Assembly: GCA_003577105.1 (NCBI GenBank)
Contig: QEUQ01000015.1
Coordinates: 1 to 63,301, forward strand
Length of the DNA: 63,301 nucleotides
Direction of reading: 5' to 3'
Source of the DNA: Acidobacteriota bacterium
GTDB taxonomy: Bacteria > Actinomycetota > Acidimicrobiia > ATN3
The notes under the pieces were generated by a model. The model saw only the letters and a list, made by a program, of their open reading frames with translations. It did no database searches and was not told the DNA's origin. Made by a program: the position numbers and the translations under genes. Below are positions 1-63,301 of the stretch, in pieces; positions within the stretch are counted from its first letter, which is position 1; every line of letters starts with the position of its first letter.

Positions 1-638
1 CCCGCGGCGCTGCTCGATCGCCGCGTCGAAATCACCGGCCCGGTCGAGCGCAAGATGATTCCGACGATGAATCCCGCAGCGACCGGTGGCAGGAGCGCGT
101 AGGGTACCCGCCGCTCGAAGCCTGCGACCATGAGCGGCACGACCATCAAGTATCCGGCAAGCGCCAGGATCGAGAGAATCACCGTAAGCAGATCGAGAAG
201 TTCGAGTATGCCCTCGTTGTCCCCCCGGTAGTACTTGACAGCAACGGTGAACTGGTGAATGAACCAAATTCCGCTTGCCGCTCCGAATAGCGTGGCGATT
301 GCTACGACGGCCGGGCTTCTGAGTATTCCAGCAATCGAAAATGCTGCCGCCGCCGGGAGCATTAGCGCCATCGCCGTGCGCTGAGCGGACCAAATGCGCC
401 TGCTGTCGCCGCTAGTGCGCTTGACGAGCATTTGGCAGATCACGAGCCCTGCCAAGAGCGCCGGGGCCATCAGGATCGGAAAGAGCATTTCGCGAAGGTC
501 GGCGCTCGAAATGCCTGCTGCGGCGCCGGCTGCGATCGCGTAGGCGACGATTACCCCGCCGACTGCGCGGCGCGTGCGCGGCGCAACTATGTAGCCGTGT
601 TCAGGGTCATCTGCGATCAGTGCGCGATCGTCTTCCAA
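1..638 (-). CDS. Multi-pass membrane protein, C-terminus beyond the window edge
   Basis: An open frame runs from position 638 off the left edge (at least 212 residues). The start is taken as TTG at 638-636 because a GGAGG lies seven bases upstream and no ATG fits in this frame there. A charged N-terminus of about 28 residues is followed by about six hydrophobic segments (near residues 29-46, 54-74, 94-114, 116-132, 148-170 and 176-195), so it is an integral membrane protein. I recognise no catalytic motif or family. It could be a complete small membrane protein or the membrane sensor part of a larger signalling protein whose cytoplasmic domain lies outside. It is divergent from the enoyl-CoA hydratase gene, with about 190 nt between the two starts. 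Confidence 0.6.
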   Translation of the reverse strand, partial: MEDDRALIADDPEHGYIVAPRTRRAVGGVIVAYAIAAGAAAGISSADLREMLFPILMAPALLAGLVICQMLVKRTSGDSRRIWSAQRTAMALMLPAAAAFSIAGILRSPAVVAIATLFGAASGIWFIHQFTVAVKYYRGDNEGILELLDLLTVILSILALAGYLMVVPLMVAGFERRVPYALLPPVAAGFIVGIILRSTGPVISTRRSSSAA

Positions 639-828
639 GCCGCATCCTCCGAAACCGGTCGCTGATCCGAGGCGCAATATCAGCACTCGCTAGCCGTTGT
701 CGTTAGCCACGAACCGGGCCAATGACTCTATATCAATGGGCCGACAAGCAGTTCGGCGGGACGTATGACTCAAAGGCGGAATATCCTCGGGTGCCCTGAA
801 GGTGAAGAGCGATGGGAGCACCCCGGGA

Positions 829-1620
829 ATGAGTGACGACGAGCTGCTATATGAGGTGTCGGAGCGCGTAGCGACTATTACCATCAATCGCCCTGACAGA
901 CGTAATGCCATGAACGGCGCCGTACTAGAGGGCATGCGCGCCTCGCTAGAAAGCGCCAAGTGGGACCCAGAGGTCAGAGTTGTGGTCCTGACGGGCGCGG
1001 GTGAGAAGGCCTTTTGCGCCGGCGCTGATCTCGAGCAGACCATGCCTGCTTCTTCGGGGGGCGGACCGGTCGCGGCCCACTATGGCAGAGGGGTTCTCGC
1101 CGAGGTCTTTCGAGACATCTTCTCGCTTGGCATGCCTGTTGTCGGGCGCATCAACGGGCACGCTCTCGCGGGCGGTTTCGGCCTTGCCCTCGCAGCGGAC
1201 ATTTTGATCGCGTCGGACAACGCGACATTTGGTACGCCCGAGATCAACGTCGGGCTTTGGCCGATGATGATCACGACCGTGATGAAGCGATCAATGCCCC
1301 CCAAGGTCGCGCTAGAGCTGATGATGACCGGGCGACGGGTAAGCGCTGCCGAGGCCGTTGAGCGCGGATTCGTCAACAAGGTGGTTCCGGCGTCTGATCT
1401 AGACGACGCTGTCGCTGAGGTGACAAGGGAGTTGGCGTCGAAGAGTCCGGCGACAATGCGCCTCGGGCGCGATGCCTTCTACGCGACTCTCGATATGCCC
1501 GCGGATCAAGCGCTCGGTTACCTTCAAGCGCAGCTGGGTGTGGTGGCACAGACCGAGGACGCCGTCGAGGGCATGACGGCATTCCTGCAAAAACGTGAGC
1601 CTGAGTGGAAGGGGCGTTAG
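829..1620 (+). CDS. Enoyl-CoA hydratase/isomerase family protein
   Basis: This 263-residue protein has the crotonase fold signatures: an N-terminal ITINRPDRRNAM block, the oxyanion-hole segment AFCAGADL, and GHALAGGFGLALAADILIAS for the second oxyanion strand and helix. Crotonase-family enzymes hydrate or isomerise enoyl-CoA thioesters in the cytoplasm. ATG at 829 is preferred over an in-frame GTG at 802 because a GGAG lies about ten bases before it. The gene ends directly against the ATG of the carboxylase beta subunit at 1621, so the two are almost certainly co-transcribed and act on related acyl-CoAs. A hydratase of leucine or short-chain fatty acid breakdown is possible; the substrate cannot be read from the sequence. 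Confidence 0.9.
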   Translation: MSDDELLYEVSERVATITINRPDRRNAMNGAVLEGMRASLESAKWDPEVRVVVLTGAGEKAFCAGADLEQTMPASSGGGPVAAHYGRGVLAEVFRDIFSLGMPVVGRINGHALAGGFGLALAADILIASDNATFGTPEINVGLWPMMITTVMKRSMPPKVALELMMTGRRVSAAEAVERGFVNKVVPASDLDDAVAEVTRELASKSPATMRLGRDAFYATLDMPADQALGYLQAQLGVVAQTEDAVEGMTAFLQKREPEWKGR

Positions 1621-3207
1621 ATGTCCAATGAGGGCGGCACGAGTCAGCCGGATATCAAGTTTGATTCTGAGGTTATCGCCGATCTCGAGACGCGTCGGGC
1701 GAAAAACCTTGGCATGGGAGGGGAGGAGCGCATTGAGCGCCAGCACTCGCAGGGGAAGTTAACTGCCCGCGAGCGCCTCGAGCTGCTTTGCGACCCCGGA
1801 AGTTTTGTGGAATTCGGACTGCTTGCCGATCACATGGATCCTCAGCTTGCCGGCAAAGAAGCACCGGCCGACGGAGTGGTGACCGGTATTGGCAAGATCG
1901 ACGGCCGGCCCGTTGCAATCTGTAACTACGACTTCACGGTCATGGCGGGATCGATGGGCGCGATCGGCGAGCAGAAGGTAGCGCGAATCCGCGCCCATGC
2001 GATAGGCCAGAAGATCCCATTCGTATGGTTACTCGATTCAGCCGGAGCGCGCATTCAGCAAGGGGTGGGGTCGACCTTTGCCGGCGCGGGTGCTCTGTTC
2101 AGGGAGCAGGTCGCGATGTCGGGAGTCGTGCCCATGGTCGCAGCGGTCATGGGGCCTTGCGCTGCAGGCACTGCCTATATTCCAGCCCTCGCCGACGTGG
2201 TTTTCATGGTCAAGAACACCAGCTCGATGGCGCTTGGCGGAAGTCATCTTGTAAAGGCCGCAGTGGGCGAGGAGATCTCGGACTACGAAATGGGCGGCCC
2301 CGAAGTCCATTGCCGCATTTCAGGATGTGCGGATCTCGATTTCGAAGATGACGAGAGCTGCCTCGCTGCGATTCGCGAGTACTTGGGCTACTTCCCGTCG
2401 TGCAATCTCGAAGATCCGCCGGTTGTACCGACCTCAGATCCTCCCGACCGCCGAAGTGAAGCTCTCTATTCGATCGTGCCGTCATCGCCCAAAGGCACCT
2501 ACGACATGTACGAAGTCATCTCCGAGATTGTCGATGACGGTGTCTTTTTCGCAATCAAACCTGAATTCGCACAGAACATCGTGACGGTTCTTGCGCGCAT
2601 GGACGGAAGGTCCGTGGGCATTGTGGCCAGCCAGCCGTTGGTGTTGGGTGGGGCCCTTGACAACGACGCGGCCGACAAGGCGGCTCGCTTCGTGTGGCTT
2701 TGTGATGCTTTTGGGATCCCCTTGGTGTTCCTGCAGGACGTTCCCGGGTTCATTGTCGGATCGGCAGTTGAGAAGCAGGGGATTATCCGACACGGCGCCA
2801 AGATGCTCTTCGCAGTCAGTGAAGCGACCGTGCCAAAGGTGACAGTCGTAATTCGTAAGGCCTACGGCGCCGGGTATTTCGTCATGAACGGCCGGGCATA
2901 TGAGGCCGATTACATCGTCTCGTGGCCGACCGGCGAGATATCTGTGATGGGGCCGGAGGGAGCCGTCAACATCATCTTCCGAAAGGAGATCGAGGCGGCA
3001 CCCGAAGACCAGCAAGAGGCCATCCGAGATGCGCGAATCGAGATGATCCGCCAAACTATTGACCCGTACGTCGCAGCCGGGCATGCACAGGTCGACGATC
3101 TGATAGACCCGGCGGATACAAGACGTGCGATTATTGCGGGCCTGTCGATTTCGGAGCGGAAGACCGTGGACAGGCCTTGGCGAAAGCACGGCGTTCTTCC
3201 CGTCTAG
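1621..3207 (+). CDS. Acyl-CoA carboxylase carboxyltransferase (beta) subunit
   Basis: The 528 residues match a full-length carboxyltransferase beta subunit of propionyl-, acetyl- or methylcrotonyl-CoA carboxylase type. Such subunits move CO2 from carboxybiotin to an acyl-CoA. Seen are the N-terminal block GKLTARERLELLCDPGSF, the glycine-rich oxyanion segment around MGPCAAGTAYIPALADVVFM in the first half, and the second-half blocks LFLQDVPGFIVG-like and YGAGYFVMNGRAYEADYI. No biotin carboxylase or biotin carrier subunit is encoded nearby, so its alpha partner must lie elsewhere. The start is adjacent to the preceding hydratase stop. With ethylmalonyl-CoA pathway genes at 33142-36664, propionyl-CoA is an attractive substrate, but methylcrotonyl-CoA cannot be excluded. 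Confidence 0.9.
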   Translation: MSNEGGTSQPDIKFDSEVIADLETRRAKNLGMGGEERIERQHSQGKLTARERLELLCDPGSFVEFGLLADHMDPQLAGKEAPADGVVTGIGKIDGRPVAICNYDFTVMAGSMGAIGEQKVARIRAHAIGQKIPFVWLLDSAGARIQQGVGSTFAGAGALFREQVAMSGVVPMVAAVMGPCAAGTAYIPALADVVFMVKNTSSMALGGSHLVKAAVGEEISDYEMGGPEVHCRISGCADLDFEDDESCLAAIREYLGYFPSCNLEDPPVVPTSDPPDRRSEALYSIVPSSPKGTYDMYEVISEIVDDGVFFAIKPEFAQNIVTVLARMDGRSVGIVASQPLVLGGALDNDAADKAARFVWLCDAFGIPLVFLQDVPGFIVGSAVEKQGIIRHGAKMLFAVSEATVPKVTVVIRKAYGAGYFVMNGRAYEADYIVSWPTGEISVMGPEGAVNIIFRKEIEAAPEDQQEAIRDARIEMIRQTIDPYVAAGHAQVDDLIDPADTRRAIIAGLSISERKTVDRPWRKHGVLPV

Positions 3208-3310
3208 TTAGACTTTGCCCCTCGCCAAGGCATTTGCCTGGCAGGTGTCGTGCTTTTGGGGTGTGAGCGGGCATAGCCCGCAGGTTGGAAAAAGGGTCTT
3301 GGAGGAATAG

Positions 3311-4861
3311 ATGTCGGATGCGGGGAACGAAGTAATCAGGCAGGGTCCGTGCGATTACGTACCTGCCGGTGCACGAGAGGTAAAGGGCAGTCTCTGGCTC
3401 ATGGCCGAGTGGCTGGTCTTCCAGCCGTCCGAGGCCGACCAGGCAATGGGGTTGCAGAACATCAACGTCGGGCTCGCCCAAATCGACTTCGTTGGCAAGG
3501 GGGAGTTCGATGTCGGCAAGGTCTTCTCGGTGGGTCTCAAGACCCCGGTCCGGGTGGTGGCCGCCGAGCAGGACTATCAGTTCGCAGTCGACAATGTTGA
3601 TGATTGGGTAGCCACGATTGCTCGTCAGGTAAGAGCGGTCAAGGGCGAGCCCGAGCCTGCTCCGCCCCCTGCCCCTGTTCCGCCAGCAGTTCCAGCTCCC
3701 CCTCCGGTACCAGAAGCCGGAGCTCCCGCCGCCGAAGTCCCACCGCCACCACCTGGTCCTGGGGCCGAAGTGCCACCGCCCCCACCGGCGCCGGTCGCAG
3801 ACGTACCGCCGCCCCCACCGGCCGCCGAAGTGCCGCAGCCCCCACCGGCGCCAGAGGCACCGGCCCCTGCAGCCGAGATCCCGCCGCCACCTCCGGCCCC
3901 GGAACCTGCACCGGTGGCGGAAGTGCCAGTTCCGGGCGCAGAGGTCCCGCCTCCACCACCGGCGCCAGAGGCTGAAGTCCCACCACCCCCTCTAGCTCCA
4001 GAGGCGCCTCCTGCAGAAGCCACTCCCGAAGCTCCGGTACAGGTAGAGATTCCGCCACCGCCAGGGGCCGAGACGCCTGCGGCAGAGGAGATTCCAGCTC
4101 CACCTCCGGGGAAGATCGTTATTCCGCCTCCGCCGCCAGATGCCGAGGAAGCGCCGGCACCCGAAGTTGCGCAGCCTGAAGAGGTGCCTGCCGAAGAAGC
4201 TCCGGCCGAGGAGGCTCCTGCTGAAGAGCCTCCTGCTGAAGAGCCCGCGGCAGAAGAGGCGCCTGCCGGAGAAGAGCCCGCGGCTGAAGAAGCGCCAGCG
4301 GCAGAAGAGGAGCCCGCGGCCGAGGAGGCTCCTGCTGAAGAGCCCGCGGCTGAGGAGGCTCCTGCTGAAGAGCCCGCGGCTGAGGAGGCTCCGGTTGAGG
4401 AACCAGCAGAAGAGGAAGCGCCAGCGGCCGAAGAACCGGCAGCAGAGGAAGCGCCAGCGGCCGAAGAACCACCCGCAGAAGAAGCCCCGCCCGCATCACC
4501 AGTAAGCGGCGTTCACCATGTCGCATACCCAGTCACAGACCTCACCCGGGCCGTTGGCTTCTATACCGAAGTCCTCGGTCTAGAGGTCGTCAACCAAGAC
4601 GGCAATGCTGCGGCATGGCTCAATGCCGGTGGCGGCTCAGTCCGCCTCGTTGCCGGCGGCGGAGCAACAGGGGCAGGAGCGACGGTTGCCGTCAGCGTGC
4701 CAGACGTGGACGCGGCTTCTGAAGCGCTCAAGGCCCGTGGTGCGGAGCCGAGTGACATAGCGCCCGCAGTCGGCGGAGGCCGCTCATTCAGCATTGCGGA
4801 TCCAGACGGTAATCAGATCACCGTCTATCAGGCAGCAGATCCGGATACTTCGCAGGGGTAG
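3311..4861 (+). CDS. GRAM-like / Pro-Ala-Glu low-complexity / VOC-domain fusion protein
   Basis: This 516-residue protein has three parts. Residues 1-112 resemble a GRAM/PH-like domain ([16 protein letters not shown] as the strand pattern, then [11 protein letters not shown] and a tail like a helix ending [12 protein letters not shown]). Residues about 113-276 are proline-rich (repeated [12 protein letters not shown]), and about 277-395 are Ala-Glu-Pro repeats (EEAPAEEP). Residues about 397-508 form a glyoxalase/dioxygenase (VOC) domain with [19 protein letters not shown] and [17 protein letters not shown] domains bind metals or small ligands; GRAM domains bind lipids or proteins. No signal peptide is seen. 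A ribosome site (TTGGAGG) precedes the ATG. The combination is not one I know; a shared function in acyl-CoA chemistry is suggested only by the flanking crotonases. Confidence 0.75.
3648..4500. repeat. Low-complexity coding region (proline-rich then Ala-Glu-rich)
   Basis: Imperfect short repeats of CCNCC/GCNGAAG type make up the middle of the fusion protein: the first part (to about 4137) encodes runs of proline separated by Ala, Glu and Val, the second (from about 4140) encodes EEAPA-like units. Such tracts are prone to slippage and to assembly collapse, so the true copy number may differ. Long open frames on both strands across this region are by-products of the composition. Confidence 0.85.
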
Positions 4862-4868
4862 TTCACCT

Positions 4869-5663
4869 TTGCCCGAAATTGAGTCCGAGCTAGACGGATC
4901 GGTCGCGCGCGTAACCATCAACCGGCCCGAAGGTCGCAATGCGCTCACCGCGAAAGCTGCGAACGACCTAATAGACGCGATTACAGCGTTCTCACCACAA
5001 GACGCACGTGTCATTGTCATCACAGGGCGCGGGACTTCCTTTTGCGCGGGGGCGGACCTGTCCGAGTACGCAGTCGACGAGTCGGGCGAATCGGCCTATG
5101 CGAATCTTTCGGGGGCACTGGTAAGGGCCGCTCGGTTGATAGGTGAGCATCCACTTCCGGTAATTGGCTACATAAACGGACCGGCACTTGGGGGTGGCGC
5201 CACACTCGCGCTCGCCTGTGACTTGCGATTCGCTGCTCCGAGCGCGGTCATTGGAATTCCGGCGGCGCGCCTCGGGGTCGTGCTCGACTTCTCCAACGCT
5301 CGACGTCTGTATCACATTGCCGGCGCGTCTGTTGCCTCCGATGTCTTACTCGGAGCGCGCATCCTCGATGCTGATGAAGCTGAGGCGGCAGGGATCTTCA
5401 ACCGGGTGACTCGCTCGGATCCGCCGGAAGATGACGTGAACAAGTGGCTTGCAGAGATTGCATCCCTCGCGCCCAAGAGTCAGGCAGCTCACAAGAAGGC
5501 TCTCCGAGCGCTCATCGATCAGATACCTCCGAGCCCCGAGTCGGACCCAGCTCTCACCGAAGAGATCACCAAGCTTTCGATCGAGGCCTTTGGGAGCGAG
5601 GATCTTCAGGAGGGCATTGCAGCCTTTGCCAGCAGGCGTAAGCCGAATTTCAAGGGGCGCTAA
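4869..5663 (+). CDS. Enoyl-CoA hydratase/isomerase family protein (second copy)
   Basis: A 264-residue crotonase-family protein with VARVTINRPEGRNALT at the N-terminus, the oxyanion segment SFCAGADLSEYA and GPALGGGATLALACDLRFAA. The start is assigned to TTG at 4869, seven bases after the preceding stop, with AGGGG upstream; a longer frame back to 4794 would overlap the VOC domain and adds residues unlike the family. It differs clearly from the hydratase at 829-1620, so it is a paralogue of different specificity rather than a recent duplicate. Its stop is followed after four bases by the next gene, suggesting one transcript through 6054. Hydratase versus isomerase activity cannot be decided here. 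Confidence 0.88.
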   Translation: MPEIESELDGSVARVTINRPEGRNALTAKAANDLIDAITAFSPQDARVIVITGRGTSFCAGADLSEYAVDESGESAYANLSGALVRAARLIGEHPLPVIGYINGPALGGGATLALACDLRFAAPSAVIGIPAARLGVVLDFSNARRLYHIAGASVASDVLLGARILDADEAEAAGIFNRVTRSDPPEDDVNKWLAEIASLAPKSQAAHKKALRALIDQIPPSPESDPALTEEITKLSIEAFGSEDLQEGIAAFASRRKPNFKGR

Positions 5664-5667
5664 AGCC

Positions 5668-6054
5668 GTGGTGAGCGAGGAATCGCTTGATCCAGACGAG
5701 GTTCAGGGACTTCTCGACCGTTGGCGAGCAGCCTACCTAGCTGGTGACTCGGTTGCCGTCGGAGATCTCTATGCGCTCGACGGACTCTTGGCCTTTGCAG
5801 AAGAGGCCAGCTCATATGCCGGGCGCGATGCAGTAGAAGTGGCGATCGAATCCCGCTTTGCAGAGGCGAGCTCGGTCGGCGAAGTTGTCTTTGAGTGGGG
5901 AGAGCCGATCATCGACGGCGAAATGGTGGCGGTAGAGTTTTGCGATCTCCCCGATCGGGGTGAAGCAAACGGCGTCGCGATCATGCGGATTGTCAGAGGG
6001 CGAATCGTTTTTGATCGCCGATTCCGAGAGCCGCCTAATTCCGGGGGACAATAG
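5668..6054 (+). CDS. NTF2/SnoaL-like small protein
   Basis: A 128-residue protein starting at GTG 5668, with AAGGGG 11 bases upstream; GTG 5671 is an alternative. The N-terminal helix LLDRWRAAYLAGDSVAVGDLYALDG, then YAGRDAVEVAIESRF and a C-terminal strand pair ending MRIVRGRIVFDRRF, follow the cone-shaped NTF2/SnoaL/DUF4440 pattern. Members bind small hydrophobic ligands or act as isomerases or hydrolases. It follows the second enoyl-CoA hydratase by four bases, so a role with that enzyme's substrate is plausible. No catalytic residues can be assigned. Confidence 0.7.
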   Translation: MVSEESLDPDEVQGLLDRWRAAYLAGDSVAVGDLYALDGLLAFAEEASSYAGRDAVEVAIESRFAEASSVGEVVFEWGEPIIDGEMVAVEFCDLPDRGEANGVAIMRIVRGRIVFDRRFREPPNSGGQ

Positions 6055-6129
6055 AGCTAGTTCGGCGCATCCCATTGGAATTGCGGACCCCGGACAGCGA
6101 ACTTCCAACCGAGTGCGAGCGGAGTCAAC

Positions 6130-6876
6130 GTGCCCAACGAAGCGACAATCATTGCCGCCTTCTTCGCGGGAATGCTTTCGTTTCTGACGCCGTGCGTCTT
6201 GCCGTTGGTGCCTGCCTACCTCTCGCTCATGAGCGGAGTGTCTGCGACAGACGTTCGTGAGGGCACTGCGGACAAATGGCGAATCGTCACCGCGGTGAGC
6301 ATGTTCATATTGGGCTTCACGACAGTCTTTGTCGCGTTTCACGCATCCGCCTCTGTCATCTCGCGCTTCCTCGTAGGCAACCAAGCGATCGTTCGCAAGA
6401 TTGCGGGGGTGTTCATATTCACCATGGGCTGTCTCATGGTGGCCAATGCGTTCGGGAAACTCGCCTGGCTCATGCGCGAACGCCGCTTTGAAGCTCGCAC
6501 CCGTGGCCTAGGACTCTGGGGCGCACCGATTATGGGCGCTGCGTTCGCGTTCGCGTGGACGCCATGTATCGGTCCAGTGCTTGGTGCGGTGCTCGCAACC
6601 GCGCAAGCAGAGCAGACGGCCGGTAGGGGAGTGATCTTGCTGGTGGCCTACTCGCTTGGTCTCGGCGTTCCATTTATGGCAGCCGGACTGGCGATGGGCA
6701 GACTGGTTGGTTTCTTCGACTGGTTCAAGCGCCACTCCAAGGGATTGCAGGTGGCCACCGGCGTAATTCTTGCGGCCTTTGGAATCTTGCTCTTTTTCAA
6801 CCTGGTGAGCGCCATCGCAATTTGGATGCAGCAGCTCTTTGCGAAGCTGGGGCTGGACTGGCTGTCGTCAAGCTGA
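6130..6876 (+). CDS. ccdA: CcdA/DsbD-type transmembrane thiol-disulfide transporter
   Basis: The 248-residue protein has about six membrane helices and the two conserved cysteines of the CcdA family, in FLTPCVLPLVPAYLS (helix 1) and AWTPCIGPVLGAVLA (helix 4), each flanked by prolines as in characterised members. It carries reducing equivalents from cytoplasmic thioredoxin across the membrane to extracytoplasmic thioredoxin-like proteins used in cytochrome c maturation. GTG at 6130 has GGAG upstream. It overlaps the 3' end of the TlpA-like gene on the other strand by nine bases; that product is its obvious redox partner. No cytochrome c synthetase genes (resB/resC) are visible next to it. Confidence 0.92.
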   Translation: MPNEATIIAAFFAGMLSFLTPCVLPLVPAYLSLMSGVSATDVREGTADKWRIVTAVSMFILGFTTVFVAFHASASVISRFLVGNQAIVRKIAGVFIFTMGCLMVANAFGKLAWLMRERRFEARTRGLGLWGAPIMGAAFAFAWTPCIGPVLGAVLATAQAEQTAGRGVILLVAYSLGLGVPFMAAGLAMGRLVGFFDWFKRHSKGLQVATGVILAAFGILLFFNLVSAIAIWMQQLFAKLGLDWLSSS

Positions 6877-7476
6877 GTTTGCGGTGGCGCCAGCCCGCTG
6901 GAGGGCGCTTTCTATGGAAGCGGCGTCGGGAAATGCCCGCGCAAACTTCTCCTTGACGACTCCGTCTGTTCCGACAATCACCGTTGTGGGGAAGCCGGAA
7001 ACCAGATAGCGCCCTGCTATTTGGCCCTCGTCTAGCCCCACGGGGAAGTCCATGCGCTTCTCGGCAACGAACCTCCTGACGGCGTCGGGCACGTCGTTGA
7101 CAGCTATTGCGACAAAGACCGTTGACTTGTTGTAGCGGTGATAGACCTCAACAAGGTGAGGCATTTCCTTCTCACACGGTGGGCACCAAGTCCCCCAGAA
7201 ATTGATGAGAACAACTTTTCCCCTATGAGAGGCCATGTCGAATACCGAGTCGTCGATGGTCTTCAACTTGAAACTAGGGGCCACGGATCCGATCTGAGCG
7301 ACTCCGGGATCTGGTGGGGGCCCATCGCCAGCGCTATCTGGCGAGCTCTGCTTGGCTGGCGTCATTACCACCGCAAGCACCACTACGGCCAGTACTGCTA
7401 CTCCAACTGCAATGGGAATGAGCGGGCTGCGCCGACGCGCCTTGGCCTCTTCTTCGGGTTGATCTGACATCGCCAT
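6868..7476 (-). CDS. TlpA/ResA-type membrane-anchored thiol-disulfide oxidoreductase
   Basis: A 202-residue protein with one N-terminal membrane anchor (about residues 19-41) and an exported thioredoxin fold. The active site is WCPPC in INFWGTWCPPCEKEMP, followed by the cis-proline loop SGFPTTVIVG. Proteins of this type reduce apocytochrome c or other exported disulfides and receive electrons from CcdA, whose gene it meets tail to tail. An alternative start two codons downstream (MSDQ) is possible. The convergent arrangement, rather than an operon, of two partners is unusual. Confidence 0.92.
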   Translation of the reverse strand: MAMSDQPEEEAKARRRSPLIPIAVGVAVLAVVVLAVVMTPAKQSSPDSAGDGPPPDPGVAQIGSVAPSFKLKTIDDSVFDMASHRGKVVLINFWGTWCPPCEKEMPHLVEVYHRYNKSTVFVAIAVNDVPDAVRRFVAEKRMDFPVGLDEGQIAGRYLVSGFPTTVIVGTDGVVKEKFARAFPDAASIESALQRAGATANSA

Positions 7477-7598
7477 ATCATGTTAGCCGCGCATCTGAGC
7501 CCTCGAATTCCGGCCGCAGAGCCACGATTCGGCCGGCGAAATCGAGTCTTGGACGAGTAGCTGACCTGCACGCGGGCCCCCAACTACCAGGCGGTGAG

Positions 7599-8216
7599 AT
7601 GTCCTTTTTTGATAAGAACCGAGATGAGCTGGCGACGAGCGGAATCGATCGGTCGCGCCTGCCGCCGGGGCAATACTCCACCGGCAGGTTCCCGATTCTC
7701 CACGAAGGTCCGGTGCCGGACTACGGCGACTTCTCGAACTGGACGTTTGAGGTTGTCGGGCTTGTCGAAAGGCCCATGAAGTTCTCGTTTGAAGAGTTTC
7801 GTTCTCTCCCGGTGACTTCGGTCCTATGCGACATCCATTGCGTCACCAAGTGGTCGAAGTTTGATACCGAGTGGGCCGGAGTCACGGTTGATCATGTGGC
7901 GGACCTAGCAGGTGTCATGCCAGAGGCAAAGTTCGTGATCGCTCACGCCGAGTTCGGATACACCACAAACCTTCCCGTCGAGGACCTGCTTGGGCACCCA
8001 CACAATCTGCTCGCTTATCGCTTTGGGGGAGATGAGCTGGAGCCGATCCACGGCGGGCCGCTGCGTTTGCTCGTGCCCCACCTCTATTTCTGGAAGTCTG
8101 CGAAGTGGCTGAGGGCTCTCGAATTTGTTGAGTCAGACGAGCCCGGATTCTGGGAGAGCAACGGTTATCACAACTACGGCGATCCCTGGAAGGAGCAGCG
8201 TTACTGGGGGGATTGA
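7599..8216 (+). CDS. Sulfite-oxidase-like molybdopterin-dependent oxidoreductase
   Basis: The 205 residues cover a single oxidoreductase molybdopterin-binding domain of the sulfite oxidase/YedY family. The putative molybdenum-ligating cysteine lies in DIHCVTKWSKFDTEW, and GGPLRLLVPHLYFWKSAKWL and an ending WKEQRYWGD are typical of the short single-domain actinobacterial form. No signal peptide or twin-arginine motif is seen, so the protein is probably cytoplasmic or relies on a partner. The substrate is unknown. There is no heme or FAD reductase partner adjacent. The next gene is convergent. Confidence 0.88.
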   Translation: MSFFDKNRDELATSGIDRSRLPPGQYSTGRFPILHEGPVPDYGDFSNWTFEVVGLVERPMKFSFEEFRSLPVTSVLCDIHCVTKWSKFDTEWAGVTVDHVADLAGVMPEAKFVIAHAEFGYTTNLPVEDLLGHPHNLLAYRFGGDELEPIHGGPLRLLVPHLYFWKSAKWLRALEFVESDEPGFWESNGYHNYGDPWKEQRYWGD

Positions 8217-8243
8217 CGTCGTAGTGGTAATAACCCGCCGCTC

Positions 8244-9914
8244 CTAGTTCAGCTCGGGGGCGATCGGCGCCCATTCGCCCGTGACGACATCGGGCACCTG
8301 GCGAAGTTTCTGGTTCGACCACTGCGACTCACTCCAGATGAATGGCTTTCCCCCACCGGCCGGTGGCGGCTCAAAGACCGGCGTGCCGTACTTCATCCAG
8401 AAGAAGGGCTGAGTCTGCGAACTCGTCAGCCCTGGAGCCTTCGGGATCGACGCCTTCGCTCGCGAAGCCGTAACTACCTTTGCATCGACCGAGCCTTCGG
8501 GAATCGTCTTGGGCTTGGGGGTCGTGCCGAATCCGAGATCCCACCGCCCGTAGATCGAGAGCGGCTCACCGGGCGCCGTGTAGGTGATGAGCGCTTGGGC
8601 CGACGCGACGTCTGTCACGGTATCCATGCGCGCCAGGAACTGTTGGCGGCGCATCGGACGATTCTCGATCGACTGGATTTGCTCCCTCACGTAAAGCGAT
8701 GCCGGGAAGTTGACGCCGAGGATCACATCCGGCTGAATCAGCTCATGGTCATAGCCGGTTGGCAGTCCTTCAGGCTTGGTCCTCGTGTCGTACCCTCCTG
8801 TCTTGTTCGACTTGAAGAGGATGAAGTCCTTCCACGTCATTTCGACAAGCCCGATCTCCTGAGTCTTCATGTCGATAAGCCCGTATCCGTTCATATAGGT
8901 GCCTGAGCCTTCGAGGGATGTGAGTTCGAAGAACTCATCGAGTGTTGCAGCGAACTGCTCTGCGAGTGCCCCGCGCCACAGCATCCAGAGTGCCTCGACC
9001 TTGGGCTCGGAGTGTGTGGCAAGCTCGGTCGTCTCGTTGAACATGATTCCGTTGGCGTTGTAGCCGAAGTCGGTGTTGCTCAAGATGTTGCCTGGCGAGA
9101 GTGCGTTGACGGTGACGAAGGTGTCGTTGATTTGATAGGTCGATGCCATCGACTGGTCGAGGAAGCTAAACCATGAGTTGTGAGCCAGATAGATCTCATT
9201 TGAGGTCCGCTTTATGTATGCCGAGCACTTCGAACGCGAGAACTTGTTGTCCATCGCATCCATTAGGTCAGCGACCGCGTTTATGAAGTAGACATCAAGG
9301 AAGGACACCGTCGGAGACTCGTAGTTGAGGGTGAGCTCCTCAGGGCTGAAGCGCTCGGTCTTGGGAAGCCTCGCGGTAGCGAGTTCACCGGCGGTCGGAG
9401 CCGCCTTGGTGGCGCCATCGTAGATCCCAACCAGGCGATATATCAGTCTGCTGAGGCGTTCTTTGGTTTTCGAGTCGGATGCGCGCTGTACCCATTCGAT
9501 CGTGTAGTTCCAGTTGTCGATGAGCATCTTCTTCGCTGTTGCAGTCTCAGTTGTGGTGGGCGGTACGTTCTTCGGATAGCCGGGGTCCACTCGGGCGATC
9601 GTGTCCCACAAGTTGTCGCGAGTGGCGGTTAGCTGGCCCTTCTGAAGGCGGCCTTGTATGTACCCGGCTTCATATTCCGCCTTGAAGTTGTCAGGGTCGT
9701 GGCTTATGACGACGAGGTTCGAGAGCGGGCCGAACTGCTGTAGGTAACCGCCGGTATCGTCGTCGATCGCAAATGATTCGACGCCCTGCGGGAACTTCAG
9801 CTTCTTCCCAGGTGAGGCAGGGGAGTCGGCTGACTTCTGGGCGCATCCCGCTGTGATGATCATCGCTAGCGCGAGTGCGAGCGTTAGAAGCTTCGCGAGG
9901 TGTTGTTTGATCAT
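8244..9914 (-). CDS. Exported lipoprotein of the phospholipase B-like (Ntn-hydrolase) family
   Basis: A 556-residue protein with a lipoprotein signal peptide (hydrophobic stretch then ITAGC, Cys near residue 24). The body matches the phospholipase B-like (PLBD/laminin ancestor) family known from lysosomes and amoebae: the putative autocleavage and nucleophile site KCSAYIKR, then IYLAHNSWFSF, a region corresponding to the family's FSGYPG-type turn, and GSGTYMNGYGLIDM for the family's NSGTYNNQW block. Family members are made as precursors that self-cleave before a cysteine. Here the protein would be membrane-anchored outside the cell. AGGAAG precedes the ATG. The substrate (phospholipid, amide or peptide) cannot be predicted. 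Confidence 0.75.
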   Translation of the reverse strand: MIKQHLAKLLTLALALAMIITAGCAQKSADSPASPGKKLKFPQGVESFAIDDDTGGYLQQFGPLSNLVVISHDPDNFKAEYEAGYIQGRLQKGQLTATRDNLWDTIARVDPGYPKNVPPTTTETATAKKMLIDNWNYTIEWVQRASDSKTKERLSRLIYRLVGIYDGATKAAPTAGELATARLPKTERFSPEELTLNYESPTVSFLDVYFINAVADLMDAMDNKFSRSKCSAYIKRTSNEIYLAHNSWFSFLDQSMASTYQINDTFVTVNALSPGNILSNTDFGYNANGIMFNETTELATHSEPKVEALWMLWRGALAEQFAATLDEFFELTSLEGSGTYMNGYGLIDMKTQEIGLVEMTWKDFILFKSNKTGGYDTRTKPEGLPTGYDHELIQPDVILGVNFPASLYVREQIQSIENRPMRRQQFLARMDTVTDVASAQALITYTAPGEPLSIYGRWDLGFGTTPKPKTIPEGSVDAKVVTASRAKASIPKAPGLTSSQTQPFFWMKYGTPVFEPPPAGGGKPFIWSESQWSNQKLRQVPDVVTGEWAPIAPELN

Positions 9915-10168
9915 TGCTTCCTCACCGTGAGCGACGAGTCTTCGGTTCAGCTCGATCTGTCGAACGAAAGCCTAGCCTTTCTCGGGAAGCGATCTTGGGA
10001 GCTGAAGTGAGGGGCGATTCCAACGCCGAACCGGCGCGCTGACCACTCGCGGATTTCGGTCAAGAATGCCTGCTTTGATTCCGAAAACTTTACTGCGGGT
10101 GGGAGAAGTCGCACCGGGGTGATCACCTTGACCGGCCCGGTGGGATTCTGCACGGAAGGTGGTCGGAA

Positions 10169-10354
10169 ATGCCTGATCACGACCCTGTTGTCAGGGCCAC
10201 ACGGATAATTGACGGACGTCCGATTCGCCAGTTCAAGGCTGGTCGGGAGTGCTTGGCGCCGGGGTGTAAGGTCTTACTCTCTCGATACAATCCGTCCAAG
10301 TTCTGCAGTAAGCATCACGAATTGCAGCCGATACCTCACTTTCGCGCATCCTGA
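10169..10354 (+). CDS. Small zinc-knuckle protein
   Basis: A 61-residue protein with a GAAGGTGG ribosome site before ATG 10169. Residues 28-50 hold a probable zinc site: C-x4-C, then LLSRYNPSKFC and S-K-H-H. The motif LSRYNP followed by C-x2-H recurs in short proteins and N-terminal extensions of actinobacterial regulators (from family knowledge), which supports real coding. It stands alone between the lipoprotein gene and enolase. A DNA- or RNA-binding or protein-interaction role is conceivable, but nothing in the sequence specifies it. Confidence 0.6.
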   Translation: MPDHDPVVRATRIIDGRPIRQFKAGRECLAPGCKVLLSRYNPSKFCSKHHELQPIPHFRAS

Positions 10355-10432
10355 AACGGACAACAGCTGCACGAGGCCGACCTTGAAGCGCCGCTAGCAA
10401 AGCGAGCAATTGCGCTATGATCAGGTTCTTAA

Positions 10433-11758
<1,326 letters not shown>

Positions 11759-11759
11759 A

Positions 11760-12257
11760 ATGCGTGGATTCGCATCCCGAGTTATGCGGGAGGCCGGATC
11801 GCGCATAGGCCACGTCGCGAGATTCGGGCGATGGGGGGTGCTGCCGCATTATCTCTTCACGATCGTTGTCGTTCTCACGTTGATGTTCGCCACGGTCTTG
11901 CCGATAAAGCGCCTTCTCGCCGAAGGTGAGCGCGAAGCTGAAATCAGGCGCGAAATCGAAGCGGTGAGGGCGAACTCTATGGAGCTCTCCCAGAAGATTG
12001 ACGAACTGAATGATCCTGCCGTGATCGAGAGTCAGGCCCGCAGCAGGCTGGGGCTTGTTCGTTCTGGCGAGACGCCGTTGATAGTCACCGAGGGTCCGCT
12101 TCCAGACCCGGCTCCTCCGTCGGCCAAACCCAAGCCCAAGCCCAACCCCAAGCCACCGGCCAAGACGGCGACACCGAAACCGACCTCGACCCCAAAGGCT
12201 TCGCCGACACCTGTCAACGCAACTAAACCCAAACCGTCAGTGACGGCCAAGCGATAG
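11760..12257 (+). CDS. FtsB/DivIC-type septum formation initiator protein
   Basis: A 165-residue bitopic membrane protein: a short cytoplasmic N-terminus, one membrane helix (about residues 36-54), then a coiled coil through ELSQKIDELNDPAVIESQAR and the family signature SRLGLVRSGE. The C-terminal 50 residues are low-complexity, rich in Pro-Lys-Thr. Proteins of this family scaffold the divisome together with FtsL and FtsQ. The ATG lies one base after the enolase stop, an arrangement seen across Actinomycetota. The basic proline-rich tail is likely extracytoplasmic and might contact cell wall. Confidence 0.9.
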   Translation: MRGFASRVMREAGSRIGHVARFGRWGVLPHYLFTIVVVLTLMFATVLPIKRLLAEGEREAEIRREIEAVRANSMELSQKIDELNDPAVIESQARSRLGLVRSGETPLIVTEGPLPDPAPPSAKPKPKPNPKPPAKTATPKPTSTPKASPTPVNATKPKPSVTAKR

Positions 12258-12298
12258 CAGTCGCACCAATACGGCGGCGTTCCCCCAGAGAGGCGGCC

Positions 12299-13849
12299 AT
12301 GGCGGTTGATCCTCAGGATTCGAGAGTCGTTTCGGCCCAGATTGGCAGGCCGGTGAGGGGCGAGAGCACCGTGATGTCGCGCTGCGATCTCGGCCTTCCC
12401 GTCGTGGTCAAGGTGGCACCGCTTCTCGATGACGGAACGCCTTTTCCGACCCTTTACTGGCTGACCTGCCCGCTGGCGTCGAAGCGGGTGGCGCGAATTG
12501 AGTCCGCGGGAGGAGTAGCCACTTACGCAGAACGAGCTGACTCCGATCCGGACTTCGCAGGCGATCTCAAGACTGCGCACATCGAATATGAAGCCGAGAG
12601 GGCAGAACTGCTCGGCATGCCCGAAGCGTCAGAGCTTGGCGAGTCAGAGGAACTCGCGCGGCCGGTGCCAACAGGTGGAATTGCTGGTGTCATGAAGCCC
12701 GGTTCCGTCAAGTGCTTGCATGCTCATCTTGCTCATACGCTGGGAGGCGGAAAGAACCCCATCGGGAGCGAGCTGGTACGCGAGGTTCTCCCGCTCAACT
12801 GCACCAGCCCCTGTGTTGTTGATCATGACTTGAATCCTGCCTGGAGGGAGCCTGAACTGTCTGAGCGCAAGCCAGAGACCGAAAGCGACAGCACAACCAC
12901 TCGAGTTGGGGCAATTGATGTCGGCACCAACTCTGCGCGTCTGCTAGTCGCCGAACTAGAACCGGCATATCGGCCCATTCGAAGAGAAATGACAATCACG
13001 AGGCTCGGCTACAAAGTCGATGAGACCGGATACCTCGATCCGACGGCAGTGGAGCGGACCGCTGAGACGATTTCTCGCTATGCCTCGACTGCTGATGCGC
13101 TCGGGGTCGAGGCGATGCGAATTGCCGCGACAAGCGCGTGCCGAGACGCTTCGAACCGCGACGAGTTCTTTGCCCGGGTGAAAGTGATCACCGGGGTGGA
13201 GCCAGAGATCCTGAGCGGTGAGGAAGAGGCTGCGATCGCGTTTCTCGGCGCGCTCTCGGGCATCGAAGACCCCGGCCCTTGGCTCGTCGTCGACATCGGT
13301 GGCGGATCGACAGAGGTTGTCCTTGGCGAGGTCTCTGGGGGAAGGCTAGCTGGTGAGGGCCGGGCCGAGGTCACCTCCTCGATCAGCATCGACATGGGAT
13401 GCGTGCGGATCACCGAACGATTCCTCAAGTCGGACCCGCCGACCTCAGCTGAGAAGGCGGCCGCAACGGCGGCAATCGAGGCAGGGCTCGACTCAGCTGA
13501 AAAGGTTGTGGACGTCAGTTCTGCTTCCAAGGTGATCGGCGTGGCCGGCACCGTCACGACGCTCGCTTCGATTGGGTTGGGGTTGACGGACTATGACCCC
13601 TCGAAGACGCACCACTACCAGTTGCCGGCGAGAGAGGTACGTCGCTTGTATGAGGCGCTCGGTGCGATGACTGCAGCCGAGCGAGTCGAGAAATTCGGAG
13701 TGCTACCTGGCCGGGCAGATGTGATCGTTGCTGGTTCCATGATCCTCTTGGCAGTGCTCGAACGCTGGGGATTTGACTCGGTACTTGTGAGCGAGTCCGA
13801 CATCCTCGACGGCCTAGTCCTCTCCATGGGCGGATCACCTCATGAGTGA
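12299..13849 (+). CDS. Fusion of DUF501 and Ppx/GppA exopolyphosphatase
   Basis: This 516-residue protein joins two proteins that are usually separate neighbours. Residues about 1-175 are DUF501 (GRPVRGESTVMSRCDLGLP, FPTLYWLTCPL, GSVKCLHAHLAHTLGGGKNP). After a short charged linker, residues about 202-515 are Ppx/GppA: phosphate-1 block GAIDVGTNSARLLVAEL, phosphate-2 block VVDIGGGSTEVVLG and GVAGTVTTLASI. Such enzymes hydrolyse polyphosphate or pppGpp. The joint frame is continuous with no in-frame stop. In related genomes DUF501 and ppx are adjacent genes, so this is a plausible gene fusion of an existing pair, implying that the DUF501 domain acts with the phosphatase. The stop overlaps the next gene by eight bases. 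Confidence 0.88.
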   Translation: MAVDPQDSRVVSAQIGRPVRGESTVMSRCDLGLPVVVKVAPLLDDGTPFPTLYWLTCPLASKRVARIESAGGVATYAERADSDPDFAGDLKTAHIEYEAERAELLGMPEASELGESEELARPVPTGGIAGVMKPGSVKCLHAHLAHTLGGGKNPIGSELVREVLPLNCTSPCVVDHDLNPAWREPELSERKPETESDSTTTRVGAIDVGTNSARLLVAELEPAYRPIRREMTITRLGYKVDETGYLDPTAVERTAETISRYASTADALGVEAMRIAATSACRDASNRDEFFARVKVITGVEPEILSGEEEAAIAFLGALSGIEDPGPWLVVDIGGGSTEVVLGEVSGGRLAGEGRAEVTSSISIDMGCVRITERFLKSDPPTSAEKAAATAAIEAGLDSAEKVVDVSSASKVIGVAGTVTTLASIGLGLTDYDPSKTHHYQLPAREVRRLYEALGAMTAAERVEKFGVLPGRADVIVAGSMILLAVLERWGFDSVLVSESDILDGLVLSMGGSPHE

Positions 13850-14996
13850 GGGCCCGGCCTACTCGCCAACTCGCGCATCGACAGTTGCAGCCATCGTCTT
13901 CTTCAGGGTCCTGGACCTCGTGGCGATAGGGCTCGGGGGCCGAGTGCTTTCGGGCCGATCATGTCCGTGGGGGTGTTTGCAGGAGGGCATCTCAAACTGG
14001 GACGCCCACTGGTATTCCGGTATTGCGGCCTTCGGGTATTCATACATCCCGGGTACTGACTCCAACGCGGCGTTCTTTCCCGCTTTCCCTCTGCTGATGC
14101 GATGGGGCGCGCCCCTCTTTGGGGGCAACTACCTGTGGTCCGGTTTGGCGGTTTCGCTCCTCGCCTCTGTGGCCGCTCTCGTCTTCCTAGTTCGCCTTGT
14201 AAGAGCGGACTTCGGGACTCCCGCTGCGAGGAGAAGTGCGATCCTGCTGTCAGCCGCGCCGACAGCCTTCTTCTTTGCACTCCCTTATGCCGATGCTCTC
14301 TTGCTCATGCTCTGTGTGATATCGATCTTTGCTGCCCGGCGGCGCCGCTGGCTCTCAGCGACGCTACTTGCCGGATTGGCGGGCACAGTAAGGGTGACTG
14401 GAGCCCTGCTAGTGATCCCGTTGCTGTGGGAGTTCTGCGAGCAGAACAGCTGGCGTGTGCGGGAGGTCTTCACCGCACGAAGCCTTAGGCGCCTCTTGCT
14501 ACTGGCGATCGCGCCGCTCGGAATTGTCGCCTACATGATCTGGCTCCAGATCCGCTTCTCTGAACCACTCGCGTTCTTCAAGGCGCAGCTCGATGGCTGG
14601 CCCCACCGGACCACCTGGCTGTTGCGCCCGGTTTGGGATACGGGCGTTGAACTAACCCGGCCGGGAAAACATCTCGGTGGTCTGCGCCCAGATCTGTATT
14701 GGTCCTACGCGCTTGACATTGCGGTGTTGGTCGCTGCCGCTGTGCTCTTTGTGACGGCGATGCGCCGAAGAATGCCCGGCGTGTACTTGCTTTGGTGGGG
14801 TGTGGCCCTGATATTTCCTCTCATGTCCGGTACCACACATTCGTTTGCGCGCTATACCTTGGTTGCCTTTCCTCTCTATGTTGCAGCGGCTCTGGTCTTG
14901 CGGAGGCGAGCGGCTTTCCTCGGGGTCGCCTCGGCCTCCCTTGTGCTCCAGCTGGTTCTTGCGCGCGCGCACGGCATGGGCTGGTGGGTCGGGTGA
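13842..14996 (+). CDS. PIG-V-like GT-C mannosyltransferase family membrane protein
   Basis: A 384-residue polytopic protein. The first loop contains ISNWDAHWYSGIAAFGY, matching the WDA-x-WY motif of PIG-V-type glycosyltransferases that use polyprenyl-phosphate sugars, followed by AAFFPAFPLLMR and YADALLLMLC. About eight or more hydrophobic helices follow. The enzyme probably transfers mannose or another hexose to a lipid or protein on the outer face of the membrane. It overlaps the DUF501-Ppx gene by eight bases and the next membrane protein by four bases (GTGA), so all are likely on the enolase transcript. The acceptor is unknown. Confidence 0.82.
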   Translation: MSEGPAYSPTRASTVAAIVFFRVLDLVAIGLGGRVLSGRSCPWGCLQEGISNWDAHWYSGIAAFGYSYIPGTDSNAAFFPAFPLLMRWGAPLFGGNYLWSGLAVSLLASVAALVFLVRLVRADFGTPAARRSAILLSAAPTAFFFALPYADALLLMLCVISIFAARRRRWLSATLLAGLAGTVRVTGALLVIPLLWEFCEQNSWRVREVFTARSLRRLLLLAIAPLGIVAYMIWLQIRFSEPLAFFKAQLDGWPHRTTWLLRPVWDTGVELTRPGKHLGGLRPDLYWSYALDIAVLVAAAVLFVTAMRRRMPGVYLLWWGVALIFPLMSGTTHSFARYTLVAFPLYVAAALVLRRRAAFLGVASASLVLQLVLARAHGMGWWVG

Positions 14997-17851
14997 CCGA
15001 GAGCACGCTCGACAGAGCCATTTGGCATCTGGCTCCCGGACGCGACTCTCCGCGGTGGATGCCGCGTCTGATAGCTGGAATCTGGCTGCTGTGTGTCGCT
15101 GTAGGGGTCTCCTATGCGCTCATTCAGCCTGTGTGGAGCGTTGTCGATGAAGGGCCCCACTTCGGTTACGTCGAGCTTGTTGGCGAGCAATTTCAGTTCC
15201 CGAGGGCCGGCGAAACCCTGGTATCAGAGCAAGTCTTAGCAATCGGCCGTGATCGTCAATGGGGATGGCAGTATCCGCGCGACGGGTCACTGAAGGTCGA
15301 GGGCGATGAGGCGCCGGTTGGCACGGGCCGGGCTGACGAATCCCAGTGGGTGCGGGCAAACCTGTGGCGCTTCAACTATGAGGCGATCCAGCCACCGCTC
15401 TACTACCTAATAAGCGCGGCGGTTTACAGGCTGACACCGGGGAGTGCCTTGGAGCGCGTCTATGCGGTCAGGGTTCTCTCAGCGATCCTCGCGTCGCTAA
15501 ACGTCTTGATTGCGTACCGGATTGCCCGCCGGATCTCCCCGAAGAGCCGAATCCTCCAAATTGGCGCGCCAGCGTCATTTGTGCTGCTACAGGGGTACAT
15601 GTTCAATCTGAGCCAGGTCACCAACGATGCGCTGGCCGCGCCAATGGGCGGCCTCATGATTCTGGCGATGCTTCGGGCGATCCAAGACGATCTCAATCGT
15701 CGCGATGTCATGACGATCGGCTTCGCACTCGGCCTTGCGTTGCTGACCAAGTCTGTCCTGTGGTCCATGCCATTTGTGATGACAATCGTCTTCTGGCGCG
15801 AGTTCGGGCTTCGCAAGGCATTTGGATACTTGAAGTGGATTGCAGGAATCTCGGCCGCCGTCTTTGTTCCGTGGCTCATCCGGAATCTATTCGTCTATGG
15901 CGATGCCACCGGACAGTCGACCATGAGCCGATTTCTTGGGACCTTCTTTCCGGCGCAGAGATTTGTCAGCCCCGGCGAGGTCTGGAACTACACATGGACC
16001 GCGACTCGCCACATGGTCCTCAGCTACGCGTGGGGCGAGCCAGTCTGGGTCTGGGCTTATCGGGCCGCAAATGTGATCGCCGTATATGCACTCCTTGTCT
16101 TCGTGGCAGCGGGCTGGATTGGCTGGTTCTTCCACAGAAGGAGGATGCGCGCGAGAAGTCACCACCCGTCGGCTGAGCGAGACGCTGGTGGAGATGACGC
16201 GGAAAGTGCTGATTTGGCGAATAATCGCCAACAGCCGGCGCCTCTGCTCGAGCGCCCCGGCATGTGGGTATGTGGACTGACGGTGTTGGTTTCGTACCTT
16301 TTCTTGTTGGTATTGCCAATGCTCGGTGGGATTGCAGTTGTCGGACGCTACATGTACCCGGTCTCGGCGGCAGTTGCCGTGGGGGTGACCTTTGGCGCGG
16401 CTCGTGTTGTGCCCCGCCCCAAGCTGCGGGTCGCATTTCTTGTGCTGATTGCAGTCGCGTTTCTGGCTCTGAATGTGATCAATCTCGTCGGCTGGCGCGA
16501 CATGGGCTTGACAACTTCACGAGTTGCCGACGGCATTGCCTATTCAGATGGCGCAACCGCGCCATCGACGGTTTGGTATTTCGCCGGCGGGCGCAATGAG
16601 GGTGGGTTCACTCAGCATTTCACGATCTTGAACCCGGCACCGCTGAGGGCGACGGCGACCCTCAACTACTTCATCGGAGGAGGCACTGTCTCGAGGCGCA
16701 GCGTCGAGATTCCACCCGGTGAGAGCGTTATCGTGAACACCCGCCTTGACCGGGCCGGCGGCGCGGGGGCTGGGCACTTGAGCATGGGAACCATGATTGA
16801 GTCCGACGTTCCGGTGATTGCCGAGCGCGGCGAGTATTTCTTCGTCTCCGACCGTGGTTGGAATGGCGGCTCCATAGTTGCGGGCCGCCCAGCGCTCACA
16901 TCCGAAGGCTTTTTCGCGGCTGGGCGTGTCGGGGGAGGTTGGTCGGAGGTGCTTTCCTTCCTCAATCCGGGTGACGAGTCGGCGCGAGTGACCATCGAAT
17001 ACCTCGCCGATGGCCGTACGCGCGAGGCGACTCTCGTTGTGCCGGCGCGCTCGCCCGCCCGTGTTGACGTCGGTAGCCGGGATTCCGGCGCTCTCGGCGA
17101 GCCCGCAGATCGCCTGTCGGTTCGGGTCCAGTCCTCTGTTCCGATTGCTATGGAGCGTCAGCTCTATCGCTCGGGCGACCGCTATGCGGGAGGCGATTGG
17201 GCGCCAGCATCGGCCCCGTCACCGAATTGGACCTTCCCCCTTGTCCAGTCGGGCCCCGGATATCACCCGACGCTCGTGGTGATGAATCCGTCTGGCGCCC
17301 CTGGCGAGGCCCGCTTGCGTTACCACCTTGGTACCGGGAAGGTCGAAGAGCGTCTTGCCCAGGTGCCGCCGGGCCGTACTGACATGGATCTCGAGGTGGC
17401 GGCGGGACCGGGAATCGGAGTTGTGGGCGCTCCCTTCGTGCTCGAAGTCGCATTTGACAGAGAAGTGATTGCCGAGCTCGAGACGTCAGTTCGCGACAGC
17501 GGGTATGTCGATCTACTCGCCCAGCCGGGCTCGAACAGGGCCTCGGAACGCTGGTACTTCGCTACCGGCTCGACTCAGCCGGACTTCACGCAGCGCATGA
17601 CGATCTTCAACCCTTCAAGGGATGCGCAATGGGTGCGAATCACCTACTTCCCCGGTCATCCGGCGACCTTGCCGACGGTGCATCAGGCAGCAGTCGAGAA
17701 GTCAGTGAAGATGTCTGCTGGCGAAGTCCTTACGATTGATGTCGAAAATGACGCGCTCGGCGTAGGTGCGAATCAAGACCTATCGGTCATGATCGACGCG
17801 GATCAACCGGTGTTCGCGGGGCGCATGCTGTATTTCATTCATTCGTTTTAG
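14993..17851 (+). CDS. DUF2142/GT-C-like membrane protein with four C-terminal beta-domain repeats
   Basis: The 952-residue protein starts at GTG 14993, overlapping the preceding stop; a longer frame back to 14792 lies inside the upstream gene. The N-terminal half (to about residue 510) has about ten membrane helices and GT-C/DUF2142-type features: QPVWSVVDEGPHFGYVELV with the acidic first-loop pair, then IQPPLYYLISAAVYRLTP. The C-terminal 430 residues hold four repeats of about 105 residues, each beginning W-Y/F-F or F-x-x and containing a LNP/FNP turn followed by an ER/GRM-Y-F-type ending, as in DUF5719-like beta domains. The repeats would be extracellular. It may glycosylate or assemble a surface polymer with the PIG-V-like neighbour. 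Confidence 0.75.
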   Translation: MTESTLDRAIWHLAPGRDSPRWMPRLIAGIWLLCVAVGVSYALIQPVWSVVDEGPHFGYVELVGEQFQFPRAGETLVSEQVLAIGRDRQWGWQYPRDGSLKVEGDEAPVGTGRADESQWVRANLWRFNYEAIQPPLYYLISAAVYRLTPGSALERVYAVRVLSAILASLNVLIAYRIARRISPKSRILQIGAPASFVLLQGYMFNLSQVTNDALAAPMGGLMILAMLRAIQDDLNRRDVMTIGFALGLALLTKSVLWSMPFVMTIVFWREFGLRKAFGYLKWIAGISAAVFVPWLIRNLFVYGDATGQSTMSRFLGTFFPAQRFVSPGEVWNYTWTATRHMVLSYAWGEPVWVWAYRAANVIAVYALLVFVAAGWIGWFFHRRRMRARSHHPSAERDAGGDDAESADLANNRQQPAPLLERPGMWVCGLTVLVSYLFLLVLPMLGGIAVVGRYMYPVSAAVAVGVTFGAARVVPRPKLRVAFLVLIAVAFLALNVINLVGWRDMGLTTSRVADGIAYSDGATAPSTVWYFAGGRNEGGFTQHFTILNPAPLRATATLNYFIGGGTVSRRSVEIPPGESVIVNTRLDRAGGAGAGHLSMGTMIESDVPVIAERGEYFFVSDRGWNGGSIVAGRPALTSEGFFAAGRVGGGWSEVLSFLNPGDESARVTIEYLADGRTREATLVVPARSPARVDVGSRDSGALGEPADRLSVRVQSSVPIAMERQLYRSGDRYAGGDWAPASAPSPNWTFPLVQSGPGYHPTLVVMNPSGAPGEARLRYHLGTGKVEERLAQVPPGRTDMDLEVAAGPGIGVVGAPFVLEVAFDREVIAELETSVRDSGYVDLLAQPGSNRASERWYFATGSTQPDFTQRMTIFNPSRDAQWVRITYFPGHPATLPTVHQAAVEKSVKMSAGEVLTIDVENDALGVGANQDLSVMIDADQPVFAGRMLYFIHSF

Positions 17852-17933
17852 GCCCGGGTGCTGGAACTGGCAGACAGAGGCGGCTTAAACCCGCCTGCCT
17901 TCGGGCGTGAGGGTTCGAATCCCTCCCCGGGCA
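17852..17933 (+). tRNA. tRNA-Leu (anticodon UAA)
   Basis: A cloverleaf of 82 nt folds with acceptor arms GCCCGGG (17852-17858) and CCCGGGC (17926-17932), discriminator A, a class II variable arm (TGCCTTCGGGCG region) and T loop GGTTCGAATCC. The anticodon loop CTTAAAC places TAA at the anticodon, giving leucine for UUA codons. CCA is not encoded. The tRNA begins on the base right after the stop codon of the upstream membrane protein, so it is either processed from that transcript or has a promoter inside the gene. UUA codons should be rare in this GC-rich genome. Confidence 0.97.
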
Positions 17934-17993
17934 CTTGTTGCAGCGTTGTCGGACAAGTTCGAGACAGAGGAAAAGCGCACCCAGCGAGCAAAG

Positions 17994-18788
17994 TCAGCTC
18001 GCGTCGCGCACATGCCGTAGCAGCTGGTCACAGAATCGCTCGATACCAAGTTCCGCCACCGGTTCGGAATATTTCGGCCGGTCTAAAGCTTCGTCTTGGC
18101 GTGACATGAGCAAGGCGGCTGATGTGTAGAGCCGTTCGTCGACGAGTCTTCTGCACAGTTCGGCATAGCGCTCCAAATAGGACGCTTTCTTGAACTCAGG
18201 AAATACCTCGAAATGAGGTTCGCGAGGTTCGACTGGAGCGAGGCTCTCGTCGCACGACTCGAGCAAGAACAGGTAGCCGACAAATGGAGCCGGGCTGCTG
18301 CCGAAGGCCCCTTCGCGAAATGCCGTCCAAAGGTCTGTTGCATTTCCGATTGCCTCCTCAGCCCGGTTATTGAAGTTGTTTCCGAAGCTGGGTCCGACTT
18401 GTGACTTGATTTCAACTACGGCACGCAATCGACGATCCTTGACAACGATGAGATCCCACGCTTTCTGTGAACGGAAGAATCCGGGTATCTCGGTTTGTTT
18501 GAAATGAATCTCGCTCGGATTCACGCCTGCGGCGACCGTGAGTGCCTTGAGCGCCCGAAGGAATCCATCGCACTGCTTGCCCCCTACGACTTCACCACGC
18601 CGACCATCGAAAGTTTCGGGGCGGTCCACTGCTCCGCCAGCCCTACTGCTCCAGAAATGCTGAACCGCATCTCCGAATAGGTCAGCAATTTCAGGCAAGG
18701 CGAAGCTGGGCGTTGGCTGCTGAAGATTCCACGGCAGCGGTAACGCGATGTACAGCCTCTGCGTGATAAGCGGCCTGACTCTCGACAC
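17994..18788 (-). CDS. Type II restriction endonuclease, PaeR7I/XhoI family (probable CTCGAG specificity)
   Basis: A 264-residue protein with the PaeR7I family hallmark VEIKSQVGPSFGNNFNNR, in which WDLIVV...VEIK supplies the PD-(D/E)xK metal site. PaeR7I and XhoI cut CTCGAG; that specificity is inferred from family membership. The frame begins at GTG 18788, overlapping the methylase by 98 nt, but TTG at 18698 overlaps the methylase stop (TTGCCTGA) and would give a 234-residue protein closer to other members, with translational coupling. CTCGAG occurs inside this gene (18258-18263) and elsewhere in the window, so host sites must be modified. The stop is 60 nt from tRNA-Leu. Confidence 0.88.
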   Translation of the reverse strand: MSRVRPLITQRLYIALPLPWNLQQPTPSFALPEIADLFGDAVQHFWSSRAGGAVDRPETFDGRRGEVVGGKQCDGFLRALKALTVAAGVNPSEIHFKQTEIPGFFRSQKAWDLIVVKDRRLRAVVEIKSQVGPSFGNNFNNRAEEAIGNATDLWTAFREGAFGSSPAPFVGYLFLLESCDESLAPVEPREPHFEVFPEFKKASYLERYAELCRRLVDERLYTSAALLMSRQDEALDRPKYSEPVAELGIERFCDQLLRHVRDAS

Positions 18789-19734
18789 CTATTGAGTCAC
18801 GGCCCCACGCGAGTGCCGCAATGGAGGTCGTAGCTGTGCCGCTGAATGGATCCATGACGGTGTCACCGACGAAAGAGAACATGCGCACGAGTCGCTCAGC
18901 AAAAACCACCGGGAACGGCGCCGGATGGCGCTGCGTAGATGCTCCACCCATGCTCCACACTTGCTGAAACCATTCACGATGCCGGTCTCTGGGAATTACC
19001 GAAAGCACTCTTTCGGCGGGCGTTGGCGACCGATAACCTCCCGGCTTTCTCTGCGACAGCACCCACTCGATGTCGTTCTTGATCACAGCATTGGGCTCGT
19101 AGGGTTTGCCTAGGAACCCTCCGCCGCCAGCTTCGAAGTTTGCATTGGCAATCTTGTGCCAGACGATTGTCGCCAAATTATCGAACCCGATTGCGCGGCA
19201 CCGTTCTTGAATCGTGGCGTGCAGCGGGACCACGACGTGGCGGCCAAATCGGCGTCTCGGCAGGCAGACGTCTCCGACATTGATAACGAGTCGGCCGCCA
19301 GGAACGAGGACGCGCATGCACTCACTCCAAACTTTGGAGAGGTGGTCATTGAACTCCTCGTAGTCATCGACATGACCGAGTTGGGATGGCCCGGGGTCGT
19401 ACTCCTTCAGTGTCCAGTAGGGGGGCGATGTTACGACTAGCTGAATTGACTCGTCTGGAATCCAGCTGAGGTCGCGAGCATCTCCGTTTACGAGCGAGTG
19501 CGAGGTTGGCACGAGGGCGCAAGCAGCCTCGATTTCTGAGCAAGCAGCCAGGTTCTTAGCAATTGCGGGTATTGCCTTTTGCGGTTGCTCGGCCACATCT
19601 TCAAGGAGGCCCGATGGCGTGATTTCCTGAAGGATCTTCGAGGTGCGGCTAGCTGCTCCCGCGCCTCGATGGATAACGGCCGACCTCAACGGGAGAGATC
19701 CGCTTGGGACTCGCACTCTTGCGTCTTGACTCAT
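18691..19734 (-). CDS. Type II DNA methyltransferase (beta-class amino-methyltransferase)
   Basis: The 347-residue protein has catalytic motif IV as TSPPYWTLKEY (residues about 107-117) and, near the C-terminus, the AdoMet motif I/X region DPFSGTATTSIAAL. This order is that of beta-class N4-cytosine/N6-adenine methyltransferases; SPPY is more usual for N4-cytosine enzymes, NPPY for N6-adenine. The first 80 residues are not part of the core and may help recognition. It precedes and overlaps the endonuclease gene on the same strand, so it should protect CTCGAG sites. The base it modifies is uncertain: the PaeR7I methylase is reported to be an adenine enzyme, so a different class here would be of interest. 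Confidence 0.9.
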   Translation of the reverse strand: MSQDARVRVPSGSLPLRSAVIHRGAGAASRTSKILQEITPSGLLEDVAEQPQKAIPAIAKNLAACSEIEAACALVPTSHSLVNGDARDLSWIPDESIQLVVTSPPYWTLKEYDPGPSQLGHVDDYEEFNDHLSKVWSECMRVLVPGGRLVINVGDVCLPRRRFGRHVVVPLHATIQERCRAIGFDNLATIVWHKIANANFEAGGGGFLGKPYEPNAVIKNDIEWVLSQRKPGGYRSPTPAERVLSVIPRDRHREWFQQVWSMGGASTQRHPAPFPVVFAERLVRMFSFVGDTVMDPFSGTATTSIAALAWGRDSIGVESQAAYHAEAVHRVTAAVESSAANAQLRLA

Positions 19735-19826
19735 GGTTGGAGCCTAGTCCACCCCGTATGACAATTGACTGAATTTGGCGGCCGTCAAGTTGAACGCTGA
19801 TGCCGCGGTGCAGATCAGCACCGTCT

Positions 19827-21368
19827 TCAGCCTTTGTCACGCAGCATTCGCCGGAGGATCTTCCCCGATGCGGACTTGGGAATCTCCTCGACGAACTCGA
19901 CCTCGCGGATCTGCTTGAAGTGGGCGACCTGACCGGCGATGTGAGCGGTGATCTCCTCTGCGGTTGATTCGACTCCCGGCTTGAGTACCACAAATGCCTT
20001 CGGGATCTCACCAGCTTCTTCGTCGAGAATCCCAATTACCGCCGCATCTGCAACAGCGGGATGAGTGACCAACAGTGCCTCTAGCTCGGCCGGAGCAACC
20101 TGGAAGCCCTTGTACTTGATCAACTCCTTGACCCTGTCGACGATCGAGAAGTACCCGTCGGGATCAACCGTCGCGACGTCACCGGTGTGCAGCCATCCTT
20201 CGGAGTCGATGGTCTCCGCGGTTGCCTCCTCGTTGTTGAGATAGCCAGGCATCACCTGGGGGCCGCGAATCCACAGCTCTCCTTCTTCATCAGCCGCAGC
20301 GTCTTCGCCGGTCTCCGGATCGACAATCCTGGCCTCTGTGGAAGAAACCAGGAGCCCGACCGTGCCCGGACGTGCTCTACCCAAAGGTGAAACATGGGTT
20401 ACAGGCGAGAGTTCAGTCATCCCGTATCCCTGGGCAACCTCGCACCCAAGACGAGCCTCTGCCTCCGCCGCCAAATCAGCCCCCAGCGGGGCGGCCCCAG
20501 AGAAGACTTGTTCGAGATTGCTTAGGTTGTACTCATCTACGAGGGGGTGCTTGGCGAGTGCCAGGACCACCGGAGGTACGACGAGAGCTCTCTTCACCTT
20601 GTACTCCTGGGCGAGGCGGAGGAATTCAGGTAAGTCGAATCGGGGCATGGTGATCACCGTCGCTCCCGCAGCCAGGCTTCCGTTGAGGAGCACCGAGAGG
20701 CCGTAGATGTGGAAGAACGGAAGGAAGGAGATGATCGGTTCGCCCTCTTCGAACGGCAGGATCGCGGAAACCTGCTCGTGGTTGGCGACCAGATTGCGAT
20801 GGGTGAGCATGACTCCCTTGGCCAGCCCCGTTGTGCCGCTCGAATACGGCAGGCAGACCACGCTATCTGTGGGAATCTCTACGTGAGTCTCGAGTGGTTC
20901 GCCCATGAGATCGGCGAGGCTCTCACCGCTGCCCGGGTCGATCGTGACCACCGACTCGACGCTTGTACCGTCGGCCCCCGCAGCTGCAAGCTCGGCGAGC
21001 GGCGAGACCGTGATCAGTAGGCGGGCGCCCGAATCGGTCAGCTGGTGGTGGATCTCGCGGTCCGTGTAGGTCGGGTTGATGGTGGTCACCGTGCATCCGG
21101 CCCATGCGGCACCGTGGAGGGCTACCGCATATTCGGGAATGTTGGGTGCTAGCAGCGCGATGACGTCACCCGGGGCACAGCCGCGCGCGACGAGTCCGCC
21201 AGCGAGCGCCTTGATAGATGCGAAAAGTTCGCCATAGGTGATCGTCCGGCCGGTGGCACCCTCCACAAGCGCCGGCGATTCGGAGAGGCGCTCGGCGTGG
21301 CGCATTGCATAAGGGGTGAGCAACGTCTCCGGAATTGAGATATCGGGGTAGGTACTCGTATACGTCAT
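19827..21368 (-). CDS. Acyl/aryl-CoA ligase (4-coumarate-CoA ligase-like)
   Basis: A 513-residue adenylate-forming enzyme with P-loop YSSGTTGLAKGVMLTHRN, the AMP-binding GYGMTELSPVTH, hinge GDVATVDPDGYF and the C-terminal lysine motif KSASGKILRRML. These enzymes activate a carboxylic acid with ATP and load CoA. The pattern is closest to plant-type 4-coumarate and medium-chain acyl ligases. ATG at 21368 is preferred since GAGGGAG lies six bases upstream; a frame reaching 21431 overlaps the upstream gene. It follows the D-threonine aldolase-like gene by 20 nt and is likely co-transcribed. The acid is unknown. Confidence 0.9.
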   Translation of the reverse strand: MTYTSTYPDISIPETLLTPYAMRHAERLSESPALVEGATGRTITYGELFASIKALAGGLVARGCAPGDVIALLAPNIPEYAVALHGAAWAGCTVTTINPTYTDREIHHQLTDSGARLLITVSPLAELAAAGADGTSVESVVTIDPGSGESLADLMGEPLETHVEIPTDSVVCLPYSSGTTGLAKGVMLTHRNLVANHEQVSAILPFEEGEPIISFLPFFHIYGLSVLLNGSLAAGATVITMPRFDLPEFLRLAQEYKVKRALVVPPVVLALAKHPLVDEYNLSNLEQVFSGAAPLGADLAAEAEARLGCEVAQGYGMTELSPVTHVSPLGRARPGTVGLLVSSTEARIVDPETGEDAAADEEGELWIRGPQVMPGYLNNEEATAETIDSEGWLHTGDVATVDPDGYFSIVDRVKELIKYKGFQVAPAELEALLVTHPAVADAAVIGILDEEAGEIPKAFVVLKPGVESTAEEITAHIAGQVAHFKQIREVEFVEEIPKSASGKILRRMLRDKG

Positions 21369-21388
21369 GGCCATCTCCCTCTTCTGTA

Positions 21389-22471
21389 CTAAGCCGAGCT
21401 GACACCGTACCCGCGGGCCTCGATCGGCCACCGGGCTACGACCTCGTCGCCCGAGAGAACCCAGAACTCGTCATGGAAGTTCACGGTCGGATCGATATGG
21501 GCTATGGAGAGATTCGCTTTGGAGCCCAAAGGGAAATCACCCTCGTCAACTCGAAGCGTTGCGTGCTCGTCAGAGAGGAACATGACATCGCCCTGACCGG
21601 GGCCAATCACTTTCGGATTCCCATGGTCCATGGCGAACGCCTTGAGCCCACCGTCAGCAACGGCGAGATGCGGAGACGGCCGGCTTATCACGGTCGTCAT
21701 CACCCAGGCCGCCCGGTCAAAGCCGAGCTCGAGATCTAGATATGCGTCGTCCATTAGCGCGTATGAACCCGCCTGGATCTCGGTGATTCCATCGATCATG
21801 CCTGTGATGCGATAGGTGCCTGTGCCGCCGCCCGAGACGATCTGGACTTCAATGCCGGATTCTTCAATCAGCGCCTTGGCGTCGAGTAGGACTTGCATAG
21901 CCTGGCGCGCAGCGCTCTCGCGGGCATCGCCGTCGGCCATGAGCACAGCGTGGCCCTCATAGCCCATCACTCCGCGGAATTCGAGGCCCGGCAGGTCGGT
22001 GGCAATTCGTGCCAGGTCTGCCGCTGCCTCGGGCCTCACGCCGCAGCGGGGCATGCCGACATTGATGTCGATGAGGATTCCAATTGTCGATGCATGCCCA
22101 ACGCTGCCAACAGCGTCAGAAAGCTCCCGCAATCCGAGCTCTGAATCGGCCGCGACGGTCAAGCGGGTCTTGGCAGCGATGTCGGCACACCTCTCGGCCT
22201 TGCCCGGCCCTAACGGTTCGTTTGCTATGAGGATGTCGGCGACCCCGTGGGCCGCACAGATTTCGGCCTCATAGACAGTTGCACAGGTGACGCCGACGCA
22301 AGCGCCCGCCTCGAGCTGGCGGCATAGGATTTCGGGTGTCTTGTGAGCCTTGAAGTGGGGTCTCAACTTGGCGCGCGCATCCTTGAAGAAGGAAGCCATC
22401 TTTTCGATGTTTCTGTCGAGCGTATCAATCTCGGCGACTAGCGCCGGCGTCGGTATCTCGTCGAGGTGCAA
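21389..22471 (-). CDS. D-threonine aldolase-like PLP enzyme (alanine racemase N-domain fold)
   Basis: A 360-residue fold-type III PLP protein. The PLP lysine is in [13 protein letters not shown] near the N-terminus, and the C-terminal metal motif is [13 protein letters not shown]. His-x-Asp at that place corresponds to the metal ligands of D-threonine aldolase; D-serine dehydratases have His-x-Cys, so the aldolase is favoured. Such enzymes split D-3-hydroxy amino acids to glycine and an aldehyde. The gene is divergent from fumarase with an 89 nt gap and leads a two-gene unit with the CoA ligase. A relation between the two products, for example aldehyde to acid to CoA ester, is only a guess. 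Confidence 0.85.
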
Positions 22472-22560
22472 TTGCGGCTCGCTTTGACTCGTCTTGGGCG
22501 GTCGGGTGCGGCGAGCTTATCGTTGGGCGCACAAGACTGACACGCATGGGAGGCGGATTG

Positions 22561-23940
22561 ATGAGTGAGTTCAGGGTCGAGCGCGATTCGATGGGCGAGA
22601 TGCAAGTGCCGGCAGAAGCGCGCTATGCCGCATCGACCCAGCGCGCTGTGGAGAACTTTCCGGTGAGCGGGTACCGCCTGCCGCGCGCGGTGGTGGGGGC
22701 ACTGGGGCTGATCAAGTGGGCGGCAGCCGAATCCAACGCCGAGCTGGGTTTGCTCGACGCAAAGATTGCCGGCGCGATCACTGAGGCGGCGCTCGAGGTG
22801 GCCCGCGGCGAGCACGACGACCATTTTCCTCTTGACGTATTTCAGACGGGCTCAGGGACGTCTTCAAATATGAACGCCAACGAGGTGATTGCGAACCGAG
22901 CTACGGAGTTGATTGGTGGGGATCCCCGCGTGCATCCGAACGATCACGTCAACGCGGGCCAGTCGAGTAACGACGTCTTTCCGACCTCGATACATGTTTC
23001 GGTCTATACGGAGATCGACGCGGTTCTGCTTGAATCTCTCGAGACCCTTGCCGCTTCGCTTGAAGCCAAGGCGGTTGAGTACGACGGCATCATCAAGGCA
23101 GGGCGCACACACCTGATGGATGCGACTCCGGTCCGCCTGGGTCAGGAGTTCGGGGGATACGCGGCTCAAGTCCGATACGGGATCGCTCGTATCAACGATG
23201 CGCTGGCGCGCCTTGCTGAATTGCCGCTTGGTGGAACAGCAACGGGCACGGGGATCAACACGCATCCGGAATTCGCACGCATCGCTATTGAGCGGCTCGC
23301 CAAGTCCACGGGGCTGCCCTTTGTCGAAGCGCCAAATCACTTCGAAGCCCAGGGCGGCAGGGATGCTCTCGTTGAGATGAGCGGAGTCCTGAGGACTCTC
23401 GCGGTCTCGCTCTACAAGATCGCTAACGATATTCGGTGGATGAATTCGGGACCGATGGCGGGAATAGCAGAGATCCGAGTCCCGTCGGTCCAGCCCGGAT
23501 CATCGATCATGCCGGGCAAGGTGAATCCCGTCTACTCCGAGGTTGTAATGCAAGTAGCGGCCCAAGTGATCGGGAACGATGCGGCAGTCGGAGTGTCAGG
23601 ACTCTCGGGTAACTTCGAGCTGAACGTGATGATCCCGGTGATCGGTTGGAATGTGCTCGAGTCGGTGGCTTTGATCGCAACGGCATCAAAGCTCTTCGCC
23701 GAGAGGTGTGTTGACGGGATCGTTGTGAATGAGGAGCGGTGCCTCAAGGGTGCGGAGTCGAGCTTCTCGATTGTCACGGCGTTGGTGCCGGCAATTGGTT
23801 ACGACCTGTGCGCGGAGATCTCCAAGGAGGCCGCTGCTACTGGTAGAACGATTCGCGAGGTGGCCATCGAGAAGGGGGTCGATGCGGCAGTCGTGGACGA
23901 GGCCCTTGACTTGAGAGCCATGACCGAGCCCGGGGTGTAG
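22561..23940 (+). CDS. fumC: Class II fumarate hydratase
   Basis: The 459-residue protein carries the fumarase/aspartase signature [12 protein letters not shown], the substrate-site blocks [14 protein letters not shown] and [12 protein letters not shown], and [15 protein letters not shown]. It hydrates fumarate to malate in the TCA cycle and needs no iron-sulfur cluster. The ATG at 22561 is chosen because GGGAGG lies seven bases upstream; an in-frame ATG at 22546 has no such site. It ends only three bases before the stop of the convergent MFS gene. It also connects with the ethylmalonyl-CoA pathway genes further right, whose products feed succinate and malate. Confidence 0.96.
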
Positions 23941-23943
23941 TCC

Positions 23944-25407
<1,464 letters not shown>

Positions 25408-25478
25408 CGTGCTCTCCGTAATGCAGTGGGCCGTGAATCGTAACGATTGAGAGCCCTTCAGCGCGAGTTGGACCGGCG

Positions 25479-26846
25479 TCAAAGCTGCGTGATGCGCCTA
25501 GCCTCTCTCTGACCTGACAGATACGCACCATGGACGGTGCTCCTGAATTGGCGGTTTGTGGCCTCGCCGGCAAAGAAGAGCCGGTTGTCGACGGGCTCGG
25601 CGAGCGCGTCGTAGTCATCACTTGTTCCACCAACCTTCACGTATGAGTACGCTCCCTGGGCGAATGGGTCTGATTCCCATTTCCAGATTGCAAAGGCTTC
25701 CGGGGCAATCGCCGTGCCGCCAAACATGGAGCGCAGTCCGGCCATTACTTGATCGAGAATCTCAGAGTCCTGAGCAGAGCGGAGAGACCGGGCATCATCT
25801 CCGGCGGCATAGGCCAGCAATACCGGTGCGTCTTCGAAGCGGGATACGTTCATGGTGACGGCAAACTTGGCACCGCCGGGAGGCGCATAGCCGAGGAAAT
25901 CGACATCGCGGGGCCAGAAGATCTTTGGGAATCGGAGAGCAACTTTGGCGACGGCCCCGAAACCGAGCCGCTCAATGGCCCGTTGCTTGGTCTCCGGGAG
26001 TGCGGGCGAGAACTTGACATCTCCCGACTTGAGCACCCCGAGGGGTAAGGTTACCACGACTCTGTCAACTTGGTGCTCTTCGTTGAGCGTGATGACTGTT
26101 GCGTGATCTTTCGAGTAGTTGATCTCCCTGATGGGTTTGTTCAACTCGATCTTTAGGCCCGCGCCGACCTCTGCAGCGACTTTTCCGTATCCCTGAGGGA
26201 GTACGACTCCCGCACCATCGAACTCCTCATCGTCATCTGAGTACCAAGCAGATGCGTGATCGAGGTTGTCGGAGATTCCAAGCTCAACTGTCTTGATCGC
26301 CCACTCGATCTCTGGCGACCTTCGTTCGCCCTTCATTGCCTCGCTCACGGCTTGACCGACCGATATGTCCTCGCTGGATCGTTCGGCGATTTCACCTGCG
26401 CGCTCCTCAAGTTCCTCAATCTTGGACTCGAGCGTTTCAGTCTCGGATTCTGAAAGGGGCTTGTCGGTGAAGACGAAGGAGTTCTCTTCTCTGGTTTCGA
26501 AGGTCGGGGCACCGAGGCGCGCGGCGATTTCGGCAATCGGGTTGTCGATGGTGCCCTCGATCCATTGAGCGCCGAAGTCGATCGGTACGCCCAAGGAGTT
26601 GTCCGTGTAGATTCGCCCACCAATTCGGTTGCGGGCCTCAAAGACGGTTACATCAAAGCCGCGCCTAGCGAGCTCCGAAGCGGCGGTGAGGCCAGCCATG
26701 CCGGCTCCGATAACAGCGATACGCGAATTGCCCTGGCGCAGACCGGATTCACTGCACCCCGGCAGCGCGGTGAGCGCGCCGATGAGGAGTGCTCCTTTGA
26801 GAAATCCCCGCCGACCGAGTCTTATCGTCGCCGGGGACTCGATCAC
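25479..26846 (-). CDS. Tat-exported lipoprotein flavin amine oxidase
   Basis: The 455-residue protein starts with a twin-arginine signal, RLGRRGFLKGALL, running into a lipobox LPGC (Cys near residue 31), so it should be folded with FAD in the cytoplasm, exported by Tat and anchored outside. The Rossmann motif VIGAGMAGLTAASELARRG is followed by VTVFEARNRIGGRIYT. The C-terminal FAD block is NRLFFAGEATNRQFRSTVHG with AYLSGQREA, as in polyamine and monoamine oxidases. It oxidises an amine, releasing an aldehyde and hydrogen peroxide. The start is adjacent to the stop of the SRPBCC-MFS gene, and the next MFS gene follows, so an exported amine oxidase is sandwiched by two carriers, possibly for amine import. 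Confidence 0.9.
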   Translation of the reverse strand: MIESPATIRLGRRGFLKGALLIGALTALPGCSESGLRQGNSRIAVIGAGMAGLTAASELARRGFDVTVFEARNRIGGRIYTDNSLGVPIDFGAQWIEGTIDNPIAEIAARLGAPTFETREENSFVFTDKPLSESETETLESKIEELEERAGEIAERSSEDISVGQAVSEAMKGERRSPEIEWAIKTVELGISDNLDHASAWYSDDDEEFDGAGVVLPQGYGKVAAEVGAGLKIELNKPIREINYSKDHATVITLNEEHQVDRVVVTLPLGVLKSGDVKFSPALPETKQRAIERLGFGAVAKVALRFPKIFWPRDVDFLGYAPPGGAKFAVTMNVSRFEDAPVLLAYAAGDDARSLRSAQDSEILDQVMAGLRSMFGGTAIAPEAFAIWKWESDPFAQGAYSYVKVGGTSDDYDALAEPVDNRLFFAGEATNRQFRSTVHGAYLSGQREARRITQL

Positions 26847-28604
26847 TTAGATCGGGCCGATGCCGCCACCTGCCATACCTGGAGGTGGGCCGATGTCTGG
26901 GGAGATGTCTTCAAGTTCACGCCGCGCGGTTTCGGGGAAGAAGAGATACATCAAGAAAGCCGAGATGAGCGCAAATGGCAGCAGGGTGAGTATCGCTGGG
27001 GCATATCCCCCCATGGTAACGATGAGCTGACCGGCTATGAAGGCTCCGGCCGCTCCGCTGCCCATTCCTATGGCACTAGATACAGTCGAGGCAGATGATC
27101 GCAGCGAGGTTGGAAATAGCTCGGTTGTATATGAGCCAAGCGCGGGAATCCACATCGCAGAGATCAGACTGCCGAGCGCCGAGGCAATCCAGAGAGGTGC
27201 TCCGGTAAGCCAATAGAGGGCTGCCTGGCTAGTTGCTCCCACCGTGGCGGCTGTGATGCCCACTTTTCTCCGCCCCATGGTGTCGGCGAGGCGACCGCCA
27301 ATGATCATGCCTGCCGCACCGGGCAGTGTTGTTATGACCGTGAATAGCACGTACATGCCCGGCGTATACCCGAGAGCGTTCTGGATATAGCGGCCCTGAT
27401 AGCGGCCTGCCGGGCTGCCATAGAGGGCCGAGAAAAGGGCGAGAACTCCCACCAGCGCGGTCCACTTCACGTGTGGCTTTCTGATCAACGTCTTCATCGG
27501 TGCCCCGTGCCATGCGCCTTCGAAGCGGCGCGATTCGGGCAGGTGACGAGCAAATACCGGAACTGTCAGCAGCATGAGAGCGGCGAGACCGTATAGGACC
27601 CTCCATCCGCCAGGAGAGATGTGCATCACGGCGGGAAGCATTATCAGTCCGATGCCTCCGCCGAGCCCGCCGCACATGGTGAAGACGCTAAGTGCGTATG
27701 CGCGTGACCCAGCGGGCATTTCCTCTATCACGTAAATCCATGCCAGCGAGAGCGCGACGAACATTGGGGCTCTCACAATCGCCTGCAGAACCGTGAAGAT
27801 CACGAGGTTGGGGGCAAAGGCTGAGAGGAACGTACAAGTCGACGTCACTGCGAGAACGGGCAGAAGAATTCGCCGCCTCCCGATGCGGTCGCCGAAGGGC
27901 AGGATCACCAGTCCCGGAATCGCACCTATGCCGATGAAGAAGAACATCCGCCCGAGCCCGGCGTCATTGCTGTGGAAGCTCTCGATGATCTGGTGTTGCG
28001 CGGCAGAGGTGAGTGATGTCATGTAGCCCATGACCACCGCGTACGCACACATGGTCGCGAGCAAGACGACCTCGGAGCGGGCCATGGGCTCGGCCGGCGA
28101 CCACCACGGGGCCTTTTCAGTGCGCTTGTTGTGTTTGCCGGCCATGACATTGTCGAGGCCCTGTAGCGACGAGGTCGCAGTCTTGCGAATCTGCCCCCTG
28201 ATGAGCGGGCTGAACATGAATGCGAAGACCGGAACCGTTCCGCTCCATCGCTGAGTCATGCGCACGTTGGTAACCGAGTCGCCGGCCTCAGTCAGATTTA
28301 TTGCGAGCTGCCAGTGGCTCACCGGCCCAAAGCGCCCCTCTCGCATTGCGATTACGAGGCGGCTCCCAGGGTCGGCTTCGAGTACTACGGCGTCGAAGTC
28401 GAAAAGGGCGCTCTTGAAATGAAGCTCCGCGCCAACGGCTATCGGGCCGTCGGCTGTGGCTTCGTGGAGTCCCTCGAACCATCCATTCCAGCCGGAGATG
28501 TCCTCGAGAGCCCGCCAAATCGCATTGGCATCAGCACTGAAAATTGCCGACCGCGTGAGGCGATGCGCGTATCGTTCTTCTGTCGCTTGTGCGACCTCTT
28601 CCAA
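26847..28604 (-). CDS. Fusion of SRPBCC (START-like) domain with MFS transporter
   Basis: The 585-residue protein begins with about 145 residues that match the SRPBCC/polyketide cyclase pattern: an N-terminal strand RLTRSAIFSADANAIWRAL, then DISGWNGWFEGL, and a strand ITHWQ-type ladder. From residue about 175 it is an MFS carrier with 12 helices: FGDRIGRRRILLPVLAV is the loop 2-3 signature and GRLADTMGRRKVGITAA the loop 8-9 one. SRPBCC domains bind hydrophobic ligands. The fusion suggests a cytoplasmic ligand-binding module attached to a carrier. It is the first gene of the three-gene set and abuts the amine oxidase (stop 26847, start 26846). I know of no common family with this layout. Confidence 0.8.
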   Translation of the reverse strand: MEEVAQATEERYAHRLTRSAIFSADANAIWRALEDISGWNGWFEGLHEATADGPIAVGAELHFKSALFDFDAVVLEADPGSRLVIAMREGRFGPVSHWQLAINLTEAGDSVTNVRMTQRWSGTVPVFAFMFSPLIRGQIRKTATSSLQGLDNVMAGKHNKRTEKAPWWSPAEPMARSEVVLLATMCAYAVVMGYMTSLTSAAQHQIIESFHSNDAGLGRMFFFIGIGAIPGLVILPFGDRIGRRRILLPVLAVTSTCTFLSAFAPNLVIFTVLQAIVRAPMFVALSLAWIYVIEEMPAGSRAYALSVFTMCGGLGGGIGLIMLPAVMHISPGGWRVLYGLAALMLLTVPVFARHLPESRRFEGAWHGAPMKTLIRKPHVKWTALVGVLALFSALYGSPAGRYQGRYIQNALGYTPGMYVLFTVITTLPGAAGMIIGGRLADTMGRRKVGITAATVGATSQAALYWLTGAPLWIASALGSLISAMWIPALGSYTTELFPTSLRSSASTVSSAIGMGSGAAGAFIAGQLIVTMGGYAPAILTLLPFALISAFLMYLFFPETARRELEDISPDIGPPPGMAGGGIGPI

Positions 28605-28679
28605 AGCTCACAGCTCCCGCGAATTGATCCCATATGAGGATGCGCGCCACGCCCTCTGACGCGCTACCCTCTTCCTAGG

Positions 28680-30362
28680 GTGAACGAGAACCGTACAAAG
28701 ATCGAAATCGAGCGCGCGCACGAGCTTTCCGGAGGACCGACGTTCTATCCGAGCTGGGCCAGCTTCGCCGAGTTCTTCAAGGACCGGTGCGAGAGTTCGC
28801 GCGATGAGCTTTTCTTGGTGTACCAGGACACTGACGCCGACGAATTCGGGCGACGGGCGTGGACCTATGGGGACTTCGGCGAGGCGGTCTCGAAACTAGC
28901 GAACCACCTGACCACTGAGCTTGATCTGAAGGCTGGCGACCGCGTCGCGACTGCTATGGCCAACGTGGACTCAACGGTCATTGCCTACTTCGCATGTTGG
29001 GTCGCCGGGCTTTGCGCCGTTCCCGTTTCGGTGGCCGAGAGTGCCGAGCGCCAGAGATTCATAATCGAGAACTCCGGCGCGAAGGTGGCACTCGCAATTC
29101 CCGAAAGGTACGACCCGACCGCTGGACTCGGAGCGGACGGTCTTGAGCGGGTGATCACAATTGATGATGCACTTGCGGCGTCGGCAAGTCGCCCGGCAAC
29201 CTATCAAGGACCCTCTGCTCCCCTCGATACTGACGCGTTCATCGTTTACACGAGCGGTACCACAGGCGCTCCAAAGGGCGTTCTGCTGCCGGCGTTCAAC
29301 TTGATCTGTGATGCGGACGCGATCGCCAAATGGGATGGCATCTCCCCGGGCTTCACGACGATGTGCGTCTTGCCTTTGCACCACGTCAACGGCACGATTG
29401 TTACGCACGTCACACCCTTCTACGCGGGCGCCACCAACGTGCTCATTTCGCGTTTTCGCTCTGACCGCTTCTGGCCGATTGTTGCCGAGGAGTCCGTTGA
29501 TGCTGTCTCGGTAGTGCCGACGATCCTGGAGTTTCTCCTAGAGGCAGATCGCAGCGGGGAGTACCCCGCAGACCCGGCAGGTGTCGAGCAACTTCAGTTT
29601 GTTGTGTGCGGTGCCGGCCCGCTACTAGTCGAGACAGCGATGGCGTGGGAGACGCGCTTTGGAATCCCGATTATTCACGGCTACGGCCTCTCGGAGACGA
29701 CTTGCTACAACTGCCATTTGCCCCTCGATCTCGCTGACGATGAGCGCAGGCATTGGTTGGTTGATTACGGTTTTCCCTCTATCGGATGCGCGCTGAGCCA
29801 CCAGGAGATGGCGATTCTCGGCCCTGACGGTTCGGAAGCTGCCGAGGGCGAGCGCGGTGAGATCTGTATCCGAGGCCAGGTAGTCATGAAGGAGTACTAC
29901 AAGAGACCCGACGCCAATGAGGAAGCGTTCACCCACGGTTGGTTTCACTCCGGTGACGAGGGCTTCTATCACTTGGACTCCGATGGTCAAAAGTTCTTCT
30001 TCATTACGGGCCGGCTCAAGGAGTTGATAATCAGGGGCGGGGTGAATCTGAGCCCGCTCGAGATCGATGAAGCCCTGAAATCACATCCCAAAGTTGCTTT
30101 TGGAATGGCAATTCCCTTTGCCAACAAGTGGTACGGCGAAGAGGTCGCTGCATATGTAGTTCCACGCGATGGTGAGGAGCCCACTGATGCCGAGATTCTC
30201 GAGCACTGCCGGACGCACCTAGATCTGAAGTCCCGCCCCAAGGTTGTCGTTTTCGGTACCGAGGTGCCTTACACGACGACCGGTAAACCGAAGCGAATAG
30301 CACTGGCGCAGAAGCTTGCAGATGATCTCTCGCCATACAGAGAGACACAGTTCAAGGAGTGA
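28680..30362 (+). CDS. Acyl-CoA synthetase (AMP-forming), crotonobetaine/carnitine-CoA ligase-like
   Basis: A 560-residue adenylate-forming ligase: P-loop YTSGTTGAPKGVLLPAFN, the motif GYGLSETTCYNC, hinge GDEGFYHLDSDGQ, RLKELIIRGGVNLSP and the C-terminal lysine motif TTTGKPKRIAL. The length and N-terminal region suit CaiC-like or ABC-type organic acid ligases. GTG at 28680 has no clear ribosome site, and the gene is divergent from the SRPBCC-MFS gene with 75 nt between them. AAGGAG just before 30360 serves the next gene one base downstream, so the pair is an operon. The acid activated is unknown, but location next to carriers makes an imported carboxylate or betaine a fair guess. Confidence 0.88.
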   Translation: MNENRTKIEIERAHELSGGPTFYPSWASFAEFFKDRCESSRDELFLVYQDTDADEFGRRAWTYGDFGEAVSKLANHLTTELDLKAGDRVATAMANVDSTVIAYFACWVAGLCAVPVSVAESAERQRFIIENSGAKVALAIPERYDPTAGLGADGLERVITIDDALAASASRPATYQGPSAPLDTDAFIVYTSGTTGAPKGVLLPAFNLICDADAIAKWDGISPGFTTMCVLPLHHVNGTIVTHVTPFYAGATNVLISRFRSDRFWPIVAEESVDAVSVVPTILEFLLEADRSGEYPADPAGVEQLQFVVCGAGPLLVETAMAWETRFGIPIIHGYGLSETTCYNCHLPLDLADDERRHWLVDYGFPSIGCALSHQEMAILGPDGSEAAEGERGEICIRGQVVMKEYYKRPDANEEAFTHGWFHSGDEGFYHLDSDGQKFFFITGRLKELIIRGGVNLSPLEIDEALKSHPKVAFGMAIPFANKWYGEEVAAYVVPRDGEEPTDAEILEHCRTHLDLKSRPKVVVFGTEVPYTTTGKPKRIALAQKLADDLSPYRETQFKE

Positions 30363-30363
30363 G

Positions 30364-31143
30364 ATGGCCGACCTGAATCAGATACTCGATGACCTTGCCG
30401 CAGAGCACGCGGCGCTCGACAGCGTCGTTGCCGAATTGACCGCCGAGCAGTGGGACCTCATGACGCTGGCCGAAGGCTGGAGTATCAAGGATCAGATCTC
30501 ACACATTGCGTTCTTTGACGAGCGTGCTGCCGAAGCCGCTTCGGATGCTTCGGCATTTATGGCAGGCGTTGCAGAAGCGGCGGCTGATCCTGGCGCATAC
30601 ATGGAAGGGGCCCTCGGTCGTGATCGTGAGGGGCCGCCACTCGATTGGTGGCGCGAGGCACGCACTCAGATGATCGAGGTCTTTCGTCCAATGGATGTCA
30701 AGGCGCGCATCCCGTGGTATGGACCGCCCATGAGCACGGCGTCATTTGCCACTGCTCGCCTCATGGAGACGTGGGCGCATGGGCAAGACGTGATTGACGC
30801 GCTCGGTGTATCTCGAGAGCCAACGGACCGTCTTCGCCACATTGCGCATCTCGGTGTGAGGACCCGCAATTTCAGTTTCGTCAATAGGGGACTGCCTGAG
30901 CCCGAGGGGGATGTGCGAGTTGAGCTGCTAGCTCCGTCAGGTGAGGTGTGGGTCTGGGGGGCGGAGCAAGACGCGTCGAGGATTGCCGGCACAGCACTTG
31001 ATTTCTGTCTCGTAGTCGCGCAGCGCCGTCACATTGACGACACTGATCTAGTCGTGGAGGGCGATGCGGCCGGAGAGTGGATGCGGGTAGCTCAGGCCTT
31101 TGCGGGGCCGCCGGGAGCGGGCCGGGAGCCTCAAGAAAAATGA
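30364..31143 (+). CDS. TIGR03084-like metal-binding protein (DinB/maleylpyruvate isomerase superfamily)
   Basis: A 259-residue protein. The N-terminal DinB-like helix bundle shows WDLMTLAEGWSIKDQISHIAFF and later METWAHGQDVIDALG, giving the three-histidine metal site typical of mycothiol-dependent maleylpyruvate isomerase relatives. It then continues with a sterol-carrier-like C-terminal region (VRVELLAPSGEVWVWG). The ATG at 30364 has AAGGAG a few bases before; an earlier in-frame start at 30316 lies inside the ligase gene. TIGR03084 proteins occur widely in Actinomycetota, often beside acyl-CoA enzymes. Thiol-dependent isomerase or transferase chemistry is inferred, not shown. Confidence 0.8.
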   Translation: MADLNQILDDLAAEHAALDSVVAELTAEQWDLMTLAEGWSIKDQISHIAFFDERAAEAASDASAFMAGVAEAAADPGAYMEGALGRDREGPPLDWWREARTQMIEVFRPMDVKARIPWYGPPMSTASFATARLMETWAHGQDVIDALGVSREPTDRLRHIAHLGVRTRNFSFVNRGLPEPEGDVRVELLAPSGEVWVWGAEQDASRIAGTALDFCLVVAQRRHIDDTDLVVEGDAAGEWMRVAQAFAGPPGAGREPQEK

Positions 31144-31178
31144 CCGGGAACTCGGGGGAGAGGTTCGAGTTCCCGGTC
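31142..31178 (+). terminator. Strong hairpin after the TIGR03084-like gene
   Basis: A perfect 13-bp stem (31142-31154 with 31166-31178, arm GACCGGGAACTCG) and an 11-nt loop begin inside the stop codon of the upstream gene. There is no T tract behind it, so it may be a weak intrinsic terminator, a 3' end stabiliser or a bidirectional block. Confidence 0.6.
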
Positions 31179-31505
31179 TAATCCGGCAGCAGATACACGC
31201 TTCGAGTGGCGTCCCCTCCGCTCGAACAAAGGCATCAATGCCTCGTAACCTGCCTACATGCCGCCCATCGCACATACGCTGAGCTGCATGTATTCCGCAT
31301 TGCGCATGAACCGCGTGTCGGAACCGGGCCACTTGGGATATCGTATTTGCAGCGACTTCGTTACGGAGCGTGGCTGTTGGCGGCGACAGGCATGTGGCTG
31401 CCAGAGCATTCCCCCGATTTCATGGCTGTACTGGGGATCAATTGGTGCCGACATTATCTCTGGCGAACCCATCAGTTCTGCTTTGGCGCGTAACGGAAAG
31501 CGCAC
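31179..31505. other. 327-nt gap before the sigma factor gene; no gene seen
   Basis: Short open frames exist on both strands, but none has a ribosome site or recognisable sequence. The only signal I can support is the ECF-type promoter at 31320-31347. A leader of about 150 nt would then precede the sigma factor start. Confidence 0.55.
31320..31347 (+). promoter_or_regulatory. Candidate ECF sigma promoter (GGAACC-N16-CGTATT)
   Basis: GGAACC at 31320-31325, a 16-nt spacer and CGTATT at 31342-31347 match the general extracytoplasmic-function sigma promoter form (GGAAC / CGT). It points at the ECF sigma gene 159 nt downstream, so it is a natural candidate for autoregulation. No experimental data are available. 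Confidence 0.55.
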
Positions 31506-32093
31506 GTGAACGATAGACCTGTAGAGCCAGATTCTGAACTGCGTGACCTTGTCGCCGCGGCTCAGATTGGTGACGGGCAGGCCTTGGCCGCGCTGTATGA
31601 CGCGTTTTCGGACAGGGTTTACCGGTACGCCTTAGTGATACTGCGCGATCACGAGGCCGCCGAAGATGTCACTAGTGACGTCTTTCTGGGGGTGCTTCGT
31701 AACATCGGGTCGTTCCAGTGGCGCCAGGGTTCGACCTTCGAATCGTGGGTCTTCCGGATTGCCCACAACGTGATTGTTGACGAAAAGCGGCGCCTGCTGA
31801 GACGCCCGACAGTTCCGCTCGCGGAGGAGGACGAGATGCGCTTGGTGAGCCCAGCCGACATCGAAGACTCCGTTATTGACGCGGTCGAGCTGCGGGATGC
31901 ATGGCGCAATGTTGCAGGTTTGCCGAAGGGCCAAAGGCGCGTGCTCGAGCTGCGTCTGGTCGCAGGCCTGTCGGCTGAGGAGACCGGAGAGGTGCTCGGA
32001 AAGAGTGCCGGGGCAGTTCGTGTTCTTCAGCATCGTGCCTTGACCACTTTGAGGGAGATGTCCCGGGTGCCACAAGGGGCTGGCGATGAGTGA
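31506..32093 (+). CDS. ECF-type RNA polymerase sigma factor
   Basis: A 195-residue sigma-70 family protein with only regions 2 and 4. Region 2 covers LYDAFSDRVYRYALVILRD, the DEAEDLTQEVF-like segment HEAAEDVTSDVFLGVL and SWVFRIAHNVIVDEKRRL. Region 4 covers LPKGQRRVLELRLVAGLSA with the helix-turn-helix VLGKSAGAVRVLQHRAL. GTG at 31506 follows GGAAAG. It overlaps the next gene by eight bases, the typical layout of an ECF sigma with its membrane regulator. The signal it responds to is unknown. The upstream GGAACC/CGTATT element is probably its own promoter. Confidence 0.93.
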   Translation: MNDRPVEPDSELRDLVAAAQIGDGQALAALYDAFSDRVYRYALVILRDHEAAEDVTSDVFLGVLRNIGSFQWRQGSTFESWVFRIAHNVIVDEKRRLLRRPTVPLAEEDEMRLVSPADIEDSVIDAVELRDAWRNVAGLPKGQRRVLELRLVAGLSAEETGEVLGKSAGAVRVLQHRALTTLREMSRVPQGAGDE

Positions 32094-33111
32094 CGATCTA
32101 GCCCGCCTAGACGCCGAACTCGACGCAATCATCGCGGGCGGCGACGCCCAATCTGATCTAGGCCGGGTGGCCGCAGAGCTGCGCGAGATGGCGCTGGAAT
32201 TAGAGCGCCCTTATGGAGTGCACGCCAGAGCTCTCTTTGCCTACGCGGTGGCGGCGACTTGCGATGGCGAGACCGTCAACGGACATGCATGTACGACGGG
32301 TGGCAACGGTCACAAGAAGGTCGCCGGCGTCGCGGCGCTTACCGATGAAGTCATTGAATTCGAGCCTGCCTCCTCAGGCAGGCTGGGCCGGACCTATCAC
32401 CGGATCGCACGTGTCGCTGCGGCATGTTTCGTGGTCGCTTCGATGTTCACCGGTGTTGCATGGGCGGCAAGCGACGCAGAGCCGGGTTCCCCTCTCTATT
32501 CCCTTCGCGAATTCGGATGGGAGTTGCAGGCTTCGTTTTCAACCCCCGAGGAGAAGGCTCAGCAATATGCGGACCAGGGGGAGACCTTGGTCATCAATGC
32601 TCGCTCGACGGCGGCCGTCTGCAATCCCGACAAGCTCGGTGCCGCAGTCGGAGCCGCACAGCGCCGCATTGACAAGGCACGCGAGCAGAGCGTGAGCCTT
32701 GAGGGTGAGGCCGGGGCAACTGCCAGCGCCAGGCTTCAAGCGCTAGAGGCCGCGCTCGCCGCGACGGGTGCGGAGCAGGCGCGGGCGTGTGGCCTGCAGG
32801 CTGAACCGGTTCCTGCACCGACAGATGCCGAATCCGCTGGAAAGCCTGAAGACGCGGGCAAGCCGTCTGACGTTGGCAAGCCTGAAGACGCGGGCAAGCC
32901 GTCTGACGTTGGCAAGCCTGAAGATGTCGCCCAGCCGGACAACTCCGGAAACGCGGGCGGCAACTCGGGCAACGCCGGCGGTAATTCTGGCGGCAATTCG
33001 GGCAAGTCTGGCGGCAACTCGGGCAAGTCTGGTAGCAGCTCAAGTGGCGGATCGAGCGGCAACTCCGGCAAGTCGGGCGGCAACTCCGGCAACGCCGGCG
33101 GCAAAAAGTAG
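32086..33111 (+). CDS. DUF5667-like membrane protein, probable partner of the ECF sigma
   Basis: A 341-residue protein with an N-terminal cytoplasmic part of about 105 residues, one membrane helix (about 107-127, VAAACFVVASMFTGVAWA), then the DUF5667-type region GSPLYSLREFGWELQASFS with helical EKAQQYADQGETLV. The last 110 residues are low-complexity: GKP-D/S-V/A repeats and then long Gly-Asn-Ser repeats ending GGKK. Its start overlaps the sigma stop by eight bases, suggesting it is the cognate anti-sigma factor or regulator. No zinc-binding anti-sigma motif (HxxxCxxC) is present, so this role is inferred from context only. The tail would be outside the cell. Confidence 0.7.
   Translation: MSDDLARLDAELDAIIAGGDAQSDLGRVAAELREMALELERPYGVHARALFAYAVAATCDGETVNGHACTTGGNGHKKVAGVAALTDEVIEFEPASSGRLGRTYHRIARVAAACFVVASMFTGVAWAASDAEPGSPLYSLREFGWELQASFSTPEEKAQQYADQGETLVINARSTAAVCNPDKLGAAVGAAQRRIDKAREQSVSLEGEAGATASARLQALEAALAATGAEQARACGLQAEPVPAPTDAESAGKPEDAGKPSDVGKPEDAGKPSDVGKPEDVAQPDNSGNAGGNSGNAGGNSGGNSGKSGGNSGKSGSSSSGGSSGNSGKSGGNSGNAGGKK
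32842..32924. repeat. 36-bp tandem repeat in the anti-sigma-like gene
   Basis: Two perfect 36-bp copies (32842-32877 and 32878-32913) and 11 bases of a third encode KPEDAGKPSDVG units. The length is a multiple of three, so copy-number change stays in frame. A degenerate Gly-Asn-Ser repeat follows to about 33105. Confidence 0.95.
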
Positions 33112-33141
33112 GCCAGCTGCTACTCACTAGATTGACGGCGG

Positions 33142-35163
33142 TTAGCCCAGGCTGCCACTCACGACATCTATGAGTTCGCCGATGATCTGGGTCGCGTTGT
33201 AATCGCTTGGCGTGTAGATCCTCGCGACACCCGAGTCTCGAAGTGCTTGGGCATCTTGATCGGGGATGATCCCTCCGACGACTACCGGAATATCTCCGGC
33301 GCCCTCTCTGCTTAGGGCGTCGACTATCTCTGGAATCAGCTCTAGGTGGCTTCCTGAAAGTATCGAGACCCCAACGATGTCTACGTTTTCATCTCTTGCG
33401 GCATGTGCGATTTGGTCGGGTGTGAGTCGAATTCCTTCGTAAACGACTTCGAGGCCCGCATCGCGCGCCCGAAGCGCGATCTGCTCGGCACCGTTGGAGT
33501 GCCCGTCGAGCCCTGGCTTGCCTATTAGCACCTTCACCGGCCGCCCAAGCTTCTCTGCAGCTGCTCGGGCCTTCGAGCGCACGGCCTCAAGCTGTTCTTT
33601 CGAGCCCTCGGCTACGACAGAGCGGCCAAGCCCAGTTGGCGCCCGGTACTCGCCGAAGACCTCTCTCAGCAGTCCGGCCCACTCACCGGTGGTGACACCG
33701 GCGTGTGCTGCCGCAATCGTCGCAGGCATGATGTTCTCGTTAGTCCTTGCGACGCGCTCAAGTTCTTTGAGCGCCGCCGCCACTTCAGATTCATTGCGAT
33801 TGCTTCTAAACGCGTTGAGGCGTTCGATCTGCTCAGCCTCCGCCGATGCCGAGACTGTGAGTATTCCGTCGTCCGCGCCTTCGGTGAGTGGCGACGGCTC
33901 GTGCTCTTCAAAGGCATTTACCCCGACGACGATCTGATCGCCGTCTTCCACCCTGCGCATCCGTCTGGCATTGGACTCGACGAGTTTGGACTTGATGTAT
34001 CCACTCTCGACTGCCGCAACGGCGCCCCCCATCTCTAAGACATTTCCGATCTCGATCCGTGTGGCCTCTGCCAGCTCGGCTACCCGTGACTCAATCACGG
34101 TTGAGCCGTCAAAGATGTCCTCGTTGTCGAGGATGTCGGACTCGAATGCAAGGATTTGCTGGATGCGCAGCGACCATTGCTGGTCCCAAGGGCGCGGGAG
34201 ACCGAGAGCTTCATTCCACGCGGGGAGCTGGATGGCGTTGGCCCGTGCCCGCTTTGAAAGCGTTACTCCGAGGGCCTCGAGCACAATCCTGATGACATTG
34301 TTCTCCGGCTGCTGCTCGGTCAGTCCCAGTGAGTTGACCTGAACCCCATATCTGAACCGTCGCAATTTCGGATCTGCGACGCCGTAACGATCTTGCGCGA
34401 TCTCGTCCCAGAGGGCTGCAAAGGCTCGCATCTTGCAGACTTCTTCGATGAATCGAACCCCGGCATTGACGAAAAAGGAGATTCTGCCCACCACAGCTGG
34501 AATTTCATCCTCTGTCACCTGGCCGGATTCACGGACGGCGTCGAGGATCGCAATTGCCGTCGTAAGCGCGTAAGCGAGTTCCTGCTCTGGAGTAGCGCCA
34601 GCCTCTTGAAGGTGGTACGAACAGACGTTAATCGGATTCCAATTCGGAATGCTGCGAACTGTGTACGTGATCACGTCAGTAGTCAGGCGCACCGAAGCTT
34701 GTGGCGGAAATATGTAGGTTCCGCGCGATAAGTACTCCTTGATGATGTCGTTTTGGGTCGTCCCTCGCAGTATCGACGGATCCACTCCCTGCCGTTCGGC
34801 GGTTGCGACATATAGCGCGAGCAACCAGGGTGCGGTCGCGTTGATGGTCATCGATGTGTTCATCTCGCCGAGGGGGATTGCCTCAAAGAGGCGCTCCATG
34901 TCAGCTATGTCGCAAATCGGAACTCCGACCTTGCCGACCTCGCCGTGAGCCATTGGGTCATCGGAGTCGTATCCAATTTGGGTGGGAAGGTCGAATGCGA
35001 CTGAGAGTCCTGTCTGCCCTTTGGCCAGGTTTTTTCTGTAGAGCTCATTGGAGGCAGCAGCGGATGAATGTCCCGAGTAGGTCCGCATCATCCACGGTCG
35101 GTCTTTGGGGCGTGGACTGCTGGGATCAGTCTTGTCGTACATGGCCTGTATCTTCTCAGTCAT
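33142..35163 (-). CDS. ecm: Ethylmalonyl-CoA mutase (cobalamin-dependent)
   Basis: A 673-residue B12-dependent acyl-CoA mutase. The N-terminus DRPWMMRTYSGHSSA, LAKGQTGLSVAFDLPTQIGYD and the substrate loop around WLLALYVATAERQG follow the ethylmalonyl-CoA mutase/MeaA group rather than methylmalonyl-CoA mutase, and the single chain holds the C-terminal cobalamin domain with the DxHxxG motif (GLDGHSNGAEQIA) and SILSGSH. It converts ethylmalonyl-CoA to methylsuccinyl-CoA. ATG at 35163 is the likely start; GTG at 35199 is an alternative, neither has a good ribosome site. It is divergent from crotonyl-CoA carboxylase/reductase, which makes its substrate, so the assignment is well supported. No cobalamin riboswitch is visible. 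Confidence 0.9.
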   Translation of the reverse strand: MTEKIQAMYDKTDPSSPRPKDRPWMMRTYSGHSSAAASNELYRKNLAKGQTGLSVAFDLPTQIGYDSDDPMAHGEVGKVGVPICDIADMERLFEAIPLGEMNTSMTINATAPWLLALYVATAERQGVDPSILRGTTQNDIIKEYLSRGTYIFPPQASVRLTTDVITYTVRSIPNWNPINVCSYHLQEAGATPEQELAYALTTAIAILDAVRESGQVTEDEIPAVVGRISFFVNAGVRFIEEVCKMRAFAALWDEIAQDRYGVADPKLRRFRYGVQVNSLGLTEQQPENNVIRIVLEALGVTLSKRARANAIQLPAWNEALGLPRPWDQQWSLRIQQILAFESDILDNEDIFDGSTVIESRVAELAEATRIEIGNVLEMGGAVAAVESGYIKSKLVESNARRMRRVEDGDQIVVGVNAFEEHEPSPLTEGADDGILTVSASAEAEQIERLNAFRSNRNESEVAAALKELERVARTNENIMPATIAAAHAGVTTGEWAGLLREVFGEYRAPTGLGRSVVAEGSKEQLEAVRSKARAAAEKLGRPVKVLIGKPGLDGHSNGAEQIALRARDAGLEVVYEGIRLTPDQIAHAARDENVDIVGVSILSGSHLELIPEIVDALSREGAGDIPVVVGGIIPDQDAQALRDSGVARIYTPSDYNATQIIGELIDVVSGSLG

Positions 35164-35216
35164 TGGGGCCCGGCGTGAAACGGAAGTGACCGATCGCACA
35201 TCGGGGAGATTGGCTG

Positions 35217-35244
35217 GGGTGTGTTAGCTTTTCGCATCACACCC
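35217..35244. promoter_or_regulatory. Inverted repeat GGGTGTG-N14-CACACCC between ecm and ccr
   Basis: Perfect 7-bp arms (35217-35223 and 35238-35244) separated by 14 nt lie in the only spacer of the divergent ethylmalonyl-CoA gene pair. Such a site could be an operator for a dimeric regulator controlling both genes. No matching regulator gene is close by. Confidence 0.5.
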
Positions 35245-35323
35245 GATGCACTGGGCCGCCGCGGGGCCAGATGAAGTTCGCGAGGGCAAGTAGATGACTC
35301 TCGCCGTGTGACTTGGAGGACCG

Positions 35324-36664
35324 ATGAAGCAGATAGTCGAGGCGATACTCTCGGGAGAGGCCGGTTCAGAGGATTTCGCCAACTTGGCCCTGCCCGAGTC
35401 GTTTCGAGCCGCACACATTCTGAAAGACGAAGTGGCGATGTTCGACGGCGTGCCATCTGCCGAGAAGGATCCCCGCAAGTCGCTCCATGTTGGAGAGTTT
35501 CCCCTGCCAAAGCTCGGCCCTGACGAGGTCTACGTCGCGGTCATGGCGTCGGCGATCAACTTCAACACCGTGTGGACGTCGATATTCGAGCCGCTGCCTA
35601 CGTTCTTGTTTCTTGAGAGATACGGTCGGCTTTCCGAGGTGACCCGCCAGCATGATCAGCCGTATCACATAGTCGGCTCGGACGCTGCCGGCGTAGTCCT
35701 GCGGGTGGGTGAGGCGGTCAGGCGCTGGAAGCCGGGCGATATCGTCACCGCCCACTGCAACGTCGTTGACCTTCAAGAGCCCGAGGGGCACGAAGATTCA
35801 ATGCTTGACCCCAATCAGCGAATTTGGGGCTTTGAGACCAACTACGGCGGGCTCGCCGAAATTGCGCTGCTCAAAGCCAACGCGCTGATGCCTATGGCCT
35901 CGCACTTGACCTGGGAAGAGGCCGCGTCGCCTGGATTGGTCAATTCGACGAGCTATCGCATGATTGTCGGGCGAAACGCGGCTCCAATGATCCAGGGAGA
36001 CGTCGTGCTCATTTGGGGCGCAGCCGGGGGGCTCGGTGGCTTCGCGTGCCAATACGCTCTCAACGGCGGGGCATTTCCGATCGCGGTGGTCTCGAGTGAA
36101 GAGAAGGCCAAGATCTTGCGATCCATGGGAGTCGAGTGGATCATCGACCGCAAGGCCGAGGGCTTTCAGTTTTGGAATGAAGACGGCACCCCCAACGACA
36201 AGGACTTCCGCCGCATGGGGAAGATCATTCGTGAGATGACCGGTGGTTCGGACCCAGACATCGTCTTCGAGCACACCGGGCGGGAGACCTTCGGAGCGTC
36301 GGTCTTTCTTGCCAAGCGTGGCGGACGTGTTGTGACTTGCGCCTCAACTTCAGGTTTCAGACATGAGTTTGACAACCGCTATCTATGGATGAACCTGAAG
36401 AGCATTGTCGGCTCTCACTTTGCCAACTACGAGGAAGCGTGGCGGGCGAACAAGCTGGTCTCGCTGGGCAAGATCCATCCGATTCTCTCGAAGACCTTCG
36501 CTCTCGATGACGTTGGTCAGGCTGCATACGAGGTTCACAACAACTTGCATGTGGGCAAGCTTGGGGTGCGAGTACTCGCGCCCGAAGACGGACTCGGAGT
36601 GAGGGACCGTGAGTTCCGCGAGCAGGTCGGCGAGGGGAATCTCACGCGCTTTCGCGGCGTTTAG
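35324..36664 (+). CDS. ccr: Crotonyl-CoA carboxylase/reductase
   Basis: The 446-residue protein has the length and sequence of crotonyl-CoA carboxylase/reductase, a zinc-less MDR enzyme that reductively carboxylates crotonyl-CoA with NADPH and CO2 to ethylmalonyl-CoA. Seen are AINFNTVWTSIFEPLPTF, IVGSDAAGVVLRVG, the family-specific RIWGFETNYGGLAEIALLK, the NADPH block IWGAAGGLGGFACQYAL, and TCASTSGFRHEFDNRYLWM. The ATG has TGGAGG before it. An intrinsic terminator sits right behind the stop. Together with the divergent mutase it marks the ethylmalonyl-CoA pathway for acetyl-CoA assimilation or supply of ethylmalonyl units. No other pathway genes (mesaconyl-CoA hydratase, mcl) are identified here. 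Confidence 0.95.
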   Translation: MKQIVEAILSGEAGSEDFANLALPESFRAAHILKDEVAMFDGVPSAEKDPRKSLHVGEFPLPKLGPDEVYVAVMASAINFNTVWTSIFEPLPTFLFLERYGRLSEVTRQHDQPYHIVGSDAAGVVLRVGEAVRRWKPGDIVTAHCNVVDLQEPEGHEDSMLDPNQRIWGFETNYGGLAEIALLKANALMPMASHLTWEEAASPGLVNSTSYRMIVGRNAAPMIQGDVVLIWGAAGGLGGFACQYALNGGAFPIAVVSSEEKAKILRSMGVEWIIDRKAEGFQFWNEDGTPNDKDFRRMGKIIREMTGGSDPDIVFEHTGRETFGASVFLAKRGGRVVTCASTSGFRHEFDNRYLWMNLKSIVGSHFANYEEAWRANKLVSLGKIHPILSKTFALDDVGQAAYEVHNNLHVGKLGVRVLAPEDGLGVRDREFREQVGEGNLTRFRGV

Positions 36665-36694
36665 GGGTGAGCCGACTCACCCGGTTCGGTTTTT
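36665..36694 (+). terminator. Intrinsic terminator of ccr
   Basis: GGGTGAG (36665-36671), loop CCGA and CTCACCC (36676-36682) form a perfect 7-bp stem, and a T tract ends at 36694 after the bases GGTTCGG. The stem starts one base after the ccr stop. Confidence 0.75.
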
Positions 36695-36717
36695 AGCAAG
36701 AGGACTTGGAGGCAAAC

Positions 36718-37119
36718 ATGGCGGAAGCACTGCCAGAACAAGCAAGGGCGCTGATCGACGGAAAGAACTTCGCTCACTTGGCGACTTTGTCAGGAAAGGG
36801 AGCGCCCCAGGTGACTCCTGTGTGGATTACCCGCGACGGTGACACCGTGATCGTCAACACGGCCGAAGGCCGCGTCAAGACAGAGAACATGCGCCGTGAT
36901 GCCCGAGTTGCGATTTCAATCACAGATACGGAGAACCCGTATGTCTGGGTCGCGATTCAAGGCAGGGTTGAGGACATGACTCACGAAGGCGCCGACGATG
37001 AGATCGACGCTCTCGCGAAGAAGTATCTGGGCCAAGATACCTATCCGTTTCGTGCGCCCGATGAGGTTCGCGTATCAGTACGAATCGCACCCGAGAAGGT
37101 CGGCTTGCCTGCACGTTGA
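36718..37119 (+). CDS. PPOX-class F420-dependent oxidoreductase family protein
   Basis: A 133-residue split-barrel protein of the pyridoxamine-phosphate-oxidase-like class. It shows FAHLATLSGKGAPQVTPVWI for the first strands, VNTAEGRVKTENMRRDARVAISI for the phosphate-binding loop, and RVSVRIAPEKV at the end. Actinobacterial proteins of this pattern usually bind F420 and reduce small substrates. ATG 36718 has TGGAGG upstream and replaces an earlier in-frame ATG at 36706. The stop overlaps the next start by four bases (TTGA), so the lipoprotein gene is coupled. The substrate is unknown. Confidence 0.87.
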   Translation: MAEALPEQARALIDGKNFAHLATLSGKGAPQVTPVWITRDGDTVIVNTAEGRVKTENMRRDARVAISITDTENPYVWVAIQGRVEDMTHEGADDEIDALAKKYLGQDTYPFRAPDEVRVSVRIAPEKVGLPAR

Positions 37120-37919
37120 TCGCTCGACTGCGTGACATCCGGATTCTCGCTGTCGCTACTGGTCTGGTCGCCCTCGTAGCTTGTGGTGAGAGGGCCAAGA
37201 GCGGTGGGAGCGGCCCAAGTGCTTCGGAGAGTCCATCGCGGCAGTCCACGGTTGGTCCTGTGTCCGCGGGGCTCGGACTTGCCGAAGCGGCGAGAGCGGC
37301 GGCCAAGGAAGACAACTACAAGGTCACATACCGAAGAGTGTCGGGTCGTGAAATCGGTTCGGTGAGCTTCGCTCGCTCTGGCGAAATGACGGCTGTCAGA
37401 TATCAGACGATTTCGGGACCTGATAGGCAGGAGCTATTCACTCGCGAGGGAGGTGGACCTGACATCTTCTGTCTGAATTCAAGCGGTGGCTGGTACTGCG
37501 AGGAGGGAAGCGACCCCGATGCGCCACGGGGTGGCCCGATCTTCATATCTCCCCGCTCACTTGAGAGGTTTGCCGGGCACGTGGCGACAATCTCAGGCGA
37601 CATGATGAGAATCTCAACTCAGGAGATCGCGGGCCAGTCCGCAACCTGCTATGACCTTGTGCCGATTCCAAGTGATGGCAGCGCAGGTCGAGATCCGGCC
37701 GCGGCCGATGCCGACACCTTCACAGATCTCTTGGATATGGGTGGATCTGTGTGCTTCGGCGCGAACAAGTTGCTCAAGATCGCAGTGATTGCGGATCCAC
37801 CATTGACCTTTGAGGGTACCGAGATCAGCGGCGTCACGAAGAGCGATTTCGAGCCGCCTGTTGCTCCGATAAAGATTGAGCCGCGTGAGCAGCGACCCAC
37901 GGTGGTGCAGGGCAGCTAG
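37116..37919 (+). CDS. Predicted lipoprotein of unknown function
   Basis: A 267-residue protein starting at TTG 37116 inside the previous stop. It has a short basic N-terminus, a hydrophobic stretch and a lipobox LVAC (Cys near residue 23), then a Gly/Ser linker and a mature domain of about 220 residues with four further cysteines that could form disulfides (FCLNSS, WYCEEG, TCYDLV, VCFGAN). I recognise no family; the layout resembles LppX/LprG-like or other secreted beta-rich lipoproteins, but that is a loose comparison. Coupling to the F420-type gene upstream suggests joint expression. The next gene is convergent. Confidence 0.75.
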   Translation: MIARLRDIRILAVATGLVALVACGERAKSGGSGPSASESPSRQSTVGPVSAGLGLAEAARAAAKEDNYKVTYRRVSGREIGSVSFARSGEMTAVRYQTISGPDRQELFTREGGGPDIFCLNSSGGWYCEEGSDPDAPRGGPIFISPRSLERFAGHVATISGDMMRISTQEIAGQSATCYDLVPIPSDGSAGRDPAAADADTFTDLLDMGGSVCFGANKLLKIAVIADPPLTFEGTEISGVTKSDFEPPVAPIKIEPREQRPTVVQGS

Positions 37920-37927
37920 TCGTTGTC

Positions 37928-38542
37928 CTAAGGGGCTTCGGTTTCGGCCGCCGCCGTCGCAGGGGCATCGGTTTCAGCCGCCTCTGTCCCCGCTGCCGCA
38001 TCCTCGGGGGCTTCGGTTTCTGTCGCCGCATCCTCGGGGGCCTCGGCCTCCACAGCCTCGGGGGCCTCGGCTTCGGCCTCCGCAGCCTCTTCTGCTTTGG
38101 TCGCGCCGTCAGCAATTTCCGCCGAATCGTCCTCGCCACCCTCGGTCGAACCCTCAGGTTCACCCTCGTCGGCCTCTCCTGCAGCTTGCTTGGCGACGTC
38201 GGGGAGGCTCGGGATCACCACTGAGGGCGCCTGCATTCCTGCTGGGCGGCTTGCCTTGGTGCCGAGGCGCTTGCGAGTGCTGCGTAGCCGCGTCTCAAGT
38301 GAACCGGCCTCTTCCAGCTGGACTTCAACAGCGCGTGCGCCGTCATCAGAGTGAACTGTCACGTAGGTAACCGGGATTCCCGGCTTGAGCAGATCGGGGT
38401 TAAGACCTGGCGATGACTTCAAGTCGAACTTGTAGGTCTTGCCTTCTTTGCCGCCGTAGATCTCACCCTTGCCTTCGGCGGGCTTGTAGATCAGAACTTC
38501 CCCTTGCCGGGGCCTACTTTCTTTTGTGCGATGTTGTGCCAT
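37928..38542 (-). CDS. Cold-shock-like (OB-fold) protein with a long acidic tail
   Basis: A 204-residue protein. ATG 38542 is chosen since the frame reaching 38941 runs antisense through the kinase gene. Residues about 12-80 resemble a cold-shock OB fold: GEVLIYKPAEGKGEIYG, KTYKFDL, LLKPGIPVTYVTV and ARAVEVQLEEA mirror the G-x-V, G-F-G, F-H and G-x-A-x-V pattern, though the RNA-binding aromatic residues are not conserved. A basic segment (about 85-105) and about 90 residues of Glu/Ala/Pro/Thr repeats end the protein. Such acidic tails occur in some nucleic-acid chaperones. The gene is divergent from the histidine kinase. Confidence 0.65.
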   Translation of the reverse strand: MAQHRTKESRPRQGEVLIYKPAEGKGEIYGGKEGKTYKFDLKSSPGLNPDLLKPGIPVTYVTVHSDDGARAVEVQLEEAGSLETRLRSTRKRLGTKASRPAGMQAPSVVIPSLPDVAKQAAGEADEGEPEGSTEGGEDDSAEIADGATKAEEAAEAEAEAPEAVEAEAPEDAATETEAPEDAAAGTEAAETDAPATAAAETEAP

Positions 38543-38671
38543 GGCGGGAACCCTACTCCATGGTGTGCTAATGGCGGTAATGGGACGCCTGCGGCTAGTC
38601 CGCACTTGTCGGTACAATCGCGCTCTCGCGTCGGGCGTAAGAGCCAGTTGCGAAGGGTATGAGGAGCCGGT

Positions 38672-40201
38672 ATGGAATCCAGCTCTATAGATGCCGCTGG
38701 GGGCGTCGCAAGAGTAGACGCCATCCTCGAGACGATTCTCGAGCATGCGCCAATCGTGTTGTTTGCCGTTGACAATGAAGGCATTTTTACCCTTTCGACC
38801 GGAAAAGGGCTTGAGAACCTCGGTCTTGTCCCTGGTCAGGTGGTGGGGCAGTCGGTCTACGACGTTTATCGGGACGAACCAGCTGCTGCCGAATCCGTAA
38901 ATCGAGCTCTCGCCGGCGAGGAGTTCTTCAAGGTCGTCCAACTATCGACTGGTCAGCGCTATGAAGTTCACTTTGAACCTGTTATGCGCGACGGGAAGCA
39001 GGTCGGGGCTGTCGCCGTCGCCGTCGATACAACCGATGCGCGCAGGAGAGAAGACGAGCAAGTTCGGATCTCAAAGCTCGAGTCACTTGGAGTAATGGCC
39101 GGCGGGGTGGCGCACGATTTCAACAACATTCTGGCCGCGATCATCATGAACGTGGGCATCGCGAAGGAGCGCATTCTTCAATCGGATGATTCCGCTCTCG
39201 ATAAGTGCACCGAAATAGAAAAGGCCTGCTACCAGGCCCGAGATCTCACATCCCAGCTAATGACCCTGGCTCGAGGTGGGCCAAGCGTGCGCGAGCCACT
39301 CGATCTGCGCGACCTGATCGCCGAGTCGGTGGCATTCTCCCTTAGCGGCACCGTGGTGAATTGGGACGCCCATTTCCCTATGGACCTGTGGAGCGTCGAG
39401 GGTGATCCCGGTCAGATCCGTCAGGTGGTCGGCAATCTTGTGATCAATGCCGCCCAAGCGATGCCAGATGGCGGTGCGGTGACCATCAGGGCAGAGAATG
39501 TCGAGATCGGCCCCGAAGAGATTGAAAGCCACTTTCCACTGAACCCGGGCAAGTTCGTAAAGGTGATAGTCGAAGATCAGGGCGTCGGCATGGCGAGAGA
39601 GGTCATCGACCGCGCCTTCGACCCCTACTTCACGACTAAGCAAGGCGGAACGGGACTTGGGCTAGCCACAGCTGGTTCGATCGTTCGGAACCACGGCGGA
39701 CACGTGACGATCGCTTCGGAAATGGGTCGGGGAACGGTTGTGGTTGTGTATCTGCCAGCCGCCACCGGCGCTCCGCGGATCGAGAACGTGCCGCCCGAGG
39801 CGGCTCCGGTAGAGGCTGGGAGGATTCTCGTCATGGACGACGAGCCGGGGATCAGGGATGTCCTGCGCCTTGCTCTTGGAAGGGCTGGCTATCAAATTGA
39901 TGTTGCTCGAGATGGCGAGGAGGCGTTGGCCCTATATGGTGAGGCTCTCGAAGCCGGAGACCCATATCAGGCGGTAATTCTCGACCTGACGATCAGAGGC
40001 GGAATGGGCGGGCGCGAGGCGATCGTCAAATTCCTTGAGCTTGATCCAAACGTTCGAGCCGTAGTCTCAAGTGGCTACTCGCGTGACCCAGTGCTGGCAG
40101 ATTTTGCTGACTACGGGTTCTCGGCTTCGTTGGTGAAGCCCTACACGGTCTCCGAACTCACACGCGTTATTGCTGAGGCTGCGGCGACTCCAAGGCCTTA
40201 A
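38672..40201 (+). CDS. Soluble PAS hybrid histidine kinase with C-terminal receiver
   Basis: A 509-residue signal protein. A PAS domain spans about residues 18-125 (HAPIVLFAVDNEGIFT). The phospho-acceptor His is His148 in GGVAHDFNNILAAI, the HxxN-type dimerisation box. The ATPase domain follows with N box QVVGNLVINAAQAMPDG, G1 DQGVGM, F box FDPYFTTK and G2 GTGLGLATAGSIV. Residues about 387-505 form a receiver: acidic MDDEPG, phospho-Asp in VILDLTIRGG and lysine in LVKPY. No membrane segment is seen, so it senses a cytosolic cue. Only 15-36 nt separate it from metH, so it may be co-transcribed with that gene. A separate response regulator is absent. Confidence 0.88.
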   Translation: MESSSIDAAGGVARVDAILETILEHAPIVLFAVDNEGIFTLSTGKGLENLGLVPGQVVGQSVYDVYRDEPAAAESVNRALAGEEFFKVVQLSTGQRYEVHFEPVMRDGKQVGAVAVAVDTTDARRREDEQVRISKLESLGVMAGGVAHDFNNILAAIIMNVGIAKERILQSDDSALDKCTEIEKACYQARDLTSQLMTLARGGPSVREPLDLRDLIAESVAFSLSGTVVNWDAHFPMDLWSVEGDPGQIRQVVGNLVINAAQAMPDGGAVTIRAENVEIGPEEIESHFPLNPGKFVKVIVEDQGVGMAREVIDRAFDPYFTTKQGGTGLGLATAGSIVRNHGGHVTIASEMGRGTVVVVYLPAATGAPRIENVPPEAAPVEAGRILVMDDEPGIRDVLRLALGRAGYQIDVARDGEEALALYGEALEAGDPYQAVILDLTIRGGMGGREAIVKFLELDPNVRAVVSSGYSRDPVLADFADYGFSASLVKPYTVSELTRVIAEAAATPRP

Positions 40202-40237
40202 CATCCCCATCACCACTTGAGAGGGGAACGCCCGCAC

Positions 40238-43200
40238 ATGGCCAACTTCTTAGAAGTCGCGCGCGAGAAGACGATCATTTTCGATGGCGCAATGGGAACC
40301 CAGCTGCAGGTTCGTAATCTCGGCGCGGACGATTTCTGGGGCCAGGAGGGATTTAACGAAATCCTCAATCTCTCAAGGCCTGATGTACTCAGAGAGATTC
40401 ACGCCGACTACTTCGACGCCGGTGCCGACGTGGTGGAAACGAACACATTCGGAGCGTTTTCAATTGTCTTGGCTGACTATGACGCCGTCGACCAGGCGTT
40501 TGAGCTGAATCGCGCCGGTGCGGCGATCGCGAAGGAGGTGGCAGGCTCCTATTCCGACCGCCCTCGCTTTGTCTCCGGTTCGATTGGTCCTGGAACGAAA
40601 CTTGCCTCACTTGGCCAGGCAACTTTCGCTGACCTTGAAGCCGCCTACGAGGTTCAGGTCTCCGGTCTGCTTGAAGGCGGGGTTGATCTACTCCAGATCG
40701 AGACCTGCCAGGACCTTCTGCAGTGCAAGGCGGCAGTCGCGGGGGCTGAGAGAGCGTTTGAGTCGGCGGGTCGGCGAGTACCGGTGATAGTTCAGGTGAC
40801 TATCGAAACGACCGGCACGATGCTTCTCGGCTCGGAGATTGGCGCCGCGATCGTTGCTCTCGAACCGCTTGCCATCGACTTCATCGGCCTCAATTGCGCG
40901 ACTGGCCCGTCGGAGATGGTTGAACACGTCCGCGTTCTCTCGGAGCAGAGTCCGAAGATGATCACGGTCCTGCCAAACGCGGGCCTTCCAGAAATTGGAC
41001 CGGATGGCCCCCAGTACACGCTCACGCCTGCCGAGTTCGTTGACTTCCACAAGTTGTTCGTCACGGAATTTGGAGTGACTGGCGTAGGGGGATGTTGCGG
41101 CACGACTCCTGAATTCATTCGTGCCTTATCAGATGCACTCGGCGGAAGCTCTCCGGCTCCTCGCAGTCCCGAATTGCCTCCCTCGGTGTCGAGTCTTTAC
41201 TCGCCGGTGACGATGGAGCAGCAGACCTCGTTTCTAGTTGTCGGCGAGCGTACCAATGCGAACGGATCCAAGAAGTTCCGCGAGTTGATGCTGGAGTCCG
41301 ACTGGGATGGATGTCTGCAAGTCGCGCGGGATCAAATCCAGGAGGGCGCCCATCTCCTTGATGTCTGCGTTGATTACGTGGGACGTGATGGCAGTCAAGA
41401 CATGGCCGAGCTGGCCGGGAGACTGGCTACGCAATCGACCATTCCATTGGTACTCGATTCGACTGAGCCTGCGGTAATCGAGGCTGGAATCTCGCGCCTT
41501 GGCGGGAGAAGCGTCATCAATTCGATCAATCTCGAAGACGGCGGAGCCAAACTCGAACGACTGTGTGGAGTTGCCAAGAAGTTCGGAGCAGCTTGCGTCG
41601 CGCTGCTAATCGATGAAGATGGCCAGGCAAGGGACCTCGAGTGGAAGTTGCGAGTTGCGCACAGGATCTACGACCGCGCCCTGGAGTGCGGCCTGCGCCC
41701 TCAGGACTTGATCTTCGATGCGCTCACCTTTCCGCTTTCGTCGGGGCAGGAGGAGTTGCGCCGTGACGGCATCGCCACAATTGAAGCGGTACGGCGGATC
41801 AAAGAAGAGTTGCCCGGTGTCTTCACAATTCTCGGCGTCTCGAACTGCTCATTTGGCTTGAATCCGGCCTCGCGCCAGGTTCTCAACTCGGTCTTCCTTC
41901 ATGAGGCAATTGGCGCCGGCTTAGACGCCGCGATTGTCAACGCAGCGAAGATCCTTCCCCTCAATCGGATTCCGGAGGAGCAGCAGGTTGCTGCTGCCGA
42001 CCTCATCTACGATCGGCGAAGTGGCGACTACGATCCGCTCGTCGGGTTCATCTCCCTCTTCGAGAACGTTGCCGAGCAGGCATCAGCTGCTGTCGATCGC
42101 TCGACCCTCCCGGTCGAGGAGCGCCTTCGCGACCGGATCATCAACGGCGACCGAAATGGCATCGAGGCCGACTTAGATGAAGCGCTCGTGAGCCATGCTC
42201 CGCTTGAAGTGATCAACGAGATCCTCCTGCCGGCCATGAAGGTTGTGGGTGACCTATTCGGCTCAGGCCAGATGCAGTTGCCATTCGTTCTCCAATCTGC
42301 CGAGTGCATGAAGTCCGCCGTAGCACACATCGAGCCCCACCTCGAGAGAGCTGGCGGGCGGGCCCGGGGCAAAGTCGTGCTTGCGACAGTCAAAGGTGAC
42401 GTGCATGACATTGGTAAGAACCTTGTGGACATCATCCTTTCCAACAATGGATTCGAGACGATCAATCTTGGAATCAAAGTGCCGGTTTCCGATGTCATAA
42501 AGGCGATGCAGGAGAACGAGGCTGACGTGATCGGACTCTCGGGTCTGCTCGTCAAGTCCACGCAGATCATGAAGGAAGACCTCGAGGAGCTGAACAGGCT
42601 GGGGCTGTCGAGTTGGCCGGTAATTCTCGGAGGCGCAGCCTTGACCCGCACCTATGTCGAAGCGGACTTGCGCAAGGTATATGAAGGCCCCCTCTATTAC
42701 GGAAAGGACGCCTTTGAAGGGCTTTCGACCGTTGAGGCGTTGGTCAGTGGTGAAGTTGCGAGGCCATCCCCAGCAGGCGAATCCCGTTCGCGTCTGGGGC
42801 AAGCTCGGCGCGATCCCGTCAAGCAGGCATCAGCTGGCACGCGGCGGTCGAACATATCGGCCGACAATCCAATTCCCGAGCCGCCGTTCCTTGGCTCACG
42901 TGTCGTCAAGGGCATTCCGATTGACGAGATTGCCCCGTACTTGAACGAGACGGCGCTCTTTAGGAATCAATGGCAATTGCGCCCGGGTGACAACAGCCCT
43001 GAGGAGTACCAAGTGGTGCTCGATGAGGTAGCTCGCCCGGCGCTGCGACGATGGATCGACGAGTCCAAGCGGGAGTCGTTGCTAGCCCCTCAGGTCGTAT
43101 ACGGATACTGGCCGGCCAAGTCGTCGGGTGATGATCTCATCGTCTTTACCGATGATTCCGAATCAGAGCTGGTGAGATTCACATTTCCGCGCCAAACCGA

Positions 43201-43657
43201 TGAACCGCACCTATGCATATCGGATTTCTTCAGGTCAGATACGGTCGACTATCTCTCGGCTTTCATCGTGACGATGGGCTCGCGGGTGAGCGAGCGCACA
43301 CGCGAGCTGTTTGAGTCCGACAACTACCAGGACTATCTGTACCTGCATGGGCTATCGGTCGAGATCACCGAGGCCCTCGCCGAGTATTGGCACAAGAGGA
43401 TTCGCGAAGAGTGGGGTATCGCAGGTGACGATGCATCCGATGTGAAGTCACTCTTCCGTCAAGGATTTCAGGGTGGGCGATATTCGTTTGGCTATCCTGC
43501 CTGCCCCGATCTTGAAGATCAGGTACAACTCTTTGAGCTACTCCAGCCGGGCCGAATTGGTGTCGATCTTTCGGAGGGATTCCAGCTTCACCCGGAGCAG
43601 TCAGTCAGCGCGATCGTCTGCCATCACCCTGAGGCCAAGTACTTCATTGTGAGATAG
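40238..43657 (+). CDS. metH: Cobalamin-dependent methionine synthase
   Basis: The 1139-residue protein has the four-module MetH layout. Residues about 1-320 are the homocysteine domain with zinc cysteines in GLNCATGP and GGCCGTTPEF. About 340-600 are the methyltetrahydrofolate domain (GERTNANGSKKFRELML). About 630-860 hold the cap and cobalamin domain with DVHDIGKNLVDIILSNNGFE, the histidine ligand of cobalt. The last 260 residues are the AdoMet-dependent reactivation domain ending SFGYPACPDLEDQ. It makes methionine from homocysteine. ATG 40238 is preferred to TTG 40217. The cap-to-reactivation linker carries an extra arginine-rich segment. The end overlaps the convergent LCP gene by 14 bases. 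Confidence 0.95.
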   Translation: MANFLEVAREKTIIFDGAMGTQLQVRNLGADDFWGQEGFNEILNLSRPDVLREIHADYFDAGADVVETNTFGAFSIVLADYDAVDQAFELNRAGAAIAKEVAGSYSDRPRFVSGSIGPGTKLASLGQATFADLEAAYEVQVSGLLEGGVDLLQIETCQDLLQCKAAVAGAERAFESAGRRVPVIVQVTIETTGTMLLGSEIGAAIVALEPLAIDFIGLNCATGPSEMVEHVRVLSEQSPKMITVLPNAGLPEIGPDGPQYTLTPAEFVDFHKLFVTEFGVTGVGGCCGTTPEFIRALSDALGGSSPAPRSPELPPSVSSLYSPVTMEQQTSFLVVGERTNANGSKKFRELMLESDWDGCLQVARDQIQEGAHLLDVCVDYVGRDGSQDMAELAGRLATQSTIPLVLDSTEPAVIEAGISRLGGRSVINSINLEDGGAKLERLCGVAKKFGAACVALLIDEDGQARDLEWKLRVAHRIYDRALECGLRPQDLIFDALTFPLSSGQEELRRDGIATIEAVRRIKEELPGVFTILGVSNCSFGLNPASRQVLNSVFLHEAIGAGLDAAIVNAAKILPLNRIPEEQQVAAADLIYDRRSGDYDPLVGFISLFENVAEQASAAVDRSTLPVEERLRDRIINGDRNGIEADLDEALVSHAPLEVINEILLPAMKVVGDLFGSGQMQLPFVLQSAECMKSAVAHIEPHLERAGGRARGKVVLATVKGDVHDIGKNLVDIILSNNGFETINLGIKVPVSDVIKAMQENEADVIGLSGLLVKSTQIMKEDLEELNRLGLSSWPVILGGAALTRTYVEADLRKVYEGPLYYGKDAFEGLSTVEALVSGEVARPSPAGESRSRLGQARRDPVKQASAGTRRSNISADNPIPEPPFLGSRVVKGIPIDEIAPYLNETALFRNQWQLRPGDNSPEEYQVVLDEVARPALRRWIDESKRESLLAPQVVYGYWPAKSSGDDLIVFTDDSESELVRFTFPRQTDEPHLCISDFFRSDTVDYLSAFIVTMGSRVSERTRELFESDNYQDYLYLHGLSVEITEALAEYWHKRIREEWGIAGDDASDVKSLFRQGFQGGRYSFGYPACPDLEDQVQLFELLQPGRIGVDLSEGFQLHPEQSVSAIVCHHPEAKYFIVR

Positions 43658-44798
43658 CGCCAGGCGCTCCAAAGGACTCGTAGAGCGGCTTCGTCTTCTC
43701 TGGATCCGCCAGCCAGTACGAGACTCCGTTGATGGTGCTTGAGTGGCCTGGCAGCGTGGTCGTGTCCAGGCTGTCGGCACTCACATCCCCAAATCTTTCG
43801 TACAAGCCCAAGAACTGAGTGAGGCCAAGCCCGTCGTCGATGATCACGCCCTTCTTCACGGCGTCGGTGACCTCACGCCAATTGCTGACTGATTTCACGC
43901 TTACTGCTCGCTTCATGATTGCTTTCATCAAGAGCTGCTGACGGTGGATTCGCCCGAGGTCCGCGGTGCCATCCTCCTCCCACTTGCCATGCCGGAGAAT
44001 CTGCATTGTGCGAGAGCGGGCGAAGACAAGGGCCTTGGCGCCGTCGACCTGATAGCAGCCGACCGACCCAAACCAGATGTTGACCTTCGGGTCGCGCATC
44101 GGTTCATCAATGCAAAGCTCGACGCCACCAAGCGCGTCAACCAACCCGATCAGCCCCTCAAAATTGATCTCGACGTAGTGGTGAATTGGGATTCCAGTGA
44201 GCTTTCTGATTGTCTCGATGGCAAGCTGAGGTCCGCCATAAGCGAAGGCAGCATTGAGCTTGTCTACTCCGCGACCGGGGATTTCGACCCTCGTGTCACG
44301 TGGCATCGAGAGCACCTTCGCCCGTGCCTGAGCCGGGTCAAGACGGATGACGAGGAGGGTGTCGGAGCGCCCACCGGCAGCTTCGGTGCCCCGGCCACTC
44401 GGACCTCTGTCGTCACTCCCGATCAGCAAGATGTTCTGTGGATCGTTCGCGCCTGCGGTAGCGAGGATTCCTGTGTCCAGCGGGGCTGTGGGGATGTCGT
44501 CAATGGTCTTCTTTGCGACATACCAGAGCGAGGCGGCGAGGACGACGACAGCCAGGCCGACTGCAATTCCACCGACGAGGAAGATCCGGCCCCATCTCGG
44601 ATTCCTGCCGCCTGGCCGATCACTTGTGGCTGCATCTGAGTAGTGAGATTGACCTGTGACTGGCCGCGATGTCTCGCTCCGGGCTACCCCGGCCCGGTCT
44701 CCCGGCCGTCGCTTGCGGACTTGGTGTGTCGGTTCCGATTCCGAGAGCGTCTTGCTCTCGGGATCTTGACTGATAGTCATCTCCCCTTGCCTGCTCAT
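43644..44798 (-). CDS. LytR-CpsA-Psr (LCP) family cell-wall glycopolymer transferase
   Basis: A 384-residue protein with about 70 charged cytoplasmic residues, one membrane helix (about 74-95) and an extracellular LCP domain. The key blocks are LLIGSDDR, GGRSDTLLVIRLDP, LSMPRDTRVEI and VDKLNAAFAYGGPQ, with the conserved Asp and Arg residues that bind pyrophosphate lipids, then YVEINFEGLIGLVDALGGVEL. LCP enzymes attach polymers such as teichoic acid or arabinogalactan to peptidoglycan. ATG 44798 is used; a second in-frame ATG at 44780 has AGGGGAG directly adjacent, which is too close to work. Its 3' end overlaps metH by 14 bases. Confidence 0.9.
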   Translation of the reverse strand: MSRQGEMTISQDPESKTLSESEPTHQVRKRRPGDRAGVARSETSRPVTGQSHYSDAATSDRPGGRNPRWGRIFLVGGIAVGLAVVVLAASLWYVAKKTIDDIPTAPLDTGILATAGANDPQNILLIGSDDRGPSGRGTEAAGGRSDTLLVIRLDPAQARAKVLSMPRDTRVEIPGRGVDKLNAAFAYGGPQLAIETIRKLTGIPIHHYVEINFEGLIGLVDALGGVELCIDEPMRDPKVNIWFGSVGCYQVDGAKALVFARSRTMQILRHGKWEEDGTADLGRIHRQQLLMKAIMKRAVSVKSVSNWREVTDAVKKGVIIDDGLGLTQFLGLYERFGDVSADSLDTTTLPGHSSTINGVSYWLADPEKTKPLYESFGAPGAISQ

Positions 44799-44863
44799 TC
44801 TGAGTCAGGAATTTGCCTGCGCAATGGTCAGAAGATACTAGCCCTCGGGATCGATCCTCGGTT

Positions 44864-45832
44864 TCACTCGAGGATTCGCTTGGCAAAAGCGACAACTGCC
44901 TCATTGACCGCCTCTGGGGCCTCGAGGGTCGGAAGGTGCCCGGCGCCCTCAATGAGCGCAACTTCAGCCTCTGGAAGCTCGGCCGTGATCTCTGAGGTGT
45001 TTGCCATAGGGTTGACCTTGTCTTTGGTTCCCCAGATAACTAGGGATGGCGCCTCGATCTCCCTTAGCCGCCCACTCCACTCGGACCAGTTTTCGAGTTG
45101 GATGAGAGTGCGGGCCGCCGCTCGGCTAAAGCCGCGGGATTTCAAGATCGATGAGAGGAAATCCCTGATCTCACCTGTGTTCTCGAACAGGCCCTTGGGG
45201 ACGTTGGACTTCGCAATTTGGGCCGAAGTCGACTTGATTGCCGACGCCACCAAGCTCTCCGATGCGCGTGGGAACCGGCGGGCCGTTTGCCGGAATAGTC
45301 TTTGTGCCACCGGTTCCTTGGCGAGGACCGGCGGACGGGGAGCGATCATCGCGAGCCCCCGAACCAGCTCCGGATTCTCTGACGCCAGCGCGTATGCGAT
45401 TGCGCCTCCCATCGAGTGTCCGACGACGACAGATGGCCACACGCGGAGTTTCTCAATGAACCTCCGAGCGAACCTGAAGTGCTCGGCTGGCGAGTACGCG
45501 ATCGACGGTCGATCCGACATCCCAGAACCGATCGGGTCAAAGCAGATGACGCGGAAGTCGCTCGCGAGCGCCTCAATTTGTGGTGCGAAGTTGAACGCGC
45601 TCCCCATCCACCCGGGGATCAGAACTATTGGACGACCCGCGCCAGCGTCGATATAGCTGAGATAGGTTCCGCCCAGATCGAGGCGGCAGAATTCGATCTC
45701 GCGGTTCCAGATGGCCTTGATCGATTCGCCCGATTGCGGGTCGGTAAGCGCGGTCCGACCAGCTTCATCAGGCACTTCTTCTGCTTGAGGAAATCGTGGT
45801 TCCATGGAGACAAGAGTATGTCTCGCGGACAC
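44864..45832 (-). CDS. Alpha/beta-hydrolase fold protein
   Basis: A 322-residue protein with the nucleophile elbow VVGHSMGGAIAYAL, oxyanion block VLIPGWMGSAFNF, FDPIGSGMSDRP, an acid in IWGTKDKVNP and a catalytic His in IEGAGHLPTLEAPE. The serine triad is thus complete. Hydrolases of this type cleave esters, lactones or halides; substrate unknown. The first 40 residues, with PDEAGRTALTDPQSG, are extra. GTG 45832 and ATG 45805 are both possible starts. The gene follows LCP on the same strand after 65 nt but may be independent. Confidence 0.88.
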   Translation of the reverse strand: MSARHTLVSMEPRFPQAEEVPDEAGRTALTDPQSGESIKAIWNREIEFCRLDLGGTYLSYIDAGAGRPIVLIPGWMGSAFNFAPQIEALASDFRVICFDPIGSGMSDRPSIAYSPAEHFRFARRFIEKLRVWPSVVVGHSMGGAIAYALASENPELVRGLAMIAPRPPVLAKEPVAQRLFRQTARRFPRASESLVASAIKSTSAQIAKSNVPKGLFENTGEIRDFLSSILKSRGFSRAAARTLIQLENWSEWSGRLREIEAPSLVIWGTKDKVNPMANTSEITAELPEAEVALIEGAGHLPTLEAPEAVNEAVVAFAKRILE

Positions 45833-45896
45833 TATTCTTGACCGGGGTCGGCTGGACTGATCGGATACAGCCCACTGAGCAGCTGAGGAATCGCAC

Positions 45897-46412
45897 TTGA
45901 GCCGGTACTGGCATCACATGATGGTCGCCGCGGCAATCATTGAAAGTCCCTCGGGGATTCTCCTCGTTGAGAACAAGCGATCGTGGCAAGACACCACGGA
46001 GTGGAGCTTGCCGGCTGGGATCCTCGATCCGGGCGAGACGCTGATTGAGACTGCGGGCAGGGAGGTGTCGGAGGAGACGGGCCTGACCGTCGAGTCATGG
46101 GGAGGGCTGGCCTACGTAGTTCACAGGATCTTCGCCGATCGCAAGATCCAACTCGGCGTTCATGTCTTTTCGGCCAAGTCATATTCGGGTGAAATCGAGC
46201 TGAATGATCCTGACGGAATTGTGGTCGACGCATGCTGGGCCGATGCCGACCGAGTGCGCGAGCTCATGCCTTCGGCCGCATTTCACCAGCCGATCGGCGA
46301 CTGGCTAGAAGGGCCTCGAAGTACCCGGATCTATGAGTATCGCGAGGTTGTAGGCGAGCCGGATGAGCTGCTTTCACGTTCCGATCTCGGCGCGGATTCC
46401 GGCGACGTTTGA
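45897..46412 (+). CDS. Nudix hydrolase
   Basis: A 171-residue protein with a full Nudix box, from Gly in GILDPGETLI through REVSEETGLTV, which supplies the metal-binding glutamates. N-terminal AAAIIESPSGILLVENKR and the downstream VVHRIFADRKIQLGVHVF fit the MutT fold. Nudix enzymes hydrolyse nucleoside diphosphates linked to another group. The TTG or GTG start at 45897 has GAGG about 12 bases upstream. Nothing in the sequence sets the substrate. A 135-nt spacer separates it from the magnesium-type transporter gene. Confidence 0.9.
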   Translation: MSRYWHHMMVAAAIIESPSGILLVENKRSWQDTTEWSLPAGILDPGETLIETAGREVSEETGLTVESWGGLAYVVHRIFADRKIQLGVHVFSAKSYSGEIELNDPDGIVVDACWADADRVRELMPSAAFHQPIGDWLEGPRSTRIYEYREVVGEPDELLSRSDLGADSGDV

Positions 46413-46547
46413 CGATTCAGGCCCTGCCAAGAAAACGCAATCGCATTTATGGACGCTGCTGGGAAGATCGGCCCACACAGTCCCACCGCGCTTGCGGTTC
46501 CAAACGTGCAGGTGTTCTGAGCACCAGCATCGAAGCGGAGTGCTCTG

Positions 46548-47816
46548 ATGGGGGAGAGCCGCGCGTCACTTGAAGTCCTTCGTCGCTCGAGACGACCTAG
46601 GCCGCTCAAGCGCGTCCTATCTATTGTCCGCGCCGAATCAGCCTCGCTTCGCCAGGGCTTTGTCGCCAATCTGATTTCATCGGGTGGCGATCTGGTCGCG
46701 GGCGTCGTGCTGGGTTCGATCACCGGCATGCTCGAGTCGATCCCCGGGCTCTTGGTCCTCATTCCCGCGGCGATTGGGATGCGCGGCAACATTTTTGGCG
46801 CGCTCGGATCGCGGCTCGGCACGGCGCTTCACATGGGCCAACTTGGCAAGAGATTCACCATGGGCGGCGTCTTGGGGGAGAACATCTATGCGTCGACGGT
46901 TCTGAGCTTGGTCATCAGTCTTGCGATGGCCTTCATAGCGCGCATTGTGGCCTTGGCATTTGGCGCGCCCTCGGTGAGGGTTATCGATCTCGTCGTGATT
47001 TCTGTTGTGGGCGGTGCCTTGTCAAGCGTCTTCGTGCTTGCGATCGCCATTGCGGTCGCGGTCCTTTCGGCGAGGCGGAATTGGGACTTGGATTACGTCG
47101 CGGCGCCCCTGGTCACGGCCGCAGGAGACATGGTGACGCTCCCAGCACTCGTCGTAGCGACCCTGCTAGTCGGAATCCCGCTATTTACGTCAATTGTGGG
47201 AATCGCGCTGGCCCTGGTGGCCTTGGGCTCGTTGGTGGTGGCTTTGAGGCAAGCACCCAAGGCGTCAGTGCGGATCATCCTTGAGAGTCTTCCGGTCTTA
47301 CTCATCGCGGCTGCGGTCGATTCGGTGGCGGGTCTCACTATCGAGAAGCGCCTCGCTGACTTCGTAGCGCTGCCAGCCCTCTTGGTGATGTTGCCGCCGT
47401 TCCTCGAGAACTCGGGATCTCTCGGTTCGATGCTGAGTGCCCGAATCTCATCCAAGCTCCACGTGGGGCTCATCTCACCTCGCGTGTTTCCCACTGAGGC
47501 GCTGCCTGACGCATTGCTCCTATATCTGTTGGCGACCCCCGTCTATCTGTTCACCGGGGTTGCTTCGCACGTGGGAGCGACTTTCATCGGCGTCGCCTCG
47601 CCGGGCATTTGGGCGATGGTTTCAATTTCTCTGATAGCGGGGGCAATGGCGACGACGGCGGGAATGCTTATCGCCTACTATGGAGCGGTAGGGACATTTC
47701 GTTGGGGGTTCGACCCGGACAACCATGGTGTCCCTCTTGTGACCTCGTCAATGGATGTGATTGCAGCAGTTGCGGTGATCGTAACGATCGTCTTTCTCGG
47801 ATACTCAAGCGCATGA
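46548..47816 (+). CDS. SLC41/MgtE-type divalent cation transporter (two integral domains)
   Basis: A 422-residue polytopic protein containing two copies of the MgtE/SLC41 integral domain and none of the cytoplasmic MgtE N or CBS domains. The first copy has GSITGMLESIPGLLVLIPAA followed by GMRGNIFGALGSRLGTALH, the second VALPALLVMLPPFLENSGSL and SMLSARISSKLHVGL; the two are internal repeats. Such proteins transport Mg2+ or similar cations. It is directly followed, after 27 bases, by a protein made of two PhoU and two RCK-C domains, which could gate it. This is an arrangement of a membrane transporter with a separate regulatory protein. Confidence 0.85.
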   Translation: MGESRASLEVLRRSRRPRPLKRVLSIVRAESASLRQGFVANLISSGGDLVAGVVLGSITGMLESIPGLLVLIPAAIGMRGNIFGALGSRLGTALHMGQLGKRFTMGGVLGENIYASTVLSLVISLAMAFIARIVALAFGAPSVRVIDLVVISVVGGALSSVFVLAIAIAVAVLSARRNWDLDYVAAPLVTAAGDMVTLPALVVATLLVGIPLFTSIVGIALALVALGSLVVALRQAPKASVRIILESLPVLLIAAAVDSVAGLTIEKRLADFVALPALLVMLPPFLENSGSLGSMLSARISSKLHVGLISPRVFPTEALPDALLLYLLATPVYLFTGVASHVGATFIGVASPGIWAMVSISLIAGAMATTAGMLIAYYGAVGTFRWGFDPDNHGVPLVTSSMDVIAAVAVIVTIVFLGYSSA

Positions 47817-47843
47817 TCTCGGTTCGCGAGCAAGCTGGCTGCG

Positions 47844-49058
47844 ATGGGTGATGAGACGCCGCGCAATCTGAAGGAGATGCTCTCCGAGGCCAAGGACACC
47901 TCCGAGCTAATGGTCGACCTCGCATATGCTGCCCTGTACTACAACGCGCCTGATATTGCCGAGGAACTTGTTCGTCTTGAGGAGCACCTCAACGAACTGA
48001 CCTTTGACATGCGGGCTCTGTGCCTAGTTGCAGCGCGCAGCCATCGTGACGCGGAGCAAATGGCGGGAGTTCTTCAGGTGGTTGGGGCGGTCGAGAAGAT
48101 AGGCAACGCGGCCGTCGACATCGGCAAGATAGTGACGCGGCGCCTCGGGATTCCGGCCGGACTGATCGCGGATTTGAGCCAAGCGGACGAGATCGTGACT
48201 CGAATCAGGGTCCGGGAGGGATCAGAGGCGGACTCTCGCTCTCTCGAGGCACTTCAGCTCCCGACCGAGTCGGGAATGAGAGTGATCGGAATCCGGCGAG
48301 GCATCGAGTGGATTTACGATCCGGGCGGAGACCTCGTCGTTGTTGCCGACGACGTCCTTTTCCTGCGGGGTTCGCCCGACGGGATTCCAGGCGCCCGAGA
48401 GCTCTGCGGCGCACCGGAATGGGAACAGCCAGCCTTTGACCCTGACGAAGATCTGACAGATCTGGGGCGCGCAATCGATGTTCTCGTCGAAATGAAGAAT
48501 GTCTCGGAGGCGTCGGTCGGTCTTGCCTATTCGGCATTGCTCTTCCGCGACCGGGGCCTCGCTGCCGAGGTCTGCCGCCTCGAAGACCGAATGGACGAGA
48601 TGCGCGAGCAACTTGAACTCTGGACGCTCAGAGCGGCAGCGGATCGAATTGATCCTCGGCCACTGAGAGGTCTGCTTCACTTAGGTGTAGCCAGCGAGTC
48701 GATAGGCGATGCAGCCATGGAGATGGTCTGGATTATCGAGGAGGATGAAGACATCCACCCTGTCTTTGCGCTTTCACTCGACGAGAGCGATGAGACAGTC
48801 ATGCGAGTCGGAGTGGGCCCTGGATCGCGCGCCGATGGAGTGAGCCTCAAGGAACTTGGAGTTGAACTTGAGACGGGCGTCTATCTCCTCGCACTGAGGC
48901 GAGGAGGGCGGTGGATCTACCACCCTCGAGGGTCAACTCGCCTAGAGGCGGGTGACGAACTGATCGGAGTTGGCCCACCTGAGGGACTGCCGCTGATCAT
49001 GGAGCTATGCGGTGATGAAGGCCTCTTGAATCAAGTGGAAGAGGGCGTTCACGGCTGA
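47844..49058 (+). CDS. Double PhoU plus RCK_C (TrkA-C) domain protein
   Basis: The 404-residue protein is an internal duplication. Each half has a PhoU-like helical bundle (residues about 1-110 and 210-310; for example DLAYAALYYNAPDIAEELVRLEEHL and GLAYSALLFRDRGLAAEVCRLEDRM), then an RCK_C domain (about 115-195 and 315-395; ending VVVADDVLFLRGSPDGI and EAGDELIGVGPPEGL). RCK_C domains bind ions or ligands and gate channels; PhoU domains bind phosphate-linked regulators. It has no membrane segment or Rossmann nucleotide domain, so it probably sits on the neighbouring transporter's cytoplasmic face. The ATG lies 27 bases after that gene. The 3' end overlaps the CDF gene by ten bases. Confidence 0.8.
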   Translation: MGDETPRNLKEMLSEAKDTSELMVDLAYAALYYNAPDIAEELVRLEEHLNELTFDMRALCLVAARSHRDAEQMAGVLQVVGAVEKIGNAAVDIGKIVTRRLGIPAGLIADLSQADEIVTRIRVREGSEADSRSLEALQLPTESGMRVIGIRRGIEWIYDPGGDLVVVADDVLFLRGSPDGIPGARELCGAPEWEQPAFDPDEDLTDLGRAIDVLVEMKNVSEASVGLAYSALLFRDRGLAAEVCRLEDRMDEMREQLELWTLRAAADRIDPRPLRGLLHLGVASESIGDAAMEMVWIIEEDEDIHPVFALSLDESDETVMRVGVGPGSRADGVSLKELGVELETGVYLLALRRGGRWIYHPRGSTRLEAGDELIGVGPPEGLPLIMELCGDEGLLNQVEEGVHG

Positions 49059-49945
49059 TCCTCACACTCGTGGCATTCGAGTTCGAGTGTGGCGTGGGCA
49101 ATTCCAAACTGGGCCTCAAGCATGTGCCGAAGTTCGTCACCCTTGACTTGGGCCTCATGGAGCGACGGGTCGCCGTCTATGACCACATGGGCCGAGAGTG
49201 CCGGTACGTCTGAAGCAAGGTTCCACAGGTGCAAGTGGTGAACCGACTCGACGCCGGTTTGGGATGCCAAAGCAGTCTCGACTTCTTCGACGCTCATTCC
49301 TCTCGGTGCGGCCTCGAGCAAGATCCCCGATGCCTCGCGAAGCAACTCGACGGCTGCCCATATGACTCCCGCGGTGATCGCGAGCGACGCGGCAGGATCG
49401 AACCAGGTCTTGCCGCTGAACGCGATGGCCAGTCCGGCGATGACCGCCACTCCCGATGAGGCGGAGTCCGCGGCGAGGTGGACGAACGCCCCCTTCATGT
49501 TCACCGAGTTACCCCTGGCTCGGGCCACGACAATGGCGCTTGTGACGTTGACTACGAGACCAGCGGCGGCAACCGCGGTCAGTCCAGCACCACTAACTGC
49601 CCGGGGCGAGTTGAATCTTTCAATCGCTTCGACTGCGATCCATGCAGAGACTCCGAGAAGGAGTAGCCCATTGAGCTGTGCGGCTAGCACCTCGGCACGT
49701 TGGTACCCGTAGGTGTGCCTTGGGCTGCCGGGGCGGGTAATGAGTGCGTGCGCAACAAGTGCGATTGCTAGCGCCGCGACGTCCGAGAGCATGTGGGCCG
49801 CATCCGCGAGCAGGGCAATTGAGTTGAAGACAATTCCGCCGGCTACTTCTACGAGAAGGAATGCGCCGTTTGCCGCGAGCGCGATCCACAGGGCCCTGCG
49901 TTGCCTAGTTCGGCTCGGTGCGCCCGAGGCTGGCGCCGTCGTCAG
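49049..49945 (-). CDS. Cation diffusion facilitator (CDF) metal exporter
   Basis: Upstream of the first ATG (49792) the frame continues with clear CDF sequence: the first helix ALWIALAANGAFLLVEVAGG, then LLADAAHMLSDVAAL, so the true start lies before it. The frame opens after a stop near 49978 and the only start-like codon before the homology is CTG 49945-49943, which overlaps the preceding TGA stop (CTGA). That gives 298 residues, typical of the family. Six helices, the metal-site HMLSD and AADSASSG (with Asp in HLAADS) and a C-terminal cytoplasmic domain ending LECHECEDQP are seen. It exports Zn2+ or related metals. The non-ATG start should be treated with caution; a sequencing error is possible. 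Confidence 0.82.
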   Translation of the reverse strand: MTTAPASGAPSRTRQRRALWIALAANGAFLLVEVAGGIVFNSIALLADAAHMLSDVAALAIALVAHALITRPGSPRHTYGYQRAEVLAAQLNGLLLLGVSAWIAVEAIERFNSPRAVSGAGLTAVAAAGLVVNVTSAIVVARARGNSVNMKGAFVHLAADSASSGVAVIAGLAIAFSGKTWFDPAASLAITAGVIWAAVELLREASGILLEAAPRGMSVEEVETALASQTGVESVHHLHLWNLASDVPALSAHVVIDGDPSLHEAQVKGDELRHMLEAQFGIAHATLELECHECEDQP

Positions 49946-50190
49946 TCCTCTTCGGAGGTGGTTCGCCCTCCGGCGATGCGTTCATCAAGCCTCATTAGTG
50001 CGATCACCGGGCCCCAAATACCTGCAATTCCCACCGCTATCAAGCCGGACATGGAGAGTGCCTTGTGCGAATCGAGCCCGGCAGCCCTCAGCCCAAGGGT
50101 GCCGATGGCGATTAGTGCTCCTGGGAGTGCGACGATGATCAGCAAGAGGAGAAGAAGTCTGACGCCGGTTGGCTTTGAATGATCATCCAT
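49942..50190 (-). CDS. Small two-helix membrane protein
   Basis: An 82-residue protein from ATG 50190 with GAGAGG nine bases upstream; the frame reaches 50271 without such a site. It has two hydrophobic segments (about residues 11-32 and 43-66) and a charged C-terminus (LMRLDERIAGGRTTSEED). I do not recognise it. It precedes the CDF gene with a four-base overlap, so it could be a small partner of the metal exporter. The adjacent CDF start is a rare CTG, which suggests translation coupled to this gene's stop. Confidence 0.6.
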   Translation of the reverse strand: MDDHSKPTGVRLLLLLLIIVALPGALIAIGTLGLRAAGLDSHKALSMSGLIAVGIAGIWGPVIALMRLDERIAGGRTTSEED

Positions 50191-50467
50191 GGGTTCGATC
50201 CTCTCAGGCTCGAAACAGGTGCTGACGATCCTAGCTTTGCGAGGAACTCGCTTGCGGTCAATTCCTTCCAAGGCGAGCGACGAACCGCGCCGTCATCAAT
50301 GTCGTAGTAATTCCTGGAGGCCCGGCGCGGCTACGATTGCCTGACGAGGCCCCCTACCCTCCTGAGCGCTGGGCCTCCGCTCTTATCTGCCGCGGATAGC
50401 TTTGTCTGGTCATGGATTGCATCGAGGTCGATGGCAGGGACAGCGAAGTAGGGAGGCAGTACAGGCC

Positions 50468-51070
50468 ATGAAGAATCGCCTCGCCGCAGCGTCGATCGCA
50501 GGAATAGCGATCGCGGGCGTCGCGAGCCCCGCGTATGCGCACGGTGGCGAGGGTGCGCTCACCCCCTTGTCAATGGGTCTCGGCGCCGCTGGGTTGATGG
50601 CGATGATCCTCGCGGCGCTGATCTCCAGTCGCGGCAATAGACGTACGGGCGTAGTGGTTTTTGTGATTGGCGTGGTGCTGATCACATCGGCGGGGGCTGA
50701 CATTGCATCTGATATTCAGAAGATGAATCCACCCGCAGTCGAGGTCAGACTGATCAGCCCCAAAGACGGAGCTGTTGTCCAGTCACCGGTCGAGTTCGAA
50801 GTTCAAGTACTGGGCGGCACGCTATTGCCACTGGACCAGACCCAGGGCTCATCGACCGAGGGGCACCTTCACGTGATCATTGACGGGCGAACGGTGGACA
50901 TGCCGGTAACTGAGAAGTTCACGGTGCAAATGCCGCCTGGGAATCACCAAGTTGAGGTCGAGTTCACTGGCGTGGATCATCAGTCCTATTCTCCTCCGAT
51001 CCTGAGTCGCGTTCGTGTCCGAGTGGCGGCTCCCGATGAGAAGCTGATCACCGACACTGCAGCGAAGTGA
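50468..51070 (+). CDS. Exported/membrane protein with DUF4399-like C-terminal domain
   Basis: A 200-residue protein. ATG 50468 begins a signal-peptide-like stretch ending SPAYAHGG, so His-Gly-Gly would follow cleavage; the frame back to 50402 lacks a ribosome site. Two hydrophobic helices follow (about 33-50 and 58-80). The C-terminal 110 residues form an extracellular beta domain with SSTEGHLHVIIDGRTV, PPGNHQVEVEFTGVDHQSY, a pattern seen in DUF4399 and YtkA-like copper-related proteins. It overlaps the next gene by four bases (GTGA), whose N-terminus is also a small Ig-like domain. Both may handle metal or redox cofactors outside the cell; this is inferred from the neighbour. Confidence 0.65.
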   Translation: MKNRLAAASIAGIAIAGVASPAYAHGGEGALTPLSMGLGAAGLMAMILAALISSRGNRRTGVVVFVIGVVLITSAGADIASDIQKMNPPAVEVRLISPKDGAVVQSPVEFEVQVLGGTLLPLDQTQGSSTEGHLHVIIDGRTVDMPVTEKFTVQMPPGNHQVEVEFTGVDHQSYSPPILSRVRVRVAAPDEKLITDTAAK

Positions 51071-52089
51071 GGCGCATGGATACTGAAGGCCGACGGTTAC
51101 GTCTCGCTGCGATCTTTCTTGGATTTCTCTTCATCGCGGTGGCGCTTGGGTCTGGATCGATCGCGTCCGCGCACCAGGGAGGCAAGGCGATACCGAAGGT
51201 GAATATCTCTGTGGCTCCTCATGCCGCAGGGCCTCTGACGCTGGCGATTTCCGCAAGGATCACCGACGCGGACTCAGGAACCCCCGTCGAAGGAGCTAGC
51301 GTCAACTTCGAGGCGATGATGACTGATCCGCATGAGATGTGGACCCTGCCTACACCTATGACTGAGACGGCCGAACCGGGCGTGTATTCGGCAATTATCA
51401 AATTCTCGATGGCGGCCGAATGGAAGTTCATTGTCCGCGTCGATGGGGCGAACGTTCAGCCGGCCACGGCAGAGTACAAGTACCGAATCACATTTCAGGG
51501 AGCAGAGGCAGATCCGCTCGCCCAGGGAGTGACTTCTACGGCGGGCGTCCAAACTCCTACACGAGCCCAAGTCAAAGTAGCCGGCTCGCTTGGGTCAGGA
51601 GATGTTTTTCCAATTGCATCCCTCGCGATTCATTCGTTGTCGGCGATCGTCTGGGTAGGTCTGACCGTCTTGCTCGTCTTTGCAGCGAGCGACGACAAGA
51701 GCCGGCGAATCGGTGAGGATTTCCGTGAAGAACTTCTTGAGAAGGGGAGCCGATGGCGTGGCGTGGCCGTCGCAGCTGGAGTTGTGCTGGTCCTAACCGG
51801 GATCTACAACACGATCGTCATCGCTCCTTTCAAGATCGCTCCGACTCCTGACGCTATGTCCAACGCGATGAAGGTCCCTTTCGGCGGGACATATCTGGCG
51901 ATCCTCGGATCCAAGATAGTTCTGATGGCTTTGCTGGTGGTTATTAATCGGATTCCGGCAAAGGATCCCGTTCACTCGGCCCGGTTTGCACTCAAGGCGG
52001 ATGCCGTGCTGCTTCCGCTGCTGCTAGTGGCAGTTGTAGCGCTTCGATATGTTCATGTTCTCTCTCATGTAGCCCAGTCAGTTGCCTGA
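51067..52089 (+). CDS. YtkA-like plus CopD-like membrane protein
   Basis: A 340-residue protein with a signal peptide or first anchor, then an Ig-like YtkA/FixH-type domain (about 35-145; PVEGASVNFEAMM, YSAIIKFSMAAEWKFIVRVDG) and four to five membrane helices, including FPIASLAIHSLSAIVWVGLT and VLVLTGIYNTIVI, which resemble CopD of copper uptake. His residues in HSLSAIVW and HVLSHVA could be metal ligands. GTG 51067 or ATG 51076 may be the start. It overlaps the ABC gene by eight bases. A copper or other metal transport role with the preceding protein is plausible but not proven. Confidence 0.7.
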   Translation: MRRMDTEGRRLRLAAIFLGFLFIAVALGSGSIASAHQGGKAIPKVNISVAPHAAGPLTLAISARITDADSGTPVEGASVNFEAMMTDPHEMWTLPTPMTETAEPGVYSAIIKFSMAAEWKFIVRVDGANVQPATAEYKYRITFQGAEADPLAQGVTSTAGVQTPTRAQVKVAGSLGSGDVFPIASLAIHSLSAIVWVGLTVLLVFAASDDKSRRIGEDFREELLEKGSRWRGVAVAAGVVLVLTGIYNTIVIAPFKIAPTPDAMSNAMKVPFGGTYLAILGSKIVLMALLVVINRIPAKDPVHSARFALKADAVLLPLLLVAVVALRYVHVLSHVAQSVA

Positions 52090-53860
52090 TCCGACAATCC
52101 TCGGTACCGAGGAGCTCGACACCCGCGAGGGCGCGCGCCTCATCGGCCGTGCGCTAGTCAGGCGCAAGGTCGTCCTGCTTGCCGGAATGGTTCTCGCCGC
52201 TCTCTACACGGGATTCAAGGTGGCAGTCCCGGTCATATTCCGCTCAGCTGTGAACAGGGGTTTTGCCGACGGCCAGCCAACCGGCGCCCGGCTATTTCCA
52301 CTGATAGTCCTCTTGATTGTCATGGCACTGGGCCAGTCCGCGGCTGGCGGGTTCCGCCGGTACTTTGCAATCCGGATGTCGACGCGGGTGGCAACCGACC
52401 TTCGCCAGCGCCTATTCGAACATTGGCAACGGCTTTCGTTTGGCTTTCACGACCGAGTTCAGACCGGACAGCTGATGGCGCGCGCCAACAGCGACCTCGA
52501 GCAGATCCAGAATTTTGTGGTCTATATCCCACTGCTCTTTGCGAACTTGCTCACATTTGTGGCTGCGATCGTCTTTATGTTCGTCATCAATGTGGCGATG
52601 GCCGCGGCGGCACTTGCCGTGCTCCCACTTCTGGTTCTCACGGCCCGCCTGATGGCCAAGCGCCTCTCCCCGATCGTGGCGCGAATTCAGCAGCGCCTCT
52701 CGGACCTAACCACTGTGGTCGAGGAGAGCATCGCGGGAGTGCGCGTCGTCAAGGCCCTCGGCCGCGAGGACGAGCAGGTGCGAAGGCTCACTGCAGTCGC
52801 CGACGAAGTCCGTGACGAAGCCCTTGCCGCGGCTCGGGCGCGTGCCATCTACGTGCCTTTGCTCATCATGCTCCCATCAGTAGCAACGCTAGTCGTCTTC
52901 TGGTACGGAGCTCGCCAGGTGATCTCTGGGCAGCTGGAGCTCGGTGACTTGATTTCGTTCATGTTCTTCATAGGCCTCCTCATTTGGCCACTTCAATTAG
53001 TCGGGGAGCTGACCGCACAGTGGAAGCGAGCAGTGGCATCGGCCGCGCGTGCTCACAACGTTCTAGACCAGGACCCGCAAATCGTTGACCTTCCAGGCGC
53101 TCGAGCCATGCCGCGGGGCGACGGTCAGATCAAGTTTGATGATGTCAGCTTCTCGTACGACAACGGCCGCTCGGTGCTAGATCACCTCTCCTTTGAGGTC
53201 CCGCCTGGCAGCTCGGTGGCCATCGTCGGTCCGACAGGGTGCGGGAAGTCCACCGTGGCTCGGCTGATTCCTCGCTTCTATGAGGTCGATTCAGGAAGCA
53301 TTCTGATCGATGGGTGTGACATTAAAGAGATGACCGTTCGGTCGCTCAGGGATCGAATCGCCATAGTCTTCGAAGACACATTCCTCTTTAGCGACACGAT
53401 TCGGGAGAACATCGCGTACGGGTGCATCGATGCAGATGACGCCAAGATCGAAGAGGCGGCGCGTCTAGCCAGGGCGGACGAGTTCATCGCAGCCTTGCCG
53501 GACGGCCTGGATACGGTGGTTGGCGAACAAGGCATGACCCTTTCTGGCGGGCAGCGGCAGCGGATTGCGATAGCTAGAGCGCTGTTGACGGATCCCGAGA
53601 TCCTCATTTTGGACTCCGCGACAACCTCGGTTGACGCCGCGGTCGAGAATCAGATCCGTGATGCTCTCGAGGTGGTCATGAAGGGCCGCACCACTGTGAT
53701 CGTTGCCGACCGCCCGGCAACGGTCTCACTTGCTCAAGAGGTCATCTATCTCGAGGGCGGACGCCTAATGGCCCAGGGGAGGCATCAAGATCTGATCCGA
53801 GAGATGCCGGAATACCGGAATCTCATGGCCGGCCCCGACGCCAGGCTTGGTGACTCGTGA
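52082..53860 (+). CDS. ABC exporter half-transporter with a degenerate ATP site
   Basis: A 592-residue type IV ABC exporter: six membrane helices then a nucleotide-binding domain with Walker A GPTGCGKST, signature LSGGQRQR and Walker B ILILDSATTSVD. The catalytic Glu after Walker B is replaced by Ser, and the H-loop reads VIVADRPAT, so the usual His is Asp. The site formed by its own Walker motifs is therefore probably catalytically dead, as in heterodimeric exporters. The TTG start overlaps the previous gene by eight bases. Its four-base overlap with the next gene indicates a paired subunit. It may export drugs or lipids, or metal ligands given the neighbour. Confidence 0.92.
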   Translation: MPDPTILGTEELDTREGARLIGRALVRRKVVLLAGMVLAALYTGFKVAVPVIFRSAVNRGFADGQPTGARLFPLIVLLIVMALGQSAAGGFRRYFAIRMSTRVATDLRQRLFEHWQRLSFGFHDRVQTGQLMARANSDLEQIQNFVVYIPLLFANLLTFVAAIVFMFVINVAMAAAALAVLPLLVLTARLMAKRLSPIVARIQQRLSDLTTVVEESIAGVRVVKALGREDEQVRRLTAVADEVRDEALAAARARAIYVPLLIMLPSVATLVVFWYGARQVISGQLELGDLISFMFFIGLLIWPLQLVGELTAQWKRAVASAARAHNVLDQDPQIVDLPGARAMPRGDGQIKFDDVSFSYDNGRSVLDHLSFEVPPGSSVAIVGPTGCGKSTVARLIPRFYEVDSGSILIDGCDIKEMTVRSLRDRIAIVFEDTFLFSDTIRENIAYGCIDADDAKIEEAARLARADEFIAALPDGLDTVVGEQGMTLSGGQRQRIAIARALLTDPEILILDSATTSVDAAVENQIRDALEVVMKGRTTVIVADRPATVSLAQEVIYLEGGRLMAQGRHQDLIREMPEYRNLMAGPDARLGDS

Positions 53861-55653
53861 GCTCGGTTCAAGGCGCGGTCGAAGAGGTCGATTCTGACGA
53901 CAAGCTGACGCGCAAGCAGCGACGTGTCGTGATTCGCATGGCGATTAGGGGATTGAGACCATGGCGTCGCCTCGCGGTCGTTGCGGCGATTGTCATTCTT
54001 GCCGCGACGTTGGCTCGCCTTGCCGGCCCGAAGCTGATCGCGTGGGGCATCGACAGTGGCATCGGGCGCGGCAGCGATGGGCTTTCCGTTGTCACGTGGG
54101 CCGCGGTGCTCTGGGTCGTGGCGTCAGTTGCCGGTTATTTCCTCACCCGCTCCCAGATTTGGCTTGTCTCATACATTGGCGAACAGTACTTGCGGGACTT
54201 GCGGGTGCGGGTCTTCTCGCACATCGAGAGCCTCGATATCGACTTCTTCAGCCGGGAACGTTCCGGCCGGCTTGTCTCCCGCATGACCTCTGACGTCGAG
54301 TCGCTTCAGCACTTCGTGTCTCAGGGATTGATCATTCTCATCTCGTCAGTGCTCACCTTCTTCTTGACGCTGGTGATCCTCTTCACGATGAGCGTTGAGC
54401 TGACCCTGGTGACGCTTGCTGTGCTTCCGCCTCTGATTGTCGCCAGCATTGTCTTTAGGTCATATGCGAACCCCGCCTACCTGCGGGTGCGAGAGCGGAT
54501 TGCAGGGGTCCTAAACCGCCTTCAGGAGAACCTGACCGGCATTCGCGTAGTCCAGGCATTCGGGCGTGAAGAGATCGATGCCGGTGCATTTGAGATGGCT
54601 AACGAGAGTCATTTCAAGGCTCAAGTGCGCACAGCGAGGATTTCGGCAATCTACTTCCCGGTGGTGGAGTTCGTCGGTCTCGCAGGCGGGGCAGTTGTGC
54701 TCGGTGCAGGTGCAGCCTTTGCCTCTGACGGAGCTATCGGGTTCGGAGTCGTCATTGCATTTGTCTTCTACCTGAGCAATCTCTTTGATCCAATTCAGCA
54801 GGTGACCCAGCTCTACAACGATTTCCAGGCAGCGACAGCCGCACTGCACAAGCTCCACGCCCTGCTCGACGTAGAGGCAAAGATCCAAGAGAAGCCGGAT
54901 GCCGTCGAGCTTCCGGACGGCCCCGGCCGGCTTCGCATTGAGCGGGCAACCTTTGCCTACGAAGAGAATCGGCCGGTCATCAGAGACGTCACCCTCGATC
55001 TTGAACCTGGCACACGCGTAGCTCTAGTTGGTCAGACGGGCGCCGGCAAGTCAACGCTAGTGAAGTTGATGACCCGCTTCTACGACCCGAATTCCGGCTC
55101 CGTCAGGTTCGACGATGTGGATCTGCGTGATGCCACTGTCAACAGCCTTCGCAAGATGATCGGTTTTGTACCACAGGAAGGTCACGTCTTCTCGGGCACG
55201 GTATGGGAGAACATTGCCTATGGGCGTCAAGGTGCAAGTCGCGCGGATGCGATCGAGTCGTGCGAGCAGCTCGGGATCGCCGGCGTGATTAGCTCTCTCC
55301 CTGACGGCATCGACACAGAGGTCGATGAGAAAGGCGGCCGCCTGTCTGCCGGGCAGCGCCAGCTGATCGCGCTCGCCAGGGCGCACTTGGCCGATCCGCG
55401 AATCTTGATCATGGACGAGGCCACGTCGGCCTTGGATCCGGCTACAGCGGCGGCAATTGAGGACGCGATCCCCACCCTCATGAAGGGGAGGACCTCGGTG
55501 ATCATTGCCCACCGCCTGGCCACGGCTGTGAGATCCGATCTTGTCGTACTCATGGACGACGGCAGGATTGCCGAAATGGGCGGGCACGAGGACCTATTGC
55601 GCCACGGCGGGCCCTACGCCGAGCTATACCGCCAGTGGTCGGGTGCCAATTGA
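53857..55653 (+). CDS. ABC exporter half-transporter with the catalytic site
   Basis: A 598-residue ABC exporter subunit: six membrane helices, Walker A GQTGAGKST, Walker B ILIMDEATSALD with the catalytic Glu, and H-loop VIIAHRLAT. Its signature motif is LSAGQRQL rather than LSGGQ. Because signature motifs act in the opposite ATP site, this weaker signature faces the degenerate Walker site of the first subunit, while the first subunit's LSGGQ faces these intact residues. The pair thus forms an asymmetric heterodimer, one dead and one active site. GTGA overlap with the upstream gene supports co-assembly. Substrate unknown. Confidence 0.94.
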   Translation: MSSVQGAVEEVDSDDKLTRKQRRVVIRMAIRGLRPWRRLAVVAAIVILAATLARLAGPKLIAWGIDSGIGRGSDGLSVVTWAAVLWVVASVAGYFLTRSQIWLVSYIGEQYLRDLRVRVFSHIESLDIDFFSRERSGRLVSRMTSDVESLQHFVSQGLIILISSVLTFFLTLVILFTMSVELTLVTLAVLPPLIVASIVFRSYANPAYLRVRERIAGVLNRLQENLTGIRVVQAFGREEIDAGAFEMANESHFKAQVRTARISAIYFPVVEFVGLAGGAVVLGAGAAFASDGAIGFGVVIAFVFYLSNLFDPIQQVTQLYNDFQAATAALHKLHALLDVEAKIQEKPDAVELPDGPGRLRIERATFAYEENRPVIRDVTLDLEPGTRVALVGQTGAGKSTLVKLMTRFYDPNSGSVRFDDVDLRDATVNSLRKMIGFVPQEGHVFSGTVWENIAYGRQGASRADAIESCEQLGIAGVISSLPDGIDTEVDEKGGRLSAGQRQLIALARAHLADPRILIMDEATSALDPATAAAIEDAIPTLMKGRTSVIIAHRLATAVRSDLVVLMDDGRIAEMGGHEDLLRHGGPYAELYRQWSGAN

Positions 55654-55889
55654 GCGCCGAATCGGCTCTGGTGCGGGCCCGCGAGCTCGCCGGTGAATCT
55701 GTTTCGGTCGTCAATGTGGTTCACCACGCGACTAAGGAAGGCAGCGTGATCGTCTTTGAGTGGACTGCAATGATCGAGTTGTTTGACGAGCCATGGCCGG
55801 TGCCGGCCGCCTCTGTTTGCTACCTCGACTCAAGCGGCGATCTGCTCTCCCGAAAAGATTTTGGATCGTGGCTAAAGAATGATCGCTAG
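55650..55889 (+). CDS. Small protein of unknown function
   Basis: A 79-residue frame starting at TTG 55650, which overlaps the ABC stop (TTGA). The sequence reads like a compact alpha-beta domain (REL...SVVNVVHHATKEGSVIVF, then SVCYLDSSGDLLSRKDF) and its closing strand resembles those of NTF2-like or small regulatory proteins. I do not recognise it. Good codon choice and the coupled start favour a real gene, perhaps a partner of the exporter. Confidence 0.45.
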   Translation: MSAESALVRARELAGESVSVVNVVHHATKEGSVIVFEWTAMIELFDEPWPVPAASVCYLDSSGDLLSRKDFGSWLKNDR

Positions 55890-55924
55890 TGGGCCGATAG
55901 GGGAGTAACACGGATGGCAATGAT

Positions 55925-55954
55925 CCGGCTCGCGCCGGGCGTTGTCGTTTTTTT
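55925..55954 (+). terminator. Hairpin followed by T7 ahead of the pilin gene
   Basis: CCGGC (55925-55929), loop TCGC and GCCGG (55934-55938) form a 5-bp stem; a tract of seven T follows at 55948-55954. The nine-base gap between stem and T tract is longer than ideal, so termination of the ABC operon is plausible but not certain. Confidence 0.4.
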
Positions 55955-55977
55955 ATTGTCTCGGGGAGAGGGACACC

Positions 55978-56538
55978 ATGAAACCGCCAACAGGGGGGCG
56001 GTGGGCTGGGAGCACGCTGCGTAAGAGCACTTCACGGCGTGCTGTCGGAGGTCAGGAAGCATTCACGCTCATTGAGCTGATGATGGTTGTACTGATCATC
56101 GCGATACTCATCGCCATAGCGATTCCAACATTTCTAGGTGCGCGCCAGCGCGCGTCAAATCGGGCATCCCAGTCCAGCTTGCGCCTCGCCCTCACTGCCG
56201 AAACCACCTACTATGCTGACTACCAGGAGTTCACGGACGTTGCGGCCGTGCTAAGGGCGGAGGAGCTGGGGTTGAATTGGATGGGCAATGCGCCCTCAGG
56301 CGACTTCAAGAGTGTTTCGACAGTGATACCCGCGCCGCCTGCTAATCGTGAATACGTATGCCTCGCCGTCCTGAGCCAGACCGGTCAGACTTACGGCATG
56401 GTTTATGTAGTTGGTGGAGCAGCGAGCGGAACGTACTACGGCACGGGTACCGGTCCGGATGCTGCAGCATTTTGTGCTGCGCCGCCCGCAGTTCCCGGGA
56501 ACTGGTCAACTGATGTTCAGCAGGGCTGGCGCAACTGA
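55978..56538 (+). CDS. Type IV pilin-like protein with class III-type prepilin leader
   Basis: The 186-residue protein has ATG 55978 with GGGGAGAGGG upstream. A 28-residue basic leader ends in QEA, followed by FTLIELMMVVLIIAILIAIA, the hydrophobic helix with Glu at position 5 typical of type IV pilins and type II pseudopilins. The residue at -1 of the peptidase site is Ala instead of the usual Gly. The mature protein includes Cys in YVCLAV and AFCAAP that may form the C-terminal disulfide loop. No other pilus gene is in the window. It could form a pilus with a distant assembly machine. The gene ends in a duplicated 24-bp block. Confidence 0.88.
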   Translation: MKPPTGGRWAGSTLRKSTSRRAVGGQEAFTLIELMMVVLIIAILIAIAIPTFLGARQRASNRASQSSLRLALTAETTYYADYQEFTDVAAVLRAEELGLNWMGNAPSGDFKSVSTVIPAPPANREYVCLAVLSQTGQTYGMVYVVGGAASGTYYGTGTGPDAAAFCAAPPAVPGNWSTDVQQGWRN

Positions 56539-56574
56539 GCAACCAATGTCCAGCAGGGCTGGCGCAACTGAGCA
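56518..56574. repeat. Tandem duplication at the pilin 3' end
   Basis: A perfect 24-bp block (56518-56541, with the pilin stop) recurs at 56551-56574, a 33-nt period, with further similar bases before it. The second copy lies after the stop and is out of use, a likely recent local duplication. Confidence 0.9.
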
Positions 56575-56636
56575 CCCCCTGGAGTGGCCACTAGGGCAAA
56601 GAAGTAGCTGCTCACCAGCGAAATATTTTCTAGGGC

Positions 56637-56686
56637 TTGTCCGTTCAATTCCTCGAAGGTATTATTCCGACAAGATTAGTCGGAAT
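56637..56686 (+). promoter_or_regulatory. sufB promoter with overlapping IscR/Rrf2-type palindrome
   Basis: TTGTCC (56637-56642), a 17-bp spacer and TATTAT (56660-56665) form a good sigma-70 type promoter. A perfect palindrome, ATTCCGAC-N7-GTCGGAAT (56664-56686), overlaps the -10 and start region. Its core CCGACAAGATTAGTCGG fits the E. coli IscR type 1 consensus (YYGACTRWWWYAGTCRR) in all but two positions. A repressor bound here would block the promoter. The regulator gene is not in the window. Confidence 0.75.
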
Positions 56687-56719
56687 TAGATCCCGGCATG
56701 ATCGAGGAGATGAATCCGG

Positions 56720-58120
56720 GTGCCCGCGACGCCAGTTCAAATCAATTCCTCATACGAACTCGGTTGGCATGACACCGAGGACTACGCTTTCAAACCCCAG
56801 CGCGGGCTTTCTGAAGCGATCGTCAGGCAGATCTCGGAGATGAAGAACGAGCCTGAGTGGATGACCGCTTTCAGGCTCAAGTCGCTTTCGATGTTTGCAA
56901 AACGGCCACTCCCCAAGTGGGGCGGTGACCTCGGCGAGATCAACTTTGACGAGATTTATTACTACATCAAGCCGAAGGGTTCTCAAGCACGCGATTGGTC
57001 GGGGGTGCCAACCGAGATCCGAGACACCTACGAGAAGCTGGGAATCCCCGAGGCGGAGCGCAAGTACCTCGCAGGAGTGACTGCGCAGTACGAATCAGAG
57101 GTCGTCTACCACCGCAATATTGAAGGTCTTGAGGCCCAAGGGGTCATCTTCACCGACATGGATTCCGCGCTGAGAGACCACCCCGAAATTGTGAAGAAGT
57201 ACTTCGGAACCGTGATCCCACCGAACGACAACAAGTTCGCGTCACTGAACTCAGCGGTCTGGTCGGGCGGCTCTTTCATCTACGTTCCCGAAGGCGTCAA
57301 GGTCGAAATGCCGCTGCAGGCTTACTTCCGCATCAACGCCGAGAACATGGGTCAGTTCGAGCGCACGCTGATCATTGCGGAGCGCGGTAGCTTCGTCCAC
57401 TATGTCGAGGGCTGCTCGGCGCCGGTCTACTCGACCGATTCGCTGCATTCCGCGGTTGTCGAAATCGTCTGCAATCCAGGCTCGCGGGTCAGGTACACGA
57501 CAATCCAGAACTGGTCCAACAACGTCTTCAACCTTGTTACCAAGCGAGCCGTTGCCCACGAAGAAGCCACCATGGAGTGGATTGACGGCAACCTCGGATC
57601 GAAGCTGACCATGAAGTACCCCGCCGTCTACATGATGGGCCCGAAAGCCCGCGGCGAAGTGCTCTCCATCGCATTCGCGGGCGCCGGCCAGCACCAGGAC
57701 GCCGGCGCCAAGATGGTCCACGGAGCGTCGGAGACCTCAAGCCAAATAGTGGCCAAGTCCATTTCGAAAAATGGCGGGCGTGCTGGATACAGGGGGCTCG
57801 TCAAGGTCGAACCCGGCGCTCATGGCGTCAAGAGCAACGTCCGCTGCGACGCGCTCATCCTCGATGAGGAAAGCCGCTCCGACACCTATCCGTACATCGA
57901 ATTCGGTGAGAAGGATGCGCGCATCGGGCATGAAGCAACAGTCTCAAAGGTCGGAGAAGACCAGCTTTTCTACCTGATGAGCAGAGGTGTGCCCGAGAAC
58001 GAGGCCATGTCAATGATCGTAAACGGCTTCATCGAGCCGGTCGCGAAGACCCTTCCGATGGAGTACGCGGTTGAACTCTCTCGGCTTATCGAGCTCCAGA
58101 TGGACGGCTCAATAGGCTGA
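56720..58120 (+). CDS. sufB: Fe-S cluster assembly scaffold SufB
   Basis: A 466-residue protein matching SufB: the N-terminal [17 protein letters not shown], then [32 protein letters not shown] and the core beta-helix blocks [20 protein letters not shown] and [20 protein letters not shown] (with the likely cluster-binding Cys), ending [22 protein letters not shown]. SufB pairs with SufD and SufC to build clusters. GTG 56720 has GAGGAG nine to ten bases upstream. sufB is separated from sufD, sufC by two protease genes. It is preceded by the promoter and palindrome described above. No sufR or sufS/sufU gene is in the window. Confidence 0.95.
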
Positions 58121-58143
58121 TGTTCCAATAGTAGGCTGTTGGT

Positions 58144-58914
58144 GTGACAACCGACAGGCCGAAAATGAGTCCGAAGCGCAAGTTCAGGCTGGCGCGCACA
58201 TCCCTTATTGCCCTCGTATTAGTCGCCCTTGGCATTGCTGCGATAGCCGAGCTCGTGTCACCCTCGGCTGGTGATCCAGCCCGGCCCTCAGATGTCGAGT
58301 ATCTAGATCTCGCTGCGCTTGATCCAAGTGAAGGCGGGAGGATACCTGCTCAGACATCGGAGCCAATTCCGGAGACCGAGGAGCTTACCTCCATGCCCCA
58401 CGCCACACGGCCGGCCAAGGGCGCCCCATGGACCTATTCGATAAGGGTTGAAAAGGGGCTCGATCCTCACGGTGAGTTCGCTTCCCTTGTTGAGAGGCTG
58501 CTCGCCGACCCACGCGGTTGGTCGCAGAAGAAGCGATTCGAGCGGGCGAAACAAGGTGAGACTCCAAGCTTTTGGGTGGTATTGGCATCGCCGCCGAACG
58601 TCGATCGCCTCTGTGCTCCGCTCCGAACCGAGGGCACTTACTCGTGCGGCCTAACCGGCATCGCGGTGATCAATGCAGTTCGCTGGCGAGATGGGCCGGT
58701 CGAGACGGCCAGACAGGCTTGGTCTGGTGAGTCGATCGAGAGCTATCGCACCATGGTGCTCAATCACGAGGTAGGGCACGTTCTAGGCCTGGGCCACCAG
58801 GGGTGCAGGACTCCCGGTGAGCCGGCATCGATCATGGCACAGCAGACAATTGACCTCAAAGGGTGCACGCCAAATCCGTGGCCGAAGGACGAAGACTTAG
58901 CTCTAGTCTCCTAG
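58144..58914 (+). CDS. DUF3152 family exported metalloprotease-like protein
   Basis: A 256-residue protein with a membrane anchor near residues 18-39 and an exported domain containing the zincin motif NHEVGHVLGLGHQGC, that is HExGHxxGxxH with three metal ligands and a catalytic Glu. The DUF3152 blocks AVRWRDGPVETARQAW and LNHEVGHVLG are present; the family is widespread in Actinomycetota and looks like a secreted metzincin. The GTG at 58144 follows the sufB stop by 23 bases. Nothing links it to iron-sulfur assembly, so its place here may be accidental. It overlaps the next gene tail to tail by four bases. Confidence 0.85.
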   Translation: MTTDRPKMSPKRKFRLARTSLIALVLVALGIAAIAELVSPSAGDPARPSDVEYLDLAALDPSEGGRIPAQTSEPIPETEELTSMPHATRPAKGAPWTYSIRVEKGLDPHGEFASLVERLLADPRGWSQKKRFERAKQGETPSFWVVLASPPNVDRLCAPLRTEGTYSCGLTGIAVINAVRWRDGPVETARQAWSGESIESYRTMVLNHEVGHVLGLGHQGCRTPGEPASIMAQQTIDLKGCTPNPWPKDEDLALVS

Positions 58915-59750
58915 CGGATCGAATCGAGGTGCGCGAGCCACTCGGTTTCGAGGTTCGCGGGCAGCTTCCCTGTGATTCGCAGCATTTCCCAGATGCGGTT
59001 CCACCCCCGGGTGCTGACCAGATATGCAGTCGCCGAAGCCGATGCTGCGTAGAACTGCTGGATCTCAGGAGCTGAAGCGCCTACTCGCAAGCCAGTCTGA
59101 AGCTCTCGCAACGACGGCAGCGCTTGCCTCGCCTTGAGCTTCAGGGCTGCACGGTGCAGCTCATCGGTAGTACCCATGACCTCTGACGCCGCGAGTTCGG
59201 CTAGGCCTTCGCTCAACCACATGGGGAGGGCGCGTTCGGCTTCCGCCCTGGCGCGCTCAGATGCCAGCAAGTGCGCCGCCTCGTGCAGCACGATTCGATC
59301 AAGGTCGCCAGAGGTGGTATCCACCGCAACTATTGCGAGCCTGGCCCCGGTGACGGCAGCGCCGGCCACGCTCGGATCGGCATTCATGCCCGGTGCAGCG
59401 GCAATCGACTGCCTCTCCGTTACTAGGCAGACAGACAGCCGGCTGGCGGCAATTGCTCGTTCCCCGAAGGCCCGTTCCAAGAGTTCGGCACCTCGGTCAA
59501 GCGCCGTTCGGGCCCTCGCGGCAGCAGCGCGCGAAACACGAGGTGCAGCTACTACATCGGCAATCGCACCATCGATGTGCTGCCAGTCAGCGCTTGGCCG
59601 GTCTGATGCCGAGAATGACTTGCAGGTCAGCTCGTCAATGTGGGGAGGAATCTCGACGCCGTCAGCCACGAGCGGCCGCGCCCCCCACATGAGGCAGACG
59701 GTCACAAGCGCCACCGCGATGACGCCTCGCAATGCCGGTGCTGCCCTCAA
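58911..59750 (-). CDS. Secreted gluzincin-type protease-like protein
   Basis: A 279-residue protein with an N-terminal signal peptide (APALRGVIAVALVTVCLMW, cleavage near residue 30), then a domain with HEAAHLLASERA and 20-odd residues later LPMWLSEGLAELAAS. The HExxH plus downstream Glu is the MA-clan gluzincin layout. Proteins of this type occur as small exported peptidases in Actinomycetota. The two exported proteases here are convergent and unrelated in sequence beyond the zinc motif. A 25-bp tandem repeat lies right in front of its start. Confidence 0.75.
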   Translation of the reverse strand: MRAAPALRGVIAVALVTVCLMWGARPLVADGVEIPPHIDELTCKSFSASDRPSADWQHIDGAIADVVAAPRVSRAAAARARTALDRGAELLERAFGERAIAASRLSVCLVTERQSIAAAPGMNADPSVAGAAVTGARLAIVAVDTTSGDLDRIVLHEAAHLLASERARAEAERALPMWLSEGLAELAASEVMGTTDELHRAALKLKARQALPSLRELQTGLRVGASAPEIQQFYAASASATAYLVSTRGWNRIWEMLRITGKLPANLETEWLAHLDSIR

Positions 59751-59756
59751 TTCCGG

Positions 59757-59806
59757 ACCTCGTTTCGGAAGGCTTGGCTAAACCTCGTTTCGGAAGGCTT
59801 GGCTAA
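59757..59806. repeat. 25-bp tandem duplication
   Basis: Two perfect, directly adjacent copies, 59757-59781 and 59782-59806. They sit upstream of the protease gene start (59750, minus strand) and upstream of the sufD promoter region. Function unknown. Confidence 0.95.
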
Positions 59807-59897
59807 AGGGTAGACCAACGATGTGACAGCTGGTACCCACCCTGCCGAGAAAACAGCCGCACGCCAACCCGACCCATGTTGTCCAGGACTTTGAAAC

Positions 59898-59918
59898 ATG
59901 ACAAGATTGGTCGGGATT
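59898..59918 (+). promoter_or_regulatory. Second IscR/Rrf2-type site upstream of sufD
   Basis: ATGACAAGATTGGTCGGGAT shares 17 of 21 positions with the sufB palindrome core and keeps the GAC-N7-GTC core. A TTGTCC (59879-59884) and a TTGAAA (59891-59896) lie just upstream, but a good -10 is not obvious. The site is 23 nt before the sufD ATG. Confidence 0.65.
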
Positions 59919-59940
59919 TCAAGCACTCCGTAGGGAACTG

Positions 59941-61269
59941 ATGGCGATCGACAGCATTGCGAATCTAAGCGCCGCCGCGACACGCGCTTGGGAGCCTCCA
60001 GAACTATCACAGGCGAGGTCCGAGGCGGCCCTGAAGGGCGCGGAACTCGCCTTGCCAAGTGATGAAGAGGAAGATTGGCGATATACCGACGTCTCCCGGA
60101 TTGATCTCGGTGAACTGCAGATTCCGGAGCCGACCGAAGATCCAGAACCTGTCGAAATGGACCAGTTCAGCGCCGGTCGCATCTCGGGAGTCTGCCCGGT
60201 GGCACTCGAAGCCCTTGGCGAGATGAGCGGTGCAATCAGCGTTGTCGATGGCATGACGGTCGGCCAGGCAATTGCCGCCGATGCGGCTGGGCTTGGAGTC
60301 GAATTCGGAGCCTCTAGCCGGTTCGCAACTGAGTTCGCGTCGTGGAATGAGCCAGTTGCCGATGACAAGTTCAGTGCGCTTGCCGTTGCCGTGGGGGCGG
60401 GAGCGTTTCTCCGCATGCCTCAAGGCAAGGCGCTGCGAGAGCCGTTCGCGATTTGGCAGAACTCGCATACACCAGGCGTGCTTGGAGCGTCTCACACTCG
60501 GATTCGTCTGGAGCAGGCCTCCTCGGCCAGGGTTCTGATGCACCAAGCCGGCTCGCCAGATGGACGCTCGTTGCTCATTCCGAAGACAGAGGTGTCTCTT
60601 GGACCCGGCGCGACCCTAGACCTCGTGATAGTCCAAGAACTGAGCAATTCGCTCGACCAAATTGGCTCTGTTGATGTGCGCCTCGAGAGGGATGCGCAGA
60701 TCAAGATCATGACGGTGACCGTCGGCGGCGGCCTTTCCCGTTTGCGCGCTCAGTGCCACCTGAATGGGGAGGGCGCTGGCTCCGTAATGCTCGGAGCAAG
60801 TCTCGGGCGCGGTAGCAGCCACATAGATCACCGCACCCTGCAGGAGCATGCAGCCTCGAATACGTCGAGCGATCTTCTCTATAAGACCGTCGTTGACGAT
60901 GAGGCCAGCTCTGTCTACTCAGGTCTGATACGAGTTGAGAAGAATGTTCGAAAGGTCGCTGGATACCAGGTGAACCGGAATCTCATTCTCTCGGAGGGTG
61001 CCTCTGCGGAGTCGGTGCCAAATCTCGAGATTCTGGCAAACGACGTCAAGTGCTCCCATGCATCAGCCACGGGTCCGGTTGACGAGGAACAGCTCTACTA
61101 CCTTCAAAGCCGAGGGATCTCGCGTGACGTGGCGGAGCGACTCATAGTCGTCGGTTTCCTTGGGCAGGTATTGGGCCGATCACCGATCCCGGAGCTAGTT
61201 CCCGTATTGCGAGAGCTGATTTCGGATCGGTTAGCAGGTGACGACAATGCCGGAGGCGAAAATGGCTGA
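59941..61269 (+). CDS. sufD: Fe-S cluster assembly protein SufD
   Basis: A 442-residue SufD-type protein, homologous to SufB in its C-terminal beta-helix: DLVIVQELSNS, SSHIDHRTLQEHAASNTSSDLLYKTVVDDEASSVYSGLIRVE and GPVDEEQLYYLQSRGISRDVAERLIV are the typical blocks. The N-terminus is a SufD extra domain with EEDWRYTDVSRID. SufD completes the SufBCD scaffold. AGGGA lies five bases before the ATG. The end overlaps the Rieske gene by eight bases, and sufC follows, so the three are one transcript. It has its own copy of the regulatory site, which suggests co-regulation with sufB despite separation. Confidence 0.94.
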   Translation: MAIDSIANLSAAATRAWEPPELSQARSEAALKGAELALPSDEEEDWRYTDVSRIDLGELQIPEPTEDPEPVEMDQFSAGRISGVCPVALEALGEMSGAISVVDGMTVGQAIAADAAGLGVEFGASSRFATEFASWNEPVADDKFSALAVAVGAGAFLRMPQGKALREPFAIWQNSHTPGVLGASHTRIRLEQASSARVLMHQAGSPDGRSLLIPKTEVSLGPGATLDLVIVQELSNSLDQIGSVDVRLERDAQIKIMTVTVGGGLSRLRAQCHLNGEGAGSVMLGASLGRGSSHIDHRTLQEHAASNTSSDLLYKTVVDDEASSVYSGLIRVEKNVRKVAGYQVNRNLILSEGASAESVPNLEILANDVKCSHASATGPVDEEQLYYLQSRGISRDVAERLIVVGFLGQVLGRSPIPELVPVLRELISDRLAGDDNAGGENG

Positions 61270-61579
61270 ATTCGACGCAGGGCCATCCGAAGGTTTCCCC
61301 GAGGCCAGTCCGGTCCGCGTAGATGCCGACGGTTCGGAGATAGCTGTGGTGCGTCTCGGTAGCCGGATCTACGCTGTTGCCGATTGCTGTAGTCACGCAA
61401 AGGCAAGCCTGGCAGAGGGCGAGGTGATTGCCGAAGAGGCAAGCATTGAGTGCCCGAGGCACGGAGCTACCTTTGACCTTGAAACCGGCGAAGCACTTAC
61501 TCTCCCAGCGACTGCCTCCGTTGGAACATATCGAGCCACCGAGCGCGACGGACGGGTATACCTTCAGGCCATGTCCTGA
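61262..61579 (+). CDS. Rieske-type [2Fe-2S] ferredoxin
   Basis: A 105-residue soluble Rieske protein with the cluster motifs C-S-H (in ADCCSHAKASL) and C-P-R-H (in IECPRHGATFDL), giving two Cys and two His ligands. ATG 61262 is used because GGAGG lies five bases upstream; an earlier ATG at 61247 is in frame. A Rieske ferredoxin between sufD and sufC is a known actinobacterial arrangement and likely donates electrons or marks delivery. It overlaps the sufD stop by eight bases. Note the extra Cys in front of CSH. Confidence 0.92.
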   Translation: MAEFDAGPSEGFPEASPVRVDADGSEIAVVRLGSRIYAVADCCSHAKASLAEGEVIAEEASIECPRHGATFDLETGEALTLPATASVGTYRATERDGRVYLQAMS

Positions 61580-61595
61580 AATCGAGGGAGATGCA

Positions 61596-61619
61596 ATGAG
61601 TGCATACGGGCAACCATGA
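61596..61619 (+). CDS. Possible 7-residue leader frame overlapping the sufC start
   Basis: ATG 61596, with GAGGGAG five bases upstream, opens a frame of seven codons (MSAYGQP) whose stop TGA overlaps the sufC start (ATGA). The ribosome site matches this ATG better than the sufC ATG itself. It may be a coupling leader for sufC. Real translation is unproven. Confidence 0.35.
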   Translation: MSAYGQP

Positions 61620-62338
61620 CAGCTTCTAGAGAAATCGCTCTGAAGGTTGAAGGGCTGCGAGGCGGTCCGTTCGGTGCGGACGTACTCAAGGGCGTGGATC
61701 TCGAGGTGCATCACGGCGAGGTCGTCGCTCTCATGGGTCCCAATGGCTCAGGCAAGTCAACTTTGCTGCATCTTCTGATGGGGCATCCCGACTACGAGAT
61801 CACCGAAGGCCAAGTATGGGTCGATGGAGTTGACGTTACCGGCGCGACGGTCGAGGAGCGTTCGCGTGCCGGACTTTTCGCGGCTTTCCAGTATCCAACA
61901 GAGCTCCCCGGGGTTCCCCTTGAGGACTTGATTCGAGAGGCATTGACTGCTCGCGGACGCGATGCCGAAGACGTCTCGGTCGACGAAATGGCCCGACAAA
62001 TCGGAATGGACCCGGCGTTGCTGACGAGGGGAGTCAACGACGATTTCAGCGGCGGTGAGAAGAAGCGTTCTGAGGTTGTCCAGATGGAGATTCTCAGACC
62101 AAGCATCGCAATCCTTGACGAGATCGATTCCGGCCTTGACGTCGACGCGCTTGCCGCCTCTTCTGAGCGCATCAGGGAGATAGCGGGCCAGGGGACTGGC
62201 GTCCTGCTCATTACCCATTACAAGCTACTGCTCGACCATGTACCTCCAACTACCGTCCACATCTTTGTCGACGGCCGGATAGATCGCAGCGGAGGCCCGG
62301 AGTTGGCAGCCGAGCTGGAGGAGGCCGGCTACAAGTAG
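61616..62338 (+). CDS. sufC: SufC, ATPase of the Fe-S assembly scaffold
   Basis: A 240-residue ABC-type ATPase with Walker A GPNGSGKST, Q-loop FAAFQYPTELPG, signature FSGGEKKRSEV and Walker B IAILDEIDSGLD, plus H-loop LITHYKLLLDHV. The EIDSGLD form and FSGGEKKR are specific to SufC. It has no membrane partner; it drives conformational change in SufB-SufD during cluster assembly. ATG 61616 overlaps the stop of a short leader frame. It is the last clear suf gene; no sufS or sufU follow before glpX. Confidence 0.96.
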   Translation: MTASREIALKVEGLRGGPFGADVLKGVDLEVHHGEVVALMGPNGSGKSTLLHLLMGHPDYEITEGQVWVDGVDVTGATVEERSRAGLFAAFQYPTELPGVPLEDLIREALTARGRDAEDVSVDEMARQIGMDPALLTRGVNDDFSGGEKKRSEVVQMEILRPSIAILDEIDSGLDVDALAASSERIREIAGQGTGVLLITHYKLLLDHVPPTTVHIFVDGRIDRSGGPELAAELEEAGYK

Positions 62339-62396
62339 CGCGTGAGGGCATAGGGTTAGGTTTCGTCCGGGGGCGATCGAGCCAGGGAGAAGACTG

Positions 62397-63301
62397 ATGA
62401 TGAGCAACAAGCCGGGTCGCGAACTCGTCCTGGAGGTAGCCCGGGTCACCGAGGCGGCAGCAATTGCCGCGGGGCGTTGGGCCGGCAGCGGTGACAAGAA
62501 CGGTGCCGACGGCGCGGCGGTAACCGCCATGAGACGACAGCTCGAAACCGTCACCATGGATGGCGTGGTGATCATCGGTGAAGGCGAAAAAGACGAAGCA
62601 CCGATGCTCTACAACGGCGAGCGGGTCGGATCGGGGGAAGGACCCGCAGTAGACGTCGCGGTGGATCCAATTGACGGGACAACGCTGCTTTCCCTCGGGC
62701 GTCAGAATTCGGTTGCAGTGATGACGATTGCCGAGAGCGGATCAATGTTTGACCCGGGCCCGTGCGTATACATGGAGAAGATGGCGGTGGGTCCGAGTGC
62801 AGCCGGTTCAATTGACATATCCAGGCCCGTCGCCGAGAACATCCGGTCCGTGGCATCGGCGCTTGGCAAGGAACTCGGCGACGTCGTCGCCGTGATCCTG
62901 GACCGCGATCGCCACGCCGAGATCATTGAAGAGGTGCGAGGCACCGGCGCGAAGGTGCGTCTGATACCCGATGGCGATGTGGCCGGCGCCTTGTCGACGG
63001 CCGTGGACTATGTGCCAGGTGACATCTTGATTGGCATTGGTGGAACACCCGAGGGTGTGATTGCCGCCGGGGCCCTGAAGTGCCTCGGCGGCGAGTTGCA
63101 CGCTCCACGACCGTACATGCACGTCTACATCTCGCGTCAACGCGACGAGGTCCGCATTGCGCAATCGCGGATCTGCGAGCATCCCGCCGCTTGGCACCCG
63201 CTCGAACCGGCCATTCGACGCTACCGGCTCCGAAGTTTTCCATACGGCCTGATCTATGCCGTCGAGAATGGCGAGGTTGTCGTCCTCGCTGTCGCGCACC
63301 T
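62397..63301 (+). CDS. glpX: GlpX class II fructose-1,6-bisphosphatase, changing into a ParE-toxin-like sequence; runs off the window
   Basis: From ATG 62397 (GGGAGA upstream) residues 1 to about 234 are typical GlpX: ARVTEAAAIAAGRWAGSGDK, IIGEGEKDEAPMLYNGERVG, VDVAVDPIDGTTLLSLG and IGIGGTPEGVIAAGALKCLGG. GlpX removes the 1-phosphate from fructose-1,6-bisphosphate in gluconeogenesis. Normally the family continues GGE-x-x-GRLWP; here, from about nt 63100, the frame continues without a stop but reads EVRIAQSRICEHPAAWHPL, RRYRLRSFPYGLIYAVENG and EVVVLAVAHL, which resemble the C-terminal half of RelE/ParE toxins. Either a genuine rare fusion, an insertion or an assembly chimera near the end. The C-terminus is not seen. 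Confidence 0.75.
   Translation, partial: MMSNKPGRELVLEVARVTEAAAIAAGRWAGSGDKNGADGAAVTAMRRQLETVTMDGVVIIGEGEKDEAPMLYNGERVGSGEGPAVDVAVDPIDGTTLLSLGRQNSVAVMTIAESGSMFDPGPCVYMEKMAVGPSAAGSIDISRPVAENIRSVASALGKELGDVVAVILDRDRHAEIIEEVRGTGAKVRLIPDGDVAGALSTAVDYVPGDILIGIGGTPEGVIAAGALKCLGGELHAPRPYMHVYISRQRDEVRIAQSRICEHPAAWHPLEPAIRRYRLRSFPYGLIYAVENGEVVVLAVAH

Follow-up and report, generated by a model that had tools for sequence, protein, structure and literature searches.

Does the product of a neighboring gene regulate an MgtE-type transporter that lacks gating domains of its own? The question is raised by two genes in the 63,301-nucleotide stretch of DNA analyzed here (the window), for which the closest relatives found among genome contigs come from Acidimicrobiia of the Actinomycetota, the group to which the window most likely belongs. 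A two-domain MgtE transporter of the SLC41 type (46548..47816, 422 aa) is followed on the same, forward strand, after an intergenic gap of 27 nt (47817..47843), by a soluble protein built from a duplicated PhoU-RCK_C unit (47844..49058, 404 aa), which we call the helper. All coordinates given below for the two genes refer to the forward strand. Pfam matches and open reading frames agree with the initial annotation in each of these respects, including the absence of CBS and N domains from the transporter. The pair is flanked by genes for a NUDIX protein and a cation-efflux protein; the latter, of the CDF family (49049-49792), is convergent to the helper gene and overlaps its end by about 10 nt. 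No Rfam family was found anywhere in the window, so no riboswitch precedes the pair, and the viral contigs searched contained no relatives of it.

Canonical MgtE of the Thermus thermophilus type is a homodimer of one-domain chains that carry their own N and CBS gating domains. The transporter in the window shares with it the PF01769 membrane domain, the pore aspartate motif and presumably the need for cytosolic gating, but its two membrane domains are fused, it lacks gating domains and the adjacent gene encodes a separate protein. Two MgtE domains per chain and no CBS are also found in SLC41A1-3 and the archaeal two-domain MgtE proteins. In a review of 2022 (PMC9276622), the double MgtE form is listed for Archaea, choanoflagellates and metazoa, and its regulation and structure are treated as unsettled. 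Regulation of CBS-less double-domain MgtE/SLC41 proteins is described as not established in PMC9276622 and PMC13022745, and those parts of the SLC41 literature that were at hand mention no helper-like partner.

MgtE (PF01769) is the only Pfam match in the transporter, with no CBS and no MgtE_N domain. It occurs twice (E 1.2e-26; 93.9 bits against a cut-off of 27.6), at 46761..47156 (E 1.5e-16) and 47394..47780 (E 2.7e-13), and the two halves align with each other, which indicates an internal duplication. Our AlphaFold2 model predicts five membrane helices, one extra helix and five more. Positive charges, counted as K+R per loop, are concentrated in the even loops and at the N-terminus, so the N-terminus is predicted to be inside and the C-terminus outside. 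In the secondary structure of the model, a short charged helix (residues 19-29; 46602..46634) precedes the first membrane helix, and by comparison with PMC8104411 it may correspond to the plug helix of MgtE. A sequence search of the solved structures with the transporter profile gave no match.

The pore residues bear on which ion is carried. P(D/A)X4PX6D is given as the pore motif of MgtE and SLC41 in PMC9276622. Half 2 contains it in full as P390-D391-X4-P396-X6-D403, unchanged in all 145 relatives, with the invariant pore residue Asp403 encoded at 47754..47756. In half 1 the motif reads D182-X4-P187-X6-D194, the first proline being missing, and Asp194 of its PX6D (47127..47129) is also invariant (145/145). 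Both halves retain the PX6G of the PX6GN motif (in 144-145 of the 145 relatives), with the asparagine present in 81 of 145 relatives in half 1 and mostly replaced by alanine in half 2. Because the pore motif matches that of MgtE and SLC41, it favors Mg2+ over K+ as the transported ion. Judged by domain cut-off and pore motif, the transporter would belong to the MgtE/SLC41 family, and with two MgtE domains in one chain and no CBS domains it matches the double-domain subgroup; with N and CBS domains absent from the chain, it falls outside the canonical gated MgtE proteins. Some annotations of relatives mention TrkA and potassium, as expected if the pair carried K+, the membrane protein being a transporter or channel and the helper its RCK subunit. 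However, the membrane protein is of the MgtE type with an invariant P-D-X4-P-X6-D, and Pfam finds no K+ channel domain. On these grounds K+ transport was ruled out as a general explanation, and we regard it as extremely improbable for this pair. The source genome also has one CorA.

The helper has the Pfam domain order PhoU-RCK_C-PhoU-RCK_C, with two matches each to PhoU (PF01895, E 2.2e-19; 47883..48134 and 48483..48725) and to TrkA_C/RCK_C (PF02080, E 2.8e-29; 48195..48407 and 48798..49010, both above cut-off). Its halves also align with each other, which again points to an internal duplication. Pfam finds no RCK_N (TrkA_N, Rossmann) domain in it, and the helper is thus not a complete RCK or KTN subunit. 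Each PhoU domain retains one ExxxD motif, E21-D25 in the first (conserved in 142 and 145 of 145 relatives) and E285-D289 in the second (145 and 143 of 145), and the second motif is reciprocally altered, with D25 matched by G226 and D289 by N88. Motifs of the ExxxD type in PhoU proteins bind metal, so that a divalent cation is the simplest proposal for the signal that the helper receives.

Other transporters are known to be regulated by separate subunits of the RCK_C or PhoU kind. Like the helper, TrkA of TrkH, KtrA of KtrB and KhtT of KhtU are soluble RCK_C subunits that sit beside a transporter, and their folds match. These proteins act on K+ systems and most have an RCK_N Rossmann domain, whereas the helper has PhoU in its place and a transporter of the MgtE type. 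PhoU of Pst resembles the helper in its three-helix PhoU domains and as a separate cytosolic transporter regulator; unlike it, the helper is fused to RCK_C, scores far below the PhoU equivalog cut-off and is encoded outside a pst operon. The closest solved relative is PH0236 of Pyrococcus horikoshii (phmmer E 1.7e-32; 36% identity; PDB 1vct, 2bkn, 2bko and 2bkp), which superimposes on one helper half with a TM-score of ~0.88 (Foldseek). As in the helper, PhoU is followed by RCK_C, but PH0236 is a single 205-aa unit with half of the domains, annotated no further than ‘putative potassium channel related’, and the helper is the fused duplicate. With this PhoU-RCK_C structure in the PDB since 2005, and with both domain types familiar as detached transporter regulators, the ‘new type of sensor’ of the initial annotation is too strong a description. 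The pair would give a role to PH0236-like proteins.

The domains of the helper suggest two further ligands. By analogy with PhoU and Pst, the helper could make the uptake of Mg2+ depend on phosphate or ATP status; RCK_C would then bind a nucleotide. Mg2+ uptake accompanies that of phosphate in cells. In addition, ATP has been published to modulate canonical MgtE through its CBS domains. Yet the helper reaches only 29.2 bits on the PhoU equivalog TIGR02135 (cut-off 130.25), the source genome has a separate full PhoU on another contig (C85), and no Pst genes were seen next to the pair, which together make phosphate or ATP coupling improbable. The second candidate is c-di-AMP, with RCK_C as its receptor as in the KtrA or KhtT systems: the RCK_C domains of the helper match solved KtrA, KtrC, KhtT and GntR-type chains, several of them c-di-AMP receptors. 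However, no diadenylate cyclase (DAC) domain was found in the source genome, and the synthase domain went undetected in 51 of the 97 Actinomycetota genomes with a helper, and in 19 of the 49 among them whose completeness is 95% or more. We therefore disfavor c-di-AMP as the general ligand and consider control by it very unlikely.

Genomic co-occurrence ties the helper to the two-domain transporter. Among 296 Actinomycetota genomes spread over the phylum, the helper is present in 97 and the two-domain MgtE in 96, all of which are among the 97 (Fisher p ~2e-78, a value that ignores the relatedness of these non-independent genomes). In the single helper-only genome (G170) the helper is cut at a contig start. 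About one third of the sampled Actinomycetota thus have the two-domain form, in every case together with the helper. By contrast, some MgtE domain occurs in 167 of the 296 genomes, and none of the 71 that, by subtraction, have other MgtE proteins only has a helper at E <= 1e-8. The genes are adjacent, with MgtE first, in 92 of the 97 helper genomes. In 90 of these both matches lie on one strand, transporter first, with 7-90 nt between them; one of the remaining two has touching matches and the other a frameshifted helper beside the transporter. As for the five non-adjacent cases, the genes lie on separate contigs in G134 and G294, and contig ends intervene in G117, G170 and G194. Over the phylum, matched stretches are separated by a median of 25.5 nt. 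In an independent GTDB collection, the transporter is located 0-178 nt upstream of the helper at 71 of 78 evaluable loci, and close linkage is lost at seven helper loci. The pairing of two-domain MgtE and helper is not due to chance, the conserved neighborhood by which the initial annotation proposed to check the pair is borne out, and the two genes almost certainly form a functional unit.

Might the adjacency nevertheless reflect shared descent or chance, with the two proteins working separately? Co-inherited neighbors can persist and the compared genomes are related. On the side of a joint function, transporter and helper protein distances correlate (r = 0.80, 145 pairs), although this is expected of any co-inherited genes. 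Three further observations argue against separate functions. First, on a plasmid of the archaeon Halobaculum roseum (NZ_CP082287.1; L008), a 37%-identical double helper precedes two half-size MgtE genes, so that both the order and the transporter differ. Second, the unlinked helpers of these sets still co-occur with the transporter, which in every case is found elsewhere in the genome: in G134, in G294 and in the genomes of L041, L045, L057, L060, L081, L103 and L115. Third, a second copy of the pair in G279 (L198, C11:45557-47772) has both genes broken, as if decaying as a unit. Separate function is accordingly a reading to which we give almost no weight. The archaeal arrangement also indicates that the transporter halves can be separate or fused, from which we infer a symmetric pore of two MgtE halves served by a symmetric regulator of two PhoU-RCK_C halves. 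The Halobaculum cluster includes genes for CorA, CrcB and a TRIC-like channel as well, an ion-transport island on the plasmid.

To interact as subunits, the two proteins would have to form a complex. The helper is in frame with the transporter, and artificial tandems were made by reading the stop codon as Trp; these are modeling constructs, and we make no claim of read-through in the cell. With the window's own 10-residue linker, AlphaFold2 gave a pTM of 0.53, about what two well-folded halves without a defined relative placement would yield, and thus uninformative. The tandem of a relative (L042) with a linker of ~34 residues, modeled from 28 tandem rows including the query, gave a pTM of 0.78 and a better ordered transporter N-terminal helix, although the comparison is qualified by the fact that query and alignment, and not just the linker, changed between the two runs. 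One row, from a plasmid record, was left out of one alignment for structure prediction. We read the gap in pTM in terms of topology: the predicted transporter C-terminus is outside and the helper inside, which a short linker cannot span. The long-linker result fits a defined complex that can form when the linker is able to reach the cytosolic face, and offers moderate support for it. The structure prediction called for in the initial annotation hence yields a confident relative placement with the long linker, contact being deduced from pTM only, and neither of the outcomes named there as refuting the idea was seen. In our judgment transporter and helper probably associate physically.

Two other lines of inquiry were less telling. 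No natural transporter-helper fusion was seen in 156 linked pairs, a result that counts for less because a helper fused to the C-terminus would end up on the outer side of the membrane; long open frames in some GC-rich loci are out-of-frame read-through. In a mutual-information analysis, 75% of the top 20 inter-protein pairs fell at predicted cytosolic transporter positions compared to a background of 26%. The same enrichment was obtained when partners were exchanged at random inside each clade, even with as few as two clades, so it reflects a lineage signal and is not evidence of coevolution; having failed this control, it was dropped as support. Transporter residues 30, 37, 175, 183, 320 and 380, on the cytosolic face, vary markedly from one major lineage to another, in step with many residues of the helper, again a lineage signal.

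We propose that the two genes encode one Mg2+ (divalent cation) transporter in which a regulatory subunit replaces CBS gating, a model that we consider somewhat more probable than its alternatives combined. The first protein would form an SLC41-like pore, in which two MgtE units are fused and one membrane helix is added. The helper, a fused pseudo-dimer, would be a dedicated cytosolic regulatory subunit. Its most likely docking site is the cytoplasmic side of the pore, itself a fused pseudo-dimer, at the place where canonical MgtE has its N and CBS domains, and from there it would open or close the pore in response to a cytosolic signal. That signal would most likely be a divalent cation on the acidic ExxxD motifs of the PhoU bundles, and the RCK_C domains would serve as a second ligand site or as a dimer scaffold. 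A gating role for the helper, in either direction, is the better-favored reading of its function, while sensing of a divalent metal is put forward tentatively, at a little short of an even chance. Of the split metal transporter with a ligand-gating helper suggested initially, the functional unit, conserved neighborhood and predicted complex stand, with gating and ligand retained as proposals.

Alternatively, the helper could be an obligate partner in assembly or stability, aiding insertion or half-to-half packing without acute ligand gating. The genomic pairing and the predicted complex would fit this equally well. The acidic ExxxD residues, however, are kept in 142-145 of the 145 relatives, and RCK_C and PhoU domains sense a ligand or metal in almost every protein in which they have been studied, so that we consider a pure assembly role unlikely. 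As for the broader extension of the gating model, in which a widespread class of Mg2+ transporters, in bacteria and archaea alike, has an SLC41-type pore gated by a ligand-operated PhoU-RCK_C subunit, we regard the chances as evenly balanced.

The pair is undescribed in the literature searched, which covered few subscription journals. Both proteins are catalogued already, since the COG collections include a family combining PhoU with TrkA_C as well as a two-domain MgtE-like permease. Even if the two-gene unit is apparently undescribed, it would thus be one more transporter whose regulatory subunit is detached, rather than a category of its own. If the broader model is true, it represents a second solution to MgtE gating and a prokaryotic model for the control of CBS-less SLC41 transporters. 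Because the helper is soluble and easily purified, regulation of CBS-less MgtE/SLC41 proteins becomes testable.

Variations on the pair occur at individual loci, and its genes are present in additional or decayed copies in a few genomes. In G106, two two-domain MgtE genes in tandem precede a single helper (L155, C63:168216-171930). The MgtE gene of L162 (G058, C121:676-1851) has one in-frame TAA and may be a pseudogene or contain a sequencing error. In G152, a divergent helper (32% identity) lies ~770 bp upstream of a CBS-type MgtE on the same strand (L197:760-4250, C97), and helper relatives may therefore serve other MgtE types too. At L013, L034 and L045, a helper that has lost its adjoining MgtE gene is arranged tail to tail with a gene recognized by eye as prohibitin/stomatin-like (SPFH).
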